In this document: piece by piece, positions 1 through 64,000 of the stretch
Layout of the letters: each line of letters starts with the position of its first letter
Position numbering within the stretch: position 1 is the stretch's first letter
Origin: Halomarina rubra
GTDB taxonomy: Archaea > Halobacteriota > Halobacteria > Halobacteriales > Haloarculaceae
Direction of reading: 5' to 3'
DNA length: 64,000 nucleotides
NCBI RefSeq assembly: GCF_023699475.1
Contig: NZ_JALXFV010000005.1
Location: 186,001 to 250,000 of the forward strand
Translations under genes and position numbers: made by a program
The notes under the pieces: model-generated
Databases searched by the model: none
What the model saw: only the letters and a program-made list of their open reading frames with translations
Told to the model about the DNA's origin: nothing

Positions 1-1039
1 CTTCGAGTACGCCGACGAGCGCCCGGACGTCCGGGCGATATGGCTCTCGCGGGACGCCGAGACGGTCGCCGCGGTCCGGGCGCGGGGCTTCGAGGCGTAC
101 CACCGCCGCTCGCTTCGGGGACGCTGGCACGCGCTTCGGGCCGGCGTGGTCGTCGTCACCCACGGGGTCCGTGACGTGTCGCTGTCGCTGACCGGCGGCG
201 CGTTCGTCGCGAACTGCTGGCACGGCCTCCCGCTGAAGACCGTCGGGTTCGACGCCGAACTCGCCGAGCGACCGTGGCCCGTCCGTCGCGCCCACCGGTT
301 CCTCGCCGGCCGACTCGACTTCGTCCTCTCTCCCTCCCCCGTGGCGGTCCACGAGATGGCGACCGGTCTCGGCGTCCCCCACGGGCGGGTTCGGGTGGCA
401 CCGTACCCCCGATACGACGCGCTCGTGGGTGGGGCCGGGGCGGCGAGCGGCGACGAAGCGACGCCGAAACTCCCCGCACGCATCGCCGACCGGACGGTCG
501 TGTTCTACCTCCCGACGTTCCGCGACGTGGGGGCGGACGTCGCCGACCGGGTCGACGTCGCCGCGCTCGACGGACTGCTCGACGGCCACGACGCCCACCT
601 CGTCGTGAAACCCCACCCCTACGAGACGCTCACGCTCCCCGAGGAACTCGACCGAGTGAGCGCGCTGGACGAGGCGACGGACCTCACCGCCCTCCTCCGC
701 GAGGCGGACGTGCTGGTGACCGACTACTCCTCGGTGTTCGTCGACTTCCTCCTGCTGGACCGGCCGCAGGTGTTCTACGCCCCGGACCTCGACGCCTACC
801 GGGCCGAACGGGGGTTCTACTACGACTACGAGACGATGGTCCCGGGACCGGTCGTCCGCGACGACGAGGGCCTCCGACGCGCGCTGAGCGAGGCGCTGAC
901 CGGGGACCCGGCCGCCGAGCGACGACGGGCGCTCCGCGACGCCCTCCTCGTCGACCCCGGCGACCGGCCCGCCGAACGTGCTTTCGAGGTGGTCCGGGCC
1001 GCCCTGGCCGACCGGGCGAGCGACGACGCGACCCGGTGA
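1..1039 (+). CDS. CDP-glycerol glycerophosphotransferase family protein (5' partial)
   Basis: The frame is open from base 2, so the gene starts before the window. The family transfers glycerol phosphate (or a similar polyol phosphate) from CDP-glycerol onto a growing polymer at the cytoplasmic membrane face. Family signatures are visible: a WHG-x-PLK motif soon after base 215, a YLPTFRD motif near 510, a KPHPYE motif near 608, and the TDYSSVF block near 720 followed by an FYAPD motif. These match the C-terminal catalytic half of TagB/TagF-type enzymes. A GTG at 146 could start a shorter product, but the upstream codons also match the family (a WLSRD-like strand and a YHRRS segment). The neighbours are a glycerophosphodiester phosphodiesterase and a nucleotidyltransferase-phosphatase fusion, which fits glycerol-phosphate chemistry. 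The acceptor polymer is unknown; haloarchaea lack classical teichoic acids. Confidence 0.85.
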   Translation, partial: FEYADERPDVRAIWLSRDAETVAAVRARGFEAYHRRSLRGRWHALRAGVVVVTHGVRDVSLSLTGGAFVANCWHGLPLKTVGFDAELAERPWPVRRAHRFLAGRLDFVLSPSPVAVHEMATGLGVPHGRVRVAPYPRYDALVGGAGAASGDEATPKLPARIADRTVVFYLPTFRDVGADVADRVDVAALDGLLDGHDAHLVVKPHPYETLTLPEELDRVSALDEATDLTALLREADVLVTDYSSVFVDFLLLDRPQVFYAPDLDAYRAERGFYYDYETMVPGPVVRDDEGLRRALSEALTGDPAAERRRALRDALLVDPGDRPAERAFEVVRAALADRASDDATR

Positions 1040-1140
1040 GGGGTCGTCCGAACGAACGGACCACGACTCGGTTCGTCACAGTAGCTCACCCCAACCCGTC
1101 ACTGGGAAACGTAGTCGAACCTACACGAGAAGGTGAAGCT

Positions 1141-1148
1141 TAATATTT
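1141..1148 (+). promoter_or_regulatory. TATA-like box of the GDPD gene
   Basis: TAATATTT lies in a short A/T-rich patch inside high-G+C DNA, about 24-30 bp before the ATG at 1171. This spacing is what a leaderless archaeal transcript would need, and it supports the ATG over the upstream TTG at 1147, which lies inside the box. Confidence 0.6.
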
Positions 1149-1170
1149 GGACAGTGTAAGGAGACATCGA

Positions 1171-2052
1171 ATGCAGCGAGGCCGCTCGACAGCGGTACCC
1201 GATTCGACCCTCGACACCGTCTGCTCGCAGGGGGCCGACGTCATCGCCCACCGCGGGTTCGCGGACGTCTACCCGGAAAACACCCTCACAGCCCTCGAAC
1301 GGGCCGCAACCGCGAGCGACGGGACCGCCACCACGACCGTCGAACTCGACGTGATGCCGTGTGCGACCGGCGAACCGGTCGTCTTCCACGACGCGACGCT
1401 CGACCGGGTCACCGACGCGCCCGACGCGCTCGCCGGGCAGGCCGTCTGGGAGACGCCACTCGAGACGCTCCGGTCGCTCGACGTCCTCGACAGCGGCGAA
1501 CCCGTCCCGTTGCTGGCGGAGGCGTTCGAGGCCGTCCCCGACTCCGTGGCGCTCAACGTCGAGTTCAAACACCCCGGCGTCGACCCCGGCCCGACCGGTC
1601 TCCTCACTCGGGACGCCGCCCGGACCGAGCGCACTCGCTGGCGACCGTTCGTCGAGCGCGTCCTCGACGTCGCCGCCGACCACGACCACGACCTGCTCGT
1701 CTCCTCGTTCTTCGAGGGCGCACTGGCCGCGACGCGGGCGGTCGACCCCGACGTCGCCGTCGCGAACGTGTTCTACCGGGGCATCGAGGACGGGTTCACC
1801 GTCGCCGACCGCTACGACTGCGAGGCCGTCCACCCGCCCTGGAACATGATCTACGGCACGCCGCTGTTCAACGAGCCGTACGTCTCCGGGCCGTTCGACC
1901 CTCACGACCTCGTCGCCCGCGCACACGAGGCGGGGCGAGCGGTCAACGTCTGGACCGTCGAGACGGCCGAGCAGGTCCGTCACCTCCGGGCGGCCGGCGA
2001 CGACGGCCTCGTCGTCGACGACCCGGCCGTCCTCGGTGGCGAGGCGCGCTGA
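1171..2052 (+). CDS. Glycerophosphodiester phosphodiesterase
   Basis: A 293-residue protein that should hydrolyse glycerophosphodiesters to glycerol phosphate and an alcohol, using a TIM-barrel fold and a divalent metal. The sequence shows the hallmark HRG (residues 27-29) followed by a P-E-N-T segment, then an E-L-D strand and an F-HD motif, the catalytic and metal-binding residues of GDPD enzymes. A late strand carrying VNVWTV and a VDDP motif near the C-terminus also fit. There is no signal peptide, so it is probably cytoplasmic. The ATG at 1171 is chosen because a TATA-like box lies just upstream; an in-frame TTG at 1147 would add eight residues but overlaps that box. It lies between two other genes with likely glycerol-phosphate or nucleotide-activated substrates and may recycle glycerol phosphate from lipids or polymers. 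Confidence 0.9.
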   Translation: MQRGRSTAVPDSTLDTVCSQGADVIAHRGFADVYPENTLTALERAATASDGTATTTVELDVMPCATGEPVVFHDATLDRVTDAPDALAGQAVWETPLETLRSLDVLDSGEPVPLLAEAFEAVPDSVALNVEFKHPGVDPGPTGLLTRDAARTERTRWRPFVERVLDVAADHDHDLLVSSFFEGALAATRAVDPDVAVANVFYRGIEDGFTVADRYDCEAVHPPWNMIYGTPLFNEPYVSGPFDPHDLVARAHEAGRAVNVWTVETAEQVRHLRAAGDDGLVVDDPAVLGGEAR

Positions 2053-2222
2053 ACGCGCGCAGCGTTCGTGAGTCACGGAGCGTCTCCGAACCCGGAGTGA
2101 CACCGTGTCGCCACAGACACGAGTTCGAGAGATAGACGGCCGGAGACCAGTGTTTGATGGTGTTTAGCAGGCCACACGACTAAGGACGTGGCCGGTCACC
2201 TTCGCTCGGAGACGACATCACA

Positions 2223-3779
2223 ATGAACCACGCCGTCATCCTCGCCGCGGGTATCGGCTCGCGGCTTCGACCCATCACGTTGCGCGTGCCGAAGGGCTGT
2301 GTCCCCGTCGCGGGACGACCGATACTGGCCCATCAGCTCCACGCGTACGCCGACGCGGGTGTCGAGCGCGTCACGGTCGTCTCGGGGTACCTCGCCGACC
2401 AGACCAGTGCGTGTTGCGAGGCGGTCGCCGCCGAGCGCCCGTCGCTCACGGTCGACGTCGTGGAGAACGAACTGTACGCCAACACCAACAACCTCTACTC
2501 GCTGTCGTTGCTCGCCGACCGCCTCGCGGGGGAACCGTTCTTGCTGAGCAACGGCGACGTCGTGTTCGACCCGGTCGTCGTCGACCGACTGCTCGCCGCC
2601 GGCGGGGGGACGGCCATCGCCTGCGACGGGGCGACCTACGCCGAGGAGGCGATGAAGGTCACCGTCGACGCCGACGGGGCGGTCGACCACATCGCGAAGG
2701 ACGTCGACCGGACCGACGCCCACGCCACCTCCATCGACCTCTATCGGTTCTCCGGGGCGTTCTCCGAGCGACTGTTCGAGCGCGCACGCGCCGCCGTCGA
2801 GGGCGACCGCTACGGCGAGTGGACGGAGGTCGCCATCGACGAGGTGCTCGAGGAGTTCGCGGTCGAACCCGCGAGCATCGGTCGCGCCGACTGGGTCGAG
2901 ATCGACGACCACGAGGACCTCCGGGTCGCCGACCGGACGTTCGGAGCGCTGGACCCGACGGGGTTCGAGGCGGTGTTCTTCGACCTCGACGGCACCGTCT
3001 ACCTCGGTGACACGCTCGTCGACGGCGCGCAGGACCTCGTCGAGACCCTGCGCGCCCGCGGCGTGGCCGTCTCGTTCCTCTCGAACAACTCCTCGGCGTG
3101 GAAGGACGACTACGTCGAGAAACTCGACGGACTGGGCATCGACGCCACCACCGACGACGTCGTGCTCTCGACGGACGGCGTCATCGCGTACCTCGACGAG
3201 CGCGACGCCGAACGAGCCTACGTCGTCGGGACGGACGCGATGCGCGAGGCCATCGCCGACCACGGCGTCGACCCGACCGCCGAGGACCCCGAGTTCGTCG
3301 TCGTCGGCTTCGACACCGACCTCACCTACGAGCGGGTCCGGCGGGCGACGCTCGCGGTCCGCGACGGTGCAGAGTTCCTGCTGGCTCACGGCGACGCGGT
3401 CTGTCCCACCCCGGAGGGGTTCGTCCCCGACTGCGGGGCGATCGGCGCGCTCGTCGAGACGGCGACCGGCCGCCCCCCGGCGCGCGTGTTCGGCAAGCCC
3501 GACCCCGAGATGCTCACGCACGTCCTCGACGAACGGGGGCTCGAACCGAGCGACGTGCTGGTGGTCGGCGACCGACTGGAGACGGAGATCCGACTGGCCG
3601 ACCGCCTCGGCTGTCCGTCGGTCTGTGTGCTGTCGGGCGACGCCACACGCGAGGACGTGGCACTCAGCGAGGTCCAACCCACGGCGGTCGTCGAGAACGT
3701 CGGTGCGCTCCGGGCGTTCGTCCCCGACGACCACTACCGCGGCGAGGACGGCCGCGAGTCGCTGGGCTACACCGACTGA
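2223..3779 (+). CDS. Nucleotidyltransferase-HAD (IIA) phosphatase fusion protein
   Basis: A 518-residue two-domain protein. Residues 1 to about 240 are a sugar/alditol-phosphate nucleotidyltransferase: the LAAGIGSRL signature is at residues 7-15, with a PKG-C-PV-GRP segment after it and a SNGDVVF metal-binding strand further on. Residues from about 250 to the end are a HAD-IIA hydrolase of the NagD type: FFDLDGT near residue 252 (motif I), a SNN-S motif (motif II), a GKPDP segment (motif III Lys) and a VVGDRLETE segment (motif IV, with Glu where many relatives have Asp). Both active sites look intact. A plausible role is to make a CDP- or other NDP-activated polyol and to dephosphorylate a related phosphate; the flanking CDP-glycerol-type transferase suggests CDP-glycerol, but the substrate cannot be read from sequence. 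It is a single uninterrupted frame, so the fusion is real. Confidence 0.85.
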   Translation: MNHAVILAAGIGSRLRPITLRVPKGCVPVAGRPILAHQLHAYADAGVERVTVVSGYLADQTSACCEAVAAERPSLTVDVVENELYANTNNLYSLSLLADRLAGEPFLLSNGDVVFDPVVVDRLLAAGGGTAIACDGATYAEEAMKVTVDADGAVDHIAKDVDRTDAHATSIDLYRFSGAFSERLFERARAAVEGDRYGEWTEVAIDEVLEEFAVEPASIGRADWVEIDDHEDLRVADRTFGALDPTGFEAVFFDLDGTVYLGDTLVDGAQDLVETLRARGVAVSFLSNNSSAWKDDYVEKLDGLGIDATTDDVVLSTDGVIAYLDERDAERAYVVGTDAMREAIADHGVDPTAEDPEFVVVGFDTDLTYERVRRATLAVRDGAEFLLAHGDAVCPTPEGFVPDCGAIGALVETATGRPPARVFGKPDPEMLTHVLDERGLEPSDVLVVGDRLETEIRLADRLGCPSVCVLSGDATREDVALSEVQPTAVVENVGALRAFVPDDHYRGEDGRESLGYTD

Positions 3780-3826
3780 GTCGCGGGCCGGCACGACCGG
3801 TGACCGAGGTGGTCCACTGCGCGTGT

Positions 3827-4750
3827 TCAGGCGTAGCCCAACGCCTCGAGACGGTCGGTCACCACGTCGTCGTCGACGGCCTCCGTGCGGGTCGTCCCCT
3901 CGTCTGTCACTGCGCGGCGCTCACCGTCGAGCACCGCCCACGGCACCTCCACGAGGTCCGGGTGGCGGTGGCCGCGCGGGTGGCCGTACAGACGCATGCC
4001 GAGCGGCCAGACGCGCTGTCCGTAGAGGTCGCCGTGGTCGCTGGTGAGGACCGTCCGTCCCGGGAGGTCTGCCGCGAGGGCGAGCGCCGATTCGAGGCCG
4101 CGCTCCAGCGTCTCGGCGTAGCCCGCGAGCGCCGCGGCCGCCGAGAGGTCGCCGTTTCGAACCGCCTCCCACTCGTTGTACGTCGCGTCCTCGGCCGCCC
4201 AGGAGGGTCGGACCTCGTCGAGACCGAGGTCCGTCGCGTAGAACGGCGCGTGTGGCTGGACGAAGTGGGCGACGAGTCGCTTGTCGTCGCGGAACGCGGC
4301 CCGCGCGGCGTCGGCGAGCGTCTCGGGGAGCACCGTCCCGGACTCGTCGTCGAACCCGTCGTGCCAGACGTCGTGGAGTTCGTGGAACGAGTCGGGGGCG
4401 TGTCGCGAGACCAGCGGGTTGGCCGTGACGTACACCGTGTCGCCGAACGCGCCGTCGGTCCAGTTTCGCTGCGTCCACTCGGCGGTCATCGACGCCTGCG
4501 AGGTGACCCGGCGGTAGGCGTCGAACGCGTCGAGGTCCGCGACGGCCTCGAACACGTCCGCTCGACAGGCGTCGAGGACGAGCAGGTTGTCCCACTCCGA
4601 CCCCGGCACGTCGATGCCACCCGTCCCGGAGTACTGTCTCGACAGCGGGCCGCTGACGCGGTCGACCAGCCGGTTCCGTCGCCACTGTGGGTCGTCGTAG
4701 TTCGCAGAGAGGTCCGACAGCGCCGTAGAGAGGCTCCCGAGGAGGGACAT
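3827..4750 (-). CDS. Alkaline phosphatase/sulfatase superfamily protein
   Basis: A 307-residue protein with the fold signature of the alkaline phosphatase/sulfatase superfamily: an N-terminal LLVLDACRADVF strand (metal-binding Asp plus a Cys-Arg pair where sulfatases carry the nucleophile), a HFVQPHAPF motif in the middle, and a TSDHGD motif (second metal site) about two thirds along. Such haloarchaeal proteins are often called sulfatases and occur near surface-glycan genes; hydrolysis or transfer of a sulfate or phosphoglycerol group is possible. There is no signal peptide or membrane segment. The ATG at 4750 lies 25 bp after the stop of the Kae1-Bud32 gene, so it may be the last gene of that leftward transcript. 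It converges with the fusion gene on the other strand. Substrate unknown. Confidence 0.75.
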   Translation of the reverse strand: MSLLGSLSTALSDLSANYDDPQWRRNRLVDRVSGPLSRQYSGTGGIDVPGSEWDNLLVLDACRADVFEAVADLDAFDAYRRVTSQASMTAEWTQRNWTDGAFGDTVYVTANPLVSRHAPDSFHELHDVWHDGFDDESGTVLPETLADAARAAFRDDKRLVAHFVQPHAPFYATDLGLDEVRPSWAAEDATYNEWEAVRNGDLSAAAALAGYAETLERGLESALALAADLPGRTVLTSDHGDLYGQRVWPLGMRLYGHPRGHRHPDLVEVPWAVLDGERRAVTDEGTTRTEAVDDDVVTDRLEALGYA

Positions 4751-4775
4751 TGCAGGCCGTACTCCACACGGCGTG

Positions 4776-6431
4776 TTATTGATATCGGCCGCGTCCCTCG
4801 ACGTCGCGCAGTTGTGCGACGACGCTCTCCGCACCGACCTCGCGGTAGGCCGACTCGAACGCCGCCAGCAACGGCTCGGGGTCGTCGGCCGTCCCGACGA
4901 TGGAGCCCTCGAACACGTGGAGGTCCATCGCGTAGTCCTCGGCGTCGTCGGAGTGGTAGCCCAGTCCGAAGTCGATGAGCCACGCTCGGTCGGCGGAAGT
5001 GCCGTCGACCGCGTCGCCGTCACCACCGTCGGCCTCGGCCGCCGGCACCCGGACGTTCCGGGTCGTCGGGTCACCGTGGACCATCCCCGACCCGTGGAGC
5101 GTCGCGAGGTGGCGACCGACGGTGGCCACGCTGGCCTCGTCGAGTCGACCCGCGAGGTCTACCGCGCCGACGCGCTCCATCGCGATGGTCGACTCGCGCG
5201 GGTCGACGTCGCGGACGACGGGCGTCGAGACGCCCAGTTTCCGCGCGTCGTGGAGCAGGCGGGCCTCCGCACGGGTGCGCTCGCGCCGGAGTCGCGCGTC
5301 GAGGTCCGGGTGTCGGTAGGACTTCGGCTCACGGTGTTTCACGACACGCTCGCCGAGCGTCACCGTCGCCTCCGCACCGCGCTGGGTGGTCTCGTCGGCG
5401 GCCCCCGCGACCCGCGAGACGTCCTCGCCCGAGCGCCACGTCACCGGGACGTCGTTCGGTCGCCAGTTCGGGCGGACTCGCGACTCCTCGACCGCGACGG
5501 TGTCGCCCGCGGCGGCCATCCGCGCGCCGAGCACCGCTATCATCCCGGCGTTGTCACGGAGGAAGCGCGGTTCGGGCGCGTGGAACGACGCACCGCGCTG
5601 GTCGCACATCTCGGCGAGCATCTCCCGCAGACGGGCGTTCTGTCCGACGCCGCCACCGAGGACGAGTTCGTCGCTGCCGGTCAGCGACAGCGCGCGCTCG
5701 GCGACCTCGGTGAGCATCCCGAAGACGTGCTCTTGCAGGGAGAAACAGACGTCCTCGACCGCGACGCCGTCGTCGACCGCCTGCTTCGCCGCGGACATGA
5801 TGCCCGAAAAGGAGAAGTCCATCCCCTTGACGACGTACGGCAGGTCGACGTACTCGCCGTCCTCGGCGGCCGCCTCGACCTTCGGGCCGCCCGGGTGCGA
5901 CCAGTCGAGGTGGCGGGTGAACTTGTCGATGGCGTTGCCGACCCCGGTGTCCATCGTCTCGCCGAGCATCCGGTAGCGCCCGCCGTGGTAGCCCAGCAGG
6001 TGGGCGTTCGCGCCGCTGGCGTTCAGACAGACCGGGGAGGAGAAGCCCGCCGAAGCCCGCCCGATTTCGAGGTGCGCGAGCATGTGGTTGACACCGACGA
6101 GCGGGACGTCGAGGCGCTGGGCGACGGTCCGCGCGGCCGTGGCGACGATTCTGAGGCAGGGACCGAGTCCCGGCCCACGCGAGAACGCGACGGCGTCGAC
6201 CGGGAGGGCGTCGTCCGGTCGGCCGTCGGAGACCGTCCCGCGGGCGTGGTCGAGCGCCGTGGCGACCTGCGTGGGAACCGCCCCACGCATGTGTTCGGCG
6301 GCCTCGCGAGGGTGAATGCCGCCGCTCTCGGGAGCGTAGGCGTCGGTGAAGATGTCGGTCGTGTCGGCCTCGGTGTCGTGGATGGCGGCGCTTGCCGCCC
6401 ACGCCGTTCCTTCGATACCGAGGACGCGCAC
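4776..6431 (-). CDS. Bifunctional Kae1-Bud32 (tRNA t6A synthesis, KEOPS complex)
   Basis: A 551-residue fusion of the KEOPS catalytic subunit Kae1 (residues 1 to about 340) and the atypical kinase/ATPase Bud32 (about 345 to 551). Kae1 transfers threonylcarbamoyl from threonylcarbamoyl-AMP to A37 of ANN-decoding tRNAs; Bud32 supports the complex. The sequence shows the Kae1 metal-binding HxxxH (His116 and His120, in NHMLAHLE) and a GGGVGQN segment. The Bud32 part has VVKHREPK, the catalytic-loop HGDPTTRN and an IDFGL metal site. Kae1-Bud32 fusions are known in several archaea including haloarchaea. It follows the S27ae gene by six bases and so belongs to the ribosomal-protein transcript. Confidence 0.97.
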   Translation of the reverse strand: MRVLGIEGTAWAASAAIHDTEADTTDIFTDAYAPESGGIHPREAAEHMRGAVPTQVATALDHARGTVSDGRPDDALPVDAVAFSRGPGLGPCLRIVATAARTVAQRLDVPLVGVNHMLAHLEIGRASAGFSSPVCLNASGANAHLLGYHGGRYRMLGETMDTGVGNAIDKFTRHLDWSHPGGPKVEAAAEDGEYVDLPYVVKGMDFSFSGIMSAAKQAVDDGVAVEDVCFSLQEHVFGMLTEVAERALSLTGSDELVLGGGVGQNARLREMLAEMCDQRGASFHAPEPRFLRDNAGMIAVLGARMAAAGDTVAVEESRVRPNWRPNDVPVTWRSGEDVSRVAGAADETTQRGAEATVTLGERVVKHREPKSYRHPDLDARLRRERTRAEARLLHDARKLGVSTPVVRDVDPRESTIAMERVGAVDLAGRLDEASVATVGRHLATLHGSGMVHGDPTTRNVRVPAAEADGGDGDAVDGTSADRAWLIDFGLGYHSDDAEDYAMDLHVFEGSIVGTADDPEPLLAAFESAYREVGAESVVAQLRDVEGRGRYQ

Positions 6432-6437
6432 GCTACC

Positions 6438-6584
6438 TTACTCGTCGTCCGTGTGCCACTCGGTGTAGCCACACTTGCCGCAGTGGACGCGGTCGGAGTG
6501 CTCGGCGAGGAACGTGTCGCCACAGCGCGGGCACATCTCCTTCTCGGTCGTGCCGTCTTCGTCGTAGTAGTCGTGGCGTGGCAT
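6438..6584 (-). CDS. rps27ae: 30S ribosomal protein S27ae
   Basis: A 48-residue ribosomal protein with a four-cysteine zinc site arranged as C-P-R-C and C-G-K-C, typical of archaeal S27ae. The ATG at 6584 begins [10 protein letters not shown]; the frame stays open upstream, but that would overlap the S24e gene and add Arg-rich residues not seen in the family. Its start is one base after the S24e stop codon, so the two are translated from one message, as in many archaea. Confidence 0.95.
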
Positions 6585-6585
6585 C

Positions 6586-6906
6586 TCAGGCCTCCTCCGC
6601 CTCGGCGTCCGTGTCGGCCTCCTCGTCGACACCGATCTTGTTGCGGTCGAGCATGTACTCCTGCTCGACGTCTCGGGCGGCGTCGGCCGTCTCGTAGACC
6701 TTCGCGTAGCCGACGGTCTTGCGCATGCCGAACTTCGTGTCGAGTTCGTGGATGACGACCTCGTCGGCGTCCTTGTTCAGTTTCGCAGCGAGCGAGTCGC
6801 GCACCGAGAGGCGCGAGGGGGTCGCCTCGTCGTGGACGACCTCGAACCGCACGTCGGAGCGGTGCAACATCGGGTTGCCCTCCTCCGAGATGACGTTGAT
6901 TTCCAT
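6586..6906 (-). CDS. rps24e: 30S ribosomal protein S24e
   Basis: A 106-residue small-subunit ribosomal protein. It begins MEINVISEE and contains the S24e core with an N-PML-R segment, a T-PSR motif, a [10 protein letters not shown] stretch and a [12 protein letters not shown] strand. The last 15 residues are a Glu/Asp/Ala-rich tail typical of halophilic versions. It is first in a three- or four-gene leftward unit (S24e, S27ae, Kae1-Bud32, phosphatase-like), with a TATA-like box 33-40 bp before its start. Confidence 0.96.
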
Positions 6907-6938
6907 GGTTACGTTGTACGACAATGCTCTCGTCGCGG

Positions 6939-6946
6939 CTAAAAGG
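6939..6946 (-). promoter_or_regulatory. TATA-like box of the S24e transcript
   Basis: On the minus strand this reads CCTTTTAG, a common haloarchaeal promoter core, placed 33-40 bp before the S24e ATG. It would drive S24e, S27ae and Kae1-Bud32. Confidence 0.5.
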
Positions 6947-6995
6947 ATTTCGAGTCGGGAAAGCCCGTCGAGTGGTGGGCCTGGCGGGGCCGCGC

Positions 6996-7505
6996 CTACC
7001 GGAACAGTCGGATATCGGCCACGACGTCGTTGCCCTCGGCGTCGGGGAGGTCGAGTCCGGCGGGGTCGGCCCACCGAGCGCTCCACTCGCGCTGACAGCT
7101 CAGTCCGGTCGCCTCCGAGCAGTCACGGTCGCTCTCGGGCGAGGCGGCGAACACGACGTCGTAGCCGGTCGTCTCCTCGCCGTCCTCGGACCGATAGGTA
7201 CCCGACCGGACGCGGCGGACGCCGTCGACGGTCACCGCGACGTCGGTCGCGTCGTGGACGGCCTCGCGGACCGTCTCCACCCAGTCGTCGCCGGGAGAGA
7301 CCTTACCGTACGGCATCGTCGGAATCGGTGCGTCTTCGAGTTGGAGGAGGAGCAGTCGGCCGTCGTCGTCGGTGACACCCGCGACGGCCATCCCGGCGAT
7401 GGGGTCGTACAGGTCGTAGTGGTCCTGGTGGACTTCGGGTGGCTTCTCGACGAACGCCACGTCGGCACGGCTTCGAAGGGTCTCGGGGTCGGTGAGTGCG
7501 TCCAT
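6996..7505 (-). CDS. Nudix-fold-like protein with a degenerate Nudix box
   Basis: A 169-residue protein. The central part resembles a Nudix fold: GMAVAGVTDDDGRLLLLQL, then a GKVSPGDDWVETV segment and REAVHDAT, which sits where a Nudix box (G-x5-E-x7-RE-x2-EE) would be. The RE is kept but the final paired glutamates are replaced by His-Asp, so metal-dependent hydrolysis may be lost or altered. A C-terminal part has two cysteines (DCSEATGLSC). It stands alone between two leftward units, 89 bp from S24e. I cannot assign a substrate; a non-catalytic or regulatory Nudix relative is one possibility. Confidence 0.6.
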   Translation of the reverse strand: MDALTDPETLRSRADVAFVEKPPEVHQDHYDLYDPIAGMAVAGVTDDDGRLLLLQLEDAPIPTMPYGKVSPGDDWVETVREAVHDATDVAVTVDGVRRVRSGTYRSEDGEETTGYDVVFAASPESDRDCSEATGLSCQREWSARWADPAGLDLPDAEGNDVVADIRLFR

Positions 7506-7634
7506 GGTGAAACGGCGACGCCCGTCCCGGCCGAGGGGATGGTAACTCGAACCGGCGACGGGAGCCCCGCTCTCGAGTGTACCGACAACTGACAGAATAA
7601 TCTACCGATTTCGTTTCGCTACCGTACTCTATGT

Positions 7635-7641
7635 AAAAATT
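7635..7641 (-). terminator. U-tract after the dephospho-CoA kinase gene
   Basis: On the minus strand, about 40 bp past the kinase stop codon, the sequence reads AATTTTT inside an otherwise G/C-rich gap (7506-7678). Archaeal transcription ends at U-tracts, so this may end the aIF2-gamma to kinase transcript. The same A/T patch could also serve the promoter of the Nudix-like gene. Confidence 0.35.
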
Positions 7642-7678
7642 CGGACGCTGGGCACTTAACTGTTCCGGCGGGTCGACG

Positions 7679-8206
7679 CTACGTCACGCCGAGTGCGCCG
7701 TAGGCACCCTCGCGGTCGCCGTCCATCCGGGCGAGGAAGTCGCGCATCGCGGTGCGCGTCTCCTCGTCGACGCGGACGTGGACCATCCCCTCGTCGGGTT
7801 GGCCGTAGACGACGCTCGCACCGTCGGGCGCGGCGGCGATAGCCGGCACGGCCGCGAGGTCCTCTTCGCCGTCGACGAGGACGAGCGTCGTCGCCTCACT
7901 GTCGAGCGCGTCGGCCAGCGCCACGAGGAGGCCCCGCGAGAGGGTCGCCGCGGGGTTCTCGACGCGGACGACGCGCTCGAAGGCGTCGGTGTCGATGCGC
8001 CGGTCGGCGGGCAGTTCGGTGCGCTTGGTCTGGCCGTCGACGAACGCCACGTCGGGCGTGGTCTCGTCGAGCAGGTGGTCGGTGACGACGTCGCCGACGG
8101 CGACGAGCGGTCGCCCGGCGTCCGCGAGCAACTCGGCCGGGTCGGTGTACAGCGGGCCGACCGGCTCTTTCAACTCGGCGCGCAGGTCGTCGGGCAGGTC
8201 GAGCAT
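7679..8206 (-). CDS. GTP-dependent dephospho-CoA kinase (DUF359 family)
   Basis: A 175-residue protein matching the archaeal DUF359 family, which makes coenzyme A from dephospho-CoA using GTP. Seen in the sequence: PLYTDPAELL near residue 20, a VGDVVTDHLL strand-turn near 40, a VDGQTKR motif, an RVENPAATLS segment, a LVLVDGEEDLA motif near 115, and a YGQPDEGMVHV strand near 140. Its place next to Spt4 and Rpo7 is a recurrent archaeal arrangement. It is the last gene of the leftward unit that starts with aIF2-gamma, 57 bp after Spt4. Confidence 0.93.
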   Translation of the reverse strand: MLDLPDDLRAELKEPVGPLYTDPAELLADAGRPLVAVGDVVTDHLLDETTPDVAFVDGQTKRTELPADRRIDTDAFERVVRVENPAATLSRGLLVALADALDSEATTLVLVDGEEDLAAVPAIAAAPDGASVVYGQPDEGMVHVRVDEETRTAMRDFLARMDGDREGAYGALGVT

Positions 8207-8263
8207 CTCACGTCACCTCGACGCGCGGGCGCGCCGCGTCGAAAGCAGTGGCGCGCGCCATCC

Positions 8264-8461
8264 TCACCGGACCTTCAGCGCGTACGCGCCGGGTTCGGTG
8301 ACCTCCATCTCGCGGGCGATCTCCGAGTCCTCGGGGTGGGCGATGACGACGTAGCCCGCCCAGTCCTCGGTCAGGGAGGTCGAACCGCACGACTCACACG
8401 CCTGTTCTTCGTCGGCGTTCTGGACGCGGTGGCACTCGCGACAGACGAGTCGGGTCGCCAT
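8264..8461 (-). CDS. spt4: Transcription elongation factor Spt4
   Basis: A 65-residue zinc protein, partner of Spt5 on the RNA polymerase clamp. It has the family's two CxxC pairs (CRECH and CESCG) at the N-terminus, followed by a GYVVI strand and a hydrophobic C-terminal strand ending in YALKV. I start it at the ATG at 8461, two bases after the Rpo7 stop; an ATG six bases further upstream (8467) would overlap Rpo7 by four bases and is also possible. The Rpo7-Spt4 pair is conserved across archaea. Confidence 0.95.
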   Translation of the reverse strand: MATRLVCRECHRVQNADEEQACESCGSTSLTEDWAGYVVIAHPEDSEIAREMEVTEPGAYALKVR

Positions 8462-8463
8462 CC

Positions 8464-9030
8464 TCACTCACCCGCCGTGGCTTCCTGCTCGCGCTTCTCG
8501 CGGAGCCAGCCGTGTTTGCCCAGACCCGGTTGTTTCGCCGTCAGGCCGATCTTCGAGTCACGCGGGTTTCGCTCGTCGATGCTCTTGGTGACGATGCGGG
8601 CGCGGACGGCGTCGCCGACGCCGAGCGTCTGGTTGGACTCCCGGGAGGCGAGCTGCTGGCCCTCCTCGTCGAACGCGAGGTACTCGTCGGAGATCTGCGA
8701 GACGTGGAGCAGCCCGTCGACGGGGCCGATACCGACGAACGCCCCGAAGTTGACGACCTCGACGACCTCGCCGTCGATGACCTCCTGCATGTCGGGGTCG
8801 AACGTGATAGCGTCGAACTCGGCCTCGTAGTAGACGCCCGGCTTGCCGGGCAGCACCGAGCCGTCGCCGATGTCGACGACGTCGACGACCGAGACGACCG
8901 AGCCGACCTGCTCGTCCATCCGGCCTTCGAGTTTGTCCTGCAACAGTTCCTTCACCAACTGATCGGACACGTCTGCGAGGAAGCGCGGCGGCACCTCGAC
9001 CGTGTCGCGGAGTCTGACCCTCTTGTACAT
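8464..9030 (-). CDS. rpo7: DNA-directed RNA polymerase subunit E' (Rpo7)
   Basis: A 188-residue stalk subunit of RNA polymerase. It starts MYKRVRLRDTVEVPP, has the Rpo7 tip domain (residues 1-80), and a C-terminal S1/OB RNA-binding domain from about 82, seen in GEVVEVVNFGAFVGIGP and HVSQIS. It pairs with Rpo4 and takes part in open-complex formation and RNA binding. It starts three bases past the PIN-domain gene stop and runs into spt4, so the genes are co-transcribed. Confidence 0.97.
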   Translation of the reverse strand: MYKRVRLRDTVEVPPRFLADVSDQLVKELLQDKLEGRMDEQVGSVVSVVDVVDIGDGSVLPGKPGVYYEAEFDAITFDPDMQEVIDGEVVEVVNFGAFVGIGPVDGLLHVSQISDEYLAFDEEGQQLASRESNQTLGVGDAVRARIVTKSIDERNPRDSKIGLTAKQPGLGKHGWLREKREQEATAGE

Positions 9031-9033
9031 ACT

Positions 9034-9402
9034 TTAGTGGATTGCGAGTTTGTTTCGGCCCCTTATACCGATTGCCTTGCCGGGAAGACGGTCACGAAGG
9101 GGGCCGTCGTTCGTGACCACGTAGTCGACCGCGTCGCGCTCGGCCAGTTCGACCAGCGCGTCGTCGGCGTAGTCCGCGTCCGTCTCGACGACGGTACACC
9201 GCTCGGCGAGGTCCCGGCCGACCGACGCGGCCGTCGCCTCCTTCCCGTTGCCGGCTGCGAGTTTGTCGAGCTCACGGACCACCGCGCGCGGCGTGACGAG
9301 GTCGTACACCCCGGCACCCAACAACCGGTCGAGTTCGTCGAAGACGCGGACGTCGCCCTCGACCGGGAGCATCAGCGCGCTGGTGTCCATGGCGACTTGC
9401 AT
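9034..9402 (-). CDS. PIN-domain protein (Fcf1/UTP24-like)
   Basis: A 122-residue single PIN domain. The acidic residues expected at a PIN nuclease centre are present: Asp6 (AMDTSAL), the Glu in RAVVRELDK, Asp in TDADYADDALVE and Asp in VTNDGPLRDRL. The position between aIF2-gamma and Rpo7 and the motif order match archaeal Fcf1-like proteins, related to the eukaryotic nuclease that cuts pre-18S rRNA; a role in rRNA processing is likely but inferred. Ten bases separate it from the aIF2-gamma stop. Confidence 0.85.
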   Translation of the reverse strand: MQVAMDTSALMLPVEGDVRVFDELDRLLGAGVYDLVTPRAVVRELDKLAAGNGKEATAASVGRDLAERCTVVETDADYADDALVELAERDAVDYVVTNDGPLRDRLPGKAIGIRGRNKLAIH

Positions 9403-9412
9403 TCGTCGAACG

Positions 9413-10639
9413 TTACTCCGTCAGCGTCCCGACGCCGATGAGCCGCCAGCGCGTCCCCACGCGGCGGTTGATGGCGATCTTCGCACCGACCTCGGCACAG
9501 ACGGGCCGCTTGAGGTTGACCTCGGCCTCGCCCTCCCGGGCGCTGGACACTGCACCGACCGTCGTCGAGGTGCCGACGGTGAGCATCAGCGGTTCGCCCG
9601 TCGATATCTCCTCGATGTCCTCGCCACCGACCAGTCGGTCGAGCAGTTCGACGTCCATCGTGAAGGAGTGCCACGTCGGCGGCAGACTGCCGGGCGGTCC
9701 GGCGATCTGACCGGCGAGCGAGTCACCTTTCGTCAGCGACGGGTCGAGCCCCGTTCCGACGCCGAGCAGGCCTCCGGGTCCGACCTCGTCGACGATCTCT
9801 CCGCCCGCCTGCAGCGAGCGGACCGTCGTCTGAATCTCCTGGTACTCGGTCTGGCCACCCTCCTCGACCTGGCGGCCGGGGCGGAGTTCGAGTTCGTCGC
9901 CCTTCTGGAGGCGACCCTCGACGAGACTGCCGCCGAGGACGCCGCCCATCAGGTCTTCGAACGTCGTGCCGGGGCGGTTGATGTCGAACGAGCGTGCGAC
10001 CTGCATCCGCGCGTCGGCGTCCGGGTCGCGCTCGGGCGTCGGAATCGCCTCCTCGATTGCCTGCATGAGGAGGTCCATGTTGACCTCCTGGCCCGCGGAG
10101 ATCGGCACCACGGGAGCGTCCTCGGCGACGGTGCCCTCGACGAACTCCTGGATCTGTTCGTAGTTGTTGCGGGCCGTCTCGGCGTCGACGAGGTCGACCT
10201 TGTTCTGCGCGATGACGATGTTCTCGATACCGATGATGTCGAGCGCCATCAGGTGTTCTGCGGTCTGTGCCTGTGGGACTGGCTCGTTGGCCGCGACGAT
10301 GAGGACGGCACCGTCCATCATCGACGCGCCCGAGAGCATCGTCGCCATCAGCGTCTCGTGACCGGGGGCGTCGACGAACGAGACGGTGCGAACGGGTTCG
10401 CTCTCCTCGCCGTTCTCACACTCCTCGTCGACGGTGTAACACTCCGGTTCGTCCATGCCAGGGCAGCGACGGAACGTCGCGTCCGCGTACCCGAGGCGGA
10501 TGGAGATTCCGCGTTTCATCTCTTCGGAGTGCTGGTCGGTCCACTCGCCGCTCAACGCCTGCACCAGCGTCGTCTTGCCGTGATCGACGTGGCCGACGAG
10601 ACCGATGTTCACCTCCGGTTGTCGGTAGTTCCCTGTCAT
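9413..10639 (-). CDS. eif2g: Translation initiation factor aIF2, gamma subunit
   Basis: A 408-residue GTPase that carries initiator methionyl-tRNA to the 30S subunit. The G-domain motifs are all present: [10 protein letters not shown] (P-loop, residues 15-24), a DAPGHE (G3) and a NKVD (G4). The gamma-specific zinc-knuckle region is seen in FRRCPGM, a second Cys at ECYTV and another at EECENG. Domains II and III follow, ending with the IAINRRVG and WRLIGVG strands. It heads the leftward unit aIF2-gamma, PIN, Rpo7, Spt4, dephospho-CoA kinase. Confidence 0.98.
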
Positions 10640-10674
10640 GTCGAGAGTAATACCGTGATATCCAGTCGTCGCGG

Positions 10675-10683
10675 ATTTAAAGT
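10675..10683 (-). promoter_or_regulatory. TATA-like box of the aIF2-gamma transcript
   Basis: The minus strand reads ACTTTAAAT, 36-44 bp before the aIF2-gamma ATG. It is the only strong A/T core in this stretch and would give a short 5' leader of roughly 10-15 bases. Confidence 0.55.
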
Positions 10684-11116
10684 TGCTGTTCTGGGGAGGG
10701 CGCGAGCGAAGCGAGCGGCCGACCCAGAATCAGTGAGGTGAACGCAGTGAGCCTCGCGCGATTCACGCGAAGAGCGAGTGTAACGAGCGATGAGCGTGGG
10801 CCCCGCCAGGGGCCCGTGGAACAAGCGGGATCTCCGGTCCCGCCCAGTTCTGGGGAGCGCCAGCGAGCCAGAACGAGCGAGACGACTGAAAGGAGTCTCG
10901 CCCCGTTCCACGGAACGAACGAGCGGTAGCGAGACAGTGACGTGAGCCCGGTCCCGTTCGGACGGTGGAGCCAGCGGGTCCGGAGGAGCGACCGCGGACG
11001 ACACCACACCCGACACCACCGCGACAGGTCCACACCGATGAGCGAGTGCGACGACCGTCGAACGGCCGTCAGACACGCCCACAACGCCTTTCAGGACGGT
11101 CTCCGACGGCCGAGCT
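10684..11116. repeat. Repeat-rich intergenic region
   Basis: No convincing gene between 10,684 and 11,116. The first 250 bp are dense in short palindromes and GAGCGA-type words. An 11-bp direct repeat (GTTCTGGGGAG) occurs at 10688-10698 and 10847-10857. TTCTGGG with CCCAGAA near 10,723 can pair, GGGCCCC and GGGGCCC flank three bases near 10,800, and CGTTCC-ac-GGAACG lies near 10,910. The stretch 10,940-11,116 is plain G/C-rich sequence. Long open frames crossing it have Arg-rich shadow composition. Confidence 0.5.
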
Positions 11117-11227
11117 ATGCCACCACTACGAGCGCTGGCGACGGTGCTCCTCGGGAACGTGGCCGACGTGGTCGGCCGCGACGACGAGGAGCTACCGGGC
11201 GAGGAGATACCCGTCACCGAGGAGTGA
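11117..11227 (+). CDS. Small hypothetical protein (36 residues)
   Basis: A short frame with ATG at 11117 and TGA at 11225. The product has a hydrophobic start (LRALATVLLGNVADVVG) followed by a strongly acidic tail (GRDDEELPGEEIP), which is how many tiny haloarchaeal proteins look. A TTTCAGG patch lies some 28 bp upstream. There is no recognisable family. It may be a real small protein or a chance frame; third-position G/C content is in keeping with coding, but so is much of this genome. Confidence 0.4.
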   Translation: MPPLRALATVLLGNVADVVGRDDEELPGEEIPVTEE

Positions 11228-11338
11228 GCGCGCGGGGGCCGACAGGTCCAGACGCGAACAGAACGACAGTTCGGTCGGAACGCCAACAGAACTGTGCTCC
11301 TGCTAACAGCTTTTGTCCCGCGTCGCTCACCACGAGCC

Positions 11339-11596
11339 ATGGGTCGGACACTCGACGTCTCCGTCGCTCTCGGGAACGGAGACGGTCGCACGGCGTACGA
11401 ACGACGGGTCGTGGTGCCCGAGACCGTCCTCGCGCCGGTGTGGCCGGCGCTCGTGGCCCTCCTCTGTGCGTCGGTGGTCGTGACCGCGCTCGCGGTCCTG
11501 CCCCCGCTCGCGCTCGCCGTCGTCGGGTACGCGCTGTTGGTCACGCTCCCGGCGACGCTCTCGCTGGCGCTCGTCCGCCTGTTCGACGACCGCTGA
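11339..11596 (+). CDS. Small membrane protein, unknown function
   Basis: An 85-residue protein with a 30-residue soluble start followed by two adjoining hydrophobic stretches (about residues 30-53 and 56-78) and a short charged end. It probably forms a two-helix hairpin in the membrane. The ATG at 11339 is preferred over the upstream GTG at 11294 because CAGCTTTTG, a TATA-like core, lies about 30 bp before it. No known domain; single gene between the repeat region and the DUF5787 gene. Confidence 0.65.
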   Translation: MGRTLDVSVALGNGDGRTAYERRVVVPETVLAPVWPALVALLCASVVVTALAVLPPLALAVVGYALLVTLPATLSLALVRLFDDR

Positions 11597-11676
11597 GGAC
11601 GGAGACGAGACCGACGACGCGCGGGAACCGACGACCGCGCCGCACCGCTTTTTGCTCCCTCGCGCCAAGCGACGGT

Positions 11677-12624
11677 GTGCGCGAGTTCGGCTTCGAGATG
11701 CGCCTCTGTGCCCGGCTGGAGAGCGAGGGCCACCTCGTGAGCCGACAGCTCGGAACCGGCACGCGGAGCCGACGCATCGTCGACACCGTCCTCGTCGAAC
11801 CGGGGCCGGCGTTCGACGACCGGACGGCCATCACCGACGCGACCATCCCCGCGGCGGCCATCGAGGCCGACGTCGGGACCGGGACGGCGCGCTACTGGCG
11901 CGACGCGCTCGGCGACTACCACCCCGAGTACGCCCGCGAGGTCGTCGAGGAGGCGGTCGAAGCGGGGTTCTTCGAGCGCGAGCGTCGGGGGGCGCGCGAG
12001 TACGTCCGGCAGGCGACCCGCTACCCCGAGGAGTGGTTCTCGCGGCTGGTCGGGGTCGAGAACAAACCCGACCTCTCGCGACCCGGCGACCTCGAGACGC
12101 AACTACGCAAGGACGTCTCGCTGGGGCTGCTCGACGAGGTGGTCCTCGCGACGGCGTCGTACGTCACCGGCGCACACCGCAACCGCATCCCCGAGGCGGT
12201 GGGTATCTGGCGCGTCGACCCCGACGACGGCAGCTACGAGGTGGTTCGCGAGGCGACGCCGCTGACCCCCGACGAACCGGGCGTCGAGGTGGTCGAGGAG
12301 GGACGAACCGAGACTCGCGTCGAAGTCGTCGAGGCGGCCGAGAAAGCTCGTCTGCGCCGGCGCGTCGCCGAGCGCGCCTACGGGAAGGGCTGGCGAGTCC
12401 CAGTCCTCGACTGTCCACACGTCGAGGTCCGCGAGTTCGGGGGCGTCGGCCCGGTCCCGTACTGTACGAGCGAGGAGCGGGTCGTCGGCCCCGGCCACCG
12501 CTGTACGTGCGCCGACGGCGTCCGGGACGTCGACCTCGACGAGTTCCGTGCGGCGACCTCGCCGTGGCGTCGGAGCCCGCCGGGGGTCGTCCGCCGACAG
12601 TCGGGACTCGACCGGTTCCGCTGA
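11677..12624 (+). CDS. DUF5787-like protein, possible PD-(D/E)XK nuclease fold
   Basis: A 315-residue protein resembling the haloarchaeal DUF5787 family. The GTG at 11677 gives the family-like start MREFGFEMRLCARLE and lies about 30 bp after a CTTTTTGC promoter core. The middle contains VGVENKPDL, an E-x-K motif at the end of a strand, followed by a helix with QLRKDVSLGLLDEVVLAT; this resembles the core of PD-(D/E)XK nucleases, although no function is assigned. Near the C-terminus, Cys and His residues (DCPHVEV, PYCTSE, GHRCTCADG) could bind zinc or an Fe-S cluster. Cytoplasmic; no operon partner on this strand. Confidence 0.7.
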   Translation: MREFGFEMRLCARLESEGHLVSRQLGTGTRSRRIVDTVLVEPGPAFDDRTAITDATIPAAAIEADVGTGTARYWRDALGDYHPEYAREVVEEAVEAGFFERERRGAREYVRQATRYPEEWFSRLVGVENKPDLSRPGDLETQLRKDVSLGLLDEVVLATASYVTGAHRNRIPEAVGIWRVDPDDGSYEVVREATPLTPDEPGVEVVEEGRTETRVEVVEAAEKARLRRRVAERAYGKGWRVPVLDCPHVEVREFGGVGPVPYCTSEERVVGPGHRCTCADGVRDVDLDEFRAATSPWRRSPPGVVRRQSGLDRFR

Positions 12625-12640
12625 GCGAGGCGGGTCGCGA

Positions 12641-13147
12641 CTACCCGATGGAGGTCACGTCGTAGCGCTCGAACAGGTCGCGGGTCCGCTCGTCGCGGTG
12701 GGCGCGCAGGACGCTCACGCCCGCCACCGCCGCGCCGGCGTCCTCGACGAGGTGACACGCCGCCCACATCTGCGCGCCCGTCTCGATCCAGTCGTCGACG
12801 AGGAACACCTTGTCGCCGGCGTCGAGGAGGCCGCGCGCGAGTTCGAGCGTCTTCGTCTGCCCGGAGTAGTCGGTGAGTTGGCGACGGTAGAGGTCCTCGT
12901 CGCGCAGCGGGAACTTCCCCCCTTTCCTGACCGGGACGAACCCACACCCGAGGTCACGGGCGACCGCCGCCCCCAACACGAGGCCGAGCGCCTCGACGCC
13001 CCCGACGTGCGTGCAGTCGCCCGGAGCCGAGCGCCCGAGGTCCCGGACGAGGTTGTCGAACACCTGCTGGTCGGCGAACAGCGGCGTCACGTCGTACCGC
13101 CCCACCGCGTCGGTGTTCAGGTGGCGGTGGTAGTACCCGTACTCCAT
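12641..13147 (-). CDS. Type I phosphoribosyltransferase (APRT-like)
   Basis: A 168-residue protein with the PRPP-binding signature VFLVDDWIETGAQM (about residues 113-126): two acidic residues followed by a T-G loop. An upstream VGGVEALGLVLGAAVA segment resembles the pyrophosphate loop and an FVPVRKGGKFP segment the flexible loop of adenine phosphoribosyltransferases. It starts MEYGYYHRHLN at 13147; the longer frame has no family resemblance upstream. Purine salvage is likely but the base is not certain. It is last in a leftward group behind the PhnP-like hydrolase (121 bp gap). Confidence 0.8.
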   Translation of the reverse strand: MEYGYYHRHLNTDAVGRYDVTPLFADQQVFDNLVRDLGRSAPGDCTHVGGVEALGLVLGAAVARDLGCGFVPVRKGGKFPLRDEDLYRRQLTDYSGQTKTLELARGLLDAGDKVFLVDDWIETGAQMWAACHLVEDAGAAVAGVSVLRAHRDERTRDLFERYDVTSIG

Positions 13148-13268
13148 ACCGACCCCTCGCGCCCACGGGTAAGGTTCGTTTCGGCCACGGCCCGCCCGCC
13201 GGGCCGGCAGAACCGGCAATCGACGCGAGGAGACGGCCGGGCCGAACGACGCCCGGTCGGAGCGCGCC

Positions 13269-14144
13269 TCAGAGCGTGAACCGTTCGCCGTCGAGCGCGG
13301 CATCCTCGGCGAACGCCTCCTCGGGCGTCGGGAAGTGCGAGACGTGCACCAGGCGGTAGTCGGCGGCGTCGAGGTCGTCGGCCAGCGCCCGCGCGCCCTC
13401 GAACGTCATGTGTTTCGTCCCGAACGTCCGGGGCGTCCCCGCCTCGTCCTCGTGCCGGCCACCGAGCGGGTGGAACTCACACAGGCGCGCGGGGACGATA
13501 CCGTCGACCAACAGGAGGTCCGCGTCGGCGAGTTCCGCACGCGACGCCTCGGGGACGTCGTACGAGGAGTCGCCCGAGAGCGCCAGCGTCGCGCCCGTCT
13601 CTGGGTCACGCACCGTCAGACCGTAACAGACCAGCGGCGGGTGGTCGACGGGCACGAGCGTCACCTCGAACCCGCAGGTCTCGAACGGTTCGAACGGCGA
13701 GACGGGGTGGACGCTCACCCGGTCGAGGTAGTCGTACTTGCTCGACACCGTCTCGGCGACGCTCTCGCCGGTCTTCGGGTCGGTCTCGTCGGCGGCGTAG
13801 ACGGGCAGCGACTCCAGGAGACGGTAGGCGTTGCCCAGGCCGTCGAGGTGGTCGAAGTGGATGTGGCTGACGACGGCCTCGTCGGGCAGCGCCACGTCAC
13901 CGCGGAGGAACTGGTGGCGGAAGTCCGGCGAGCAGTCGAGCAGGAGGCACTCGCCGGTCCGTTCGTTCTCCACGTGGACGGAGAACCGCGAGCGTTCGAC
14001 GCCGTACTCCTCGGGGACACCCCGCTCGCGCAGTCGCCGCCGCATGGCCTCGTCCGGCTCGCGGGCCGCCTCGCAGGTGTCACAGCCACACCCGACGGTC
14101 GGCGTCCCCGTCGTGTCGCCGGTCCCGAGGAGCGTGACCTGCAC
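13269..14144 (-). CDS. MBL-fold metallohydrolase, PhnP-like
   Basis: A 291-residue metallo-beta-lactamase-fold enzyme. Seen: GTGDTTGTPTVGC-C near the N-terminus, with paired cysteines like the structural zinc site of PhnP; the metal motif HIHFDH (near residue 94-99); a PVDHPP strand; the SGDSSYD segment; and a late HVSHFP histidine. PhnP is a cyclic-phosphate phosphodiesterase (phosphoribosyl 1,2-cyclic phosphate), but without phn genes nearby the substrate here may be another cyclic phosphate. It begins two bases after the AAA ATPase stop, so the two are very likely translated together. Confidence 0.85.
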   Translation of the reverse strand: MQVTLLGTGDTTGTPTVGCGCDTCEAAREPDEAMRRRLRERGVPEEYGVERSRFSVHVENERTGECLLLDCSPDFRHQFLRGDVALPDEAVVSHIHFDHLDGLGNAYRLLESLPVYAADETDPKTGESVAETVSSKYDYLDRVSVHPVSPFEPFETCGFEVTLVPVDHPPLVCYGLTVRDPETGATLALSGDSSYDVPEASRAELADADLLLVDGIVPARLCEFHPLGGRHEDEAGTPRTFGTKHMTFEGARALADDLDAADYRLVHVSHFPTPEEAFAEDAALDGERFTL

Positions 14145-14146
14145 GG

Positions 14147-15592
14147 TCAGTCGTGGCTGTGTTCGGCGTGGTCGTGGGCGTCGTCGTGGTCGTGGTCCGC
14201 GTGGTCGTCGTGGTCGTGGTCCGCGTGGTCGTCGTGGTCGTGGTCCGCGTGGTCGTCCGCGTCACGCCCGTTCCCGGCGATGAGTTCGTCGCTGTCGTTC
14301 ATCATGTCGAGGTTCTTCAGGTTGTCCCGCTCCTCGAAGTCCTCGACGGCGTCCAGCAGGTCCTGCTGGGTGAGCGTCGTGCGTTCCTCGGTGAGCGCCT
14401 CGAGGACGGCCTCGCGCAGGACGAGGCGGAGGTCGCTGCCGGTCAGACCCTCGGTCTCCGCCGCGAGCGCGTCGGGGTCGAAGTCGACGATGTCCATCTG
14501 CCGAGTGATGACCCGGAGGATGTCCGAGCGCATCCCGTCGTCCGGTTTGGGGAAGTTGACGATCTCGTCGAAGCGCCGCCACGCCGCCGAGTCGAGTTGG
14601 TTCGGGTGGTTGGTCGCGCCGATGAGCAACACCTCGTCGCGGATGAGCGAAATCTCGTCGATGGACTTGAGCAGCGTGTTGACCGCACGCTTGATGGCCG
14701 CGTGCTCGTCCGACGAGCGCGTCTTCGCCACGAAGTCGAACTCGTCCATGAAGAAGATACACGGCGAGAGGCGTTTCGCGACCGCGAACGCCTTGTCGAC
14801 GTTCTTCGCCGTCTCCCCGAGGTACTGGCTGGTGATCATCGACAGTTTCACCTCGACGAACGGCAGGTCGAGTTCGTGGGCCAGCGCGCGGGCGATGCTC
14901 GTCTTCCCGGTTCCCGGTGGGCCGACGAACAGCAGTTTCCCGATCTCGCGCAGGCCGATCTGGGCGAGGTAGTCGCGGTGCTCGATGGCCTTGACTATCT
15001 TCCCGATCTCGCCCATCTGGTCGTCCGTGAGCACGAGGTCGTCGAGGGTCATCTCGACCTCCTCGGGTGCGCGGACCTCCACGAGGTCGAGCATCTCCTC
15101 GTCGTCCTCGTCGAACATCTGGTCGAGCAGGCTGTCGATCCAGACGCGGTCGGCGTGGACGGGGCGGTTGTTCGCACGGGCGACCTCGTAGTCGACGTCC
15201 TCGAACTCCCCTTCGAAGGACAGCGCGAGCGTCGGGTTCGCCATGAGGCGGGCCGCGTCGGCCCGTTCGGTGAACCACTTTCGGGCCATCCCCACGTCGG
15301 TGAAGTTGATCTCACCGGAGAACTCCTTGCGCTCGGTGAACATCAGGTCCGAGATGGCCTCCCACGGGTGGTCGAGGCCGGTCGCCTCGGCGACGGCCGT
15401 CTCGCTCGTGGAGAGAGGGCGTTCGATACCCCCCGGAGCGGGGCGGGAGGAGGACTCGTCGGGGGTCGCCTCGGCGCTCCAGAAGGCGCGTCGGTACGAC
15501 GGCGGAAGGTCGCCCGGGTCGAGTTCGCGGTTCTCGCTGTAGACGTGTGCTGTCAACAGCAGTTCGACGACGTCGAGCGCCGGGCCGGTCAT
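14147..15592 (-). CDS. AAA ATPase with C-terminal His/Asp-rich tail
   Basis: A 481-residue AAA protein with a single ATPase module. Walker A GPPGTGKT lies at residues 224-231, Walker B at FFMDEFDF, sensor 1 at LIGATNHPN and an Arg-finger region at AAWRRFDE. The module resembles the Cdc48/proteasome-activating group but the first 200 residues show no recognised N-domain. The last 35 residues are almost only His, Asp and Ala, built of three 24-bp tandem units encoding DHADHDHD; such a tail could bind Ni, Co, Zn or Cu. It overlaps closely with the PhnP-like gene downstream and sits 90 bp after the Agl23-like gene. Function unknown; a metal-linked remodelling chaperone is one guess. Confidence 0.8.
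   Translation of the reverse strand: MTGPALDVVELLLTAHVYSENRELDPGDLPPSYRRAFWSAEATPDESSSRPAPGGIERPLSTSETAVAEATGLDHPWEAISDLMFTERKEFSGEINFTDVGMARKWFTERADAARLMANPTLALSFEGEFEDVDYEVARANNRPVHADRVWIDSLLDQMFDEDDEEMLDLVEVRAPEEVEMTLDDLVLTDDQMGEIGKIVKAIEHRDYLAQIGLREIGKLLFVGPPGTGKTSIARALAHELDLPFVEVKLSMITSQYLGETAKNVDKAFAVAKRLSPCIFFMDEFDFVAKTRSSDEHAAIKRAVNTLLKSIDEISLIRDEVLLIGATNHPNQLDSAAWRRFDEIVNFPKPDDGMRSDILRVITRQMDIVDFDPDALAAETEGLTGSDLRLVLREAVLEALTEERTTLTQQDLLDAVEDFEERDNLKNLDMMNDSDELIAGNGRDADDHADHDHDDHADHDHDDHADHDHDDAHDHAEHSHD
14180..14268 (-). repeat. Tandem 24-bp repeat encoding the His/Asp tail
   Basis: Three near-identical 24-bp units lie end to end near the 3' end of the AAA gene, each encoding Asp-His-Ala-Asp-His-Asp-His-Asp. 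The units are almost identical at the nucleotide level, which points to recent duplication and to likely length differences between strains. Confidence 0.8.
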
Positions 15593-15682
15593 TTCCCGGA
15601 GGATTACGTCTTGAACGTGATAAGACCGTCGGAGAGCGTCCGCTGCGTCGCTGCCACGCGAAAATCCCGGCCGACGGACACC

Positions 15683-17659
15683 TCAGCCCCCGGCGGCGCG
15701 CACGGTCGCCTCCGGGGCGGGCGTCGGCTGGAGCGAGGGGGCACCCGGTGCCGACGTGTTCGAGGGCTGGGAGCCGGGTTCGAGCGCGTCGAAGACGTGG
15801 GACTCGACGTCCGCGTGGGCCTCCCAGTCCTCGCGGACGTAGACGACGAACGCGCTGGCGTAGCCGTAGCGCTGGACCTCGTGGACCTCGTAGTCGGTGA
15901 GGTACTGGTCGATGTCCGAGATGTTGCCGCCGTCGGTGCGCGACCCGTTCGCGAGCGCGATGACGACCGGCGGGAGCGCGGCGCGGTCAGTCCGCTTCAC
16001 GTCGTTCGCGCGGATGGTGCTGGTGACGGCGACGCCGGGCGACCCCCGGCCCTGCCGGTACTCCTGCTGTTCGACGTACCACGCCATCGGCAGGCGGTCG
16101 AACCAGCCGGTTCCGCCGGTGCTTCCCGGATGGTTCGCCAGTGACTCGTTGGCGATGTAGAACTCCTGACCGTAGTAGAGGACGTCCGTCCCCGCGTTCT
16201 CGCGAGTTATCTCGGCGACCTGCTCGTCGAGCAGCGGTTTCAGCTCCTGGGTCGACGACTGGGCGTACTGGACCAACTGGTTCTCCGTCGAGTCGTGGTC
16301 GGTGAAGTACACCTGCGTGCCGGCGGCGTAGCCGACCTGCCCGGCGACGAGCAGGAGGACGACCGCCGCGAGCGCGACGCCCTCGCGGTCGGCGTCGTCG
16401 AGCGCCTCCACTCCCCAGCGCGCCAGCAACGCGAGACCGACCGCCGCGGGGAAGGCGAGGGCGACGACGGCGTGGACGACCGCCCACGGCGCGCGAATGT
16501 CGGTGACGATAGGGTAGCCCGCTACCGAGAACACGCCCCAGAAGAACCCGAGCATCACCAGGTCGCGCGGACCCTCCTCGCGGTAGCGGTCGGCGAGCGT
16601 CCCGACGACCGCGAGCGTCGACACCGCGAGCGCGCCGGCGACCATCGTGTTCAGGTAGTGCTGGAGGTAGTCGAGGTACGAGTGGTCGCGGCTCTTCGCC
16701 CAGTGGTCGACGAGCGCGTCCCAGGTGCCGAGCGTCGCCTCCTCGAAGACGGCGGCGAACGGTCCCGGGTCGCCCCCGAGGAGTGCGTCGAGCGACCCGT
16801 ACAGCCCGTACTCCACCGAACTGTACGGTTCACCGTAGCCCCCGCCTCGCGGCGCGTAGAAGAAGACGATGACCGCGAGGAACGTCACGACGAGCGCGAC
16901 CGCCGTCAGCAGCCAGTGCCCGCCGCGAGCGCGGACGCGAGAACGCGCCCGTTCGTAGCTGGGTGCGCCGAGCGCCCCGTGGAGGAGTCCCGCCAGCGTC
17001 TCGCGGGGGCGAACGCCCCGGGCGTGACCTCGCAGGAGACGGGCGTCGAGGAGGAGGAGACCCCCAGCCAGCCAGCAGACGGGGTACAGCAGCGCGTTCT
17101 CCTTGGCACTCAGCGCGACCGCGGCGGCGACGACGGCGACGAACAGCCAGCGTCGGTGTCGGGTGTCGTAGGCGCGGACGAGACCGCCCAGCGCGACGAC
17201 CATGAACACCGCGATGAGCACGTCGCTGCGCATGAACCGCGAGTAGTACAGCAGGAGCGGGTTGAACGCGAACAGCGCCGCGAGCGCGACGACCTCCGAG
17301 TCGCGGAGGCGTGTCCGGAACAGCAGCGCCGCCAGCGGCATCGCCGCGCCGACGAGTGCCACGACGAGACGGCCGGTAAAGTCCGAGGGGCCGAGCGCGG
17401 AGAACACCCACTGGTTGACGATGGGGAGGAACGGGCCGTGGATGACGGGGCGGTACTCGAACGCCCCGGACTCGGTGTAGCGGAGTATCCAGTAGGCGAC
17501 CCGCGCCTCGTCCTGGTGGGCGATTCGGGTACCGAGCGCGACGACCCGCGCGAGCAGACCCACGGCCGTGATGGCGAGGACGGCGAGCAACGCCGCGTTC
17601 GTCGGCAGTCGGTCGGTCAGCGACCGACGGTCGGTCGTCGAGGGCGTGCCGGTCGCCAT
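15683..17659 (-). CDS. Agl23-like polytopic membrane protein (TIGR03663 family)
   Basis: A 658-residue integral membrane protein of the GT-C type. It has around 11-12 hydrophobic segments over the first 430 residues and an extracytoplasmic C-terminal domain. The first outside loop carries HQDEARVAYW, the acidic motif where GT-C enzymes bind the lipid-phosphate-sugar donor, and a later RFMRSDV motif. It matches the haloarchaeal TIGR03663/flippase-activity-associated family, whose members are linked to dolichol-phosphate sugar steps of protein N-glycosylation. The C-terminal 30 residues are Pro/Ala/Thr-rich, perhaps disordered. Head gene of a leftward group; the promoter region is shared with the divergent thiolase. 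Confidence 0.8.
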   Translation of the reverse strand: MATGTPSTTDRRSLTDRLPTNAALLAVLAITAVGLLARVVALGTRIAHQDEARVAYWILRYTESGAFEYRPVIHGPFLPIVNQWVFSALGPSDFTGRLVVALVGAAMPLAALLFRTRLRDSEVVALAALFAFNPLLLYYSRFMRSDVLIAVFMVVALGGLVRAYDTRHRRWLFVAVVAAAVALSAKENALLYPVCWLAGGLLLLDARLLRGHARGVRPRETLAGLLHGALGAPSYERARSRVRARGGHWLLTAVALVVTFLAVIVFFYAPRGGGYGEPYSSVEYGLYGSLDALLGGDPGPFAAVFEEATLGTWDALVDHWAKSRDHSYLDYLQHYLNTMVAGALAVSTLAVVGTLADRYREEGPRDLVMLGFFWGVFSVAGYPIVTDIRAPWAVVHAVVALAFPAAVGLALLARWGVEALDDADREGVALAAVVLLLVAGQVGYAAGTQVYFTDHDSTENQLVQYAQSSTQELKPLLDEQVAEITRENAGTDVLYYGQEFYIANESLANHPGSTGGTGWFDRLPMAWYVEQQEYRQGRGSPGVAVTSTIRANDVKRTDRAALPPVVIALANGSRTDGGNISDIDQYLTDYEVHEVQRYGYASAFVVYVREDWEAHADVESHVFDALEPGSQPSNTSAPGAPSLQPTPAPEATVRAAGG

Positions 17660-17862
17660 CGCTCAGCCGTCACCTCGCGTGTCGTGCGGTCGCGCTGCGG
17701 AGGGCGTCTCTGTCATGCCAGTCGGTTTCAGTCACCCCGGCAAGAATCCTTCTACTGTCGCTCGCGGCGGTGCGAGCGCCACGGCGTTGACCGCGAAATC
17801 ACGTCGTCGTGAGAGACGCGGCGAGTGTAAACTCCGAGTAAACGGCCTCGCGTTCTGCCGCA

Positions 17863-17869
17863 ATTTAAG
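17863..17869 (+). promoter_or_regulatory. TATA-like box of the thiolase gene
   Basis: ATTTAAG, 25-31 bp before the thiolase ATG at 17894; spacing fits a leaderless transcript. The rest of the 234-bp divergent gap (17660-17893) shows only a weak GAGT-gtaa-ACTC palindrome at about 17824. Confidence 0.65.
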
Positions 17870-17893
17870 TGTGAGACACACCTGCATCCACCG

Positions 17894-19027
17894 ATGACCG
17901 ACACGACACCCGTCGTCGTCCGGGCGTACCGAACTCCGTTTGGCAAGGAAGACGGCGTGTTCGCCGACGTACGAAGCGAGGACCTCTCGGCTCCGCTCAT
18001 CGACGAGATTCTGGCCGACACCGGGCTCTCGGGCGAGGACGTCGACGACCTGATGTGGGGGTGTGCCCAGCAGCGCGGCGAGCAGGGCAACAACATGGCG
18101 CGCATCGTCGCGCTGCTGTCGGACCTGGGCGAGTCCGTCCCCGGCACGACCATCAACCGCTGGTGTGCCTCCTCGGCGCAGGCCGTCGCCAGCGCGGCCG
18201 ACGCCGTCCGCGCGGGCCAGCGCGACGCCATCATCGCCGGCGGCGTCGAGAACATGTCCCGGACGAAGATGGGCGCGAACACCCAGATGCACCCCCGGAT
18301 GAACGAGGACTACAACCTCGCGGCGCTCCAGATGGGGATGACCGCCGAGGAGGTCGCCGAACGCTACGACGTCTCCCGCGAGGACCAGGACGACTACGCG
18401 TTCCGCAGCCACCAGCGCGCCAGCGAGGCGACCACCAGCGGCCGCTTCGACGACGAGATCGTCCCCATCGAGACCGACGAGGGCACCGTCAGCGAGGACC
18501 AGGGCATCCGCCACGACGTCTCCCGGGAGAAGATGGGCGAACTGCCGACCGTGTTCAAGGCCGACGGGAGCGTCACGCCCGGCAACGCCTCCCAGATCAC
18601 CGACGGCGCGGCCGCGCTGCTCGTCACCTCGAAGGCGTTCGCCGAGGACCACGGCCTCGACGTGCTCGCCGAAATCGGCAACAACAGCGTCGCCGGCGTC
18701 GAACCCGAAGTGATGGGTATCGGTCCCATCCCCGCCGTGCGGGACCTGCTCGAACGCTCGGGTCGTGACATCGAGGACTACGACCTCGTCGAACTGAACG
18801 AGGCGTTCGCCAGCCAGTGTCTCTACTGCCAGCGCGAACTCGGCATCGACGACGAGAACTACAACGTCAACGGCGGCGCAATCGCCCTGGGTCACCCGCT
18901 CGGCGCGACCGGTGCCCGTCTGCCCGTCACGCTCATCCACGAGATGATCAAGCGCGACGCCGAGCGCGGCATCGCGACGGAGTGTGTCGGCTTCGGCCAG
19001 GGGATGGCCATCGAGTTCAGCCGGTAG
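17894..19027 (+). CDS. Acetyl-CoA C-acyltransferase (thiolase)
   Basis: A 377-residue thiolase. Seen: the nucleophilic Cys in [11 protein letters not shown] (about residue 90), GGVENMSR, a VELNEAFA segment, the catalytic His in [10 protein letters not shown] and a second Cys in [10 protein letters not shown]. This complete set supports an active enzyme that either condenses acetyl-CoA (towards mevalonate or polyhydroxyalkanoate precursors) or cleaves 3-ketoacyl-CoA. Family length is normal. No SCP-x/DUF35 partner is adjacent, so it is of the ordinary thiolase type. Transcribed alone; the last 27 bp of the gene region are repeated 140 bp downstream. Confidence 0.93.
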
Positions 19028-19028
19028 A
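19002..19028 (+). repeat. 27-bp direct repeat, copy 1 (thiolase 3' end)
   Basis: Covers the last codons of the thiolase (encoding Gly-Met-Ala-Ile-Glu-Phe-Ser-Arg), the stop and one further base. Identical to 19142-19168. Confidence 0.95.
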
Positions 19029-19082
19029 GCCGCTCTGCGAGCGGCCACGGTGAACCCCCGGAGCGGGGTGAACCGTGGTTTT
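19029..19082 (+). terminator. Double hairpin plus T-run after thiolase
   Basis: Two stems follow the stop: GCCGCTC-tgc-GAGCGGC (19029-19045) and CCACGGT (19045-19051) with ACCGTGG (19072-19078), the second directly followed by TTTT (19079-19082). It would end the thiolase transcript. Confidence 0.55.
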
Positions 19083-19089
19083 CGTCCAG

Positions 19090-19133
19090 CTTTTACCAGC
19101 GAGCGGCCACGGTGGCCGCGAGCGCAGTAAAAG
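19090..19133. repeat. Intergenic hairpin element A
   Basis: CTTTTAC (19090-19096) pairs with GTAAAAG (19127-19133), enclosing a GGCCAC/GTGGCC inner stem. Preceded by TTTTCGTCCAG. A similar module lies at 23230-23290. Confidence 0.7.
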
Positions 19134-19141
19134 GTGGCAGT

Positions 19142-19168
19142 GGATGGCCATCGAGTTCAGCCGGTAGA
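19142..19168 (+). repeat. 27-bp direct repeat, copy 2
   Basis: Exact second copy of the thiolase 3' tip including its stop codon, 140 bp downstream in non-coding DNA. Confidence 0.95.
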
Positions 19169-19227
19169 ACGACGGTCACACTTTTTCGACGGTCCGGCGA
19201 CCGAGAGCGGTGCGACGGGGGAGCGCG

Positions 19228-20058
19228 TCAGCGGGGTTTGCGCGCCTCGACGACCGACGAGACGAGGTACTCGCTCAGGTCGCGCTCGTCGTCCCACTCT
19301 CGGATGAACGAGGCGCTCTCGTCTTTCGGTTCGATGGAGACCGCCTCGAACCCGGCCCGGTCGAGCATCGCTTCGAGGTCGGCGAACGTCGCCGCCCCCG
19401 AGACGCAGGCGGCCAGCGCCGCGGGGTTCTCGGTGACGTCCTCGGGGGACGGCGCGGTCTGGACGACGTCGGAGATGGCGACCCGACCGCCCGGTTTGAG
19501 CGCGCGGAACGCCTCCGCGAACACCTGTTGCTTGTCCGGCGAGAGGTTGACGACGCAGTTCGAGATGACGACGTCGACCGTCCCGTCCGCGACCGGGAGG
19601 TGTTCGATTTCGCCCAGTCGGAACTCGACGGCGTCGGTGTCGTTTCGGCGTGCGTTCTCGCGGGCCTTCTCGACCATCTCGGGGGTCATGTCGACGCCGA
19701 CGACGTGGCCGGTCGGCCCCACCGCGTTGGCTGCGAGGAAGCAGTCGAACCCCGCGCCCGACCCCAGGTCGAGGACGGTCTGGCCCGGTTCGAGCGCGGC
19801 GATGGCCGTCGGGTTGCCACAGCCGAGACCGAGGTTCGCGCCGTCGGCGACCGCGTCGACGTCGGCGTCGTCGTAGCCCATCTCGCGGGACTGCTCGTCG
19901 ACGCTCGACGAACAGCACTGGTCGGCGTCGTCCGCACCGTCTGCACCCCCGTCACAGCACCCGTCGGACGACTCCGTCGCGATAGCGGCGTAGCGCTCGC
20001 GGACGATGCGGCGCTGTTCGTCGGCGCTGCGGGCGGTCGCGCCCTCGCCGTCACTCAT
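19228..20058 (-). CDS. arsM: Arsenite S-adenosylmethionine methyltransferase
   Basis: A 276-residue methyltransferase that should convert As(III) to methylated arsenicals with SAM. The SAM site is seen in LDLGSGAGFDCF and GVDMTPEMV. The three conserved catalytic-type cysteines are in GLGCGNP, ISNCVVNL and AACVSGA. An N-terminal stretch adds two Cys pairs (GCCDGG and QCCSSS), likely extra As(III) ligands. The ATG at 20058 overlaps the arsR stop by eight bases, giving translational coupling, and the arsR product will control it. Divergent from nothing on this strand; ends 60 bp from the second 27-bp repeat. Confidence 0.92.
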   Translation of the reverse strand: MSDGEGATARSADEQRRIVRERYAAIATESSDGCCDGGADGADDADQCCSSSVDEQSREMGYDDADVDAVADGANLGLGCGNPTAIAALEPGQTVLDLGSGAGFDCFLAANAVGPTGHVVGVDMTPEMVEKARENARRNDTDAVEFRLGEIEHLPVADGTVDVVISNCVVNLSPDKQQVFAEAFRALKPGGRVAISDVVQTAPSPEDVTENPAALAACVSGAATFADLEAMLDRAGFEAVSIEPKDESASFIREWDDERDLSEYLVSSVVEARKPR

Positions 20059-20437
20059 CGGTCGCACCTCGCACTTCGTCGAGGGTGTCGAGCAGTCGGG
20101 TCGCGACCGGGGTGGCGCTGTAGTACCGCCACCGGCCCTCCTTGCGCCGGTCGACCAGTCCCGCGCCGTGGAGACGAGAGAGCGCCTGACTGACCGCCCC
20201 CTGGCTCACGCCGAGCGCTGGCTGGACTTCACAGACACAGACACCGTCGTCGCCCGCCTCCGCGACGAGTCGCAACGCCTCGTAGCGCGTGTCGTTGCCG
20301 AGCGCCGAGAGCAGTCGCACGTCGGCCGCGACGCTCGCCTCGTCGATGGCGACACCGGTCGAACAGCACGCTGCGTCCGCCTCCTCGACCTCGCCCGTCT
20401 CGCCGGTCTCCTCACCGGCAGTCGTCTGCTGGCTCAT
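20051..20437 (-). CDS. arsR: ArsR/SmtB-family transcriptional regulator
   Basis: A 128-residue winged-helix repressor. The family core is clear: VRLLSALGNDTRYEALRLV, the metal-binding-type helix with CVCEVQ, the recognition helix GVSQGAVSQALSRL and the wing DRRKEGRWRYYSA. The CVC motif is the classical As(III)-binding site of ArsR, and an N-terminal Cys pair (ACCSTG) may complete it. The ATG at 20437 (MSQQTT) is chosen because upstream codons lie in the A/T-rich operator. It precedes and overlaps arsM, so arsenite should lift repression of both. Confidence 0.92.
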   Translation of the reverse strand: MSQQTTAGEETGETGEVEEADAACCSTGVAIDEASVAADVRLLSALGNDTRYEALRLVAEAGDDGVCVCEVQPALGVSQGAVSQALSRLHGAGLVDRRKEGRWRYYSATPVATRLLDTLDEVRGATDE

Positions 20438-20440
20438 TTT

Positions 20441-20475
20441 AGCTATCGCTAATATTAGCATCTGCTGATATAGCT
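20441..20475 (-). promoter_or_regulatory. Probable ArsR operator and promoter
   Basis: Just before the arsR ATG, a perfect palindrome GCTAATATTAGC (20448-20459) is nested within flanking arms AGCTAT (20441-20446) and ATAGCT (20470-20475). This is the only A/T-rich block between arsR and the divergent R2lox gene. The inner palindrome and the TATA-like cores overlap, so binding of the dimeric repressor would block initiation. Confidence 0.75.
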
Positions 20476-20619
20476 GTTTCCCCGCTCACCAGAGTCGCGG
20501 TCGGTGAAGTGTCCAGTGCGCCGACGGGGGCGGCCGACACGTCGTAAATACCGCCTCGGAAACGCGGCGACCGATTCAGGGTCGCCCGTGCCGAGCGGTA
20601 TCGTGGTGCGTGACCACAC

Positions 20620-21561
20620 ATGACGCAAGTAGAGGACGTCACCCGGCAGCTCCGACTCGACCGCGACGCGAAGGCCCAGCAGTTCTTCGAGCACGCGGCG
20701 TACAACCACTGGGACCCCTACGAGGACATCCCACAGGAGATGGTCGACGCCGACCGTCAGACCATCATCGACTACGACATCGCCGAGGAGGAGTTCGAGG
20801 AGTTGATGCTCGCGCTGGCGCTGTTCGGCGCGGGCGAGGAGGCGGTGACCGAGGACCTCGCCCCGCTGATGCTCGCGCTCGACGACGTGAACAAGCAGAT
20901 GTTCGTCTCCTCGCAGATCTACGACGAGGCCAAACACACGCAGTTCTTCGACCGGACGTGGCGCGAGATAATCGTCCCCGCGGCGGAGGCCCACGGCTTC
21001 GACGTCACCTACCCGACCGACCAGCGCTTCTTCAACGAGGAGTACGTCGAACTGTTCGACCGCACGGAGACGGCGATGGAACGGCTGTTGACCGACGACA
21101 CGCCCGAGAACCGCGTCAAGGCGTACTGCCACTACCACCTCGTCGTCGAGAGCGTGCTCGCCCAGACGGGCTACTACGGCCTCCAGTCGGCGCTGAGCGA
21201 CCACGGCGACGACATCGCGGTCGGGGAGTTCCCGAACTCCGAGAGCGTCGCGACGGGCATCGGCTACATCCGCGCCGACGAGGGCCGGCACGTCGGCTTC
21301 GGGATGCACGAGATACGCCAGCACGTCCACGAGGACGGCGTCGACACCCAGGTCGTCCACGACACGCTGATGGACCTCATGCCGCTCGTCGCGAGCACGC
21401 TGAGTCGGTTCGGGGCGACGGTCGACCCGGTCGCGCTCGTCGACTACTCGCGGGACAAGTTCACCCGACGCATCGAGGTCCTGACGAACGAAGCCGCGGA
21501 GATACCCGACATCGAGACGCTGGTCGACCTCGACGCACAGGGGCCGGCGAGCGCCGACTGA
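20620..21561 (+). CDS. R2-like ligand-binding oxidase (R2lox)
   Basis: A 313-residue ferritin-like protein. The six metal ligands of the R2 fold are in place: Glu73, Glu103 and His106 (DEAKH), Glu177, Glu221 and His224 (DEGRH); the fourth Glu sits in helix 4 spacing expected of the family. Two features separate R2lox from the ribonucleotide reductase R2: Val76 three residues after Glu73 and Tyr172 five residues before Glu177. In characterised R2lox proteins these form a Val-Tyr ether crosslink at a Mn/Fe cofactor that binds a long-chain fatty acid. The true RNR R2 is encoded elsewhere (44305-45297), so this is not a second nrdB. It is followed 76 bp later by a BtrH-like gene. Its physiological substrate is unknown. 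Confidence 0.85.
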   Translation: MTQVEDVTRQLRLDRDAKAQQFFEHAAYNHWDPYEDIPQEMVDADRQTIIDYDIAEEEFEELMLALALFGAGEEAVTEDLAPLMLALDDVNKQMFVSSQIYDEAKHTQFFDRTWREIIVPAAEAHGFDVTYPTDQRFFNEEYVELFDRTETAMERLLTDDTPENRVKAYCHYHLVVESVLAQTGYYGLQSALSDHGDDIAVGEFPNSESVATGIGYIRADEGRHVGFGMHEIRQHVHEDGVDTQVVHDTLMDLMPLVASTLSRFGATVDPVALVDYSRDKFTRRIEVLTNEAAEIPDIETLVDLDAQGPASAD

Positions 21562-21637
21562 GCCGTCGTCGCGGGCCTTCGCGGTCGGAACGCCGGCAGG
21601 ACGGAACCGTTATCGGCGGGCCGCGACAGCCTCGGAC

Positions 21638-22636
21638 ATGGAACTCTCGGGCTACGACCACGCGACGGGCCGCCACTGTGGCTCGACGTCGCTGTCGAAC
21701 CTCGCGCGCTACTACGACTGGGGCCTCGACGAGGCGACCTGTTTCGGCCTCGCCTCCGGACTGGGGTTCACCTTCTTCGAACTCGACGACTCGCCCCACC
21801 GCGCGTTCTTCGGTCGCCCCGTCTACCTCGAACGGGCGTTCTTCCACACGCTCGCCGTTCCCCACGAGGAACGTGAGGGTGCGGACTGGGCGGACGCCTG
21901 GGCCGACATCCGCTCGCGCGTCGACGACGGCCACCCGGTGCTGGTGTTCACCGACATCTACGACCTCGACTACTTCGACACGGACACCCACTTCGCCCCC
22001 CACTCGCTGCTCGTCGTCGGCTACGAGGACGACGAGGTGCTGCTCTCGGACAGCGAGTTCGACGAGCCACAGCGGCTCCCCGTCGAGCGCCTCCGCGCGG
22101 CGATGAACTCCCGGGCGATGGTGCCCCTGAACAACCGCTACATCACGGTCACCGACCCCGAACTCGGGACCGACCTCGACACCGCCATCGAAGACGCCAC
22201 CGTCGAGATGGCCCGCTCGATGCTCCGACCCGGCGGCGGTCGGTTCGACCCCGGCCCCGTCGGCGTCCACGGCCTCGCCGGTATCCAGCGCCTCGTCTCG
22301 GACATGGCGTCGTGGACACAGCTCCCGGATCCGGCGTGGACGACACGCTTCGCCTACCAGAACGTCGAACGACGCGGCACCGGCGGTGGCGCGTTCCGCG
22401 GCCTCCAGCGCGACTTCTTCCGGACCGTCGACCACCCCTTCGGCGAGGAGACGACCCAAGAGATGGCCGCCATCGCCGACGACTGGACCGCCGTCGGGGA
22501 GACCCTGAAGGAGGCCAGCGAGGCCGACGACGACCGTGACCTGCGCGACGGCATCGACGAGGCCGCCGGCGAGATTCGCCAGCTCGCCGACCGCGAGGCG
22601 CGGCTCTACCAGTCGATTCTCGACACGGCGAACTGA
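21638..22636 (+). CDS. BtrH-like N-terminal domain protein (putative acyltransferase)
   Basis: A 332-residue protein. Its start (GYDHATGRHCGSTSLSNL) looks like BtrH-type proteins and relatives with a cysteine-peptidase-like fold, where Cys (residue 14) lies at the start of a helix. A VLVFTDIYDLDYF strand, an FAPHSLLVVGYE segment (candidate catalytic His) and a LLSDSE motif follow. In butirosin biosynthesis BtrH moves an acyl group from a carrier protein to an aminoglycoside; the haloarchaeal protein lacks such a cluster, so its acyl donor and acceptor are unknown. Residues 180-332 look like a helical domain. A GTTATC core about 30 bp upstream gives it its own leaderless promoter. It is next to R2lox on the same strand. 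Confidence 0.7.
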   Translation: MELSGYDHATGRHCGSTSLSNLARYYDWGLDEATCFGLASGLGFTFFELDDSPHRAFFGRPVYLERAFFHTLAVPHEEREGADWADAWADIRSRVDDGHPVLVFTDIYDLDYFDTDTHFAPHSLLVVGYEDDEVLLSDSEFDEPQRLPVERLRAAMNSRAMVPLNNRYITVTDPELGTDLDTAIEDATVEMARSMLRPGGGRFDPGPVGVHGLAGIQRLVSDMASWTQLPDPAWTTRFAYQNVERRGTGGGAFRGLQRDFFRTVDHPFGEETTQEMAAIADDWTAVGETLKEASEADDDRDLRDGIDEAAGEIRQLADREARLYQSILDTAN

Positions 22637-22652
22637 GTCCAGACGAGCCGCC

Positions 22653-23087
22653 CTACTCGTGGTGGGTACCGGCCGTCCACGGCGTCTCGCCGGTGACGCC
22701 GCCGGTCTTGTACACTCCGCGAGCGGTGGCGACGTGCGTCCCGGTGCCGTCTTCGATGTCGACGGTGACCGTCGCCACGCTGTTGCCGTTGCGCGTCACC
22801 TCGGCCGTCGCGACGAGTCGCTCGCCCGTCGCGGGCGCGAGGTAGTCGATGCGCATGTCGATGGTCGGCGTCACCGTCTCGTTGAGTTCGACCACGGCCG
22901 CCCCGCCGATGGTGTCCGCGAGCGAGTACGCCACCCCGCCGTGCGCGATCATGCTTCCGGGGTTCGAGGAGTGTTCCTCGCGCAACTCGACGTGCCCCGT
23001 CGCTCGCCCCTCGCCCACCTCGTCGAGTTCGATGCCGAGGTGGTTGGCGAACGGGATGGAGTCGAAGAAGGCGTCGACGATGCTCAT
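22653..23087 (-). CDS. PaaI-family acyl-CoA thioesterase (hotdog fold)
   Basis: A 144-residue hotdog-fold thioesterase. The typical PaaI pattern is seen: IPFANHLGIELDEV at residues 11-24, then NPGSMIAHGGVAYSLADT (the HGG active-site loop with a downstream Asp/Thr) and MRIDYLAPA (late strand). PaaI enzymes hydrolyse (hydroxy)phenylacetyl- and related CoA esters; the specific substrate here is not shown. It converges on the BtrH-like gene with a 16-bp gap and stands between two terminator-like regions, so it is likely a single-gene transcript. Confidence 0.88.
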   Translation of the reverse strand: MSIVDAFFDSIPFANHLGIELDEVGEGRATGHVELREEHSSNPGSMIAHGGVAYSLADTIGGAAVVELNETVTPTIDMRIDYLAPATGERLVATAEVTRNGNSVATVTVDIEDGTGTHVATARGVYKTGGVTGETPWTAGTHHE

Positions 23088-23198
23088 ACCCGACGGTCGG
23101 GCGGTTCGGCCAAGGGCGTGTCGAAACGGGGGTCGATTGCGAGTGAAAGAAGCCGGAAGTGGAGCATCCGTGAACGAGCGCAGCGAGTTCGCGGCTCA

Positions 23199-23227
23199 CC
23201 GCTCGGCACGCTCCGCGTGCCGAGCGG
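23199..23227. terminator. Perfect 13-bp-arm hairpin followed by T-run
   Basis: CCGCTCGGCACGC (23199-23211) and GCGTGCCGAGCGG (23215-23227) form a perfect stem with a three-base loop, followed on the plus strand by TCTTTTTAG. Located upstream of the thioesterase start, downstream of the AOR gene on the minus strand; it may end the AOR transcript or be part of element B. Confidence 0.6.
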
Positions 23228-23229
23228 TC

Positions 23230-23291
23230 TTTTTAGTCCAGGTTTTTGCGCCGAGCGGTGGCGGCTCTGCCGCCACCCGAGGCGTAAAAAC
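23230..23291. repeat. Intergenic hairpin element B
   Basis: TTTTTGCG (23243-23250) and CGTAAAAA (23283-23290, one mismatch in pairing) enclose a GGTGGCGG/CCGCCACC stem. Preceded by TTTTTAGTCCAGG, closely similar to the lead-in of element A at 19079-19090. Confidence 0.65.
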
Positions 23292-23299
23292 GTGGGTTG

Positions 23300-25003
23300 T
23301 TAGTCGTCGGCCGGGGCTGCGTCGCCGCTGGCCGCGCCCGCGGGGAGCGCGCCGTCGGGGACGACGCCGTCGTCGGTCCAGCCGCGCAGGTCGTAGTACT
23401 CCGAGAGGGCGTCGCTCAGTCCCGCGATGTCGTAGGGCAGGTCGTCGTCGGCCGCGCGGTCCATCCCGCGTTGGTTGTTGAAGTGGCGTTCGAGCGTGAC
23501 GATGCGCTCGCCGACCGCGAGCAGTTCGTCGTAGTCGGCGTCGAGCAGCGCCTCCCAGCGCTCCTCGCGGACGTGCGAGGACGCGAACTTACAGAGGACG
23601 GCGGCGTCCTTCAGCGCGTTCTGGTTCTCGCGGTCGACGACGTGCTCGGCCTTCCCCTCGACGCCCTCGCGGTCGAGTGCGAGTTTCGGCGGCACCAGCG
23701 GGTACTCCAGCTGGTACATCTCGGCGTACATGTGGTCCGCACCTCGGTTCGAGGTGGCGAACGAGAGTCCCTGCCCGTTCAGCGTCCGGCCGTCGTGGGC
23801 GGCGAACTCCATGCCCTTCATCGACCAGTTCTCGACGCCCAGCTCCTCGTGACAGCGGTCGATACCCTCTGCGAGCGTGTCGCCGACGCCCTCGCGCAGC
23901 GCGATTGCCTCGATGAGTTCGTGGATGCGTTCGACGTCGCCGAACGCGTCTTCGCTCTTGAGCTGGGCGGCGATGACGTCGCCACAGGAGATGGTGTCGA
24001 GACCGTAGACGTCACAGAGGTCGTTGGACTTCATGATGGCGACGAAGTCGTCGACGTCCGCGTTCGACCCGAACGACATCACCGTCTCGTACTCGGGGCC
24101 CTCGGTCTCCAGGCCCGACTCCTCGTCGCGGGTCGGCAGTTTGCACGCGAACGCACACGACGAGCAGGTGCCCTTCTTGTACTTGTGCTCGATGACCGCG
24201 CCCGACCCGATGTCCTCCGCGCCCTCGAACTGGAGGTCCTCGAAGTACCGGGTCGGCAGCGCGCCGACGGAGTTGGCGTACTCGGTGACGGAGACGGTGC
24301 CGGCGTCTTTCATCGGACTGCCCGACTCGGAGGCCTCCTTGTGGACCTCCATCGTCGCCTCGCCCTCCACGAGCGTCTCGGGCGGTGACTCGCCGTCGAA
24401 CGTGAGGAACTTCACGTTCTTCGCGCCGAGGACGGCCCCGAGACCGCCGCGTCCGAACGCGCGGGACTCGCTGGTCATGATGGAGGCGAAGCGGACCTCG
24501 TTCTCGCCGGCCGGGCCGACGACGGCGGTGTGCTCGGCGTCGAGGCCGTGTTCGGCTTCGATGTGCCCGAGCGTCTCGGGGACCGTCGCGCCCGCGAGGT
24601 CGGGGACCGGTTCGAACTCGACAGTGTCGTCGCGCACGTGGATGCCGACGAGGTCCTCGCTCTGGCCGACGACCTCGACCGCGGAGAAACCGGTCGCGAG
24701 GAAGTTCCGCGAGAGGAAGCCGCCCGCGTTCGATGAGCAGAGGCCGTCCGTGAGCGGCGACAGCGCCGTCGCGGACATCCGACCGGTGAAGCTCATCGTC
24801 GCGGTCTGGAGCGGTCCCGTCGCGAGGTAGAGGCGGTTGTCCTCGCCGAACGGGTCGGCGTCGAACGGGATGCGGTCGTGGGCGAGCGCCGTCCCGACGC
24901 CGCGTCCTCCGAGGTAGTCGGCGAGCACGTCGTCGATGGCGGACTCCTCGGCGGTCTGCGCGCTCACGTCGATCGTGAGCAGCGGGCCTTCGGCGTGAAT
25001 CAT
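23300..25003 (-). CDS. aor: Aldehyde ferredoxin oxidoreductase (tungsten enzyme)
   Basis: A 567-residue tungsten-bispyranopterin enzyme that oxidises aldehydes to acids with ferredoxin. N-terminal pterin-binding segments include YLGGRGVGTA and a SGRMS-like FTGRMSATAL; the 4Fe-4S motif CxxCxxxC lies at GTCSSCAFACK with the fourth Cys in AAVLCKFASS near the C-terminus. A FGRGGLGAVLG segment fits the cofactor-binding site. Length is slightly below the 600-residue average. The ATG at 25003 lies behind a GCTTATG core about 25 bp upstream, so the transcript is probably leaderless. No moaD-like sulphur carrier or ferredoxin is adjacent. Confidence 0.93.
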   Translation of the reverse strand: MIHAEGPLLTIDVSAQTAEESAIDDVLADYLGGRGVGTALAHDRIPFDADPFGEDNRLYLATGPLQTATMSFTGRMSATALSPLTDGLCSSNAGGFLSRNFLATGFSAVEVVGQSEDLVGIHVRDDTVEFEPVPDLAGATVPETLGHIEAEHGLDAEHTAVVGPAGENEVRFASIMTSESRAFGRGGLGAVLGAKNVKFLTFDGESPPETLVEGEATMEVHKEASESGSPMKDAGTVSVTEYANSVGALPTRYFEDLQFEGAEDIGSGAVIEHKYKKGTCSSCAFACKLPTRDEESGLETEGPEYETVMSFGSNADVDDFVAIMKSNDLCDVYGLDTISCGDVIAAQLKSEDAFGDVERIHELIEAIALREGVGDTLAEGIDRCHEELGVENWSMKGMEFAAHDGRTLNGQGLSFATSNRGADHMYAEMYQLEYPLVPPKLALDREGVEGKAEHVVDRENQNALKDAAVLCKFASSHVREERWEALLDADYDELLAVGERIVTLERHFNNQRGMDRAADDDLPYDIAGLSDALSEYYDLRGWTDDGVVPDGALPAGAASGDAAPADD

Positions 25004-25081
25004 ACACCGATGCAACTGCCGGACCCGCATAAGCTCCCGCGTTTCAAATTCCGAACGACAACGAGACGAGAGGAGAGACGG

Positions 25082-26752
25082 TCAGTAGTACAGGACGTCG
25101 AGCAGGCGCTCGCGGAGGCCGGGGTCACCGAGCGACTCGGGACGTTCGACGGTGGTGCTCTCGTAGCCCGAGAATCGGAGTTCGGTGTGGGTTCGAGTCT
25201 GGTCCGTGACGTTTCCGTCCTCTCGAAGCACGAAGTTGAGCGTCTCGTCGACCGCGAGGAGTCGTCCGGTGTCACGGTCGAACGTGGCGACGATACGGTT
25301 CGGTCCGTCGGCCACCATCGAGTTGCGGAGGTCGACGGTGGTCGCGTTTCGAATCGCGACCGGGTCGGTGAGTTCGAGGGTGACGTTCTCGTCGGTCCGT
25401 TCGGCGACGCGCCACGGTTCGTCACCCGCTGGGAGACGCAGCGTGGTCGGGCACCGGAACCATCCGAGGTCGTCGGGGTCGGACCGCTCGACCAGCCACT
25501 TCGACTGCGTGTAGTCGTTCCGTTGGGCGAAGACGCCCTCTTGGAGGTACGCCCGGCCGGCGTCGTCGCCGAACGTGAAGTGGGCCGTGCCGCGACGCTG
25601 GCGATAGTTGATATCGCTGGTACACACCGACATCTGACGACCGCTGGTCGTGTTCGTGACTCGTGCGGCGGCGGTGTGGCTCTCCCGTCCGAGCGCCGTC
25701 CGTCCGGCTTCGAAGAGCACCACGGCGTCCGCGTCGGGGCTCACGTCCGTCGTCGTCGCCTCGTAGGGTCGGACGTCGACCGTCCGGACCGCGACGGTCC
25801 CGACGAGGAGAGCCGAGACGAACAAGCCAGCCAGCGCGAACCGTGGCACGTGCCGACGGAGCTGGGTACGAACCGACGCGGTACCGGTGACGTCGCGCGT
25901 CGGTTCCCCGACGAACCGACGGTAGGTGCGAAGGTGGGCGAGGATAGCGAGCGGCCGGACGACGGCACTCGTCGCCGCGACGATGCCGACGAACTGCCAC
26001 GGACCGAGACCGTAGAACTGCAGCGCGACGAACGTCCCGACCACCAGCGGGCAGAGGCCCAGCAGCAGTATCACGAACCGAGCGAGAATCGCTCTCCCGT
26101 CCGACAGCGTCGCTCGAACGCTCTCGCGAATCGCCTCTCGTGCCGACCGACCGTCCAGCACGAGCAGGTCGACGAAGCCGAACGGCGCTCGTCCGACCCC
26201 CCATGCCACGAACAGCGAGAACAGGACGACCACACCGAGCACGTTCCGTCCGGTTCGCTCCTGTGAGGTCGGTGCCAGTGCGTACGCGGTCGCTTCGACA
26301 CCGGTCAGCAACGCGAACGCGAGCGCACAGACCGGAACGACCGACACGACGACCAGCGGGAGCGCTGCGACGCGCTGGAGAAGTCGGGTCCGAGCCAGCG
26401 ACCGGTAGTCGGAGATGACCGACCGGACGAGCACCCGCAGGGTCGCGGGCGTGGTCTGAACTGCTGCCGTATTGGAACGAACGAGGCCGTACCCACCGGC
26501 GGCGAGCGCCGGACCGACGACGAACCACAGCAGTTCGGCGAGGACGGCGACGGCACCGATCTCCACGACCTGGACGACGAGACCAGTCCTGGTTTCGAGA
26601 ACGCCATCGGTGATGCCGGAGACGAGTGGTTCGAGAGCGACGACACCCGCAATCGCGAGCAGTTCGACCGCCCCGGCCAAGACGGCGAAGACGGCCATCG
26701 CTCGCGGTCGCGACCGGACGATTCCCCACACCGACCGACGAGACCCAGCCAT
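25082..26752 (-). CDS. Polytopic membrane protein with extracytoplasmic domain, unknown
   Basis: A 556-residue protein I cannot place in a named family. It has about six or seven hydrophobic segments in residues 15-310 (for example AVFAVLAGAVELLAI, VLGVVVLFSLFVAWG and FVILLLGLCPLVVG), one further segment near 308-325 (FALAGLFVSALLVGTV), and then about 230 residues that should lie outside. The outer part is rich in Thr, Asn, Asp and strand-like repeats and contains two cysteines (SVCTSDI and WFRCPTT) that could form a disulphide; it resembles a lipid- or ligand-binding beta domain in haloarchaeal surface proteins, but this is loose. It stands alone between AOR and the antiporter. Low-level codon use is similar to neighbours, so no sign of transfer. 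Confidence 0.55.
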   Translation of the reverse strand: MAGSRRSVWGIVRSRPRAMAVFAVLAGAVELLAIAGVVALEPLVSGITDGVLETRTGLVVQVVEIGAVAVLAELLWFVVGPALAAGGYGLVRSNTAAVQTTPATLRVLVRSVISDYRSLARTRLLQRVAALPLVVVSVVPVCALAFALLTGVEATAYALAPTSQERTGRNVLGVVVLFSLFVAWGVGRAPFGFVDLLVLDGRSAREAIRESVRATLSDGRAILARFVILLLGLCPLVVGTFVALQFYGLGPWQFVGIVAATSAVVRPLAILAHLRTYRRFVGEPTRDVTGTASVRTQLRRHVPRFALAGLFVSALLVGTVAVRTVDVRPYEATTTDVSPDADAVVLFEAGRTALGRESHTAAARVTNTTSGRQMSVCTSDINYRQRRGTAHFTFGDDAGRAYLQEGVFAQRNDYTQSKWLVERSDPDDLGWFRCPTTLRLPAGDEPWRVAERTDENVTLELTDPVAIRNATTVDLRNSMVADGPNRIVATFDRDTGRLLAVDETLNFVLREDGNVTDQTRTHTELRFSGYESTTVERPESLGDPGLRERLLDVLYY

Positions 26753-26799
26753 ACCTCTCGCGTCGTGTGACTGACAAAGAAACTGACGCTATTTGCGAC

Positions 26800-28716
26800 C
26801 TACTCGGGGTGACAGAACACCATCGCGTCGCGGACGGACTCGCGGTCGCCCAGCAGCGTGATGCGGTCGCCGCGTTCGAGCGTGAAGTCGGCGTCGGGCA
26901 CCTGCACCTGGCCGTTGCGTGCGACCAGCGCGATGAGACAGCCACCGGGGAGTTCCGGGCCGACCTCGCGGACCGACCGGCCGACGAGTTCGTCGGCGGT
27001 GACCTCGATCTCCTGGACGTCGCCGCTCTCGCCGATGCCGGAGGTCCACTTCGCGAGCGCGGGCCGTTCGATGAGGTTGTCGATGGCCTGGGCCGTCGCG
27101 GTGGTGGGAGCGACGGTCCGGACGCCGAGGTCCTCGAAGGCGTCGACGTTGTTCGCGTTGTTCACCCGCGAGATGATGGTCTCGATGTCGAACCGCGAGT
27201 CACCCAGTTGGGAGACCAGCAGGTTGACGTCGTCGTCGCCGGTGGCGGCGACCAGCGTGGACGCGTTGCCGGCCCCCGCGGCCTGCAACACGTCGATGTC
27301 GGTACCGTCGCCTTGGTGGACGGTGTGCCCGGCGTTACGGGCGAGCGCGAGCATCTCGTCGTCCTCTTCGACGATGACGACGTTCTCTCCTCTGTCTTCG
27401 AGGCGGTCCGCGAGCGCACGGCCCACGGTCCCGCCTCCGATGATGATTGCACGCATTGGGATGATGTCGAGGTACTCTGCGATGTACCGGGCGAGGCCGG
27501 CCTCGAACACGACCGTCGCCAGGATGACCAGGAACACGGTGCCGACCAGCAACGTGGCGGCGTTGTCGAGCGTCTCCGCCTCCGCCGCCGTCGCGGTGAC
27601 CTCGCCGGCACGGATGGCGGCGGCCTCCGCCCGAAGTTCGACGGCGAACAGCGTCGCGACGGACGCGGGGATGATACCGCGTGGTCCGACGAAGCTCATG
27701 AACAGCTTCTCGCCGGTCGTGAAGCGATTGCCGACCGTCGAGACGAACACCAACAGCGGACGGATGACGAGCGCGACGACGAGCACGACGATCAGGCCGC
27801 CGACGCCGAGGTCGATGACCTCCTGTGGCTGGAGCAGCGCCGCCAGCGCGATGAACACGAACGAGAGGACGATGAGCGTCACGTCGCCCTTGAAGTCCGT
27901 GATGTCCTCCTCGTAGGGCAGGTCGGCGTTGCCGAGCAGGATACCCGCCGCCGCGACGGCTGGCAGGCCGGCCTCGGTGGCGAAGTAGTCCGCTGCACCG
28001 TAGGCGACGAGCGCCCCCGCCAACACCAGCAGACGGGCGTTCTGGGGAGCGTTCTGCGGCGAGAGGTCGACGTAGCGGATGGCGTAGTACAGCACGCCGG
28101 CGACCGCGACGCCGACGAGCAGACCGACGCCGAGTCGGTTGACGAACCCGGCGACGATGCCGCCCTCGCCGATGTGGCCGATGACGACCTCGAAGACGAC
28201 GATGGCGATGATGGCCGCCGTCACGTCGTTGACGATGCCTTCGGTCTCCAGCGCCGCCTCGACGCGGTCTCGCGCCGGGACGACCTCCAGGATGGGGGCG
28301 ATGACCGTCGGCCCGGTGGCGACGAGCAACGCCCCGATGAGGAAGGCGACGTCCCACTCCGCGGGGAGCGCGTAGCGGACGACGATGGCGGTTCCGATGA
28401 GCGCGATGACCGCACCGACGGTGACGAGACGGATGGTCTCGGCCGGCGCTTCCCGAAGCTTGTCGATCTTGAGGTGGAACGCCCCCTCGAAGACGATGAT
28501 AGCCACGGAGAGACCGACGATGGCCGAGAGCCCCTCGCCGAACGTCGACTGCGAGATGATGGGCTCCTCGAGGACGAACCCCGAGATGGGGCCGAGCACC
28601 AACCCGGCGGCGATGAGGAAGATGATACTCGGGATTCGGAACCGGTCTCCGAGAATCTGTGAGACGACACCGAGTGCGATGATGCCGGCGACGAGGGGGA
28701 TGAGTTCACTGGCCAC
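26800..28716 (-). CDS. Cation:proton antiporter with TrkA-N/TrkA-C domains
   Basis: A 638-residue transporter. Residues 1 to about 390 hold 12-13 membrane helices of the CPA (NhaP/KefB-like) fold, with an ATGPTVIAPI motif at the ion-binding region; the sequence starts with an outside-first hydrophobic helix. Residues from about 400 form a Rossmann RCK domain (IIIGGGTVGRALADRL) that senses NAD(H) or nucleotides, followed by a TrkA-C domain (residues 550-638) ending FCHPE. Such proteins exchange Na+ or K+ for H+ under nucleotide control, important for salt balance in halophiles. Direction and ion are inferred from the family. Confidence 0.88.
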   Translation of the reverse strand: MASELIPLVAGIIALGVVSQILGDRFRIPSIIFLIAAGLVLGPISGFVLEEPIISQSTFGEGLSAIVGLSVAIIVFEGAFHLKIDKLREAPAETIRLVTVGAVIALIGTAIVVRYALPAEWDVAFLIGALLVATGPTVIAPILEVVPARDRVEAALETEGIVNDVTAAIIAIVVFEVVIGHIGEGGIVAGFVNRLGVGLLVGVAVAGVLYYAIRYVDLSPQNAPQNARLLVLAGALVAYGAADYFATEAGLPAVAAAGILLGNADLPYEEDITDFKGDVTLIVLSFVFIALAALLQPQEVIDLGVGGLIVVLVVALVIRPLLVFVSTVGNRFTTGEKLFMSFVGPRGIIPASVATLFAVELRAEAAAIRAGEVTATAAEAETLDNAATLLVGTVFLVILATVVFEAGLARYIAEYLDIIPMRAIIIGGGTVGRALADRLEDRGENVVIVEEDDEMLALARNAGHTVHQGDGTDIDVLQAAGAGNASTLVAATGDDDVNLLVSQLGDSRFDIETIISRVNNANNVDAFEDLGVRTVAPTTATAQAIDNLIERPALAKWTSGIGESGDVQEIEVTADELVGRSVREVGPELPGGCLIALVARNGQVQVPDADFTLERGDRITLLGDRESVRDAMVFCHPE

Positions 28717-28852
28717 TGTTGCGGGTCCTCGCCGAAGTCGTCGTTCCCGACCACTAAACCCTCACCGGTTCCATCCGCTGATTTGCGCCCGACTCGCGGC
28801 GACAAACCGACCGAACGTCCAGATATTCCTACTCGAACACGCCGGACGGGCG

Positions 28853-29506
28853 TTAACCGTCGGGGCGACGGGCGACGAACCGTGCGGGCGCGCCGTCGCC
28901 GTCGAACTGCAGCGGGAACCCCGACACCCAGACGCGTTCGCCCGCGACGGCCCCGAGTCGTAAGTTCTCGACGACGGGGACGCCCGCTTCGAGCAGTCGA
29001 CGGTGGACGGGGTACGGGTCCTGGCCCGAGCGCAGTGCCCGCGGACGGTCCGGGCTGAGCGTGTCCGTCCCGAACAGTTTCACGCCTCGGTCGAGGAGCC
29101 ACGTCGCCGCCTCGGGGGCCAGCCACGGGTACTCGTGGTAGGCGTCGGTCCCCCGACGCTCGGCCCACCCAGTGTGGACGAGAACGACGTCGCCCGGACG
29201 AACGGCGTGGTCGCCCAGACCGGCGCGCAACGCGGGGACGTCGAGTTCACGGGCCGTCCCACACGGGGCGTCGACGACGACCGCCTCGCCGGCGAACGTC
29301 TCCAGCGAGAACGCGTCCAGCGTCGCGCCGCCGTCGAGGACGTGAGCGGGCGCGTCGACGTGCGTCCCGGCGTGGGAGGGGACGTCGAAGCGCGTCACGG
29401 TCACGCCGTCGTCCGCGACCGACCGCTCGCGCTCGAAGCGCGGCGGGGCGAGCGCCGTCGAGTGGTCCATCCCCGGTCCGAACGGCTGGGAGAGGTCGAC
29501 CCACAT
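28853..29506 (-). CDS. Cyclase-family hydrolase (kynurenine-formamidase-like), cytoplasmic
   Basis: A 217-residue metal-dependent hydrolase. It starts MWVDLSQPFGPGM and has the signature SHAGTHVDAPAHVL (H-x-G-T-H-x-D-A-P, residues 45-58), which binds the metals of the cyclase/arylformamidase family, then HTGWAERRG and FGTDTLSPD further along. No signal peptide, so cytoplasmic. A second, exported member of the same family lies at 31364-32719, with an acyl-CoA synthetase gene between them, divergent from this gene. Substrate unknown; formylkynurenine or a cyclic ester is possible. Confidence 0.85.
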   Translation of the reverse strand: MWVDLSQPFGPGMDHSTALAPPRFERERSVADDGVTVTRFDVPSHAGTHVDAPAHVLDGGATLDAFSLETFAGEAVVVDAPCGTARELDVPALRAGLGDHAVRPGDVVLVHTGWAERRGTDAYHEYPWLAPEAATWLLDRGVKLFGTDTLSPDRPRALRSGQDPYPVHRRLLEAGVPVVENLRLGAVAGERVWVSGFPLQFDGDGAPARFVARRPDG

Positions 29507-29684
29507 CGGTCGCGGTTCGTGGCCGACGACGATAAACGCCGACCCGGGCCGCGACTGGTCGCACCGCCGCGTCTACCGCCGCGTCTCACCGGCGCGCCGC
29601 GCTGTCGCGGTCCCCGGCACGTCGCGCTGTCGCGCTCCACCGCCCCGCCGCAAGCGGTATGTCACCACCGTCCACACAGCGGGT

Positions 29685-31358
29685 ATGCGTGGCGAACGTC
29701 TCGACGCCTACTGGTTCCACGAGCGGGAGTGGGAGAGCTACGACGCGCTCCAGGACGCCTTCGAGTGGACGGTGCCCGAGCGGTTCAACCTGGCCGACTA
29801 CGTCTGTGACCGGTGGGCCGACGACGTTGACGGCGACCGGGTGGCGCTGTACGCCGCGAGCGACGAGGACGGCCACGACGAAACCGTCACCTACGCCGAC
29901 CTCGCCGACTACACGAATCGGCTCGCGGGCTATCTGGCGAGTAGGGGCGTCGAACGCGGCGACCGCGTGGGTGTCCACGCCCCCCAGACCCCCGAGACGG
30001 CCATCGCCCACATCGCGGTCTGGAAACTCGGAGCCGTGAGCGTCCCGCTCTCGACGCTGTTCGGGACCGAGGGTCTGCGCTACCGACTCGCCGACTCGGG
30101 GGCCGTCGCCTGCGTCAGTTACGGCGAGCACGTCGAGACGCTCCGTGAGGTCCGCCCGGAGACCGCCATCGAGACCGTGGTGACCGTGGATGCCGACCCG
30201 GAAGGCGACGAACACGAGTTCTGGGCGGCCATCGACGCGGCCACACCGGTCGACGGCGCTGTCGACACCGCCGCCGAGGAGGACGCCATCGTCATCTACA
30301 CCTCGGGGACGACGGGCGACCCGAAGGGCGTGCGCCACGCCCACCGCGTTCTGCTCGGTGACCTGCCGGTGTTCCTCACCTCGTTCTGCAACCTCGACCT
30401 GCGCGACGACGACGTACTGTGGACCCCCTCGGAGTGGGCGTGGGTCGCCACGCTGTTCGACGTGGTGTTTCCGGGACTGTTCTACGGCAAGCCGGTCGTC
30501 GCCTACGACGGCGGGCCGTTCGACCCCGAGACGGCGTTCGACATCGTCGAGCGCTACGACGTGTCGCTGTTCTTCGCACCGCCGACGGCGCTACGGATGA
30601 TGGTGCAAGCCGACCCGTCGGCGTACGACCTCTCCAGCGTGCGCGTCGTCCCGAGCGGTGGCGAGTCACTGGGCGAGAGCATCGTCGAGTGGGCCGAGAC
30701 GACGTTCGAGGGCGCGGCGGTCCACGAGGCGTACGGCCAGACTGAGGCGAACATGCTCGTCGGTGACTGCACCGCCCTCACCGAGTTCCGCGAGGGGACC
30801 ATCGGTCCGGCCGGACCGGGCCACGAGGTCGCCGTTCTCGACCCCGAGACGCGCGACCCGCTCGGCCCCGGCGAAGTGGGCGAGATAGCCGTCCGCTACG
30901 AGGACGACCCGGTCTGCTTCGTCGAGTACCTCGGGAAGCCCGAAGCGACCCGCGGAAAGGTGCGAGACGGCTGGCTGCTCACCGAGGACCTCGGCGAGAT
31001 GGACGCCGACGGCTACGTGACGTTCCTCGGACGCACCGACGGCGTCATCATCAGCGCGGGCTACCGCATCGGCCCCGTCGAGATCGAGGAGGCGCTCGCG
31101 ACCCACCCTGCCGTCGCGAACGCGGGCGTCATCGGCGTTCCCGACGACGAACGGGGCGAGGTACCCAAGGCGTTCGTCGTGCTCGCCGACGGCGTCGAGG
31201 GCTCGGACGACCTCGTCACGGCACTCCGCGACCACGTCAGGGGGCGGCTGGCGAAGTACGAGTACCCGCGAGCAGTCGAGTTCGTCGACGGGTTGCCGAC
31301 GACCGAGACCGGGAAGCTCCGGCGGGCGTCGCTCGAAGAGCGGGAGGGGCTCAGGTAG
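29685..31358 (+). CDS. AMP-dependent acyl-CoA synthetase
   Basis: A 557-residue ANL-superfamily ligase. Motifs: the ATP-binding P-loop IYTSGTTGDPKGVRHAH (residues ~205-221), the AYGQTE adenine motif, GWLLTEDLGEMD and the hinge GRTDGVIISAGYRIGP; the C-terminal Lys in TETGKLRR is the acyl-AMP catalytic lysine. It activates a carboxylic acid to its CoA thioester; overall it resembles medium-chain acyl-CoA or acetyl-CoA synthetase-like proteins. The 3' end converges with the exported cyclase (five bases apart). Substrate unspecified. Confidence 0.88.
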   Translation: MRGERLDAYWFHEREWESYDALQDAFEWTVPERFNLADYVCDRWADDVDGDRVALYAASDEDGHDETVTYADLADYTNRLAGYLASRGVERGDRVGVHAPQTPETAIAHIAVWKLGAVSVPLSTLFGTEGLRYRLADSGAVACVSYGEHVETLREVRPETAIETVVTVDADPEGDEHEFWAAIDAATPVDGAVDTAAEEDAIVIYTSGTTGDPKGVRHAHRVLLGDLPVFLTSFCNLDLRDDDVLWTPSEWAWVATLFDVVFPGLFYGKPVVAYDGGPFDPETAFDIVERYDVSLFFAPPTALRMMVQADPSAYDLSSVRVVPSGGESLGESIVEWAETTFEGAAVHEAYGQTEANMLVGDCTALTEFREGTIGPAGPGHEVAVLDPETRDPLGPGEVGEIAVRYEDDPVCFVEYLGKPEATRGKVRDGWLLTEDLGEMDADGYVTFLGRTDGVIISAGYRIGPVEIEEALATHPAVANAGVIGVPDDERGEVPKAFVVLADGVEGSDDLVTALRDHVRGRLAKYEYPRAVEFVDGLPTTETGKLRRASLEEREGLR

Positions 31359-31363
31359 CGCGC

Positions 31364-32719
31364 TCAGTCGTCGGTGTCGTCGCCCTCGTCGTCATCGCTA
31401 TCGTGGCCCTCTCGACCCTTCCCCCCCGGACCGCGGCCCGTCGCCTTCAGCACGACCGGGTTGACGGGTGCGCCGGTGGCGCGTTCGACGTTGAGCGGTG
31501 CGGCGACGAACAGGAAGTCGTAGATGCCGTCCGCGGCGCAGGCCGCCCCGAGGTCTTCGAGCCAGAGGATCTCGTTGAGCGTCACGCCGAGGTTCCGCAG
31601 GAACGCACCGTGCAGCGGGATGACGTAGGTCTCGCCGTCGATTACCTGCGCCACCTTCTCGACGGCGAGGTTGTCCGCACCGATGTACGGGATGTCCTTC
31701 TCGTACACCCACTCGACCAGTTCCTCGCTGAAGACGATGCCCGCCTCGCCCAGCGGTGCCCACGCTGCCTCGGGGTCGCGGGTGCGAGCGGTCGAACCGG
31801 TCCGAATCAGGAGGATGTCGCGGTCCTCGACGTCGACGCCCTGGGCATCGGCGGTGTTGAGCAGGTCCTGGAGGGTGATCTCGTAGCCAAGCGGGAGGCG
31901 GTGTTGCTCGTCGCTCTCCTCGGCGTACCGGCCAACGTCGAGCAGGACGCCGCGGCCGGCGATGCCAGCGTCCGCGGCGTTCGTGATGGCGGCCCTGTCG
32001 AGACCGGTCGTGGTGTCGAACGGTTCGAGGCTGGCCTGCTCGCTCTCCTCGACGACGGCGTCCGTGGTCCGCGTCCCGTCGAGGGCGGTGTCGAACGACT
32101 TCTCGGCGCCCGTCGTCGCGGCGTCGAACCCGTTGTACAACTGGTCGCCGTACCACGCGTGACCGAGCGCGTCGACGTGGGTCGTCCCCTGTAAGAACAG
32201 GTCGGCGGCGAACTTATCGTCCGCGAACCGCACCCCACCGGCGACCGGACTCCCCTCGGGCGGCGTCGTGTTCGTCCGGCGACCGGGGGTTCGGGGCGGG
32301 AACGCCGGGTCGCCCACGTCGGTGCTCGGGAACTGCGGGTCGCTCCCGTCGCCCGGCGCGAGCACCGTCTCGGGGTCGGCCGGGTCGGGGTTGATGACCT
32401 CGCCGGTCACAGGCAACTGGAGCGTGAACCGGCCGATGTTCGTCGGGCCGCCGCGGATGGTCGTCAGCATCCCCCGGAACGCCGCCTCGCTGTCGAGCAG
32501 GTTGAGCGCGCCGAGTTCGTCGTCCTCGCCCCAGCGCCCCCAGTTGTCCGGAAGCCCGTCGAGCAGGGCTGCCACGTCGGCGGTGTTCTCCTGTGCGGCG
32601 ACCGCTTCGAGACTCGTCCCACCCGCCGCCAGCGCGAGCGCCGCGCCACACCCCTGCACGAAGCCGCGTCGGTCGAGCCGTCCTGTACACTCGTCGTGGT
32701 CGTGAGAGTGGTCACTCAT
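31364..32719 (-). CDS. Tat-exported cyclase-family hydrolase
   Basis: A 451-residue relative of the cyclase family with an N-terminal twin-arginine signal: DRRGFVQG near residue 17-24, a hydrophobic stretch (ALALAAGG) and a likely cleavage site after AVAA. The catalytic metal motif is HVDALGHAWYGD (T-H-V-D and later His), with a late VVIPLHGA segment; the family usually places metals here. Its start also has His residues (MSDHSHDHDE) and the C-terminus is a Gly/Asp-rich acidic tail. Being exported, it acts outside the cell. Its 3' end lies five bases from the acyl-CoA synthetase stop. Confidence 0.85.
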   Translation of the reverse strand: MSDHSHDHDECTGRLDRRGFVQGCGAALALAAGGTSLEAVAAQENTADVAALLDGLPDNWGRWGEDDELGALNLLDSEAAFRGMLTTIRGGPTNIGRFTLQLPVTGEVINPDPADPETVLAPGDGSDPQFPSTDVGDPAFPPRTPGRRTNTTPPEGSPVAGGVRFADDKFAADLFLQGTTHVDALGHAWYGDQLYNGFDAATTGAEKSFDTALDGTRTTDAVVEESEQASLEPFDTTTGLDRAAITNAADAGIAGRGVLLDVGRYAEESDEQHRLPLGYEITLQDLLNTADAQGVDVEDRDILLIRTGSTARTRDPEAAWAPLGEAGIVFSEELVEWVYEKDIPYIGADNLAVEKVAQVIDGETYVIPLHGAFLRNLGVTLNEILWLEDLGAACAADGIYDFLFVAAPLNVERATGAPVNPVVLKATGRGPGGKGREGHDSDDDEGDDTDD

Positions 32720-32766
32720 GGTCGTCGTGGCGCGTGAGCAGTGGTGCCACGTGACAGTACCAATCG

Positions 32767-32812
32767 CGAGATAGCTATTAAATATACACTAAATCTAGTT
32801 AGAAATAAATAG
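32767..32812 (-). promoter_or_regulatory. A/T-rich promoter region of the exported cyclase
   Basis: About 45 bp of mostly A and T in otherwise G/C-rich DNA, 48-93 bp before the cyclase ATG. On the minus strand it carries TATATTTAATAG, the best TATA core. Contains several near-repeats of TAAAT and CTAGTTAG, possibly an operator. Confidence 0.55.
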
Positions 32813-32867
32813 GTCCCGTCGCGAGACAGTCCCTTCGCTCTGCCAGTCCCGGCCGTCGTCTCGGCGA

Positions 32868-33785
32868 CTACTGGTCCCGGTCGCGATAGTCGAGGTAGCC
32901 GAGCGCCCCGCGGGCGTTGACGCGCGCCTCGTCGCGGGCCTTGCGCTCGCTCCAGACGTCGGCCATCTCCGTCTCCCTCTGGAGATGTTCGATGACCGCT
33001 TCGTCGTCGCCGAACTCCTCGCGGGCGGCCTCGACCGACGCGACCCACTCGGGGAGAACCGTCTCGTAGCGTGCCAGCAGGTCGTCGGTCTCGGCGGGGC
33101 CGAAGTGGGTGTAGAGGAGCGTCTCGGGGTCCAACTCGCGCAGCGTCTCCACGTCCGCCAGCGCCTTCTCCAGGTGGAACTGTGCGGGTGGCGTCGTCTC
33201 GACGACGTCGTCCAACTGCGGGACGTAGATGCCCGCGGCGTCGGCGGTGAACACCGCGTCGTTCGCCGGGTCCTCGAAGACGACCTGGTGCGGGGCGTGG
33301 CCCGGCGCGTGGTGGACGCGCAGTTCGTGGTCGCCGAGGTCGACGACGTCGCCGTCGCTCACCTCGCGGATGCGCTCGTGGGGAATCGGTATCGGCTCGG
33401 CGTAGAACTGCCACTGGTCCTCGATGGCGGCTTTGGTCCCCTCGACGAGTCGCGAGGGGTCGGCGAGGTGGGGTGCGCCGATGTCGTGGACGACCACCTC
33501 GGCGTTCTCACACTCGCGCGCGAGGTGACCCGCCCCGCCCGCGTGGTCGAGGTGGACGTGCGTGACCGCGATTACTTCGAGGTCCTCGTGGGCGATGCCC
33601 ACCTGCTCGATGGCGTCGAGGATGTCCTGGTGGCGCGTCCCGAGGCCCGTCTCGACGACCGCGGGGCGCTCGGCGTCGAGGATGTAGGCGCCGCCGTACG
33701 ACGGCGTGTCGTACATCCCCACGTCGAGGAAGTAGAGGTCCTCGCAACTGCCCGTCTGGACTTCGAAGAGGTCACCGATGGCCAT
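32868..33785 (-). CDS. MBL-fold metallohydrolase, GloB-like
   Basis: A 305-residue metallo-beta-lactamase-fold protein. Motif HVHLDHAGG (metal site 1, near residue 80), HHAPGHAPHQVV (site 2), FTADAAG and a late YTHFGP (site 3). These fit hydrolases that open thioesters, lactones or similar bonds. The ATG at 33785 (MAIGDLFEV) is chosen; the longer frame upstream overlaps serS on the other strand and looks like a shadow. It stands alone between the cyclase promoter region and the divergent serS gene. Confidence 0.85.
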   Translation of the reverse strand: MAIGDLFEVQTGSCEDLYFLDVGMYDTPSYGGAYILDAERPAVVETGLGTRHQDILDAIEQVGIAHEDLEVIAVTHVHLDHAGGAGHLARECENAEVVVHDIGAPHLADPSRLVEGTKAAIEDQWQFYAEPIPIPHERIREVSDGDVVDLGDHELRVHHAPGHAPHQVVFEDPANDAVFTADAAGIYVPQLDDVVETTPPAQFHLEKALADVETLRELDPETLLYTHFGPAETDDLLARYETVLPEWVASVEAAREEFGDDEAVIEHLQRETEMADVWSERKARDEARVNARGALGYLDYRDRDQ

Positions 33786-34004
33786 GTCGGGACTGAGGTC
33801 TGAACTGGTGAAAAGTTGGTCGGGTCGGGGAGTGGTCAGACGGCCTCCGTACGCGCTCGACGGAGTCGACCGGGGAGGGAACACCTCTGACGCTCCGGGG
33901 CCGACCCTCGCCTCTCCAGTCCGCCAGAAACTGCACCGAATCCTACTGCTAGTTCGAACCACAGATGCGACACGCCTTTGCCCGAACCGACGGAACCGCA
34001 GCGT

Positions 34005-35390
34005 ATGCTCAGCAGACAGTTCGTCCGGGAGAACCCGGAGGTGGTCCGCGAGGCCCTCGAGAACAAGGGCGTCGACGACGTGGACCTGGACCACGTCCTC
34101 GAAGTCGACGACGAGTGGCGCGAGTTGAAAGCCCGCGGCGACGACCTGCGACACGAACGCAACGAGGTCAGCCAGCGCATCGGCGAACTCAAACGCGAGG
34201 GCGAGGAGGAGGCCGCCCAGGAGGCCATCGACCGGTCGAGCGAGTTGAAGGAGGAACTGGACGTCGTCGAGGACCGCGCCGACGAACTCGAAGGCGAGTT
34301 GGAGGCGGCGCTGCTCGAACTCCCGATGATTCCCGACGAGTCGGTGCCGGTCGGGGCGACCGAAGACGAGAACGTCGAACGCCGCCGCGAACTGTTCGAG
34401 GACCTGCGCGACGTCCCCGACGACGTGGTGCCCCACTACGACCTGGGCGAGGACCTCGACATCCTCGACTTCGAACGCGGCGCGAAGGTCAGCGGCGGCG
34501 GGTTCTACTTCCTGAAGGGCGACGGCGCACGCCTCGAACACGCGCTCGTCCAGTTCTTCCTCGACGTCCACCGCGAGCAGGGCTACGTCGACGTCTACCC
34601 GCCCGTCCCCGTCAACTCGCGGTCGATGACCGGCACCGGCCAGTTCCCGAAGTTCGTCGACGACGCCTACCGCCTCGGCGGGGCGAACACCGAGGCGTAC
34701 GACGACTCGGACCTCTGGCTCTGTCCGACCGCCGAAGTCTCGGTGACGAACATGTACCGCGACGAGATCCTGCTCGACGACGACCTCCCGCTCAAACACC
34801 AGGCGTTCTCGCCGAACTTCCGCCGGGAGGCCGGCGAGCACGGGACCGAGACCCGCGGCATCGTCCGCGTCCACCAGTTCAACAAGGTGGAGATGGTCCA
34901 GTTCGTCGACCCCGAGGAGAGCTACGAACGCTTCGAGGAACTGCTCGACGACGCCGAGGAGGTGCTGCGACGGCTGGGTCTGCCCTACCGCATCCTGGAG
35001 ATGTGTACGGGCGACCTCGGGTTCACGCAGGCGAAGAAGTACGACATCGAGGTGTGGGCTCCCGCGAACGACGACGAGGAGGACTGCCCCGAGGAGGGCG
35101 GGCGCTGGCTCGAGGTGTCGTCGGTGTCGAACTTCGAGGACTTCCAGGCCCGGCGTGCGGGCATCCAGTACCGCCCCGAGCGCCACGGGAGCGCGGAGTA
35201 CCTCCACACGCTCAACGGGTCGGGCCTCGCCCTGCCCCGCGTGATGGTCGCCATCCTGGAGTACTACCAGAACGACGACGGGACGGTGACGGTCCCGGAA
35301 GCGCTCCGCCCGTACATGGGCGGTCAGGAGGTCATCGAGGGCCACGACCCGGTCGGTGAGAGCGCGCTCGGCAGCGGCGAGCGCGAGTAG
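34005..35390 (+). CDS. serS: Seryl-tRNA synthetase
   Basis: A 461-residue class II aminoacyl-tRNA synthetase that charges tRNA-Ser. The N-terminal half is a long antiparallel coiled coil (residues 1-110) rich in Arg, Glu and Leu, followed by the class II catalytic domain: motif 2 in FRREAGEHG, the serine-binding TAEVSVTN and motif 3 in NGSGLALPRVMVAI. It is the common (bacterial/eukaryotic) form, not the methanogen-specific one. The ATG at 34005 starts MLSRQFVREN as expected; an upstream TTG at 33978 is less likely. Confidence 0.97.
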   Translation: MLSRQFVRENPEVVREALENKGVDDVDLDHVLEVDDEWRELKARGDDLRHERNEVSQRIGELKREGEEEAAQEAIDRSSELKEELDVVEDRADELEGELEAALLELPMIPDESVPVGATEDENVERRRELFEDLRDVPDDVVPHYDLGEDLDILDFERGAKVSGGGFYFLKGDGARLEHALVQFFLDVHREQGYVDVYPPVPVNSRSMTGTGQFPKFVDDAYRLGGANTEAYDDSDLWLCPTAEVSVTNMYRDEILLDDDLPLKHQAFSPNFRREAGEHGTETRGIVRVHQFNKVEMVQFVDPEESYERFEELLDDAEEVLRRLGLPYRILEMCTGDLGFTQAKKYDIEVWAPANDDEEDCPEEGGRWLEVSSVSNFEDFQARRAGIQYRPERHGSAEYLHTLNGSGLALPRVMVAILEYYQNDDGTVTVPEALRPYMGGQEVIEGHDPVGESALGSGERE

Positions 35391-35426
35391 GCGGACCCCT
35401 CGACCGCTCCCGTCGGTCGCGAGCCG

Positions 35427-35771
35427 TCAGTGCGTGTACGTCGTGAGCCGTGCGAACCGACCGGCTTCGACGGTGAACACGTCGACGAACCCGAACCACT
35501 CGCTCCCATCCGCCCGGAGCAGTCGTCCGCGGACCGCGACCTCCCGAGAGCCGTCCCCCGTCTCCTCGTCCGAGTACACCGCGTCGAGTTCGTGGCTCGT
35601 GTCGGTCTCGGGACGCTCCTCGCGCATGAACCGGACGAACCGCTCGCGGCTCTCGATGGTCCGGTCGGGCCGGTCGTGGACGAACGAGGCCGCGAGCAGG
35701 TCGGCGAGCGCGTCGTACTCGCCGTCGTCGACGTGGCGATAGTACGCGCGAGCGAGGGATGCGAGGTCCAT
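35427..35771 (-). CDS. SnoaL/NTF2-like protein
   Basis: A 114-residue protein of the cystatin-like alpha+beta barrel (NTF2/SnoaL) fold. Typical features: an N-terminal helix [29 protein letters not shown], and strands [10 protein letters not shown] and [15 protein letters not shown]. Such proteins are often isomerases, hydrolases or ligand carriers, but there is nothing to decide which. Single gene that converges on serS. Confidence 0.75.
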
Positions 35772-35869
35772 GGACCAGCATCGACGCTCGGCGACAAAAA
35801 CGCTCAGGGCAGCGACGCGCGTGGCCCCGCGAACGCGGCGCTTTTAGCGAGGCGTCGGCAACTCGGGGT

Positions 35870-36403
35870 GTGGACCTGCACGTCCGGTACGAGGGCGACG
35901 ACGACCCGAAGAAGTGTAGCGCCCGGAAGCTCGCACGCTTCGACCTCACCGAGCTCCACCGCTCGGCACGAGCGACACCGACCGGTATCGTGCTGAACCC
36001 GTTCGCCGAGCAGGCGCTCGCACCGGGCGACGCCGACCCCACGGTGGAGGAGTCGGGCTTCGACACGCTCGTCGCGCTCGACTGCTCGTGGGAGACCGCA
36101 GAACGTGAGGCGTTCGACCTGCGCGGCCGCCACCGTGCGCTCCCCTTCCTCGTCGCGGGAAACCCCGTCAACTACGGGACGCCGTTCCAGTTGAACACCG
36201 TCGAGGCGTTCGCGGGCGCACTCTGCATCCTCGGCGAGCGCGAACAGGCCGAAGCCATCCTCTCGAAGTTCCGCTGGGGCCACACCTTCCTCGAACTCAA
36301 CGAGGAGCCGTTGCGTCGCTACGCGGCGTGTGCGAACTCCGAGGAGGTGGTCGCCGTCCAGCAGGAGTACCTCGACGCGGCCGACGACCAGAGCGACGGC
36401 TGA
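35870..36403 (+). CDS. tsr3: 16S rRNA aminocarboxypropyltransferase (Tsr3)
   Basis: A 177-residue protein of the DUF367/Tsr3 family, which attaches the 3-amino-3-carboxypropyl group from SAM to a hypermodified nucleotide of small-subunit rRNA. Family segments seen: [14 protein letters not shown] near the start, [35 protein letters not shown] and [14 protein letters not shown]. The start is the GTG at 35870, about 28 bp after a CTTTTAG promoter core, giving a leaderless message; an upstream ATG would add unrelated Arg/Ser-rich residues. Confidence 0.94.
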
Positions 36404-36437
36404 CCGGCGAACGAGCGACACCAGCGACGAGGACGGC

Positions 36438-36896
36438 TCAGGCCGAGGACGCCGCGAGGTCGGTCAACCGTTCGCGGACGACCCAGGGCGGCGAGATGTG
36501 GTCGAGGTCGGACTCCAGTTCGAGCGCCGCGAGCGCCGTCTGCCCCGCCTCGGTGTCGGGGCGGGCCAGCGCGTGGTAGATGTACGAGAGCCGCAACAGG
36601 GCTCGTGCGCGCTCGACGTCGGTGTCGCCGTGGACCCGGAACACCGTCCGCCCGGACGCGGGCGTGACCGGGTCGGGCGTCGTCCACCGGGCGTCGACCA
36701 GCGGGTCGTGGAGCACGCGGCCGAACGTCACCGCGACCCGACCGCCGAACGTCGCGGCCCCGACCTCGCGGGTACCGAGCGAGAACACTCGGCCGCCGCT
36801 CCTGCCGGGTGTGACGGTCACGCCAGGCCAACGGCTCACCTCGTCGACGAGGGTCTCCATACGGAGGGACGTATCTGATTCGGTACGAGAACTCAT
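36438..36896 (-). CDS. DUF5519-like (luciferase-family) small protein
   Basis: A 152-residue protein. The order of segments (METLVDEVSRWPGV, GGRVFSLGTREVGAATFG, then SGRTVFRVHGDTDVERARALLRLSYIYHAL) matches small haloarchaeal proteins labelled luciferase-family or DUF5519. The label is historical; no flavin site is visible. The start at 36896 has a TATA-like box 23-30 bp upstream. It converges on tsr3. Function unknown. Confidence 0.6.
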   Translation of the reverse strand: MSSRTESDTSLRMETLVDEVSRWPGVTVTPGRSGGRVFSLGTREVGAATFGGRVAVTFGRVLHDPLVDARWTTPDPVTPASGRTVFRVHGDTDVERARALLRLSYIYHALARPDTEAGQTALAALELESDLDHISPPWVVRERLTDLAASSA

Positions 36897-36918
36897 ACCA
36901 GGGAGTAGGCGGTACGGG

Positions 36919-36926
36919 ATATTAAG
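36919..36926 (-). promoter_or_regulatory. TATA-like box of the DUF5519-like gene
   Basis: CTTAATAT on the minus strand, about 23-30 bp before the ATG at 36896; nearly the same core as the one before the GDPD gene. Confidence 0.55.
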
Positions 36927-37049
36927 CTACGCTGTAGAATCGAGCGAGCGACCCGCTCGCTTCGGTCTGAAGGTATCTCGGGCGATGCTGTCCGTCGAGG
37001 TGCCGCCCGCAACCGGTTCTGCCAGTCCGTCGGTACGTTCCGTCGGTCG

Positions 37050-38084
37050 TCACCACCGGAATCCGCGACTGTCACCGGGGACGAGTGGACTGGTCGGGAG
37101 TCCGGTGGGGACGTCGGGGTCGTTGTAGTCGCTCGGTGCGAGGTCGTTCGGGCCGTCGGCGTAGAACTGCGCGGCGAGCAGTTGGTTCTGCCCGCGCCCC
37201 ACGTCGAGTTCGAACTGACCGCCGCCGTACAGCGTCACGTCGCGGTCGAGCGCGTACTCCACGCTGTCGAACAGCGACTCGACGGTGCCGAACCGGGAGG
37301 GTTTGACGTTGAGCCAGGACGGTTCGAACGGCAGGTCGCGGATGGAGTCGACGCCCGTGATGGGCGCGTCCCACGAGATGCGGTCGGCCGCGGCGTCGAC
37401 TATCGAGCGGGTCTCGTCGGTCAGCGCCGGGTCCTCGACGACCGCGTCGGGGAAGCCCTCGACGACGCGTTCGTACAGCGCGGCGTCGGGTTCCTGGTCG
37501 ACGGTCGTCCCGTGGTACTGGCCCTTCAGGTCGAGGATGCGAACCGGGTAGTCCGCGAGCGCGTCGACCAGCACGTCGTCCCACTCGCCCGTCGGGTCGA
37601 GTTTGAACTCGGTGTCGGGGTAGGCGTCGAGGATGGCGTCGAGACGGTCGGTGCTCGGGTCGTCCCCGAGACGCGTCGAGACGACGAACCGCATCGGCTC
37701 GGGGTCGCGGTCGAGCACGCTCGCGAGGTCGGTGTCGGCCTGGCGCAGCGCGAGGTCGAGTCCCGCGCTCTCGAATCCCCAGCGACGGTAGTGGTGAGAG
37801 ACCTCCCGTTCGGGTGGCTCGGGGAACAACGCGACGTCGTCCAGCCGCTCGGAGAACTCCGCCAGCGTGTACTCCCCCGCGAGGTCGACGTCGAACCCGA
37901 CGAGTCGCTCGTGGTCCTCGGTGTCGTACGTGACGTCCTCGCCCTTCCCCGTCTCGCCCGCTCCCGACAGCGCGATGGTCGTCGTCACCCGGTCGAACCC
38001 CGAGGAAGTCGCCCGCTCCTGCGTGGTTCGCTCCTGTTCCTCGACGACCAGCGACAGGTCCGCGAGACGGTCGTACAGTGGCAT
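37050..38084 (-). CDS. Enolase-superfamily-like protein
   Basis: A 344-residue protein that resembles the C-terminal barrel of the enolase superfamily. Acidic barrel positions are seen at FKLDPTGEW, ILDLKGQYH, VVEDPAL and WDAPI, and a terminal-strand Lys in LNVKPSRFG. The N-terminal capping part is present but diverged (residues 1-130). With its metal and general base residues apparently in place, it may be a lyase or racemase of an unknown acid; haloarchaeal relatives are annotated only as enolase-like. Transcribed alone leftward, with 307 bp of non-coding DNA behind it. Confidence 0.65.
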   Translation of the reverse strand: MPLYDRLADLSLVVEEQERTTQERATSSGFDRVTTTIALSGAGETGKGEDVTYDTEDHERLVGFDVDLAGEYTLAEFSERLDDVALFPEPPEREVSHHYRRWGFESAGLDLALRQADTDLASVLDRDPEPMRFVVSTRLGDDPSTDRLDAILDAYPDTEFKLDPTGEWDDVLVDALADYPVRILDLKGQYHGTTVDQEPDAALYERVVEGFPDAVVEDPALTDETRSIVDAAADRISWDAPITGVDSIRDLPFEPSWLNVKPSRFGTVESLFDSVEYALDRDVTLYGGGQFELDVGRGQNQLLAAQFYADGPNDLAPSDYNDPDVPTGLPTSPLVPGDSRGFRW

Positions 38085-38391
38085 ACCGACACGTGGAGCG
38101 GGGCCGGCTTACCGTTTGGTGTGGAGACGACCGACGAGGCGGACGAGGAGCGACGACGGCCACCACCGACCACGGGCGGGACTGGAAGGGGCGGCGCTCT
38201 CGAAGAAGCACGACGAAGCGAGCACCGCAGGAGCGAGTGAAGCGAGCGACGAGAAGCACAGCGAGTCGCGCGAATCGAGAGCGCCGGGGCTTCCGAGGTC
38301 ACCACGTCGGTGACTCGGGCGAGAACGGGACGGGTATCGAACGCTCGCCGGCACTCGCAATCCTTAACCGCGCCCGTCAAGAGAATCGCAC
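38085..38391. repeat. Palindrome-bearing intergenic region
   Basis: No gene seen. GGCGCTCTCGA (38193-38203) and TCGAGAGCGCC (38275-38285) can pair as a perfect 11-bp stem around 71 bases that are full of GAGCGA/GAAGCGAGC-like words, the same vocabulary as the repeat region at 10,684. A TCCTTAACC patch near 38,361 is the likely promoter core for L40e. Confidence 0.6.
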
Positions 38392-38541
38392 ATGGCCAGT
38401 TTCGAGGAAGCAGAAGCGCGGACGCTCAGCAAGATGATCTGCATGCGCTGTAACGCCCGCAACTCCCAGGACGCGAACAAGTGTCGCAAGTGCGGCTACA
38501 AGAACCTCCGCCCGAAGGCGAAGGAACGCCGCGCGGTCTAA
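38392..38541 (+). CDS. rpl40e: 50S ribosomal protein L40e
   Basis: A 49-residue zinc ribosomal protein, too short for many gene finders. It begins [14 protein letters not shown] and has the zinc site CMRCNAR and CRKCGY, then a basic end ([12 protein letters not shown]). Length and motifs match archaeal L40e. ATG at 38392, about 30 bp after an A/T-containing promoter core. Confidence 0.95.
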
Positions 38542-38712
38542 GGACCACCACGTTCTGTTGCGTTCACTCGCCCCCTTCGAGCGCTCGCTGTCTGGCAACG
38601 CCTGGAGCAAAAGCGCTCTATCATCCTCTCAGTCGTTGCGCTCTCCCGAGGGTTCAGTCGGGCCGTTCGCTCGCGATACAGTTCACAGAAGAGCTATCTG
38701 TGGACGGAGACG

Positions 38713-38958
38713 CTACTCGTCGAGCTGAATCTTGACGAGTTGCGAGTAGACCTCCTGTTGTCGGTGTTCGTTCGCCTCTCCCACGATCGAACCGATACGC
38801 CACCCTAGATTCTCCCAGGTCAACGTCCTGAGGGTCTCTTCGCCGTACTCTTTGCCGTCGACTGCGTCGTTCCAACCCTTCTTGAACCGACCCCGGCGGT
38901 AGTTCCGCTCTGGGTCGACCTTTCGGACGTCTTCGTCGTAAGAGAGCCCGTCGATCAT
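38713..38958 (-). CDS. Small conserved haloarchaeal protein, unknown
   Basis: An 81-residue protein with many charged and aromatic residues (RRGRFKKGWNDAVDGKEYG, then TLTWENLGWRIG). It has no domain that I know, but this segment pattern is familiar from short haloarchaeal hypothetical proteins, and base use is coding-like. Less G/C-rich flanks (38542-38712 and 38959-39050) surround it. Its role cannot be stated. Confidence 0.6.
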   Translation of the reverse strand: MIDGLSYDEDVRKVDPERNYRRGRFKKGWNDAVDGKEYGEETLRTLTWENLGWRIGSIVGEANEHRQQEVYSQLVKIQLDE

Positions 38959-39084
38959 CGTTCGTGCGACAGTTCGTCGTGCTATCAGGTATAGCTACTC
39001 CCGAGGAGCTTCGAGGTCGTCGGTGGCCGAACACTGCCGACGAGCGGTCCCGCGACCGCTCCGCGACTCCACTTTCACCCTGCC

Positions 39085-39105
39085 AGCGTACCCCTCAAGT
39101 ACGCT
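39085..39105 (+). promoter_or_regulatory. Perfect palindrome in the uvrB promoter
   Basis: AGCGTAC (39085-39091), seven bases, GTACGCT (39099-39105), centred 29 bp before the uvrB ATG, where a TATA box would be expected. This is a candidate regulator binding site. Confidence 0.45.
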
Positions 39106-39123
39106 CGACTCCACCATCGGACA

Positions 39124-41178
<2,055 letters not shown>

Positions 41179-41185
41179 AGCGGCG

Positions 41186-41536
41186 TCAGTCGCTCGTCGC
41201 TTCGTCCTCTCCCTCGCCGTCGCCGTCGTATCCGTCGTCGAGCAACGCTTCTCGTGGCGTCGTGCCCTTGTCGTCGACGTACACGTCGGCGTAGCCCTTC
41301 TCCATCCGGATGCCGTGCCACTTGACGCCCCACTCGGTGAGACGAGCGACCGTGTCGTTGGCCGCGTCCCACGGCCGGGCCGTCCAGACGATGATGGTGT
41401 GTCCCGCGTCGTACTGTTCGTTGACCCAGTGGACCATCTCCTCGTCGGGGTCGGGGTCGGCCGCCGTCCGGTCGTCCTCCTCGCCCTGCGTGAGCGTGGC
41501 GTCGAAGTCGACCGCGATGTGCTGTTGTCCGTCCAT
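41186..41536 (-). CDS. Small HAD-like protein
   Basis: A 116-residue protein with a HAD-type motif I, VDFDATLTQ (D-x-D-x-T), VWTARPWDAAND near the middle (motif II Thr) and VKWHGIRM before a VYVDDKG (motif IV acidic pair). It is short for a HAD phosphatase but the three motifs are in order. The acid-rich last 20 residues look disordered. It converges on uvrB (seven bases apart). Possible phosphatase of unknown substrate. Confidence 0.7.
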   Translation of the reverse strand: MDGQQHIAVDFDATLTQGEEDDRTAADPDPDEEMVHWVNEQYDAGHTIIVWTARPWDAANDTVARLTEWGVKWHGIRMEKGYADVYVDDKGTTPREALLDDGYDGDGEGEDEATSD

Positions 41537-41672
41537 GTCCAGTCGGTTCTCGGAGCACCCTCATGAGTCCGGGGCCGGCGACGGTACGGCCATCGGAGGA
41601 CCGACACCGCCCCGACCAACCCCGGACGTGCCAGAGTGCAAATTGAATTGTCCTACAGCAACCACGCTTGGC

Positions 41673-41680
41673 AAACTTTA
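41673..41680 (+). promoter_or_regulatory. TATA-like box upstream of nrdA
   Basis: AAACTTTA about 87-94 bp before the nrdA ATG, in a short A/T-rich patch that also contains the direct repeat AATTG-AATTG at 41641-41650. It would leave a leader of about 60 bases. The remaining gap (41537-41766) shows no gene. Confidence 0.4.
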
Positions 41681-41766
41681 TGCACCGTCACCGGGACGGA
41701 GGAGACACGGCGAACCGCCGTCAGAGGCCACGACACGGCAGACGGCGGCGAGTGGCGACACTACCG

Positions 41767-44253
41767 ATGAGTCAACACACCACCGACGACGACGGACTAC
41801 GCTCGACGGTCGAGCGCGCACGCACCGGCCACGAAGGGGTCGTCGACGAGGCGGCGGCGACCGACCTCGTCCGGACGGTCGAACGGAGCCTCCCGACCGA
41901 CGCCGACGCCAAGGACCGGGACGACGCGCTCGTCGACGCCGCGAGTGCTCGCATCGAACGGGACCCCGCGTACGAACGACTCGCCGCGCGGGTCGCCCGC
42001 TGGCGGTACTACCGCCGCATCCTGGGGGCGGTCCCCGAGGACGACGCGGCACTCGCGACGGCCTACCGCGAATCGTTCCGCGAGACCGTCGAACGCGGCG
42101 TCGAGGCGGGGCGACTCGACGCTCGGATGACCGACTTCGATTTGGACACGCTCGAAGAGGCGCTCCGTCCGGAACTGGACGAGCGACTGGGCTACGTGGC
42201 GATGGAGACGCTCGTCCAGCGCTACTTCCTGCGGGTCGACGACGACCCGACCGAACTCCCGCAGGTGTTCTGGATGCGCGTCGCGATGGGCCTCGCGTTG
42301 AACGAGGACGACCCCACCGCACGGGCCGTCGAGTTCTACGAGGCGATGGCCCGCCTGCGGTTCGTCCCCTCGACGCCGACGCTGTTCCACGCCGGGACGA
42401 GCCACGCACAGCTCTCGTCGTGCTACCTGACGACGGTGCCCGACGACCTCGACGCCATCTTCGACGCCTACGGCGAGCACGCGAACCTCTCGAAGTGGTC
42501 GGGCGGCCTCGGCACCGACTGGACACCCGTCCGGGCGACCGGCGCGACCATCGATTCGACGGGCGTCGACTCCACCGGCGTCGTCCCGTTCCTCAAGATA
42601 TCGAACGACGTGACCGCGGCCATCAACCGTTCGGGAAAGCGCCGCGGGGCGGCCTGCGCCTACCTGGAGTGCTGGCACCTCGACTTCCCCGCGTTCTGCG
42701 ACCTGCGACGCAACACCGGCGACGAGCGCCGGCGCACCCACGACATGAACACCGCGGCGTGGATTCCGGACCTGTTCGTCCAGCGCGTCCGCGAGGACGG
42801 CCGGTGGACGCTGTTCTCGCCCGACGAGGTGCCCGACCTCCACGACAGCTACGGCCGCGAGTTCGCCGAGCGCTACGAGGCGTACGAGGAGCAGGCCGAC
42901 GACGGAGAAATCGAGCAGTTCGAACGCGTCGACGCCGCCGACCTCTGGCGGACGATGCTCACCCGTCTGTTCGAGACCGGCCACCCGTGGCTCACGTTCA
43001 AGGACCCCTGCAACGTCCGCTCGCCACAGGACCACACGGGCGTCGTCCGCTCGTCGAACCTCTGTACCGAGATTACGCTCAACACGTCGGCCGAGGAGAC
43101 GGCGGTCTGTAACCTCGGGTCGGTGAACCTCTCGCGGCACGTCGTCGTGTCGGAGGCGTCGAGCGCGGACGACGACACCGGGGCGAACGCGCGACTCGAC
43201 CGCGAGCGCCTCGCCGACACCGTCGAGACGGCGATGCGGATGCTCGACGACGTCGTCGACCTGAACTTCTACCCCAGCGAGAAGGCCGAGCGCTCGAACC
43301 TGCGCCACCGTTCCGTCGGTCTCGGCGTGATGGGCTTCCACGACGCACTCACCGACCTCGGCGTCCCGATGGCCAGCGAGGAAGCCGTCGAACTCGCCGG
43401 CGACCTCCAAGAGCGCGTCGCGTACCACGCCATCCTGAACTCCTCGAAGTTGGCCCGCGAACGCGACCCGTACGACAGCTACGAGGGGTCGAAGTGGGAC
43501 CGCGATATCTTCCCGCAGGACACCATCGAACGGCTCGAAGCCGAACGCGGCGAGTCGGTCGCCGTCGACCCCGAGGAGTCTCTCGACTGGACCGCGGTGC
43601 GCGAGCACGTTGCCGCCCACGGGATGCGCAACTCGAACACGATGGCCGTCGCACCGACCGCGACCATCTCGACCATCGCCGGGACGACGCCCTCGGTCGA
43701 ACCGCGCTACTCGAACCTCTACGTCAAGTCGAACATGTCCGGGGAGTTCACCGTCGCCAACGAGCGCCTCGTCGCGGACCTGAAACGCGAGGGGCTGTGG
43801 GACGACGGGATGGTCGACCGCCTGAAGTACCACGACGGCTCCGTCCAGGAGATTCGGGAGGTTCCCGAGTCCGTCCGTGACCTCCACCGGGGCGCGTTCG
43901 AAATCGACCCGCGTCACCAGGTCCGAGTCGCCGCCCAGCGTGGCGTCTGGATCGACCAGAGCCAGTCGCTCAACGTCTTCTTCCCCGGCACGGACGGTTC
44001 GGTGTTGGACGACGTCTACCAGCGCGCCTGGGAGTCGGGACTGAAGACGACCTACTACCTGCGGACGCTCGGCGCGAGTCAGATAGAGAAGTCGACGCTC
44101 GACCTCTCGGAGTACGACGGGACGCAGTTCCGCGACAGCGCGGGCGACGGCCGCGACAGCGCGGGCAACAGCCACGACACCGGGGCGACCAGCGACGACA
44201 CGGGCGGCGAACTCCCGAGCGTCGAGGACCCGACCTGCGACGCCTGCCAGTAG
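41767..44253 (+). CDS. nrdA: Ribonucleoside-diphosphate reductase, alpha subunit (class I)
   Basis: An 828-residue catalytic subunit that reduces ribonucleotides. Seen: the first redox cysteine in SSCYLT, SGGLGTDWTPVRA, the active-site loop SNLCTEITLNT (radical Cys), the second redox Cys in AVCNLGSVNLS, PTATISTIAGTTPSVEP and a C-terminal CDACQ thioredoxin-accessible pair. The first 100 residues lack a recognisable VxKRDG-type ATP-cone, so dATP feedback on overall activity may be missing. The ATG at 41767 is preferred over upstream Arg-rich codons. nrdB follows 51 bp later, and the B-subunit type matches a Mn/Fe cofactor. Confidence 0.95.
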   Translation: MSQHTTDDDGLRSTVERARTGHEGVVDEAAATDLVRTVERSLPTDADAKDRDDALVDAASARIERDPAYERLAARVARWRYYRRILGAVPEDDAALATAYRESFRETVERGVEAGRLDARMTDFDLDTLEEALRPELDERLGYVAMETLVQRYFLRVDDDPTELPQVFWMRVAMGLALNEDDPTARAVEFYEAMARLRFVPSTPTLFHAGTSHAQLSSCYLTTVPDDLDAIFDAYGEHANLSKWSGGLGTDWTPVRATGATIDSTGVDSTGVVPFLKISNDVTAAINRSGKRRGAACAYLECWHLDFPAFCDLRRNTGDERRRTHDMNTAAWIPDLFVQRVREDGRWTLFSPDEVPDLHDSYGREFAERYEAYEEQADDGEIEQFERVDAADLWRTMLTRLFETGHPWLTFKDPCNVRSPQDHTGVVRSSNLCTEITLNTSAEETAVCNLGSVNLSRHVVVSEASSADDDTGANARLDRERLADTVETAMRMLDDVVDLNFYPSEKAERSNLRHRSVGLGVMGFHDALTDLGVPMASEEAVELAGDLQERVAYHAILNSSKLARERDPYDSYEGSKWDRDIFPQDTIERLEAERGESVAVDPEESLDWTAVREHVAAHGMRNSNTMAVAPTATISTIAGTTPSVEPRYSNLYVKSNMSGEFTVANERLVADLKREGLWDDGMVDRLKYHDGSVQEIREVPESVRDLHRGAFEIDPRHQVRVAAQRGVWIDQSQSLNVFFPGTDGSVLDDVYQRAWESGLKTTYYLRTLGASQIEKSTLDLSEYDGTQFRDSAGDGRDSAGNSHDTGATSDDTGGELPSVEDPTCDACQ

Positions 44254-44304
44254 CGACACCGAGACGCATCGCCAGCCGACCAGCCCACCACACAGCCACC
44301 ACAG

Positions 44305-45297
44305 ATGCCGATTCTCGACACCGACGGAACCCACGACCCGAACAAGATACTGCCCATCGACTACGACTGGGCGCGCGAGTACTACCAGGCCGGCGTCGCT
44401 AACAACTGGACGCCCGAGGAGATACCGATGGGCGACGACGTCGACCAGTGGACGGGCGACGCGCTCACCGACGCCGAACGCCGCCTCGTCGAGTGGAACC
44501 TCGGGTTCTTCTCGACGGCGGAGTCGCTCACCGCGAACAACGTCGTCCTCGCCGTCTACGACCACGTCACCGCTCCCGAGTGTCGCCAGTACCTCCTCCG
44601 GCAGGCCTACGAGGAGGCCATCCACACGGACACGTTCATCTACTGCTGTGACTCGCTGGGGTTCGACCCCGAGTACCTCTACGGCATGTACGACCGCATC
44701 CCCGCCATCGAGGCGAAAGACGAGTTCGTCGTCGACCTGACGCGGGCGGTCGACGACCCCGCGTTCACCGTCGAGACGACCGCCGACGTCCGCGAACTGC
44801 TACGGGACCTCGTCGGGTTCTACGTCGTCATGGAGGGCGTGTTCTTCTACGCCGGGTTCGCGATGATGCTCGCGCTGAAACGCCAGAACAAGATGGTCGG
44901 CGTCGGCGAGCAGTTCGAGTACATCATGCGCGACGAGTCGCTGCACGTCAACTTCGGCGTCGACCTCGTCGGCCAGATACGCGCCGAACACCCCGAGGCG
45001 TGGACCGACGAGTTCGGCGCGGAGGTCGTCTCCCTCGTCACCGACGCCGTCGACCTCGAACGGGCCTACGCCCGCGAGGCGTGCCCGCCGGACGTGATGG
45101 GGATGCACCCCGAGAGCTTCGAGGAGTACGTCGAGTACGTCGCCGACCGCCGCCTCGGCCAACTCGACCTGCCCGCACAGTACGGGACGGAGAACCCGTT
45201 CCCGTGGCTCTCGGAGTCGGTCGACCTCAATAAGGAGAAGAACTTCTTCGAGACGAAGGTCACCGAGTACCGGAGCGGGGGGTCCCTGGAGTGGTGA
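44305..45297 (+). CDS. nrdB: Ribonucleoside-diphosphate reductase, beta subunit (class Ic-like)
   Basis: A 330-residue R2 protein. Metal ligands: Glu73 (position of Asp84 in E. coli), Glu104, His107, Glu177, Glu211 and His214. The residue four after the first His, which carries the tyrosyl radical in class Ia/Ib, is Phe111. Glu at the first ligand and Phe at the radical site are the pattern of class Ic enzymes such as Chlamydia R2, which store the oxidising equivalent in a Mn(IV)/Fe(III) cluster. So a tyrosine radical is not expected. It is co-transcribed with nrdA and overlaps the next gene by four bases. Confidence 0.95.
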   Translation: MPILDTDGTHDPNKILPIDYDWAREYYQAGVANNWTPEEIPMGDDVDQWTGDALTDAERRLVEWNLGFFSTAESLTANNVVLAVYDHVTAPECRQYLLRQAYEEAIHTDTFIYCCDSLGFDPEYLYGMYDRIPAIEAKDEFVVDLTRAVDDPAFTVETTADVRELLRDLVGFYVVMEGVFFYAGFAMMLALKRQNKMVGVGEQFEYIMRDESLHVNFGVDLVGQIRAEHPEAWTDEFGAEVVSLVTDAVDLERAYAREACPPDVMGMHPESFEEYVEYVADRRLGQLDLPAQYGTENPFPWLSESVDLNKEKNFFETKVTEYRSGGSLEW

Positions 45298-45821
45298 GCG
45301 ACGACGCCGGGGACGGCGACACCGGGCACGACGGTACGCTCGCAGCGGTGCCCGAGACGGCGACGCTGCTCGACTCCTACACCGAGATGAGCGAGATACT
45401 GATGCCCAACGACACGAACAACCTCGGGCGGGCGCTCGGCGGGTCGGTGCTGCACTGGATGGACATCTGCGGAGCCATCGCCTCGCGACGGTTCGCCCGC
45501 CGGCAGGTCGTGACGGCGTCGATGGACCACGTCGACTTCCTCGCGCCCATCGCGCTGGGCGACGTCGTCACCGTCGAGGGCTACGTCTTCGAGACCGGTC
45601 GCGCGAGCATGGACGTGCGCGTCACCGTCCGGGCCGAACGACCCGCCGCGGACGAACGTCGGGACACCGCCACCTCCTTCTTCACGTTCGTGGCGCTCGA
45701 CGCCGACGAGAGTCCGACCGCCGTCCCGGACCTCGACTGTCCGGACGAACGCCAGCGCGCGCTCAGGGACAGAGCGTTGGAACAGCGCTCGCGACGACGA
45801 CGGGACCTCGCAGCGCAGTAG
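45294..45821 (+). CDS. Acyl-CoA thioesterase (hotdog, YciA-like)
   Basis: A 175-residue single hotdog domain. It shows NDTNNLGRALGGSVLHWMD, the acyl-CoA thioesterase active-site segment, then VTASMDHVDFLAPI and a FFTFVALD strand, then a Arg-rich C-terminus. It should hydrolyse medium/long acyl-CoAs. The start is the GTG at 45294, whose GTGA overlaps the nrdB stop by four bases; a GTG at 45291 is an alternative. Translational coupling to RNR genes is unexpected for this function and may simply be an efficient way to express both. Confidence 0.88.
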   Translation: MSDDAGDGDTGHDGTLAAVPETATLLDSYTEMSEILMPNDTNNLGRALGGSVLHWMDICGAIASRRFARRQVVTASMDHVDFLAPIALGDVVTVEGYVFETGRASMDVRVTVRAERPAADERRDTATSFFTFVALDADESPTAVPDLDCPDERQRALRDRALEQRSRRRRDLAAQ

Positions 45822-45842
45822 CCCGGCGACTCCGAGCGGGCC

Positions 45843-47114
45843 TCAGTTCGACTCGGACTCGGCTCCCTCGACGACCTCGTCGACCTCCTCTTCGATCTCG
45901 ATGGTCGTCATCTCGATTTCGCTCTCGACGCCGGCGGCGATGTCCGCGATGTCGTCGAGACCCAGCATCTCGCGGGTGTCGGCGTCGAACTCGTTGCTGT
46001 CGAGGCTGACCGGGACACCGAGGTCGGACCCGGAGAGGTGCTTGCCGTACCGACCGAGCAGGGAGGTGAGCTCCTGGGGCAGGACGAACGTCGTCGAGGG
46101 CGACCTCCCGATGTCGCTGAGCGTATCGAACCCCTTGTCGATGATGGCGCGTTCGCCCATCGACTCGGCGCTCTTCGCACGCAGGACGGTCGAGATGGCG
46201 TCACCCTGCGCTTCGAGGATCTGGCTCTGTTTCTCACCCTGGGCACGGATGATGTTCGAGGTCTTCATCCCCTCGGCGCGCTCGACGGCGCTGACGCGTT
46301 CCCCTTGTGCCTCCAGAATCATCGCGCGGCGGTGGCGCTCGGCGCTGGACTGCTGTTCCATCGCCTCGACGACGTCGGCGCTGGGCATCACCTCGCGGAC
46401 CTCGACGGCTTCGACCTCGACGCCCCAGCGGTCGGTCGGCTCCTGCAACTCGTTTCGGATGAACCGGTTGATGTCCTCGCGACGGGAGAGCGTCTCGTCG
46501 AGCGCCATGTCGCCGATGGCCGCCCGGAGCGTCGTCTGGGCGAGGTAGGAGGTCGCACGCCGGTAGTCGTCGACGCCGAGGAACGCGCGCTCGGCGTCCA
46601 CGACGCGGACGTAGACGACGGCGTCGGCGGTCACGGGCGAGTTGTCGCGCGTGATGGCCTCCTGGGTCGGCACGTCGAGCGTCTCCGTACGCATGTCGAA
46701 CTGGTAGGTCCGGGAGATGAGCGGCGGGACGAAGTGGAGGCCGGGGTCGAGGAGACCCTGATTCGCGCCGAACACCGTCAGCGCGCGTTTCTCGTACGCC
46801 TGCACGATTTCGATGGAGTCGATGACGAGCGCGAGGACGGTGAGGACGGCGGCGATGCCGACGCTCGCCAGCCCCGACACCGGAAGCATGCCGGCGAGGC
46901 CGACGGCGGCGACGAGCGCCGCGACGACGAGGAGGTACCGACTCCAGCGCGGGACGGGGCGGTCGCCGCCCTCGCCGAAGCCGCGGCCGACGTTCTCGGC
47001 ACCGCCGGACGGGGAGGACCGGGTGCGAGCGGTCGACGCTCGCTGACTGCTGCCCTCCCCCTCGGCCGCCAGCCGACCGAGTTTGTAGAAGAGGCTGTCG
47101 CGGGACCCACTCAT
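45843..47114 (-). CDS. SPFH/Band 7 domain protein (stomatin-like)
   Basis: A 423-residue membrane protein. A disordered Ser/Gly-rich start, two close hydrophobic segments (residues about 63-95: YLLVVAALVAAVGLAGML and IAAVLTVLALVIDS), the SPFH core (VFGANQGLLDPGLHFVPPLIS, VTADAVVYVRVVDAERAF) and a long helical coiled-coil with repeated Glu-Ala-Gln motifs (RRAMILEAQGER, IIRAQGEKQSQILEAQG) are seen. Such proteins form membrane microdomains or ring assemblies, often with a NfeD partner, which is not adjacent here. The acidic C-terminus is halophile-like. Operon status unclear; the FAD gene starts 24 bp away in the same direction. Confidence 0.88.
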   Translation of the reverse strand: MSGSRDSLFYKLGRLAAEGEGSSQRASTARTRSSPSGGAENVGRGFGEGGDRPVPRWSRYLLVVAALVAAVGLAGMLPVSGLASVGIAAVLTVLALVIDSIEIVQAYEKRALTVFGANQGLLDPGLHFVPPLISRTYQFDMRTETLDVPTQEAITRDNSPVTADAVVYVRVVDAERAFLGVDDYRRATSYLAQTTLRAAIGDMALDETLSRREDINRFIRNELQEPTDRWGVEVEAVEVREVMPSADVVEAMEQQSSAERHRRAMILEAQGERVSAVERAEGMKTSNIIRAQGEKQSQILEAQGDAISTVLRAKSAESMGERAIIDKGFDTLSDIGRSPSTTFVLPQELTSLLGRYGKHLSGSDLGVPVSLDSNEFDADTREMLGLDDIADIAAGVESEIEMTTIEIEEEVDEVVEGAESESN

Positions 47115-47138
47115 ACCTCGACTTTCGGTGACACCCAC

Positions 47139-47780
47139 CTAAGCGTTTCGCGGGGACGAGTCGTCGGGCGGGCGACCGAGAGAGCCGTCGAACCGGCCGT
47201 CACCGAACGACCAGCGTGGTCGGTCGTGCGGACTGTCGGCGGGCGTGTCGAAGTCGTGGACCGGCGACCCGGCGACCGTCGAGAGGATATCGAGGGCGGC
47301 GGCGGCCCCGTCGCCCGCCGAGATGACCGCCTGGACCTTCTCCTTGCGCGTCAGCCACCCCACCGCGTAGACGTCGACGACGCTGGTCCGTCCGTCGCGG
47401 TCGACCGCGACCGTCCCGTCGTCGTCGAACGCACACGAGAGCTGTGCGGCCAGTTCCCGGGACCGGCCGGTCGCGAGGACGAGGTAGTCCGCGGCGTACA
47501 TCCCCCGGGCGGTGACGACGACGAACTCCTCGCCGTCGGCTTCGACCTCCAGCACCCGCTCGGCGTGGTGGTCGACGCCGACCGCCGCGACCTGTTCGCG
47601 AGCGACCCGCAAGAACGCCTCGCCGTCGGTCGGACCGAGACCGAGGTAGTTCGCCAACCCCGCGAACCGAAGCGCCGTGGTCCCGGTGTCGAACAGGCTC
47701 GTCTCCAGCCCGTTCTTGGCGGCGAACAGCGCCGCGGAGAGGCCGCCCGGCCCCCCGCCCACGACCACCACGTGCGGCAT
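47139..47780 (-). CDS. FAD/NAD(P)-binding oxidoreductase (short thioredoxin-reductase-like)
   Basis: A 213-residue flavoprotein. It begins with the Rossmann motif VVVVGGGPGGLSAALFAAKNG and has the FAD site LVLATGRSR and the second FAD motif DVYAVGWLTRKEK. It lacks the CxxC of thioredoxin reductases, so it is a stand-alone reductase of another partner. Haloarchaea have many of these. The ATG at 47780 is preferred; upstream residues are not family-like. It is followed on the minus strand by the SPFH gene. Confidence 0.8.
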   Translation of the reverse strand: MPHVVVVGGGPGGLSAALFAAKNGLETSLFDTGTTALRFAGLANYLGLGPTDGEAFLRVAREQVAAVGVDHHAERVLEVEADGEEFVVVTARGMYAADYLVLATGRSRELAAQLSCAFDDDGTVAVDRDGRTSVVDVYAVGWLTRKEKVQAVISAGDGAAAALDILSTVAGSPVHDFDTPADSPHDRPRWSFGDGRFDGSLGRPPDDSSPRNA

Positions 47781-47832
47781 GAGTGAAGTTTGGTAGCATC
47801 GAACATAAGCCCGCGCCCGCCCTCTCGACGTC

Positions 47833-48171
47833 ATGAACGTCGTATTCCACTGTTCGAGCGGCGACAGCGCCGACCACAGTCACGCGCTGTCGAACGCGCG
47901 CAACCTGCTCGACGACGACACCCTCACCGTGGACGACCTCGCCGTCGTGTTCAACGGCGAGGCGGTCCGAGCGACCGTCGCGGGCGCGGCCCACGCCGAC
48001 GCCATCGTCGACCTCGCCGACCGGGTCCGGTTCGTCGCCTGCTCGAACTCGCTGGCGAGTCGCGACATCGACCCCGAGACGGTCGTCGACGGCGTCGAAC
48101 TCGGGAGTTCGGGCGTCGGGACGGTGGCGAAGCTGCAAGCGGAGGGGCACCACTACGTGAAGGTACCCTGA
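47833..48171 (+). CDS. DsrE/DsrF-like sulphur-relay family protein
   Basis: A 112-residue protein with the DsrE fold: FHCSSGDSADHSHALSNARNLL at the start, DLAVVFNGEAVR in the middle and VRFVACSNSLASRDI further on. Cys residues at FHCSSG and VACSNS lie where other members carry a redox Cys, but it is not certain that they act in sulphur transfer. Single gene, divergent from the FAD oxidoreductase. Confidence 0.78.
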   Translation: MNVVFHCSSGDSADHSHALSNARNLLDDDTLTVDDLAVVFNGEAVRATVAGAAHADAIVDLADRVRFVACSNSLASRDIDPETVVDGVELGSSGVGTVAKLQAEGHHYVKVP

Positions 48172-48259
48172 GTGGAGCCGTCAGAGCCGCGACGAACGGC
48201 CCACCGACAACTGGAACCGTCAGCGAGCTGTACGGTGTGTGGCAGCTCGCCACACTACT

Positions 48260-48505
48260 ATGGCAGAGACGACGAGACACACCAGCGAGACGACGCGCGG
48301 GGAACTGGCGGCGTATCTGAGAGCGATCGCCGAGGAGTTCGAACAGGACGGCGAGGTGATGGTGAACGTCGGAAACAAGCAGGTGAAGCTCAGACCGGCA
48401 CCGACGGTCGAGTGTACGGTCGCGGTCGAAGAGCGTTCGCCTCTCCTCGGCGGTGACACGGAACGGCTCACGATAGACGTCGACTGGAAGGAAGTCGACG
48501 GCTGA
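48260..48505 (+). CDS. Amphi-Trp domain protein
   Basis: An 81-residue acidic protein that matches the small amphi-Trp family of haloarchaea: helical start (ETTRGELAAYLRAIAEEFEQD), GEVMVNVGNKQVKLRPAP and a terminal VDWKEVDG strand with the family's Trp. Start at the ATG at 48260, though an upstream ATG at 48239 is in frame. Function unknown. Confidence 0.7.
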   Translation: MAETTRHTSETTRGELAAYLRAIAEEFEQDGEVMVNVGNKQVKLRPAPTVECTVAVEERSPLLGGDTERLTIDVDWKEVDG

Positions 48506-48520
48506 ACGCACCGACACCGA

Positions 48521-50293
48521 CTACAACCGCTTTCTGAGCGTCTCGGCGGTCTTCGCGCCGACGCCGGGGACGCTCGTGAGGTCGGCCGTGCTCGCCGAGC
48601 GGACGTTCTCGACGCTCCCGAACCGCCGGAGGAGTCGCTGGCGCGTCTCCGGACCGATGCCGGGGACGTCGTCGAGGACGGTCCGCACCTCGTCGCGGAC
48701 CTGCTGGTGGTACTGCACCGCGAAGCGGTGGGCCTCGTCGCGCACGCGCTGGAGCAGGTGGAGGTGGGCGGCGTCGCTCGGCCAGTCGTACTCGCCGTCG
48801 GGCGTGACGACGAGTTCCTCTCGCTTGGCGAGGCCGACCGCCGGCACGTCCCACCCGGCGTCCGCGAGCGCCTCGCGTGCGGCCTCCAACTGGCCGCGCC
48901 CCCCGTCGATGAGCAGGAGGTCCGGGTCCGGGCGGTCGTCGCGCGCGTGCCCGCTGGCACGGCCTTCGACGGCCCGAGTCGCTCGCCACGAGAGCAGGTC
49001 GTACATGTTCGCGTAGTCGTCGTTGACGTCCTCCAGACGCTTGCGGCGGTAGTCGGCCTTCTCGGGTGAGCCACCGACGAACGTCACGTCCGACCCGACG
49101 ACGGCCTTCCCCTGTGCGTGGCTCACGTCGAACCCCTCGATGCGTTCGACGGGGCCGAGACCCGGGAACACGCCCAAGAGCGCGTCTCGCAGCTCGCGAG
49201 CCTCGTCGCGCATCCCGACGCTCCGACGGGCGTTCTTCAGTGCGAGGTCGACGAGCGTCGCCTCCCGGCCTGTACCCGGTATCCGAACCGCGACGCCCTC
49301 GCGCTCCAGCCAGTCGGTCACCTCCCGACCCTCTGGTCGTTGGGGGAGGAGGAGCGCGTCGGGCAGTTCGCGCTCGGCGTAGTACTGCGGGACGAACGCC
49401 GAGAGCACGGAGGCGACCGCCTCGTCGGCGTCTGGCGCGTCCATGACGTGCCGTTCCCGGTCGACCAACTGCCCGCGTTCGCTGCGGAGGCGGGCGACCG
49501 TCGCCCGGTCCCCTTCGACGGCCACGCCGAGCACGTCGACGGTTCGTTCGCCGCCGCTCGGTCCGCTGACCGCGGCGCTCGCGCCGCCGTGGAACGCCTC
49601 GACGGCCTCCAGTCGGTCCCGGAGGTTCGCCGCCCGCTCGAAGTTCTCCTCGTCGGCGGCCTCCTCCATCGCCCGGCGCAGCGGGTCGGCGAGAACGCCC
49701 GTCTCGCCCTCGAAGAAGCGCGTGACGGACTCGACGTCCGCGAGGTAGTCGGTCTCGCCGATCTCGCCCGTACACGGCGCGGTACACAGCCCGATGTCGT
49801 AGTCCAGACACGGACGGTCACGCCCGGAGAACTTGTGGTCCGAACAGCCCCGGACGCCGTACGTCTCCCGGAGGGCCTTCACGACGACGTCCACGCGTCC
49901 TTTGTCGGTGTAGGGGCCGTAGACGGTCGCGGAGTCGTTCGGGTCGCGGGTCACCTCGACGCGGGGGAACTCGTGGTCGGTGAGTTGGACCAGCGGGTAC
50001 GACTTGTCGTCTTTCAGCCGGACGTTGTAGCGCGGCTGGTGGCGCTTGATGAGGTTCGCTTCGAGGAGGAGCGCCTGCGTCTCCGTGTCCGTCATCGCGA
50101 AGTCGATGCTCGTCGCGTGCTCGACCATGCGGCCGATGCGCGCCGAGCGCGGGTCGGCGTACGAGCGGACCCGGTCGCGTAGCTCGACGGCCTTACCGAC
50201 GTACAGCACCGTCCCGTCGTCGCCGAGGAACTGATAGACGCCCGGTTCCCGGGGGAGGTCACCGGCACGTGTGCGCACCGCGGTCCCGTCCAT
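48521..50293 (-). CDS. uvrC: Excinuclease ABC subunit C
   Basis: A 590-residue dual-incision nuclease of nucleotide excision repair. The N-terminal GIY-YIG nuclease is seen in [19 protein letters not shown] (residues 18-36); Cys residues and [11 protein letters not shown] follow; a UvrB-binding region lies near [13 protein letters not shown] (about residue 205); the second (RNase H-like) nuclease is in [11 protein letters not shown]; a helix-hairpin-helix pair ends the protein ([13 protein letters not shown] and [12 protein letters not shown]). ATG at 50293; an in-frame ATG nine bases upstream is also possible. Acts with UvrB (39124-41178). Confidence 0.97.
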
Positions 50294-50390
50294 CCGTCTC
50301 ATCTCACGAGGGCGACGGGTAAGAGGATGACGCGTTGCCGCTGGCAGGCCGGGCCCAACCGCTTTGCCCGACCCGGGAGTCCTCACCGAC

Positions 50391-50960
50391 ATGAGCGGAG
50401 ACGACGATCGGAGTCGGACGCCCGACCCGACGCCGAGCGCCGACGACTGGCGCGTCGAGTGGTCGCGCTCGGTCGCCGCGGGAGACACCGCCGTCGGCTA
50501 CGACCGCCTGACGCGCCCGGACGGCGACCGGACGGGCCGGGGCTGGGTCGAACGCGGTGCATCGGTGGCCGTCGTCGCCCGCTACGATGACCAGGTCGTG
50601 TTCGTCGAGGAGTACCGCCCGCGACTGCGCGAGACGGTCCTGTCGTGTCCCGTCGGGAGCGTCGAGGGCGAGGAGACCATGAAAACGGCCGCGCACCGTG
50701 AACTCCGCGAGGAGACGGGGTTCGTGGCCGACCGCGTCGAGGTGCTGGCCGAACACTACCCCGTCGCGTGGCTCCGGTCGCGCCGCGGAGTGGTGTTCGC
50801 CCACGGGGCGACGCCGGGCGAGCAGGACACCGATTCGGACGAGTTCGTCGACGTCCGCCTCGTCCCCGTCGCGGAGGCGCTCGACCGTGCCCGAGAGGAG
50901 CCACAGACCGCCTGGACGCTCCTGCCACTGCTGCTCGCGCGTGAGGCCGACCTGCTGTGA
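50391..50960 (+). CDS. Nudix hydrolase (ADP-ribose pyrophosphatase-like)
   Basis: A 189-residue Nudix enzyme with an intact box: [17 protein letters not shown] then REETGF (G-x5-E-x7-REUxEExGU). Before it, [13 protein letters not shown] is the substrate-binding strand usual in ADP-ribose pyrophosphatases. Start at ATG 50391 (MSGDDD). It diverges from uvrC. Most likely it cleaves ADP-ribose or NADH-type diphosphates; the substrate needs proof. Confidence 0.85.
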
Positions 50961-51039
50961 CACTGTGGGAGTAGTGGCTGCCCGGAGAGCGACCGACGGA
51001 AGCCACAGCTACAAGCGGCCGCTGGCAGTACCGGGTGCC

Positions 51040-51321
51040 ATGAGCGACAGCGACGACGCGAGCGAGACCGTCCGGGTGTGGCTGGTCGAACGCGACTACG
51101 ACGACCGGAACCTCGTCACGCTGGTCTACGCGACGCCCGACGGCGAGCGGTTCCAGCGCCACGAACGCTCTGCGCACCTGCTCTCGCGACAGGGCGTCAC
51201 CGCCGCGACGGAGGCCGACCCGTCGGACCTCGAAGCGACCGACGACGAGGCGACGCGCGACCGGTACGCGGCGGAGGTCGAACGCGTCCGCGAGCGCCAC
51301 GACCCCGACGACCAGCTCTGA
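51040..51321 (+). CDS. Small hypothetical protein
   Basis: A 93-residue, highly charged protein (TVRVWLVERDYDDRNLVTLVYATPDG and a helical end rich in Glu/Arg/Asp). The first half looks like a small beta sheet. No known domain. ATG at 51040 is used; the frame remains open upstream but in shadow-like sequence. Codon use matches coding DNA. It lies between the Nudix gene and the ABC transporter. Confidence 0.65.
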   Translation: MSDSDDASETVRVWLVERDYDDRNLVTLVYATPDGERFQRHERSAHLLSRQGVTAATEADPSDLEATDDEATRDRYAAEVERVRERHDPDDQL

Positions 51322-51426
51322 GGCGACCATACGTACACATCTCTGTGTATATCTGTTCATCGTAGGGGTGTCAACTGTTCCCGGAGTAGGAACGATTATC
51401 ACCCGAGGGTCACAATCCGGCCGCGT

Positions 51427-52377
51427 ATGCCCGCGATACAAGTCGACGGCGTCACGAAGCGGTTCGGTGACGACGTCACGGCCCTCCAGAACCTCGACCT
51501 GACCGTCGAGGAAGGTGAGATATACGGCTTCCTCGGTCCCAACGGTGCGGGGAAGTCGACGACCATCAACGTCCTGCTGGACTTCATCCGCCCCACCGAG
51601 GGGTCGGCGACCGTCCTCGGGATGGACGCACAGACCGACTCCGTCGCGGTCCGCCAGCGCGTCGGCGTCCTCCCGGACGCGTTTCACGTCTACGACCGCC
51701 TGACCGCCCGCCAGCACATGGAGTTCGCCATCGAGTCGAAGAACGCCGACGACGACATCATGGCGCTGCTCGAACGCGTCGGCATCCCCGAAGCCGCCGA
51801 CCGGAAGGCCGGTGGCTACTCGAAGGGGATGGCCCAGCGCCTCGTCCTCGCGATGGCACTGGTCGGGGAACCCGACCTGCTCATCCTCGACGAACCGTCG
51901 ACGGGCCTCGACCCGAACGGTGCCCGCGAGATGCGCAACATCATCCGCGAGGAGCGCGACCGCGGTGCGACGGTGTTCTTCTCCAGTCACATCCTCGAAC
52001 AGGTCGACGCCATCTGTGACCGCGTCGGCATCCTGCGGAACGGGCAACTCGTCGCCGAGGACACCGTCGAGGGGCTTCGCGCCTCCGCGGGGTCGGGGGC
52101 GACGCTCACCATCACGGTCGACGAACCGACCGACGCCGCGGTGGCGGCCGCTCGCGACGTCGCGGGCGTCAGCGACGTCACCGTCCGGGGCAACTCGCTG
52201 GTCGTCTCCATCCAGGACGCCTCGAAGACCGAGGTGCTCACCGCCGTCGAGAACACCGGCACCGACGTCAAGGACTTCTCGACGGAGAAGGCCTCGCTCG
52301 AAGAGCTGTTCGCCGCCTACACCGAGGGTGGTCGCGACGGCCACCGTGACGGCGTCCAACAGGAGGTCAGCCAATGA
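51427..52377 (+). CDS. ABC transporter ATP-binding protein
   Basis: A 316-residue ATPase: Walker A GPNGAGKSTT (about residues 39-48), the Q-loop, signature YSKGMAQR, Walker B LLILDEPSTGLDP and the H-loop SSHILEQ. The C-terminal 90 residues (TLTITVDEPTDAAV) are a typical extension of gliding/NosF-type exporters. It powers export with the permease that overlaps its stop codon. Substrate unknown; NosF- or drug-exporter-like. Confidence 0.93.
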   Translation: MPAIQVDGVTKRFGDDVTALQNLDLTVEEGEIYGFLGPNGAGKSTTINVLLDFIRPTEGSATVLGMDAQTDSVAVRQRVGVLPDAFHVYDRLTARQHMEFAIESKNADDDIMALLERVGIPEAADRKAGGYSKGMAQRLVLAMALVGEPDLLILDEPSTGLDPNGAREMRNIIREERDRGATVFFSSHILEQVDAICDRVGILRNGQLVAEDTVEGLRASAGSGATLTITVDEPTDAAVAAARDVAGVSDVTVRGNSLVVSIQDASKTEVLTAVENTGTDVKDFSTEKASLEELFAAYTEGGRDGHRDGVQQEVSQ

Positions 52378-53210
52378 GCATGATGGCGGTCGCTCGCAAG
52401 GACTTCCGGGACGCGGCCCGCTCGCGTCGACTGCTCGCGCTCATCGCGCTGTTCGTCCTGTTCGTCGGCGGTCTCGCGTACTTCTTCGCGGACATCGCCG
52501 GCACCGGCGCGGACGAGGGTGGGTTCGCGCTCGTCATCTCGCTGCTCGTCCCGACGGCAATCCTGCTGCCGGCCATCGGCGTGCTGACGGGCTACCGCGC
52601 GGTCAGCAACGAACGCGAGACTGGTAGCCTGAAGATACTGCTGTCGCTGCCCCACAGCCGTGAGGACGTGGTGTTCGGGAAGTTCCTCGGACGCAGTCTC
52701 GTCGTCACGCTCGCCATCGTCGTCGGCTTCGCCGTCGGTGGCCTCGTGCTCGCGGTGCTCGCCAGTAGCTTCCCGACGGTCGAGTACGTGCTGTTCACGC
52801 TGCTCACCATCCTGCTCGGGGTGACGTTCGTGAGCATCGGCGTCGGCCTCTCCTCGGGCATCGAGTCCGAGAACCTCGTCGTCACCATCGGCATCGGGCT
52901 GGTCATCCTGTTCACGCTGCTGTGGCAGGTGCTGCTCCTCGCTGCAATGCTCATCCTGGACAACTTCGAGATCGGCTCGGCGGCGACGCAGGCCGACATC
53001 GTCACCTTCCTCGCCGTCCTCAGCCCGCGCCAGGCGTTCCTCATCGCGTTCTCCGCCATCACGCCCGCGGACCAGAACGTCAACGCACCCGGCGGCGCGA
53101 ACGTCGACGCCTTCTGGCTCCAGGACTGGTTCGGCTTCGTCGTCCTCGCGTTCTGGCTCGTCGTGCCGCTCGCGCTGGGCTACCTCCGCTTCCGTCGCGC
53201 CGACCTCTGA
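52374..53210 (+). CDS. ABC-2 type transporter permease
   Basis: A 278-residue integral membrane protein with six hydrophobic segments (for example LLALIALFVLFVGGLAYF, FALVISLLVPTAILLPAIGVL, LVVTLAIVVGFAVGGLVLAVLA, the end segment FGFVVLAFWLVVPLALGYL). It belongs to the ABC-2 (NosY-like) permeases. Its ATG overlaps the ATPase stop (ATGA), so translation is coupled. Confidence 0.9.
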   Translation: MSMMAVARKDFRDAARSRRLLALIALFVLFVGGLAYFFADIAGTGADEGGFALVISLLVPTAILLPAIGVLTGYRAVSNERETGSLKILLSLPHSREDVVFGKFLGRSLVVTLAIVVGFAVGGLVLAVLASSFPTVEYVLFTLLTILLGVTFVSIGVGLSSGIESENLVVTIGIGLVILFTLLWQVLLLAAMLILDNFEIGSAATQADIVTFLAVLSPRQAFLIAFSAITPADQNVNAPGGANVDAFWLQDWFGFVVLAFWLVVPLALGYLRFRRADL

Positions 53211-53230
53211 GTCGGCCGCTCGCGACGTAC

Positions 53231-53237
53231 CTTTTTC
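53231..53237 (+). terminator. T-run after the ABC permease
   Basis: CTTTTTC, 21 bp past the permease stop; a likely U-tract terminator. The rest of the convergent gap (53238-53400) holds nothing obvious. Confidence 0.4.
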
Positions 53238-53400
53238 AGCGAACGCACGGCCAACAGCGCCGTGTCCTGACCCCTCACCACCGGTCGGCCAGCGCCAGCG
53301 GGGACCACCACCCCGGCGGCGGGAGCCGTGTGACGACCCGACCGGTGAGCCGTCCGTCGCCAGTTCGCCCTCCTCGGTGTCGAGAGCGGTCGCGCTGGCG

Positions 53401-56960
<3,560 letters not shown>

Positions 56961-57115
56961 CGCGGCAGCGATCTGGTTTTGCGCACCGCTCGGCGGGTTT
57001 CGAGAGCGGTCAGAGAACACGACACGAGTCGGCACCACCGACCGGGTCAACACGGTTCGACCGCTACGCTCCGTCCACGGTTGTGAGTCAAGACGCTTTC
57101 GAAGCGACCCGAGGG

Positions 57116-58321
57116 TCAGACGGCGTCGGTCGGTGCGGACGCCGAGGGGTCGGGCGCGAGTCGCGAGAGCGCCGGGAGCGCCGCCAGCGCCAGCGCGACT
57201 TCGAGACCGCCGACGACGACGAACGCGAGGGTGTAGCCGAACCCGCCGGCGAGCACGCCGCCGACGACGATGCCGACGAGGAAGCCCAGCGACCCGACGA
57301 CGTTGTACCCGCCCATAGCGACGCCCCGCTCGTCGGGCCGGGCGAGGTCGGTGACGAGCGCCATCGTCGCGGGGGCCATGAACGCGCCCGTGACGCCGGT
57401 GGCGACGAGTGCCAGCGCGACCAGCGGGACGGTCGGCATGAACACCACGACGACGACGACGACCCCGTACAGCGTCGATCCGAGCGCGATGGGGATGCGC
57501 CGGCCGATACGGTCGGAGACGATGCCCATCGGGTACTGGAGCAGGGCGAAGGGGGCGAAGAAACAGGCGAGGACGAGGCCCGTCGTCGCGGCGTCGAGCG
57601 CGAACGCCTCCCGGAGGTAGACGGTGCCGACGAGCGCGAAGAACCCCGCGGTGAGGCGGTCGATGAAGCCGAAGGCGTAGGGGAGGGCGAACGCCGGGCG
57701 GTCGCGGACGAGGGCGAACGCGGCCGTCAGCGTCTCCTCGCGGCTCCCGGGTTCGGGGACGGGCGTGTCTCCGCGGACGAGCAGGACGACGAGGCCGGCG
57801 AGCGCGAGCAGGACGGCGGCGGCGGCGACCGGTGCGAGCGGGTCCACGCCGGTCAGGCGGCCCCCGACTGGTGCGCCCATCGCGGTGCCGAGGCCGATGG
57901 CGATGCCGGCCGCGCCCATGTTCCGGCCGTGGCCGCCGTCCAAATCCATCAGCGTCGTCATCGCCAGGGAGAACGCGCCGATGGTGAACGCGCCCTGGAC
58001 GAACCGGACGACCAGCACCGTCTCGAAGGAGACACCCTGTGGGAGCGACGCGAGGAGTGCGTAGCCCGCCGCGCCGCCGAGCGCACCGGCCGTTATCAGC
58101 GGGACGCGCTGGCCGAGGCGGTCCGAGAACGCCCCCCAGAGACCGGCGAACAGGACGAAGCCGGCGAACTCGCTGGCGAGGAACCACGTGCTCGCGTCGA
58201 GGTCCGTCGTCGCGCCGAGCGCCCCGACGAGGTCCGTCACGCCGGGGTACAACAGCACCTGCGCGAACAGCACCGCGAAGACGGTGGCAGCGAGGACGAC
58301 GCGCGCGCGACGGGAGGTCAC
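57116..58321 (-). CDS. MFS transporter
   Basis: A 401-residue major facilitator with 12 hydrophobic segments and a cytoplasmic loop. The first-half loop motif (FSDRLGQRVPLI, G-x-x-x-D-R-x-G-R/Q) and its second-half copy (VSDRIGRRIPIAL) are present. It resembles multidrug or sugar exporters; no substrate is suggested. Start at 58321. Downstream 155 bp to the aminotransferase 3' end hold no feature. Confidence 0.9.
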   Translation of the reverse strand: MTSRRARVVLAATVFAVLFAQVLLYPGVTDLVGALGATTDLDASTWFLASEFAGFVLFAGLWGAFSDRLGQRVPLITAGALGGAAGYALLASLPQGVSFETVLVVRFVQGAFTIGAFSLAMTTLMDLDGGHGRNMGAAGIAIGLGTAMGAPVGGRLTGVDPLAPVAAAAVLLALAGLVVLLVRGDTPVPEPGSREETLTAAFALVRDRPAFALPYAFGFIDRLTAGFFALVGTVYLREAFALDAATTGLVLACFFAPFALLQYPMGIVSDRIGRRIPIALGSTLYGVVVVVVVFMPTVPLVALALVATGVTGAFMAPATMALVTDLARPDERGVAMGGYNVVGSLGFLVGIVVGGVLAGGFGYTLAFVVVGGLEVALALAALPALSRLAPDPSASAPTDAV

Positions 58322-58736
58322 ATCGGGGCTACGTGCCCGTTCCTTCTAACGGCGTCGGAGCCAGCCCCGCGGAGAGCACTGTCGATGGGTACCGTGGCAC
58401 GGACACGTCGTGTGCAGGGTGTTTGGGTATAGTCCTTCGCGGAGAACGTCACGCTCGTCTGACCACACTCGTTCACCGTGTCGTGACACTCCGGGCGCAC
58501 GAGTTGATTCGACGGCAGGGGGCGACGCCTCGAAACGAAGTACTGTCGTTCGTTCGAGACTAATTGTGTGTTGATAGTAGAGCTCTCATTCGTAGAACTT
58601 GTACAAAAATTCCAGTACTTTTGTGAAACCGGAAATCGAGGAGAGAGAATCTACCGGTGGCGGATACGTTCTCCCGTGAGAGTACGACGTCGGCCATAAT
58701 CTACTTATCCCAGACACGTCCCGACTTGGGCGAGAC
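58322..58736. other. Intergenic region before the Ser-Asp-repeat gene
   Basis: No gene supported. From 58,560 onward the sequence turns A/T-rich (AATTGTG, GTACAAAAATTCC, TACTTTTGTG), different from the flanks. This is unusual for this genome and suggests a regulated promoter or the edge of an acquired segment. ACTTATCC (58703-58710), 27-34 bp before the ATG, is a good core for a leaderless transcript. Confidence 0.5.
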
Positions 58737-61700
58737 ATGTCGGAGCGAAACGGAGCAGATGACGGGCTACAGCGCCAGAAGACCGCGTCAACGGATAACA
58801 CACCATCGTCGGAAGACGGAGCGAACCAGGGGGGACCACTGGGTGGCATCGACCGCCGCCAGTACCTGAAGCTCGGAGCGGCGACGGCCGTCGGGGCCAT
58901 CGGCTTCTCGGGACGTTCGACCGCGGAGACGCGGGCGGGCATCTCGTTCGACCGGGTCGTCGACGCCGTCGACGACCTCGGGATGGACCCGGACGGCGAC
59001 AGTCCCATCGACGACGCCCTCGACCGGGGGTTCGACGACGGGACGCTCATCGAGTTCCCGCCGGGCGAGTACCTCGTCACACGGGTCCACGAGTTCAACA
59101 GCGTCGACAACGCCGGTATGGTCGGGAAGACCGGCGACCGTTCGGACGTCGAGTTCGTCTTCCCCGACGGGTACGACGAGCAGTTCCTCAACGTTCGGTT
59201 CGGGCAGGGCTGGCTGTTCGGCGACTTCACGCTGCAACAGACCGACGACACCGCGACCGGTGCGGGGTTGGCGTTCGGGCCGAACCGCGACTGCGTCCTC
59301 AGGAACGTCGAGATCGCCGGGTTCAACCCGCGGAACAAACAGCGTGGGATGGAGTTCGTCGTCTACGACGACGACGGCGAGGCGACCATCGACCGCTACG
59401 TCCGCACGGGCGGCAGCGCGGTCGGTGACTACCCCTCCGGGACCCAGGCACTGTTGATTCCCGAGGAACACGAGGGTACCATCTACATCGAGGACGCACA
59501 GATCGAGAACGCCGGCGAGAACGGCATCTACGCCAGCCGTGGGTCGGGCGACGTCCGCATCGAGGGCGGTTACTTCGCGAACAACGACATCGCCTCGGTC
59601 CGCATCGCGGGCGATGGGTCGTACATCAAGGGCGCGACGTTCGTCGTCGACACCGACAGCGCCGACAAGACGGGGACGTACTTCAACACCCGCGCGCTCT
59701 GGCTCGAATCCGGCTCGAAGGGCTACACCGGTGGTCTCGTCGAGGACTGTGACTTCACCATCAAGAACGCCCCCAACTGCGACGGGGCCATCCGCGTCCA
59801 GACGACCGCCGGCGACGTGACGATTCGGAACTGCCGGTTCCGCAACGAGACGCGGTTCCCGACCATCTACGCCGAGGAACCGGACCGTATCAGCGGCGAC
59901 GGCCCGGTCACCATCGAGAACTGCAGCATCACCGGCGGGGCGTCGAACCCCCGACGCGGTGCCATCGAACTCGAAGAGCGCGACGGCTCGTCGATCTCCT
60001 CGTGTTGTATCTCGATGGACGGCGAGCAGGACGGCGTCGTCGTCCGCAGTTCGAGCGGGGTCACCGTTCGCCGGTCGACCATCGACGTCAACGGCGAGGC
60101 GCTCGTCACCCCCGGCTCGAACGTCGGTACCTCCGGGCTGTCGTACAGTGGAAGCTGTCCGCTCCCCGACGACGACGGGACCGGCGCGGGCGGCGACACC
60201 GGCGGCTCCGAGGACGGCTCGGACGACGACGGCGGTTCGGACGACTCCGACGGGTCGGATGGCAGTGACGGCTCCGACGACGGCAGCGACGGGTCGGACG
60301 GAACCGACGATTCGGACGGCAGTGATGGCTCCGACGACTCCGAGTCCGACGACTCCGAATCCGACGACTCCGAGTCCGACGACTCCGAATCCGACGACTC
60401 CGAATCCGACGACTCCGAATCCGACGACTCCGAATCCGACGACTCCGAATCCGACGACTCCGAATCCGACGACTCCGAATCCGACGACTCCGAGTCCGAC
60501 GACTCCGAATCCGACGACTCCGAGTCCGACGACTCCGAATCCGACGACTCCGAATCCGACGACTCCGAATCCGACGACTCCGAATCCGACGACTCCGAGT
60601 CCGACGACTCCGAATCCGACGACTCCGAGTCCGACGACTCCGAGTCCGACGATTCGACGGAGGCCAGCGATGGGTCGGAGGAGTCCGACGACACCTCCGA
60701 ATCCGAATCCGACTCCGACGACTCGTCGAGTGAAGCGTCCGGTGACGGTGAGGAGTCGAGCGACGACGGCGACGGCGACCGCGGTGGTGCCAGCGCGCTG
60801 TCGGGTGAGACGCGGACGCTGCGGCTCACCGCCGACACCGTCTCGCCGTACGAGTTCACCGTCGGCGGCGACGTCGAGTTCGACCCCGGCTACGGGACCG
60901 AAGACCGCATCGACGGCAGCACCGTCCGCGGCGTGCTCGCGGGCGGCACCGACGCCTACCGGTTCACGGGCGACCTCACCTCGTTCACCGTGAGCGGGGA
61001 CGCGACGGTCACCCTCGACGGCCAGCGGGTGGACACGTCCGCGCTCGGCGGCGGGTCGAGCGGGAGCACCGACGACTCTGGTAGCGCAGACGACTCCGAG
61101 GAGTCCAGCGAGAGCGACTCCGGGTCGGACCAACAGTCCGACGGCGAGTCCAGCGACGAGTCGAGCGGCTCGAACGACGGCTCCAGCGACTCCGACGACA
61201 CCTCGTCCGGCGACGAGTCCAGTGAGTCCAGCGACTCCACGGACTCGTCCGGTGAGTCCGACGAGGACGTCTCCGGTGGGTCGACCGACGTCGGGTTGGC
61301 GAACGTCATCGTGCTCGAGTCGGACGCCGAAGCGCCGTACGACCTCGAAGTGAGCGGCGACATCGCCTACCTGCCCGGCTACGGGCGGGACGACTCGGTC
61401 ACCGAGTCGGGTGCGAACGGCGCGCTCGCGGGCGGTGCCGACGCCTACCTGTTCTCGGGACTCGTCACCGCCTTCGACTGCGAGGGCGACGTCTCGGTGA
61501 CGGTCAACGGCGAGTCGGTCGCCGCCGAGAACGTCGTCGGGAGCGGCTACGACGGCGCGGGCGACGGCCAGTCCGGGTCGAAGGTGCTCTCGCTCGTCGG
61601 CGACGCTTCGGACTACTCGTTCGCGGTCGACGGGACCGCAGAGCGGGTGCCGACCTACGGCGACGACGACCACATCGACGGGCAGGTCGTTCGCGGCGCG

Positions 61701-61826
61701 CTCTACGGCGGGCGCGACGACTACCGCATCGAGGGCGACCTGCTCTGGTTCGACATCCAGGGCGACGCCGAGATCCGCCTCGACGGCGAACCGGTCGACG
61801 CCAGCGACCTCCCGAACCAGGCCTGA
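58737..61826 (+). CDS. Tat-exported beta-helix protein with Ser-Asp repeats and three C-terminal repeats
   Basis: A 1,029-residue surface or secreted protein. Residues 38-60 form a Tat signal (DRRQYLKLG then a hydrophobic run); there is no Cys lipobox. Residues ~70-490 look like a right-handed beta-helix: repeated short strands with Asp/Asn turns (for example GTIYIEDAQIENAGENGIYA, GGYFANNDIASVRI, DVTIRNCRFRNE). Residues 500-535 are Gly/Ser/Asp-rich, then 21 exact copies of Glu-Ser-Asp-Asp-Ser (536-640), an extended acidic stalk. Three ~75-residue copies of one domain follow (about 690-762, 855-928 and 947-1025), with a second Ser/Asp linker between copies one and two. No archaeosortase-type C-terminus is seen, so the triple domain may attach it to the S-layer or to glycans. 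The architecture is like bacterial Sdr adhesins. Native function unknown. Confidence 0.85.
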   Translation: MSERNGADDGLQRQKTASTDNTPSSEDGANQGGPLGGIDRRQYLKLGAATAVGAIGFSGRSTAETRAGISFDRVVDAVDDLGMDPDGDSPIDDALDRGFDDGTLIEFPPGEYLVTRVHEFNSVDNAGMVGKTGDRSDVEFVFPDGYDEQFLNVRFGQGWLFGDFTLQQTDDTATGAGLAFGPNRDCVLRNVEIAGFNPRNKQRGMEFVVYDDDGEATIDRYVRTGGSAVGDYPSGTQALLIPEEHEGTIYIEDAQIENAGENGIYASRGSGDVRIEGGYFANNDIASVRIAGDGSYIKGATFVVDTDSADKTGTYFNTRALWLESGSKGYTGGLVEDCDFTIKNAPNCDGAIRVQTTAGDVTIRNCRFRNETRFPTIYAEEPDRISGDGPVTIENCSITGGASNPRRGAIELEERDGSSISSCCISMDGEQDGVVVRSSSGVTVRRSTIDVNGEALVTPGSNVGTSGLSYSGSCPLPDDDGTGAGGDTGGSEDGSDDDGGSDDSDGSDGSDGSDDGSDGSDGTDDSDGSDGSDDSESDDSESDDSESDDSESDDSESDDSESDDSESDDSESDDSESDDSESDDSESDDSESDDSESDDSESDDSESDDSESDDSESDDSESDDSESDDSESDDSESDDSTEASDGSEESDDTSESESDSDDSSSEASGDGEESSDDGDGDRGGASALSGETRTLRLTADTVSPYEFTVGGDVEFDPGYGTEDRIDGSTVRGVLAGGTDAYRFTGDLTSFTVSGDATVTLDGQRVDTSALGGGSSGSTDDSGSADDSEESSESDSGSDQQSDGESSDESSGSNDGSSDSDDTSSGDESSESSDSTDSSGESDEDVSGGSTDVGLANVIVLESDAEAPYDLEVSGDIAYLPGYGRDDSVTESGANGALAGGADAYLFSGLVTAFDCEGDVSVTVNGESVAAENVVGSGYDGAGDGQSGSKVLSLVGDASDYSFAVDGTAERVPTYGDDDHIDGQVVRGALYGGRDDYRIEGDLLWFDIQGDAEIRLDGEPVDASDLPNQA
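60342..60656 (+). repeat. 21 tandem copies of a 15-bp unit (Ser-Asp stalk)
   Basis: Twenty-one head-to-tail units of Glu-Ser-Asp-Asp-Ser. All serines use TCC and all aspartates GAC up to the last unit (GAT and TCG). The only change inside the array is the third base of the Glu codon: 14 GAA and 7 GAG. Such uniformity shows recent expansion by slippage or unequal exchange; each unit adds five residues without a frameshift. Confidence 0.98.
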
Positions 61827-61913
61827 GGACCCATACCGGGGCTCACGCCCCGACGACCCGCCAGTGACGCGCGACCGACCATCTGCATGACAGCAAGCGT
61901 TGCCGTAACTGGC

Positions 61914-61921
61914 GGTTATTT
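61914..61921 (+). promoter_or_regulatory. TATA-like box of metY
   Basis: GGTTATTT, 28-35 bp before the metY ATG, consistent with a leaderless metY-metX transcript. Confidence 0.5.
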
Positions 61922-61948
61922 GTTTTCGAAGGCGTATGCACCATAGAC

Positions 61949-63262
61949 ATGAGTGACGACGGAATCGGAGCCGGAGGTGAGCGAAACCGACCGACAGGAT
62001 GGGGGTTCGGCACCCGGTGTGTCCACGCGGGCGACCGCGGCGCGTCAGGGAGCGACGCCGCCGCGACGCCGCTGTACCAGACGACCTCCTACGAGTTCCC
62101 CGACGCCGACACCGCGGCCGACCGCTACGCGCTGGCCGACGACGGGAACGTCTACGGTCGCATCTCGAACCCGACCGTCGCCACGCTCGAACGTCGCCTC
62201 GCCGACCTCGAAGGCGGGACGGGCGCGCTCTGTACTGCCTCGGGGATGGCCGCGCTCGACGCCGCGACGCTCGTCCTCGCCGGCACGGGCGACAACGTCG
62301 TCAGCGCGTCGTCCATCTACGGCGGTACCCACGCCTACCTGAGCCACACCGCCGCCCGTCGCGGTATCGAGGCCCGGTTCGTCGACACGCTCGACCCGCA
62401 GGCGTACGCCGCGGCTATCGACGACGACACCGCTTACGTCCACCTGGAGACCATCGGGAACCCGTCGCTCGTCACAGCCGACGTTGAGGCCGTCGCCGAC
62501 GTCGCTCACGACCACGGCGTCCCGCTGTTCGTCGACAACACGTTCGCCACACCGGCGCTCTGCCGGCCGCTGGAACACGGCGCGGACCTCGTCTGGGAGT
62601 CGACGACGAAGTGGATTCACGGTGGAGGGACGACGCTCGGTGGCGTCCTCGTCGACGGCGGGTCGTTCCCGTGGAGTGACTTCCCCGAGAAGTTCCCCGA
62701 AGTCGGCGGCGAGAACCCGGCGTTCCACGGCGTCTCGTTCGCCGAGCGTTACGGCGACCGCGCGTTCGTGGAGGCCGCCCGTCAGCGTGGCGCGCGCTCG
62801 CTCGGCGACCAGCAGTCGCCGTTCGACGCGTGGGTCACCCTGCAGGGCCTCCAGACGCTCGCGCTGCGGATGGAGCGCCACTGCGCGAACGCCCAGCACG
62901 TCGCCGAGTGGCTCACAGACCACCCGGACGTGGCGTGGGTCACCTACCCCGGACTGGACGACCACGAGACCCACGACACCGCCAGCGAGTACCTCGACGG
63001 CGGCTTCGGTGGCGTCGTCGCGTTCGGTCTCGAAGGCGGCTACGAGGCCGGCAAACGACTCTGTGAGAACGTCGAGATGAGTCGCTTCCTCGCGAACGTC
63101 GGCGACGCGAAGACGCTCGTCATCCACCCCGCCTCGACGACCCACGCACAGTTGACCGAATCGGAGCAACGCGCCTCCGGCGTCACACCGGACCTCGTGC
63201 GTCTCTCGGTGGGTATCGAGGACCCCGCGGACATCGTCGCGGACCTGGAGGGAGCGATATGA
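61949..63262 (+). CDS. metY: O-acetylhomoserine aminocarboxypropyltransferase (MetY)
   Basis: A 437-residue PLP enzyme of the Cys/Met metabolism family that turns O-acetylhomoserine and sulphide into homocysteine. Seen: [11 protein letters not shown] near the start, the YGRISNPT and [11 protein letters not shown] segments, the DNTFATP strand and the PLP lysine in [10 protein letters not shown] (about residue 218), then [11 protein letters not shown], typical of MetY over MetB. It overlaps the next gene metX by four bases, which supplies its substrate. Both belong to methionine biosynthesis by direct sulphhydrylation. Confidence 0.95.
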
Positions 63263-64000
63263 GCCAACAGGTCTCTCTCGGCCCGTTCGAGTTCGCCTGC
63301 GGGCAGTCCGTCGAGGACCTCGAACTCACCTACGAGACGTACGGCGAGCGCGCTCCCGACGACTCGAACGTCGTGCTCGTCTGCCACGCGCTCACCGGGA
63401 GCCACAACGTCGCGCGCAATCCCAACCGGGCGCTGACCGACGGCGGAACCTCGCCGGCCGACCAGGCGACGGCGTGGTGGGACGACGTGGTCGGCCCCGG
63501 GAAGACCGTCGACACCCGCGAGTTCTTCGTCGTCTGTGCGACCGTCCCCGGTTCCTGCTACGGTTCGTCGGGACCGGCGAGCGTGAACCCCGAGACGGGC
63601 GAGCGCTACGGCACCGACTTCCCGCCGGTCACAGTCGGTGACTGGACGCGAGCGCAGGCCCGACTGCTCGACCACCTCGGCGTCGACCGCCTCGCGGCCG
63701 TCCTCGGTGGGTCGGTGGGTGGCATGAACGCCCTCGACTGGGCGCGGCGCTACCCCGAACGGGTCGAGCGGGTGGCGGCCATCGCGACCGGCGCGCGACT
63801 CGACGCCCAACTGCTCGCGCTCGACGGCATCGCCCGCCGGGCTATCACCACCGACCCCGACTGGCAGGAGGGCGACTACTACGACACCGGCCGGGAGCCG
63901 TCGGAGGGGCTGGCGCTCGCACGCCAACTCGCACACGTCACCTACCTCTCGAAGGACTCGATGGACGACCGCTTCGGCCGACGCTCGGCGACACGCGGCC
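63259..64000 (+). CDS. metX: Homoserine O-acetyltransferase (MetX), 3' partial
   Basis: The frame starts with the ATG at 63259, whose ATGA overlaps the metY stop, and is open to the window edge (247 codons seen of about 370-410 expected). The alpha/beta-hydrolase motifs of MetX are present: [12 protein letters not shown] (oxyanion region), [11 protein letters not shown] and the catalytic Ser in GGSVGGM (near residue 155). The product, O-acetylhomoserine, feeds the MetY reaction. The catalytic Asp and His lie beyond the window. Confidence 0.93.

Follow-up and report, generated by a model that had tools for sequence, protein, structure and literature searches.

Within the 64,000-nucleotide stretch of the Halomarina rubra genome analyzed here (the window), a gene for an R2lox-like ferritin-fold oxidase is followed, 76 bp from its stop to the next start, by a codirectional gene for a BtrH-like putative acyltransferase (Table 1). 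In the reading that we favor with moderate confidence, these genes encode two separately transcribed enzymes of lipid or acyl-CoA catabolism that are now adjacent in one sub-lineage of Halomarina, and their relationship is best read as a loose link within a common metabolic neighborhood. This reading draws on conserved residues, predicted folds, the gene contexts of both families, the promoter motif of the BtrH gene, co-location on mycobacterial plasmids and one published study (PMC10867098). An initial annotation of this DNA had noted the 76-bp spacing, the Val-Tyr cross-link residues of R2lox and the BtrH-like identity of the second protein, all of which are confirmed, and had proposed that the two enzymes form a dedicated modification pathway; it is partly supported, its observation being right and its interpretation too specific. 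A literature search, the coverage of which left out most subscription journals, returned no paper treating R2lox and BtrH jointly.

Table 1. Positions of the features discussed (window coordinates unless another locus is named).
Feature	Position	Strand	Remarks
Thiolase (acetyl-CoA C-acyltransferase)	17894..19027	+	
ArsM arsenite methyltransferase and ArsR-family regulator	19228-20461	-	between thiolase and R2lox
R2lox-like ferritin-fold oxidase	20620..21561	+	313 aa; assigned by residues, family profiles and fold
BRE/TATA-like candidate promoter of the BtrH gene	21603..21614	+	GGAACCGTTATC; TTAT at -28
BtrH_N + DUF4872 papain-like putative acyltransferase (BtrH)	21638..22636	+	332 aa; triad C14-H122-D138
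PaaI-like hotdog thioesterase	22653..23087	-	convergent with BtrH
Aldehyde:ferredoxin oxidoreductase (AOR) family protein	23300..25030	-	
NrdA	41668-44253		class I RNR; ~20 kb from R2lox
NrdB	44305-45297		class I RNR
Independent R2lox-BtrH cluster of genome G077	L084 5226-12887		all on one strand

Identity of the two proteins

Alignment places the metal ligands of the window R2lox at E73, E103, H106, E177, E221 and H224 and its cross-link pair at V76-Y172. Positions 73, 76, 103, 106, 172, 177, 221 and 224 correspond, in that order, to E69, V72, E102, H105, Y162, E167, E202 and H205, the key residues of GkR2loxI given in PMC10867098. Of 73 distinct homologs aligned, 72 are full-length and one, left out of the count, is partial; all 72 retain the eight residues unchanged, down to approximately 28% identity. 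The protein looks catalytically complete, with a Mn/Fe cofactor, an ether cross-link and a bound long-chain ligand predicted from its membership in R2lox. Its five matches in NCBIfam are all R2lox models, the best of which scores 113.1 bits against a curated cut-off of 194, an annotation threshold and no chemical feature; since it scores below that value, the protein is filed as a divergent subfamily and not as a named equivalog. A phmmer comparison with GkR2lox (4hr0) gave an E-value of 2.1e-21, and in a Foldseek search with the predicted model (pLDDT 85.5) ranks 1 to 34 were occupied by R2lox structures, the first R2 protein of ribonucleotide reductase (RNR) appearing at rank 35.

In the neighboring protein, both BtrH_N (103.6 bits) and DUF4872 (111.5 bits) exceed their Pfam cut-offs. 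When the active site was checked in relatives (58 distinct rows, 56 of them full-length), Cys14 and His122 were each kept in 55 of the 56 full-length rows and Asp138 in all 56. The sole triad exception is a decayed copy in genome G057 (L054 1501-2490), in which Cys14 and His122 are lost and the frame is otherwise open. With its triad in place, the window protein too looks catalytically complete. The predicted model (pLDDT 94.1) matches CtaG (Z 24.1), CcbD (Z 22.2) and AziU3 (Z 20.8) over its whole length. No credible relative was found when the PDB was searched with the BtrH sequence and with a BtrH profile, the relatives named here coming from the fold search alone. On its modeled fold, which is that of thioester-to-amine acyltransferases, the protein would most likely be an acyltransferase drawing acyl groups from thioesters.

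Gene contexts in haloarchaea and on bacterial plasmids

Sixty-two distinct haloarchaeal R2lox loci were compared (63 rows, of which L133 and L162 are the same locus). At 36 of them, a gene for beta-oxidation or glyoxylate metabolism, an acyl-CoA ligase gene or a thiolase gene lies no more than 5 kb away; the other 26 are without any listed catabolic gene at that distance, which counts against the favored reading. Within the same distance, AMP-ligase genes occur at 15 of the 62 loci, enoyl-CoA hydratase genes at 17 and acyl-CoA dehydrogenase genes at seven. In the 4.07 Mb of the window genome there are 22 matches to AMP-ligase and 12 to enoyl-CoA hydratase; at that density, a ligase would fall in roughly 6% of random 5-kb neighborhoods, as against the 15 of 62 R2lox loci. 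Given these matches, acyl-CoA catabolism is well represented in this genome, and the remark in the initial annotation that haloarchaea have few fatty acids is misleading. The second R2lox gene of the same genome (C9:453412) is preceded by ABC transporter, AMP-ligase and enoyl-CoA hydratase genes and directly followed by an acyl-CoA dehydrogenase gene. Beside the window R2lox there is no gene for an electron-transfer partner, a further point against the favored reading.

Isocitrate lyase lies within 5 kb in 10 of the 62 R2lox loci and an HpcH/HpaI-superfamily gene, read as malate synthase, in nine. Of the 71 family genomes that have an isocitrate lyase match, 12 have R2lox within 5 kb of it, with the HpcH/HpaI gene alongside; this glyoxylate link is limited to three genera of the family, which likewise weighs against the favored reading. 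An HTH_10 regulator is found within 1.5 kb in 22 of the 62 loci. In Natronomonas and Halorarius (L073, L109 and their relatives), R2lox adjoins an HTH_10 regulator, isocitrate lyase and a malate-synthase-like gene, and these loci possibly represent an acetate/alkane regulon.

Published work bears on the same question. According to PMC10867098, GkR2loxI degrades alkanes in crude lysate and its gene is surrounded by a catabolic gene cluster; the use of crude lysate counts against the favored reading, as does a double ligand mutant that retained much of the alkane activity. The same paper cites work in which a haloarchaeal R2lox gene was induced by hexadecane. With this report and this citation, haloarchaeal R2lox as an alkane oxidizer is already in print, and the earlier statement that R2lox has no known substrate is outdated; what R2lox acts on in the cell continues to be debated.

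The surroundings of BtrH were counted at 28 family loci from 29 genomes (the places in G040 and G041 are the same and were counted once) by tblastn with representative proteins, as were those of R2lox, a method by which diverged neighbors can be missed. Within 3 kb, thiolase is present at 18 loci and the hotdog thioesterase at 14; an NhaP-type antiporter is found at 12 (within 6 kb), and the AOR family protein at six and R2lox at three (both within 5 kb). These counts reflect shared ancestry in part, and a hotdog neighbor was found at none of the 20 order-level BtrH loci fetched, which counts against the favored reading. In Haloferax mediterranei, whose BtrH figures in PMC12863089, the gene adjoins one for an alpha/beta hydrolase and R2lox is not nearby. 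On an Acinetobacter plasmid BtrH stands beside two PaaI thioesterase genes, in Rhodococcus beside one, and in M. chubuense among genes for a P450, a transglutaminase-like protein, a fatty-acid-CoA ligase, an acyl-CoA dehydrogenase, SCP2 and an NDMA-alcohol dehydrogenase. The neighborhood of BtrH and PaaI thioesterase in three distant groups points to a likely catabolic role for a family known from antibiotic clusters. The row on Rhodococcus pRB11 (L186 28880-35520) consists of ferredoxin, P450, FAD reductase, transglutaminase-like, BtrH and PaaI thioesterase genes.

On three Rhodococcus plasmids, R2lox is flanked by genes for an NDMA-dependent alcohol dehydrogenase (NDMA-ADH), an FAD oxidoreductase and a ferredoxin, with aldehyde dehydrogenase, SCP2, fatty-acid-CoA ligase and MCE importer genes adjacent or a few kb further on. 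Such a run resembles a parts list of an oxygenase, its electron supply and alcohol-consuming steps, and offers the clearest biochemical hint. On two mycobacterial plasmids, a single run holds the genes for R2lox, a fatty-acid-CoA ligase, NDMA-ADH and BtrH. Among eight actinobacterial R2lox plasmids of the mycobacterial or rhodococcal type, six carry BtrH at 4, 18.8 or 28 kb from R2lox, these six being three near-duplicate pairs; five Streptomyces records with weaker matches were set aside. Of the other two of the eight, NC_012520.1 was searched over its whole length and lacks BtrH. In Rhodococcus, BtrH lies within a P450 gene run and R2lox within another run.

Linkage between R2lox and BtrH

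The BRE/TATA-like motif at -28 of BtrH recurs unchanged in G056 and with a one-base difference in G054, and is retained whether the upstream gene is R2lox (window), another gene (G056) or ArsR (G054). A loose BRE/TATA pattern at the right distance was found in 21 of 28 BtrH upstream regions, as against 0.21 expected from shuffles, and in four of 61 R2lox upstream regions, as against 1.08 in shuffles. Judging from these motifs, BtrH is most likely transcribed separately, as a leaderless mRNA, with read-through being possible. Since the motif is kept in the window genome, G054 and G056 and the pattern in 21 of 28 upstream regions, a strict R2lox-BtrH operon is unlikely.

A scan of 146 family genomes found R2lox in 63, with a maximum of seven copies in one genome, and BtrH in 29, 28 of which also have R2lox; in a sample of the order, R2lox is present in at least 122 of 342 genomes among the matches listed. 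The two genes are close in three of the 146 family genomes: the window genome, G056, in which a gene for a PQQ_2 beta-propeller protein stands between them, and G077, of another genus, in which genes for a luciferase-like monooxygenase, a hotdog protein, BtrH, an HTH_10 regulator and R2lox share one strand, with a second BtrH gene downstream. R2lox was found within 5 kb at none of 20 order-level BtrH loci (20 fetched of about 40 new places), and BtrH in none of the flanks of 31 named R2lox loci (up to 10 kb per side, shorter at contig ends). The pair, whose conservation the initial annotation proposed to check, recurs in G056 and independently in G077 and on mycobacterial plasmids, and is lacking in most of the family and at the order-level BtrH loci fetched.

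In the BtrH tree the window protein is closest to that of G054 and next to that of G056, and the branching of the R2lox tree is not mirrored in that of BtrH. In the sister species G054 the island is the same, in the order thiolase-ArsM/ArsR-BtrH-hotdog, but lacks R2lox; R2lox must therefore either have been ancestral at this site, with later loss, or have arrived on two occasions. At the DNA level, the window and G056 are 87% alike across their R2lox blocks but differ from R2lox to the next gene. ArsM/ArsR genes occupy the equal position in G054 and are absent there in G056.

A rather unlikely alternative is that the two genes are chance neighbors, R2lox having entered the site between the thiolase and BtrH genes in an ancestor of Halomarina, without any pathway common to the two enzymes. 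The rarity of the close pair, the G054 island, the promoter retained by BtrH and the discordant trees all agree with it; however, gene density (84 listed R2lox copies, 29 BtrH genomes) leads one to expect 0.11-0.18 close pairs, as against two independent lineages (Halomarina and G077) that have one (P ~0.006-0.014, post hoc), and R2lox and BtrH are co-located on mycobacterial plasmids too.

In a wider proposal, which we regard as improbable, R2lox, BtrH and a PaaI-type thioesterase form a cross-domain module of plasmids and haloarchaea: R2lox or a P450 of the cluster would hydroxylate an alkyl chain, BtrH would pass acyl-CoA to an amine and the thioesterase would recycle CoA. If true, such a module would constitute a conjugation or detoxification branch of hydrocarbon or lipid catabolism.

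More doubtful still is the pathway of the initial annotation, in which BtrH acylates an amine and R2lox oxidizes the chain, or the reverse, to give one modified product. It is consistent with the codirectional genes and their short spacing, with the fold of BtrH, which is that of amide-forming acyltransferases, and with the one-strand order hotdog-BtrH-regulator-R2lox in G077, but most R2lox and most BtrH genes lie apart, the beta-propeller gene splits the pair in G056, and the two genes belong to different runs in Rhodococcus. With close pairs in so few family genomes, a promoter belonging to BtrH and an island without R2lox in the sister species, a dedicated two-gene pathway is not upheld.

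Finally, that the R2lox gene encodes an RNR small subunit or radical generator, as several haloarchaeal records annotate such genes and as the membership of both proteins in one superfamily might suggest, is so improbable as to be ruled out by the profile scores (R2lox models alone match in NCBIfam, no NrdB model at E 0.01; Pfam PF00268 gives 18.4 bits, below its cut-off of 33.6), the invariant cross-link residues, the fold ranks and a complete, separate NrdA-NrdB pair in the same window, so that the cell has no need of R2lox in that role. A YciA-like hotdog thioesterase gene follows NrdA-NrdB at 45291 (block 41668-45818).

Proposed roles and comparison with known systems

In the favored reading of two loosely linked catabolic enzymes, R2lox is most likely an alkyl-chain hydroxylase, which would activate O2 at a Mn/Fe (or Fe/Fe) center and hydroxylate an alkane, fatty acid or comparable lipid on its long alkyl chain, giving an alcohol to be taken up by dehydrogenases, ligases and beta-oxidation. 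BtrH, for its part, would load Cys14 with the acyl group of a thioester (acyl-CoA being the most likely donor in archaea) and hand this group to an acceptor such as an amine, and may work with the adjoining thiolase and hotdog thioesterase. We infer the substrates, the direction of reaction and a class of acyl chain common to both enzymes. The Rhodococcus runs, together with the glyoxylate-shunt and beta-oxidation loci of haloarchaea, make the idea of R2lox as an alkyl-chain hydroxylase directly testable, archaea included.

CtaG (closthioamide), CcbD (celesticetin) and AziU3 (azinomycin), which are papain-like thioester-to-amine enzymes of antibiotic pathways, are encoded in antibiotic clusters, whereas the window BtrH lies among acyl-CoA genes and no gene for a carrier protein is visible nearby. 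The window protein has the Cys-His-Asp order of CtaG and its His-to-Asp spacing of 16 (for CtaG, from the numbers of C11A, H128A and D144N in PDB titles), but is 12-17% identical to the three enzymes. BtrH itself is, according to PMC10318531, a thioester-to-amine acyltransferase of an antibiotic pathway, and the two Pfam domains ally the window protein with the DarH/BtrH acyltransferases (NF053550, PF14399); scoring 100.4 bits against the NF053550 cut-off of 300, it is a relative of DarH and not DarH.

The window R2lox resembles those of Geobacillus kaustophilus (GkR2loxI, 4hr0) and Mycobacterium tuberculosis (3ee4) in its six ligands, its Val-Tyr pair and its top fold matches, and GkR2loxI also in its catabolic gene surroundings, as these are described in PMC10867098. 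Unlike 4hr0 and 3ee4, to which it is ~24-27% identical, it scores below the NCBIfam cut-off and belongs to a haloarchaeal subfamily with up to seven copies per genome. As for the pair, the bacterial clusters of Rhodococcus differ from it in having a dedicated ferredoxin/reductase and MCE import, and the plasmid clusters of Rhodococcus and Mycobacterium (R2lox or P450, NDMA-ADH, fatty-acid-CoA ligase, BtrH) are like it in that R2lox and BtrH are both present.

Follow-up and report, generated by a model that had tools for sequence, protein, structure and literature searches.

An exported beta-helix protein with three C-terminal domains

The window, a stretch of 64,000 nucleotides from the genome of Halomarina rubra, contains at 58737-61826 an intact ORF that starts with ATG and encodes a protein of 1029 amino acids (Table 1). 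The twin-arginine motif DRRQYLK (residues 40-45) is followed by an Ala/Gly-rich stretch in which motif reading finds no lipobox. The Tat assignment is motif-based, and the RR motif is common to nearly all relatives of the protein. A beta-helix head (residues 68-477) is joined through an acidic linker, with exactly 21 SDDSE units at residues 532-636, to three copies of a domain some 80 amino acids long, hereafter the C-domain. The copies occupy residues 692-770, 855-933 and 948-1025 with i-E values of 1e-28, 1.5e-22 and 1.4e-23, respectively. No PGF-CTERM or other sorting signal was found in the protein with NCBIfam models, which detected PGF-CTERM in the positive control (locus L161), and no LPXTG motif is present at the C-terminus, where the chain ends in the folded third C-domain. 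The initial annotation had listed a Tat signal, a beta-helix head, 21 exact acidic repeats, three copies of an unassigned domain and the lack of a sorting signal, all of which were recovered here; it had left out the second Ser/Asp-rich linker, between C-domains 1 and 2. The Tat route had been set against the Sec route of bacterial adhesins, but Tat export is no surprise in haloarchaea and is ordinary there, where secreted polysaccharide lyases likewise carry Tat/SPI signals (PMC13260240).

Table 1. Positions of the gene and of its parts within the window.
Feature	Position	Strand	Basis or remark
Whole gene, exported 1029-aa protein	58737..61826	+	ORF; syntenic orthologues in Halomarina oriensis and H. 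halobia
Tat signal region, RRQYLK, without lipobox Cys	58824..58931	+	Motif reading
Head, right-handed parallel beta-helix	58938..60167	+	Pfam PF13229; AlphaFold model; Foldseek
Acidic Gly/Ser/Asp/Glu linker (stalk)	60177..60782	+	Longest among 54 relatives
21 x SDDSE tandem array, 15-bp unit	60330..60644	+	TRF and protein reading
C-domain copy 1	60810..61046	+	Domain profile
Second Ser/Asp/Gly-rich linker, 79 aa	61047..61283	+	Between C-domains 1 and 2
C-domain copy 2	61299..61535	+	Modelled together with copy 3
C-domain copy 3, ending 4 aa short of the C-terminus	61578..61811	+	

The acidic stalk is a variable spacer

TRF assigned the array a period of 15, 21.5 copies and 96% matches (score 597; 60330-60652). 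The units are exact in the protein but not in the DNA, because the DNA copies differ by GAA/GAG. A codon pattern for two SDDSE units matched this array alone in the 4.07 Mb genome and the reversed control gave zero matches; the array is far beyond chance. It was absent from all other copies of the gene sampled in 243 genomes of the order, and a three-unit pattern found one match elsewhere in these genomes (genome G068, C1:174126-174166, locus L125). The orthologues of H. oriensis and H. halobia carry a Gly/Ser/Asp-rich linker without the SDDSE array. Among 54 family proteins, the linker from the head to the first C-domain ranges from 3 to 211 amino acids (median 32), that of the window protein being the longest, and the linkers contain low-complexity units of many kinds, such as TTDSTTDS, STDSASTDS or SDDGTSDDGT. 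Because the orthologues lack the array and linker length varies, the stalk is a variable spacer that underwent a recent local expansion, an oddity of this species and not a trait of the family. Independent long Ser/Asp/Glu stalks of 139-165 amino acids, built from another repeat unit, occur in two relatives (L068 and L069).

The initial annotation had taken the plan of bacterial Ser-Asp adhesins as the defining feature of the protein. Staphylococcal Sdr/MSCRAMM proteins (SdrC, ClfA) do resemble it in having an exported head and a long Ser-Asp-rich stalk. However, the window protein follows the Tat and not the Sec route, its stalk unit SDDSE is private to the species, and its C-terminal domains are folded and unrelated. 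None of the Sdr/MSCRAMM features looked for was found, neither an LPXTG/sortase signal nor an Ig-like A-region head (the head here being a beta-helix) nor an SD-repeat stalk conserved in the family. Kinship with Sdr proteins was rejected on the private stalk, the different head and the missing sorting signal, and the likeness is that of a look-alike and not of a relative.

The fold of the head matches an adhesin and polysaccharide-active enzymes

The head matched the Pfam family Beta_helix (PF13229) with E = 2.4e-12 when searched alone and 3e-11 within the whole protein. Its score of 43.6 bits, against a cut-off of 25.9, places it in the parallel beta-helix (pectate-lyase-like) superfamily. 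The AlphaFold model of the head has a mean pLDDT of 94.1, and Foldseek matched it to PfbA, RbmB, AlgE4/AlgE6, GH87, GH28 and tailspikes with E values from 3e-6 to 1e-3. Thus the structure prediction called for in the initial annotation returned carbohydrate-active beta-helix matches for the head. Such heads were found in 156 of the 243 sampled genomes of the order, covering 51 genera. A phage origin of the head was also considered and was rejected, with no match among 50,697 phage records.

PfbA, a surface adhesin of Streptococcus pneumoniae with a right-handed beta-helix head, was the top Foldseek match at 12-13% identity; its anchoring is different. The window protein could accordingly be pictured as a surface adhesin like PfbA or Sdr proteins, the head binding a partner surface, the acidic stalk projecting it and the C-domains serving as anchor. 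The long stalk followed by repeated C-terminal domains fits this picture, as does fast evolution: dN/dS against H. oriensis (NG86) was 0.58 for the head and about 1.0 for the C-domains compared with 0.16-0.38 for neighbour genes, values that are biased by high third-position GC and usable only relative to the neighbours. The orthologues of H. oriensis and H. halobia share 63-64% and 54% with the head. However, the matches to AlgE epimerases and RbmB are as good as that to PfbA, the stalk is not conserved, the relatives of the window protein sit in exopolysaccharide biosynthesis clusters (see below), and sister proteins that lack C-domains sit near the membrane through a lipid anchor. We consider an adhesin quite unlikely. 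The role in adhesion, biofilm or polysaccharide binding suggested in the initial annotation is upheld for the link to polysaccharide and matrix, and has weak evidence for adhesion, where the PfbA match is equalled by those to AlgE and RbmB.

The mannuronan C-5 epimerases AlgE4/AlgE6 and the matrix lyase RbmB share the beta-helix fold with the head (E about 1e-5), act on the exopolysaccharide of their producer and, in a further likeness, have accessory modules. A head of this kind could be a lyase, epimerase or glycosidase that acts on the cell's own exopolysaccharide, as AlgE, RbmB and WceF do, with the C-domains as carbohydrate-binding modules holding it to the polymer. The GH87 and GH28 fold matches, the polysaccharide gene context of relatives and paralogues, and the joining of C-domains to GH16 and GH26 all speak for such an enzyme; WceF, a beta-helix enzyme that modifies a glycan biofilm (PMC7949094), is a precedent for exopolysaccharide modification by this fold. 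On the other hand, an alignment of 49 heads yielded few invariant polar residues (D80 and R289; D84, N282 and D305 are near-invariant) and neither a conserved His or Lys nor a conserved catalytic set, so the head is not established as an enzyme. A PDB sequence search with the head returned only weak repeat matches, and the C-domain is not the AlgE R-module. An enzyme is a serious candidate all the same, at somewhat under an even chance. A polysaccharide is the likely ligand of the head, judging by fold and gene context, and the head may perhaps be catalytic.

Relatives of the gene lie in polysaccharide clusters

The window gene is flanked by genes for an NAD-dependent DNA ligase, a class V aminotransferase, an MFS transporter and a Cys/Met-metabolism PLP enzyme; from these neighbours it is solitary and not part of a polysaccharide cluster. 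The surrounding chromosome is syntenic with that of H. oriensis and H. halobia. Both full-length C-domain beta-helix paralogues of the same genome sit in polysaccharide clusters, together with flippases, glycosyltransferases, UDP-sugar dehydrogenases and DUF354/DUF1616 proteins. Polysaccharide-type neighbours were also found for nine of ten annotated relatives on haloarchaeal plasmids, the exception being a head-only protein of Halocatena. These neighbours include a flippase, glycosyltransferase, nucleotide-sugar dehydrogenase, DUF354, DUF1616, asparagine-synthase-like protein, sulfatase, or glmS/glmM, and in Haloferax and Halomarina the genes repeatedly follow the order DUF1616, GT2, beta-helix protein, sugar dehydrogenase, DUF354. 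By sequence, the 1029-aa protein is a member of a large haloarchaeal family associated with exopolysaccharide gene clusters.

The C-domain is an unnamed haloarchaeal module

Of the 243 genomes sampled from the order, 177 encode C-domains, and these cover 62 of 77 genera. Across 295 genomes sampled from the phylum there were 37 positives, all of them within the order of the window. The usual family layout is a head followed by one to six C-domains, and the last copy lies 10 aa or less from the C-terminus in 78 of 102 proteins. No match to the C-domain was found in Pfam, searched with single copies and with 45 members, or in a PDB sequence search, and no NCBIfam model covers it. A model of copies 2 and 3 (pLDDT 88.7) has about eight strands per domain; Foldseek gave nothing below E = 0.03 against PDB and BFVD with this query, a two-domain tandem that lowers TM scores. 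Carbohydrate-binding modules such as CBM2 are likewise small, repeated, all-beta and fused to glycan enzymes, but the fold match to CBM2 is weak (E about 0.7) and there is neither a sequence match nor a significant fold match. Sugar binding by the C-domain is without structural support because no fold match is significant. Membership in a known carbohydrate-binding or S-layer family, which is half of what the initial annotation had named as refuting its reading, was checked and rejected on the lack of significant matches in Pfam, NCBIfam, PDB and BFVD.

Besides beta-helix heads, C-domains are fused to GH16, S8 protease plus GH26, PPC, thioredoxin and YCF48-like propeller domains. With partners of so many kinds, the C-domain is a mobile accessory module, and it can lie elsewhere than at the C-terminus. 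In two loci (L146:2418-6461 and L147:1721-5620, + strand), a single chain consists of a subtilase, seven C-domains and a mannanase-like GH26 domain, with the C-domains between the two enzymes, and would join a protease and a glycosidase in one secreted protein. Another protein of the H. rubra genome (L011:2995-6753, contig C12, about 353 kb) is exported by Tat and has a YCF48/PSII_BNR-like propeller, between whose units two C-domains are inserted. Locus L161 has three adjoining ORFs with Sec-like N-termini, PPC domains and one divergent C-domain each; one ORF has a PGF-CTERM tail that scores above the curated cut-off, and another narrowly misses that cut-off. Since some copies adjoin PGF-CTERM or sit N-terminally, the C-domain is not only an anchor. 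The new anchoring domain of the initial annotation is thus retained as an unnamed family that behaves like a retention module, but not as an anchor alone.

C-domains and lipoboxes exclude each other

Surface retention of secreted Tat proteins in haloarchaea is known for lipoproteins and for PGF-CTERM (ArtA) proteins. The window protein has neither signal, and the C-domain seems to be used instead of a lipobox. With lipoboxes called by regular expression, none of the 55 head proteins with C-domains has one, whereas 33 of 38 without C-domains do (Fisher p about 1e-18); the single match in a C-domain protein (L047) falls ahead of the start codon and was excluded as false. No lipobox was found among 102 C-domain proteins with any head. 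The tree shows at least 20 changes of state for the C-domain and at least 16 for the lipobox. Among 17 phylogenetically independent contrasts, the two states moved oppositely in about 13 and together in none (median sign-test p 0.0002). Both forms, a lipobox head protein and a C-domain head protein, are encoded within the DNA examined at 19 loci (L074, L080, L090, L091, L092, L093, L098, L101, L106 and ten others), where the two genes are often tandem neighbours and in some cases group as sisters on the tree. The value of the finding lies in the unnamed C-domain and in the mutual exclusion between it and lipidation.

On the simplest reading, C-domain proteins are retained by these domains in place of a lipid anchor. 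We tentatively propose that the C-domain is a new, haloarchaea-specific domain for non-covalent retention at the surface or matrix, swappable with the Tat lipobox, and that many loci deploy the same head in a lipid-anchored and a C-domain-held form; we judge this somewhat less likely than not. Release of C-domain proteins into the medium is possible. The C-domain would then be a stability or solubility module and the missing lipobox a mark of free secretion. Haloarchaea do secrete free Tat enzymes (PMC13260240), and the C-domain has no proven ligand, but free release leaves the one to seven tandem copies and the C-terminal position of the last copy in 78/102 proteins unexplained, and we find it improbable. 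The C-domain might also bind the S-layer glycoprotein or its glycans and not exopolysaccharide. A generic surface anchor of this type would fit the exclusion of lipoboxes and the joining of C-domains to unrelated heads (propeller, thioredoxin, protease), whereas the frequent fusion to glycan enzymes and the presence of C-domains beside PGF-CTERM in some proteins argue against it; S-layer binding is unlikely in our view.

A model for retention at the cell surface or matrix

Taking together the domain layout, the family spread, the gene context of relatives and the exclusion of C-domains and lipoboxes, we put slightly better than even confidence in a secreted protein that binds or modifies exopolysaccharide and is held at the surface or matrix by its C-domains. 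The protein would be exported by Tat and its signal cleaved. The head would bind an acidic extracellular polysaccharide along a long groove, and perhaps cleave or epimerise the polymer. The C-domains would act as non-covalent retention modules on a surface or matrix glycan or on the S-layer, keeping the protein at the cell or matrix and standing in for the lipid anchor of the sister proteins without C-domains. The Ser/Asp-rich linker would be a soluble spacer of variable length that grew by tandem duplication in this species. If the model is correct, a third way of retention, outside Pfam and NCBIfam, would be widespread in the order (62/77 sampled genera), would account for where hundreds of unannotated proteins are located, and would tie beta-helix proteins to the little-understood exopolysaccharides of haloarchaea.

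A further repeat is present in another ORF of the window (14147-15592, - strand), which carries a 24-bp tandem repeat at 14180-14257 with 3.2 copies and 100% identity.
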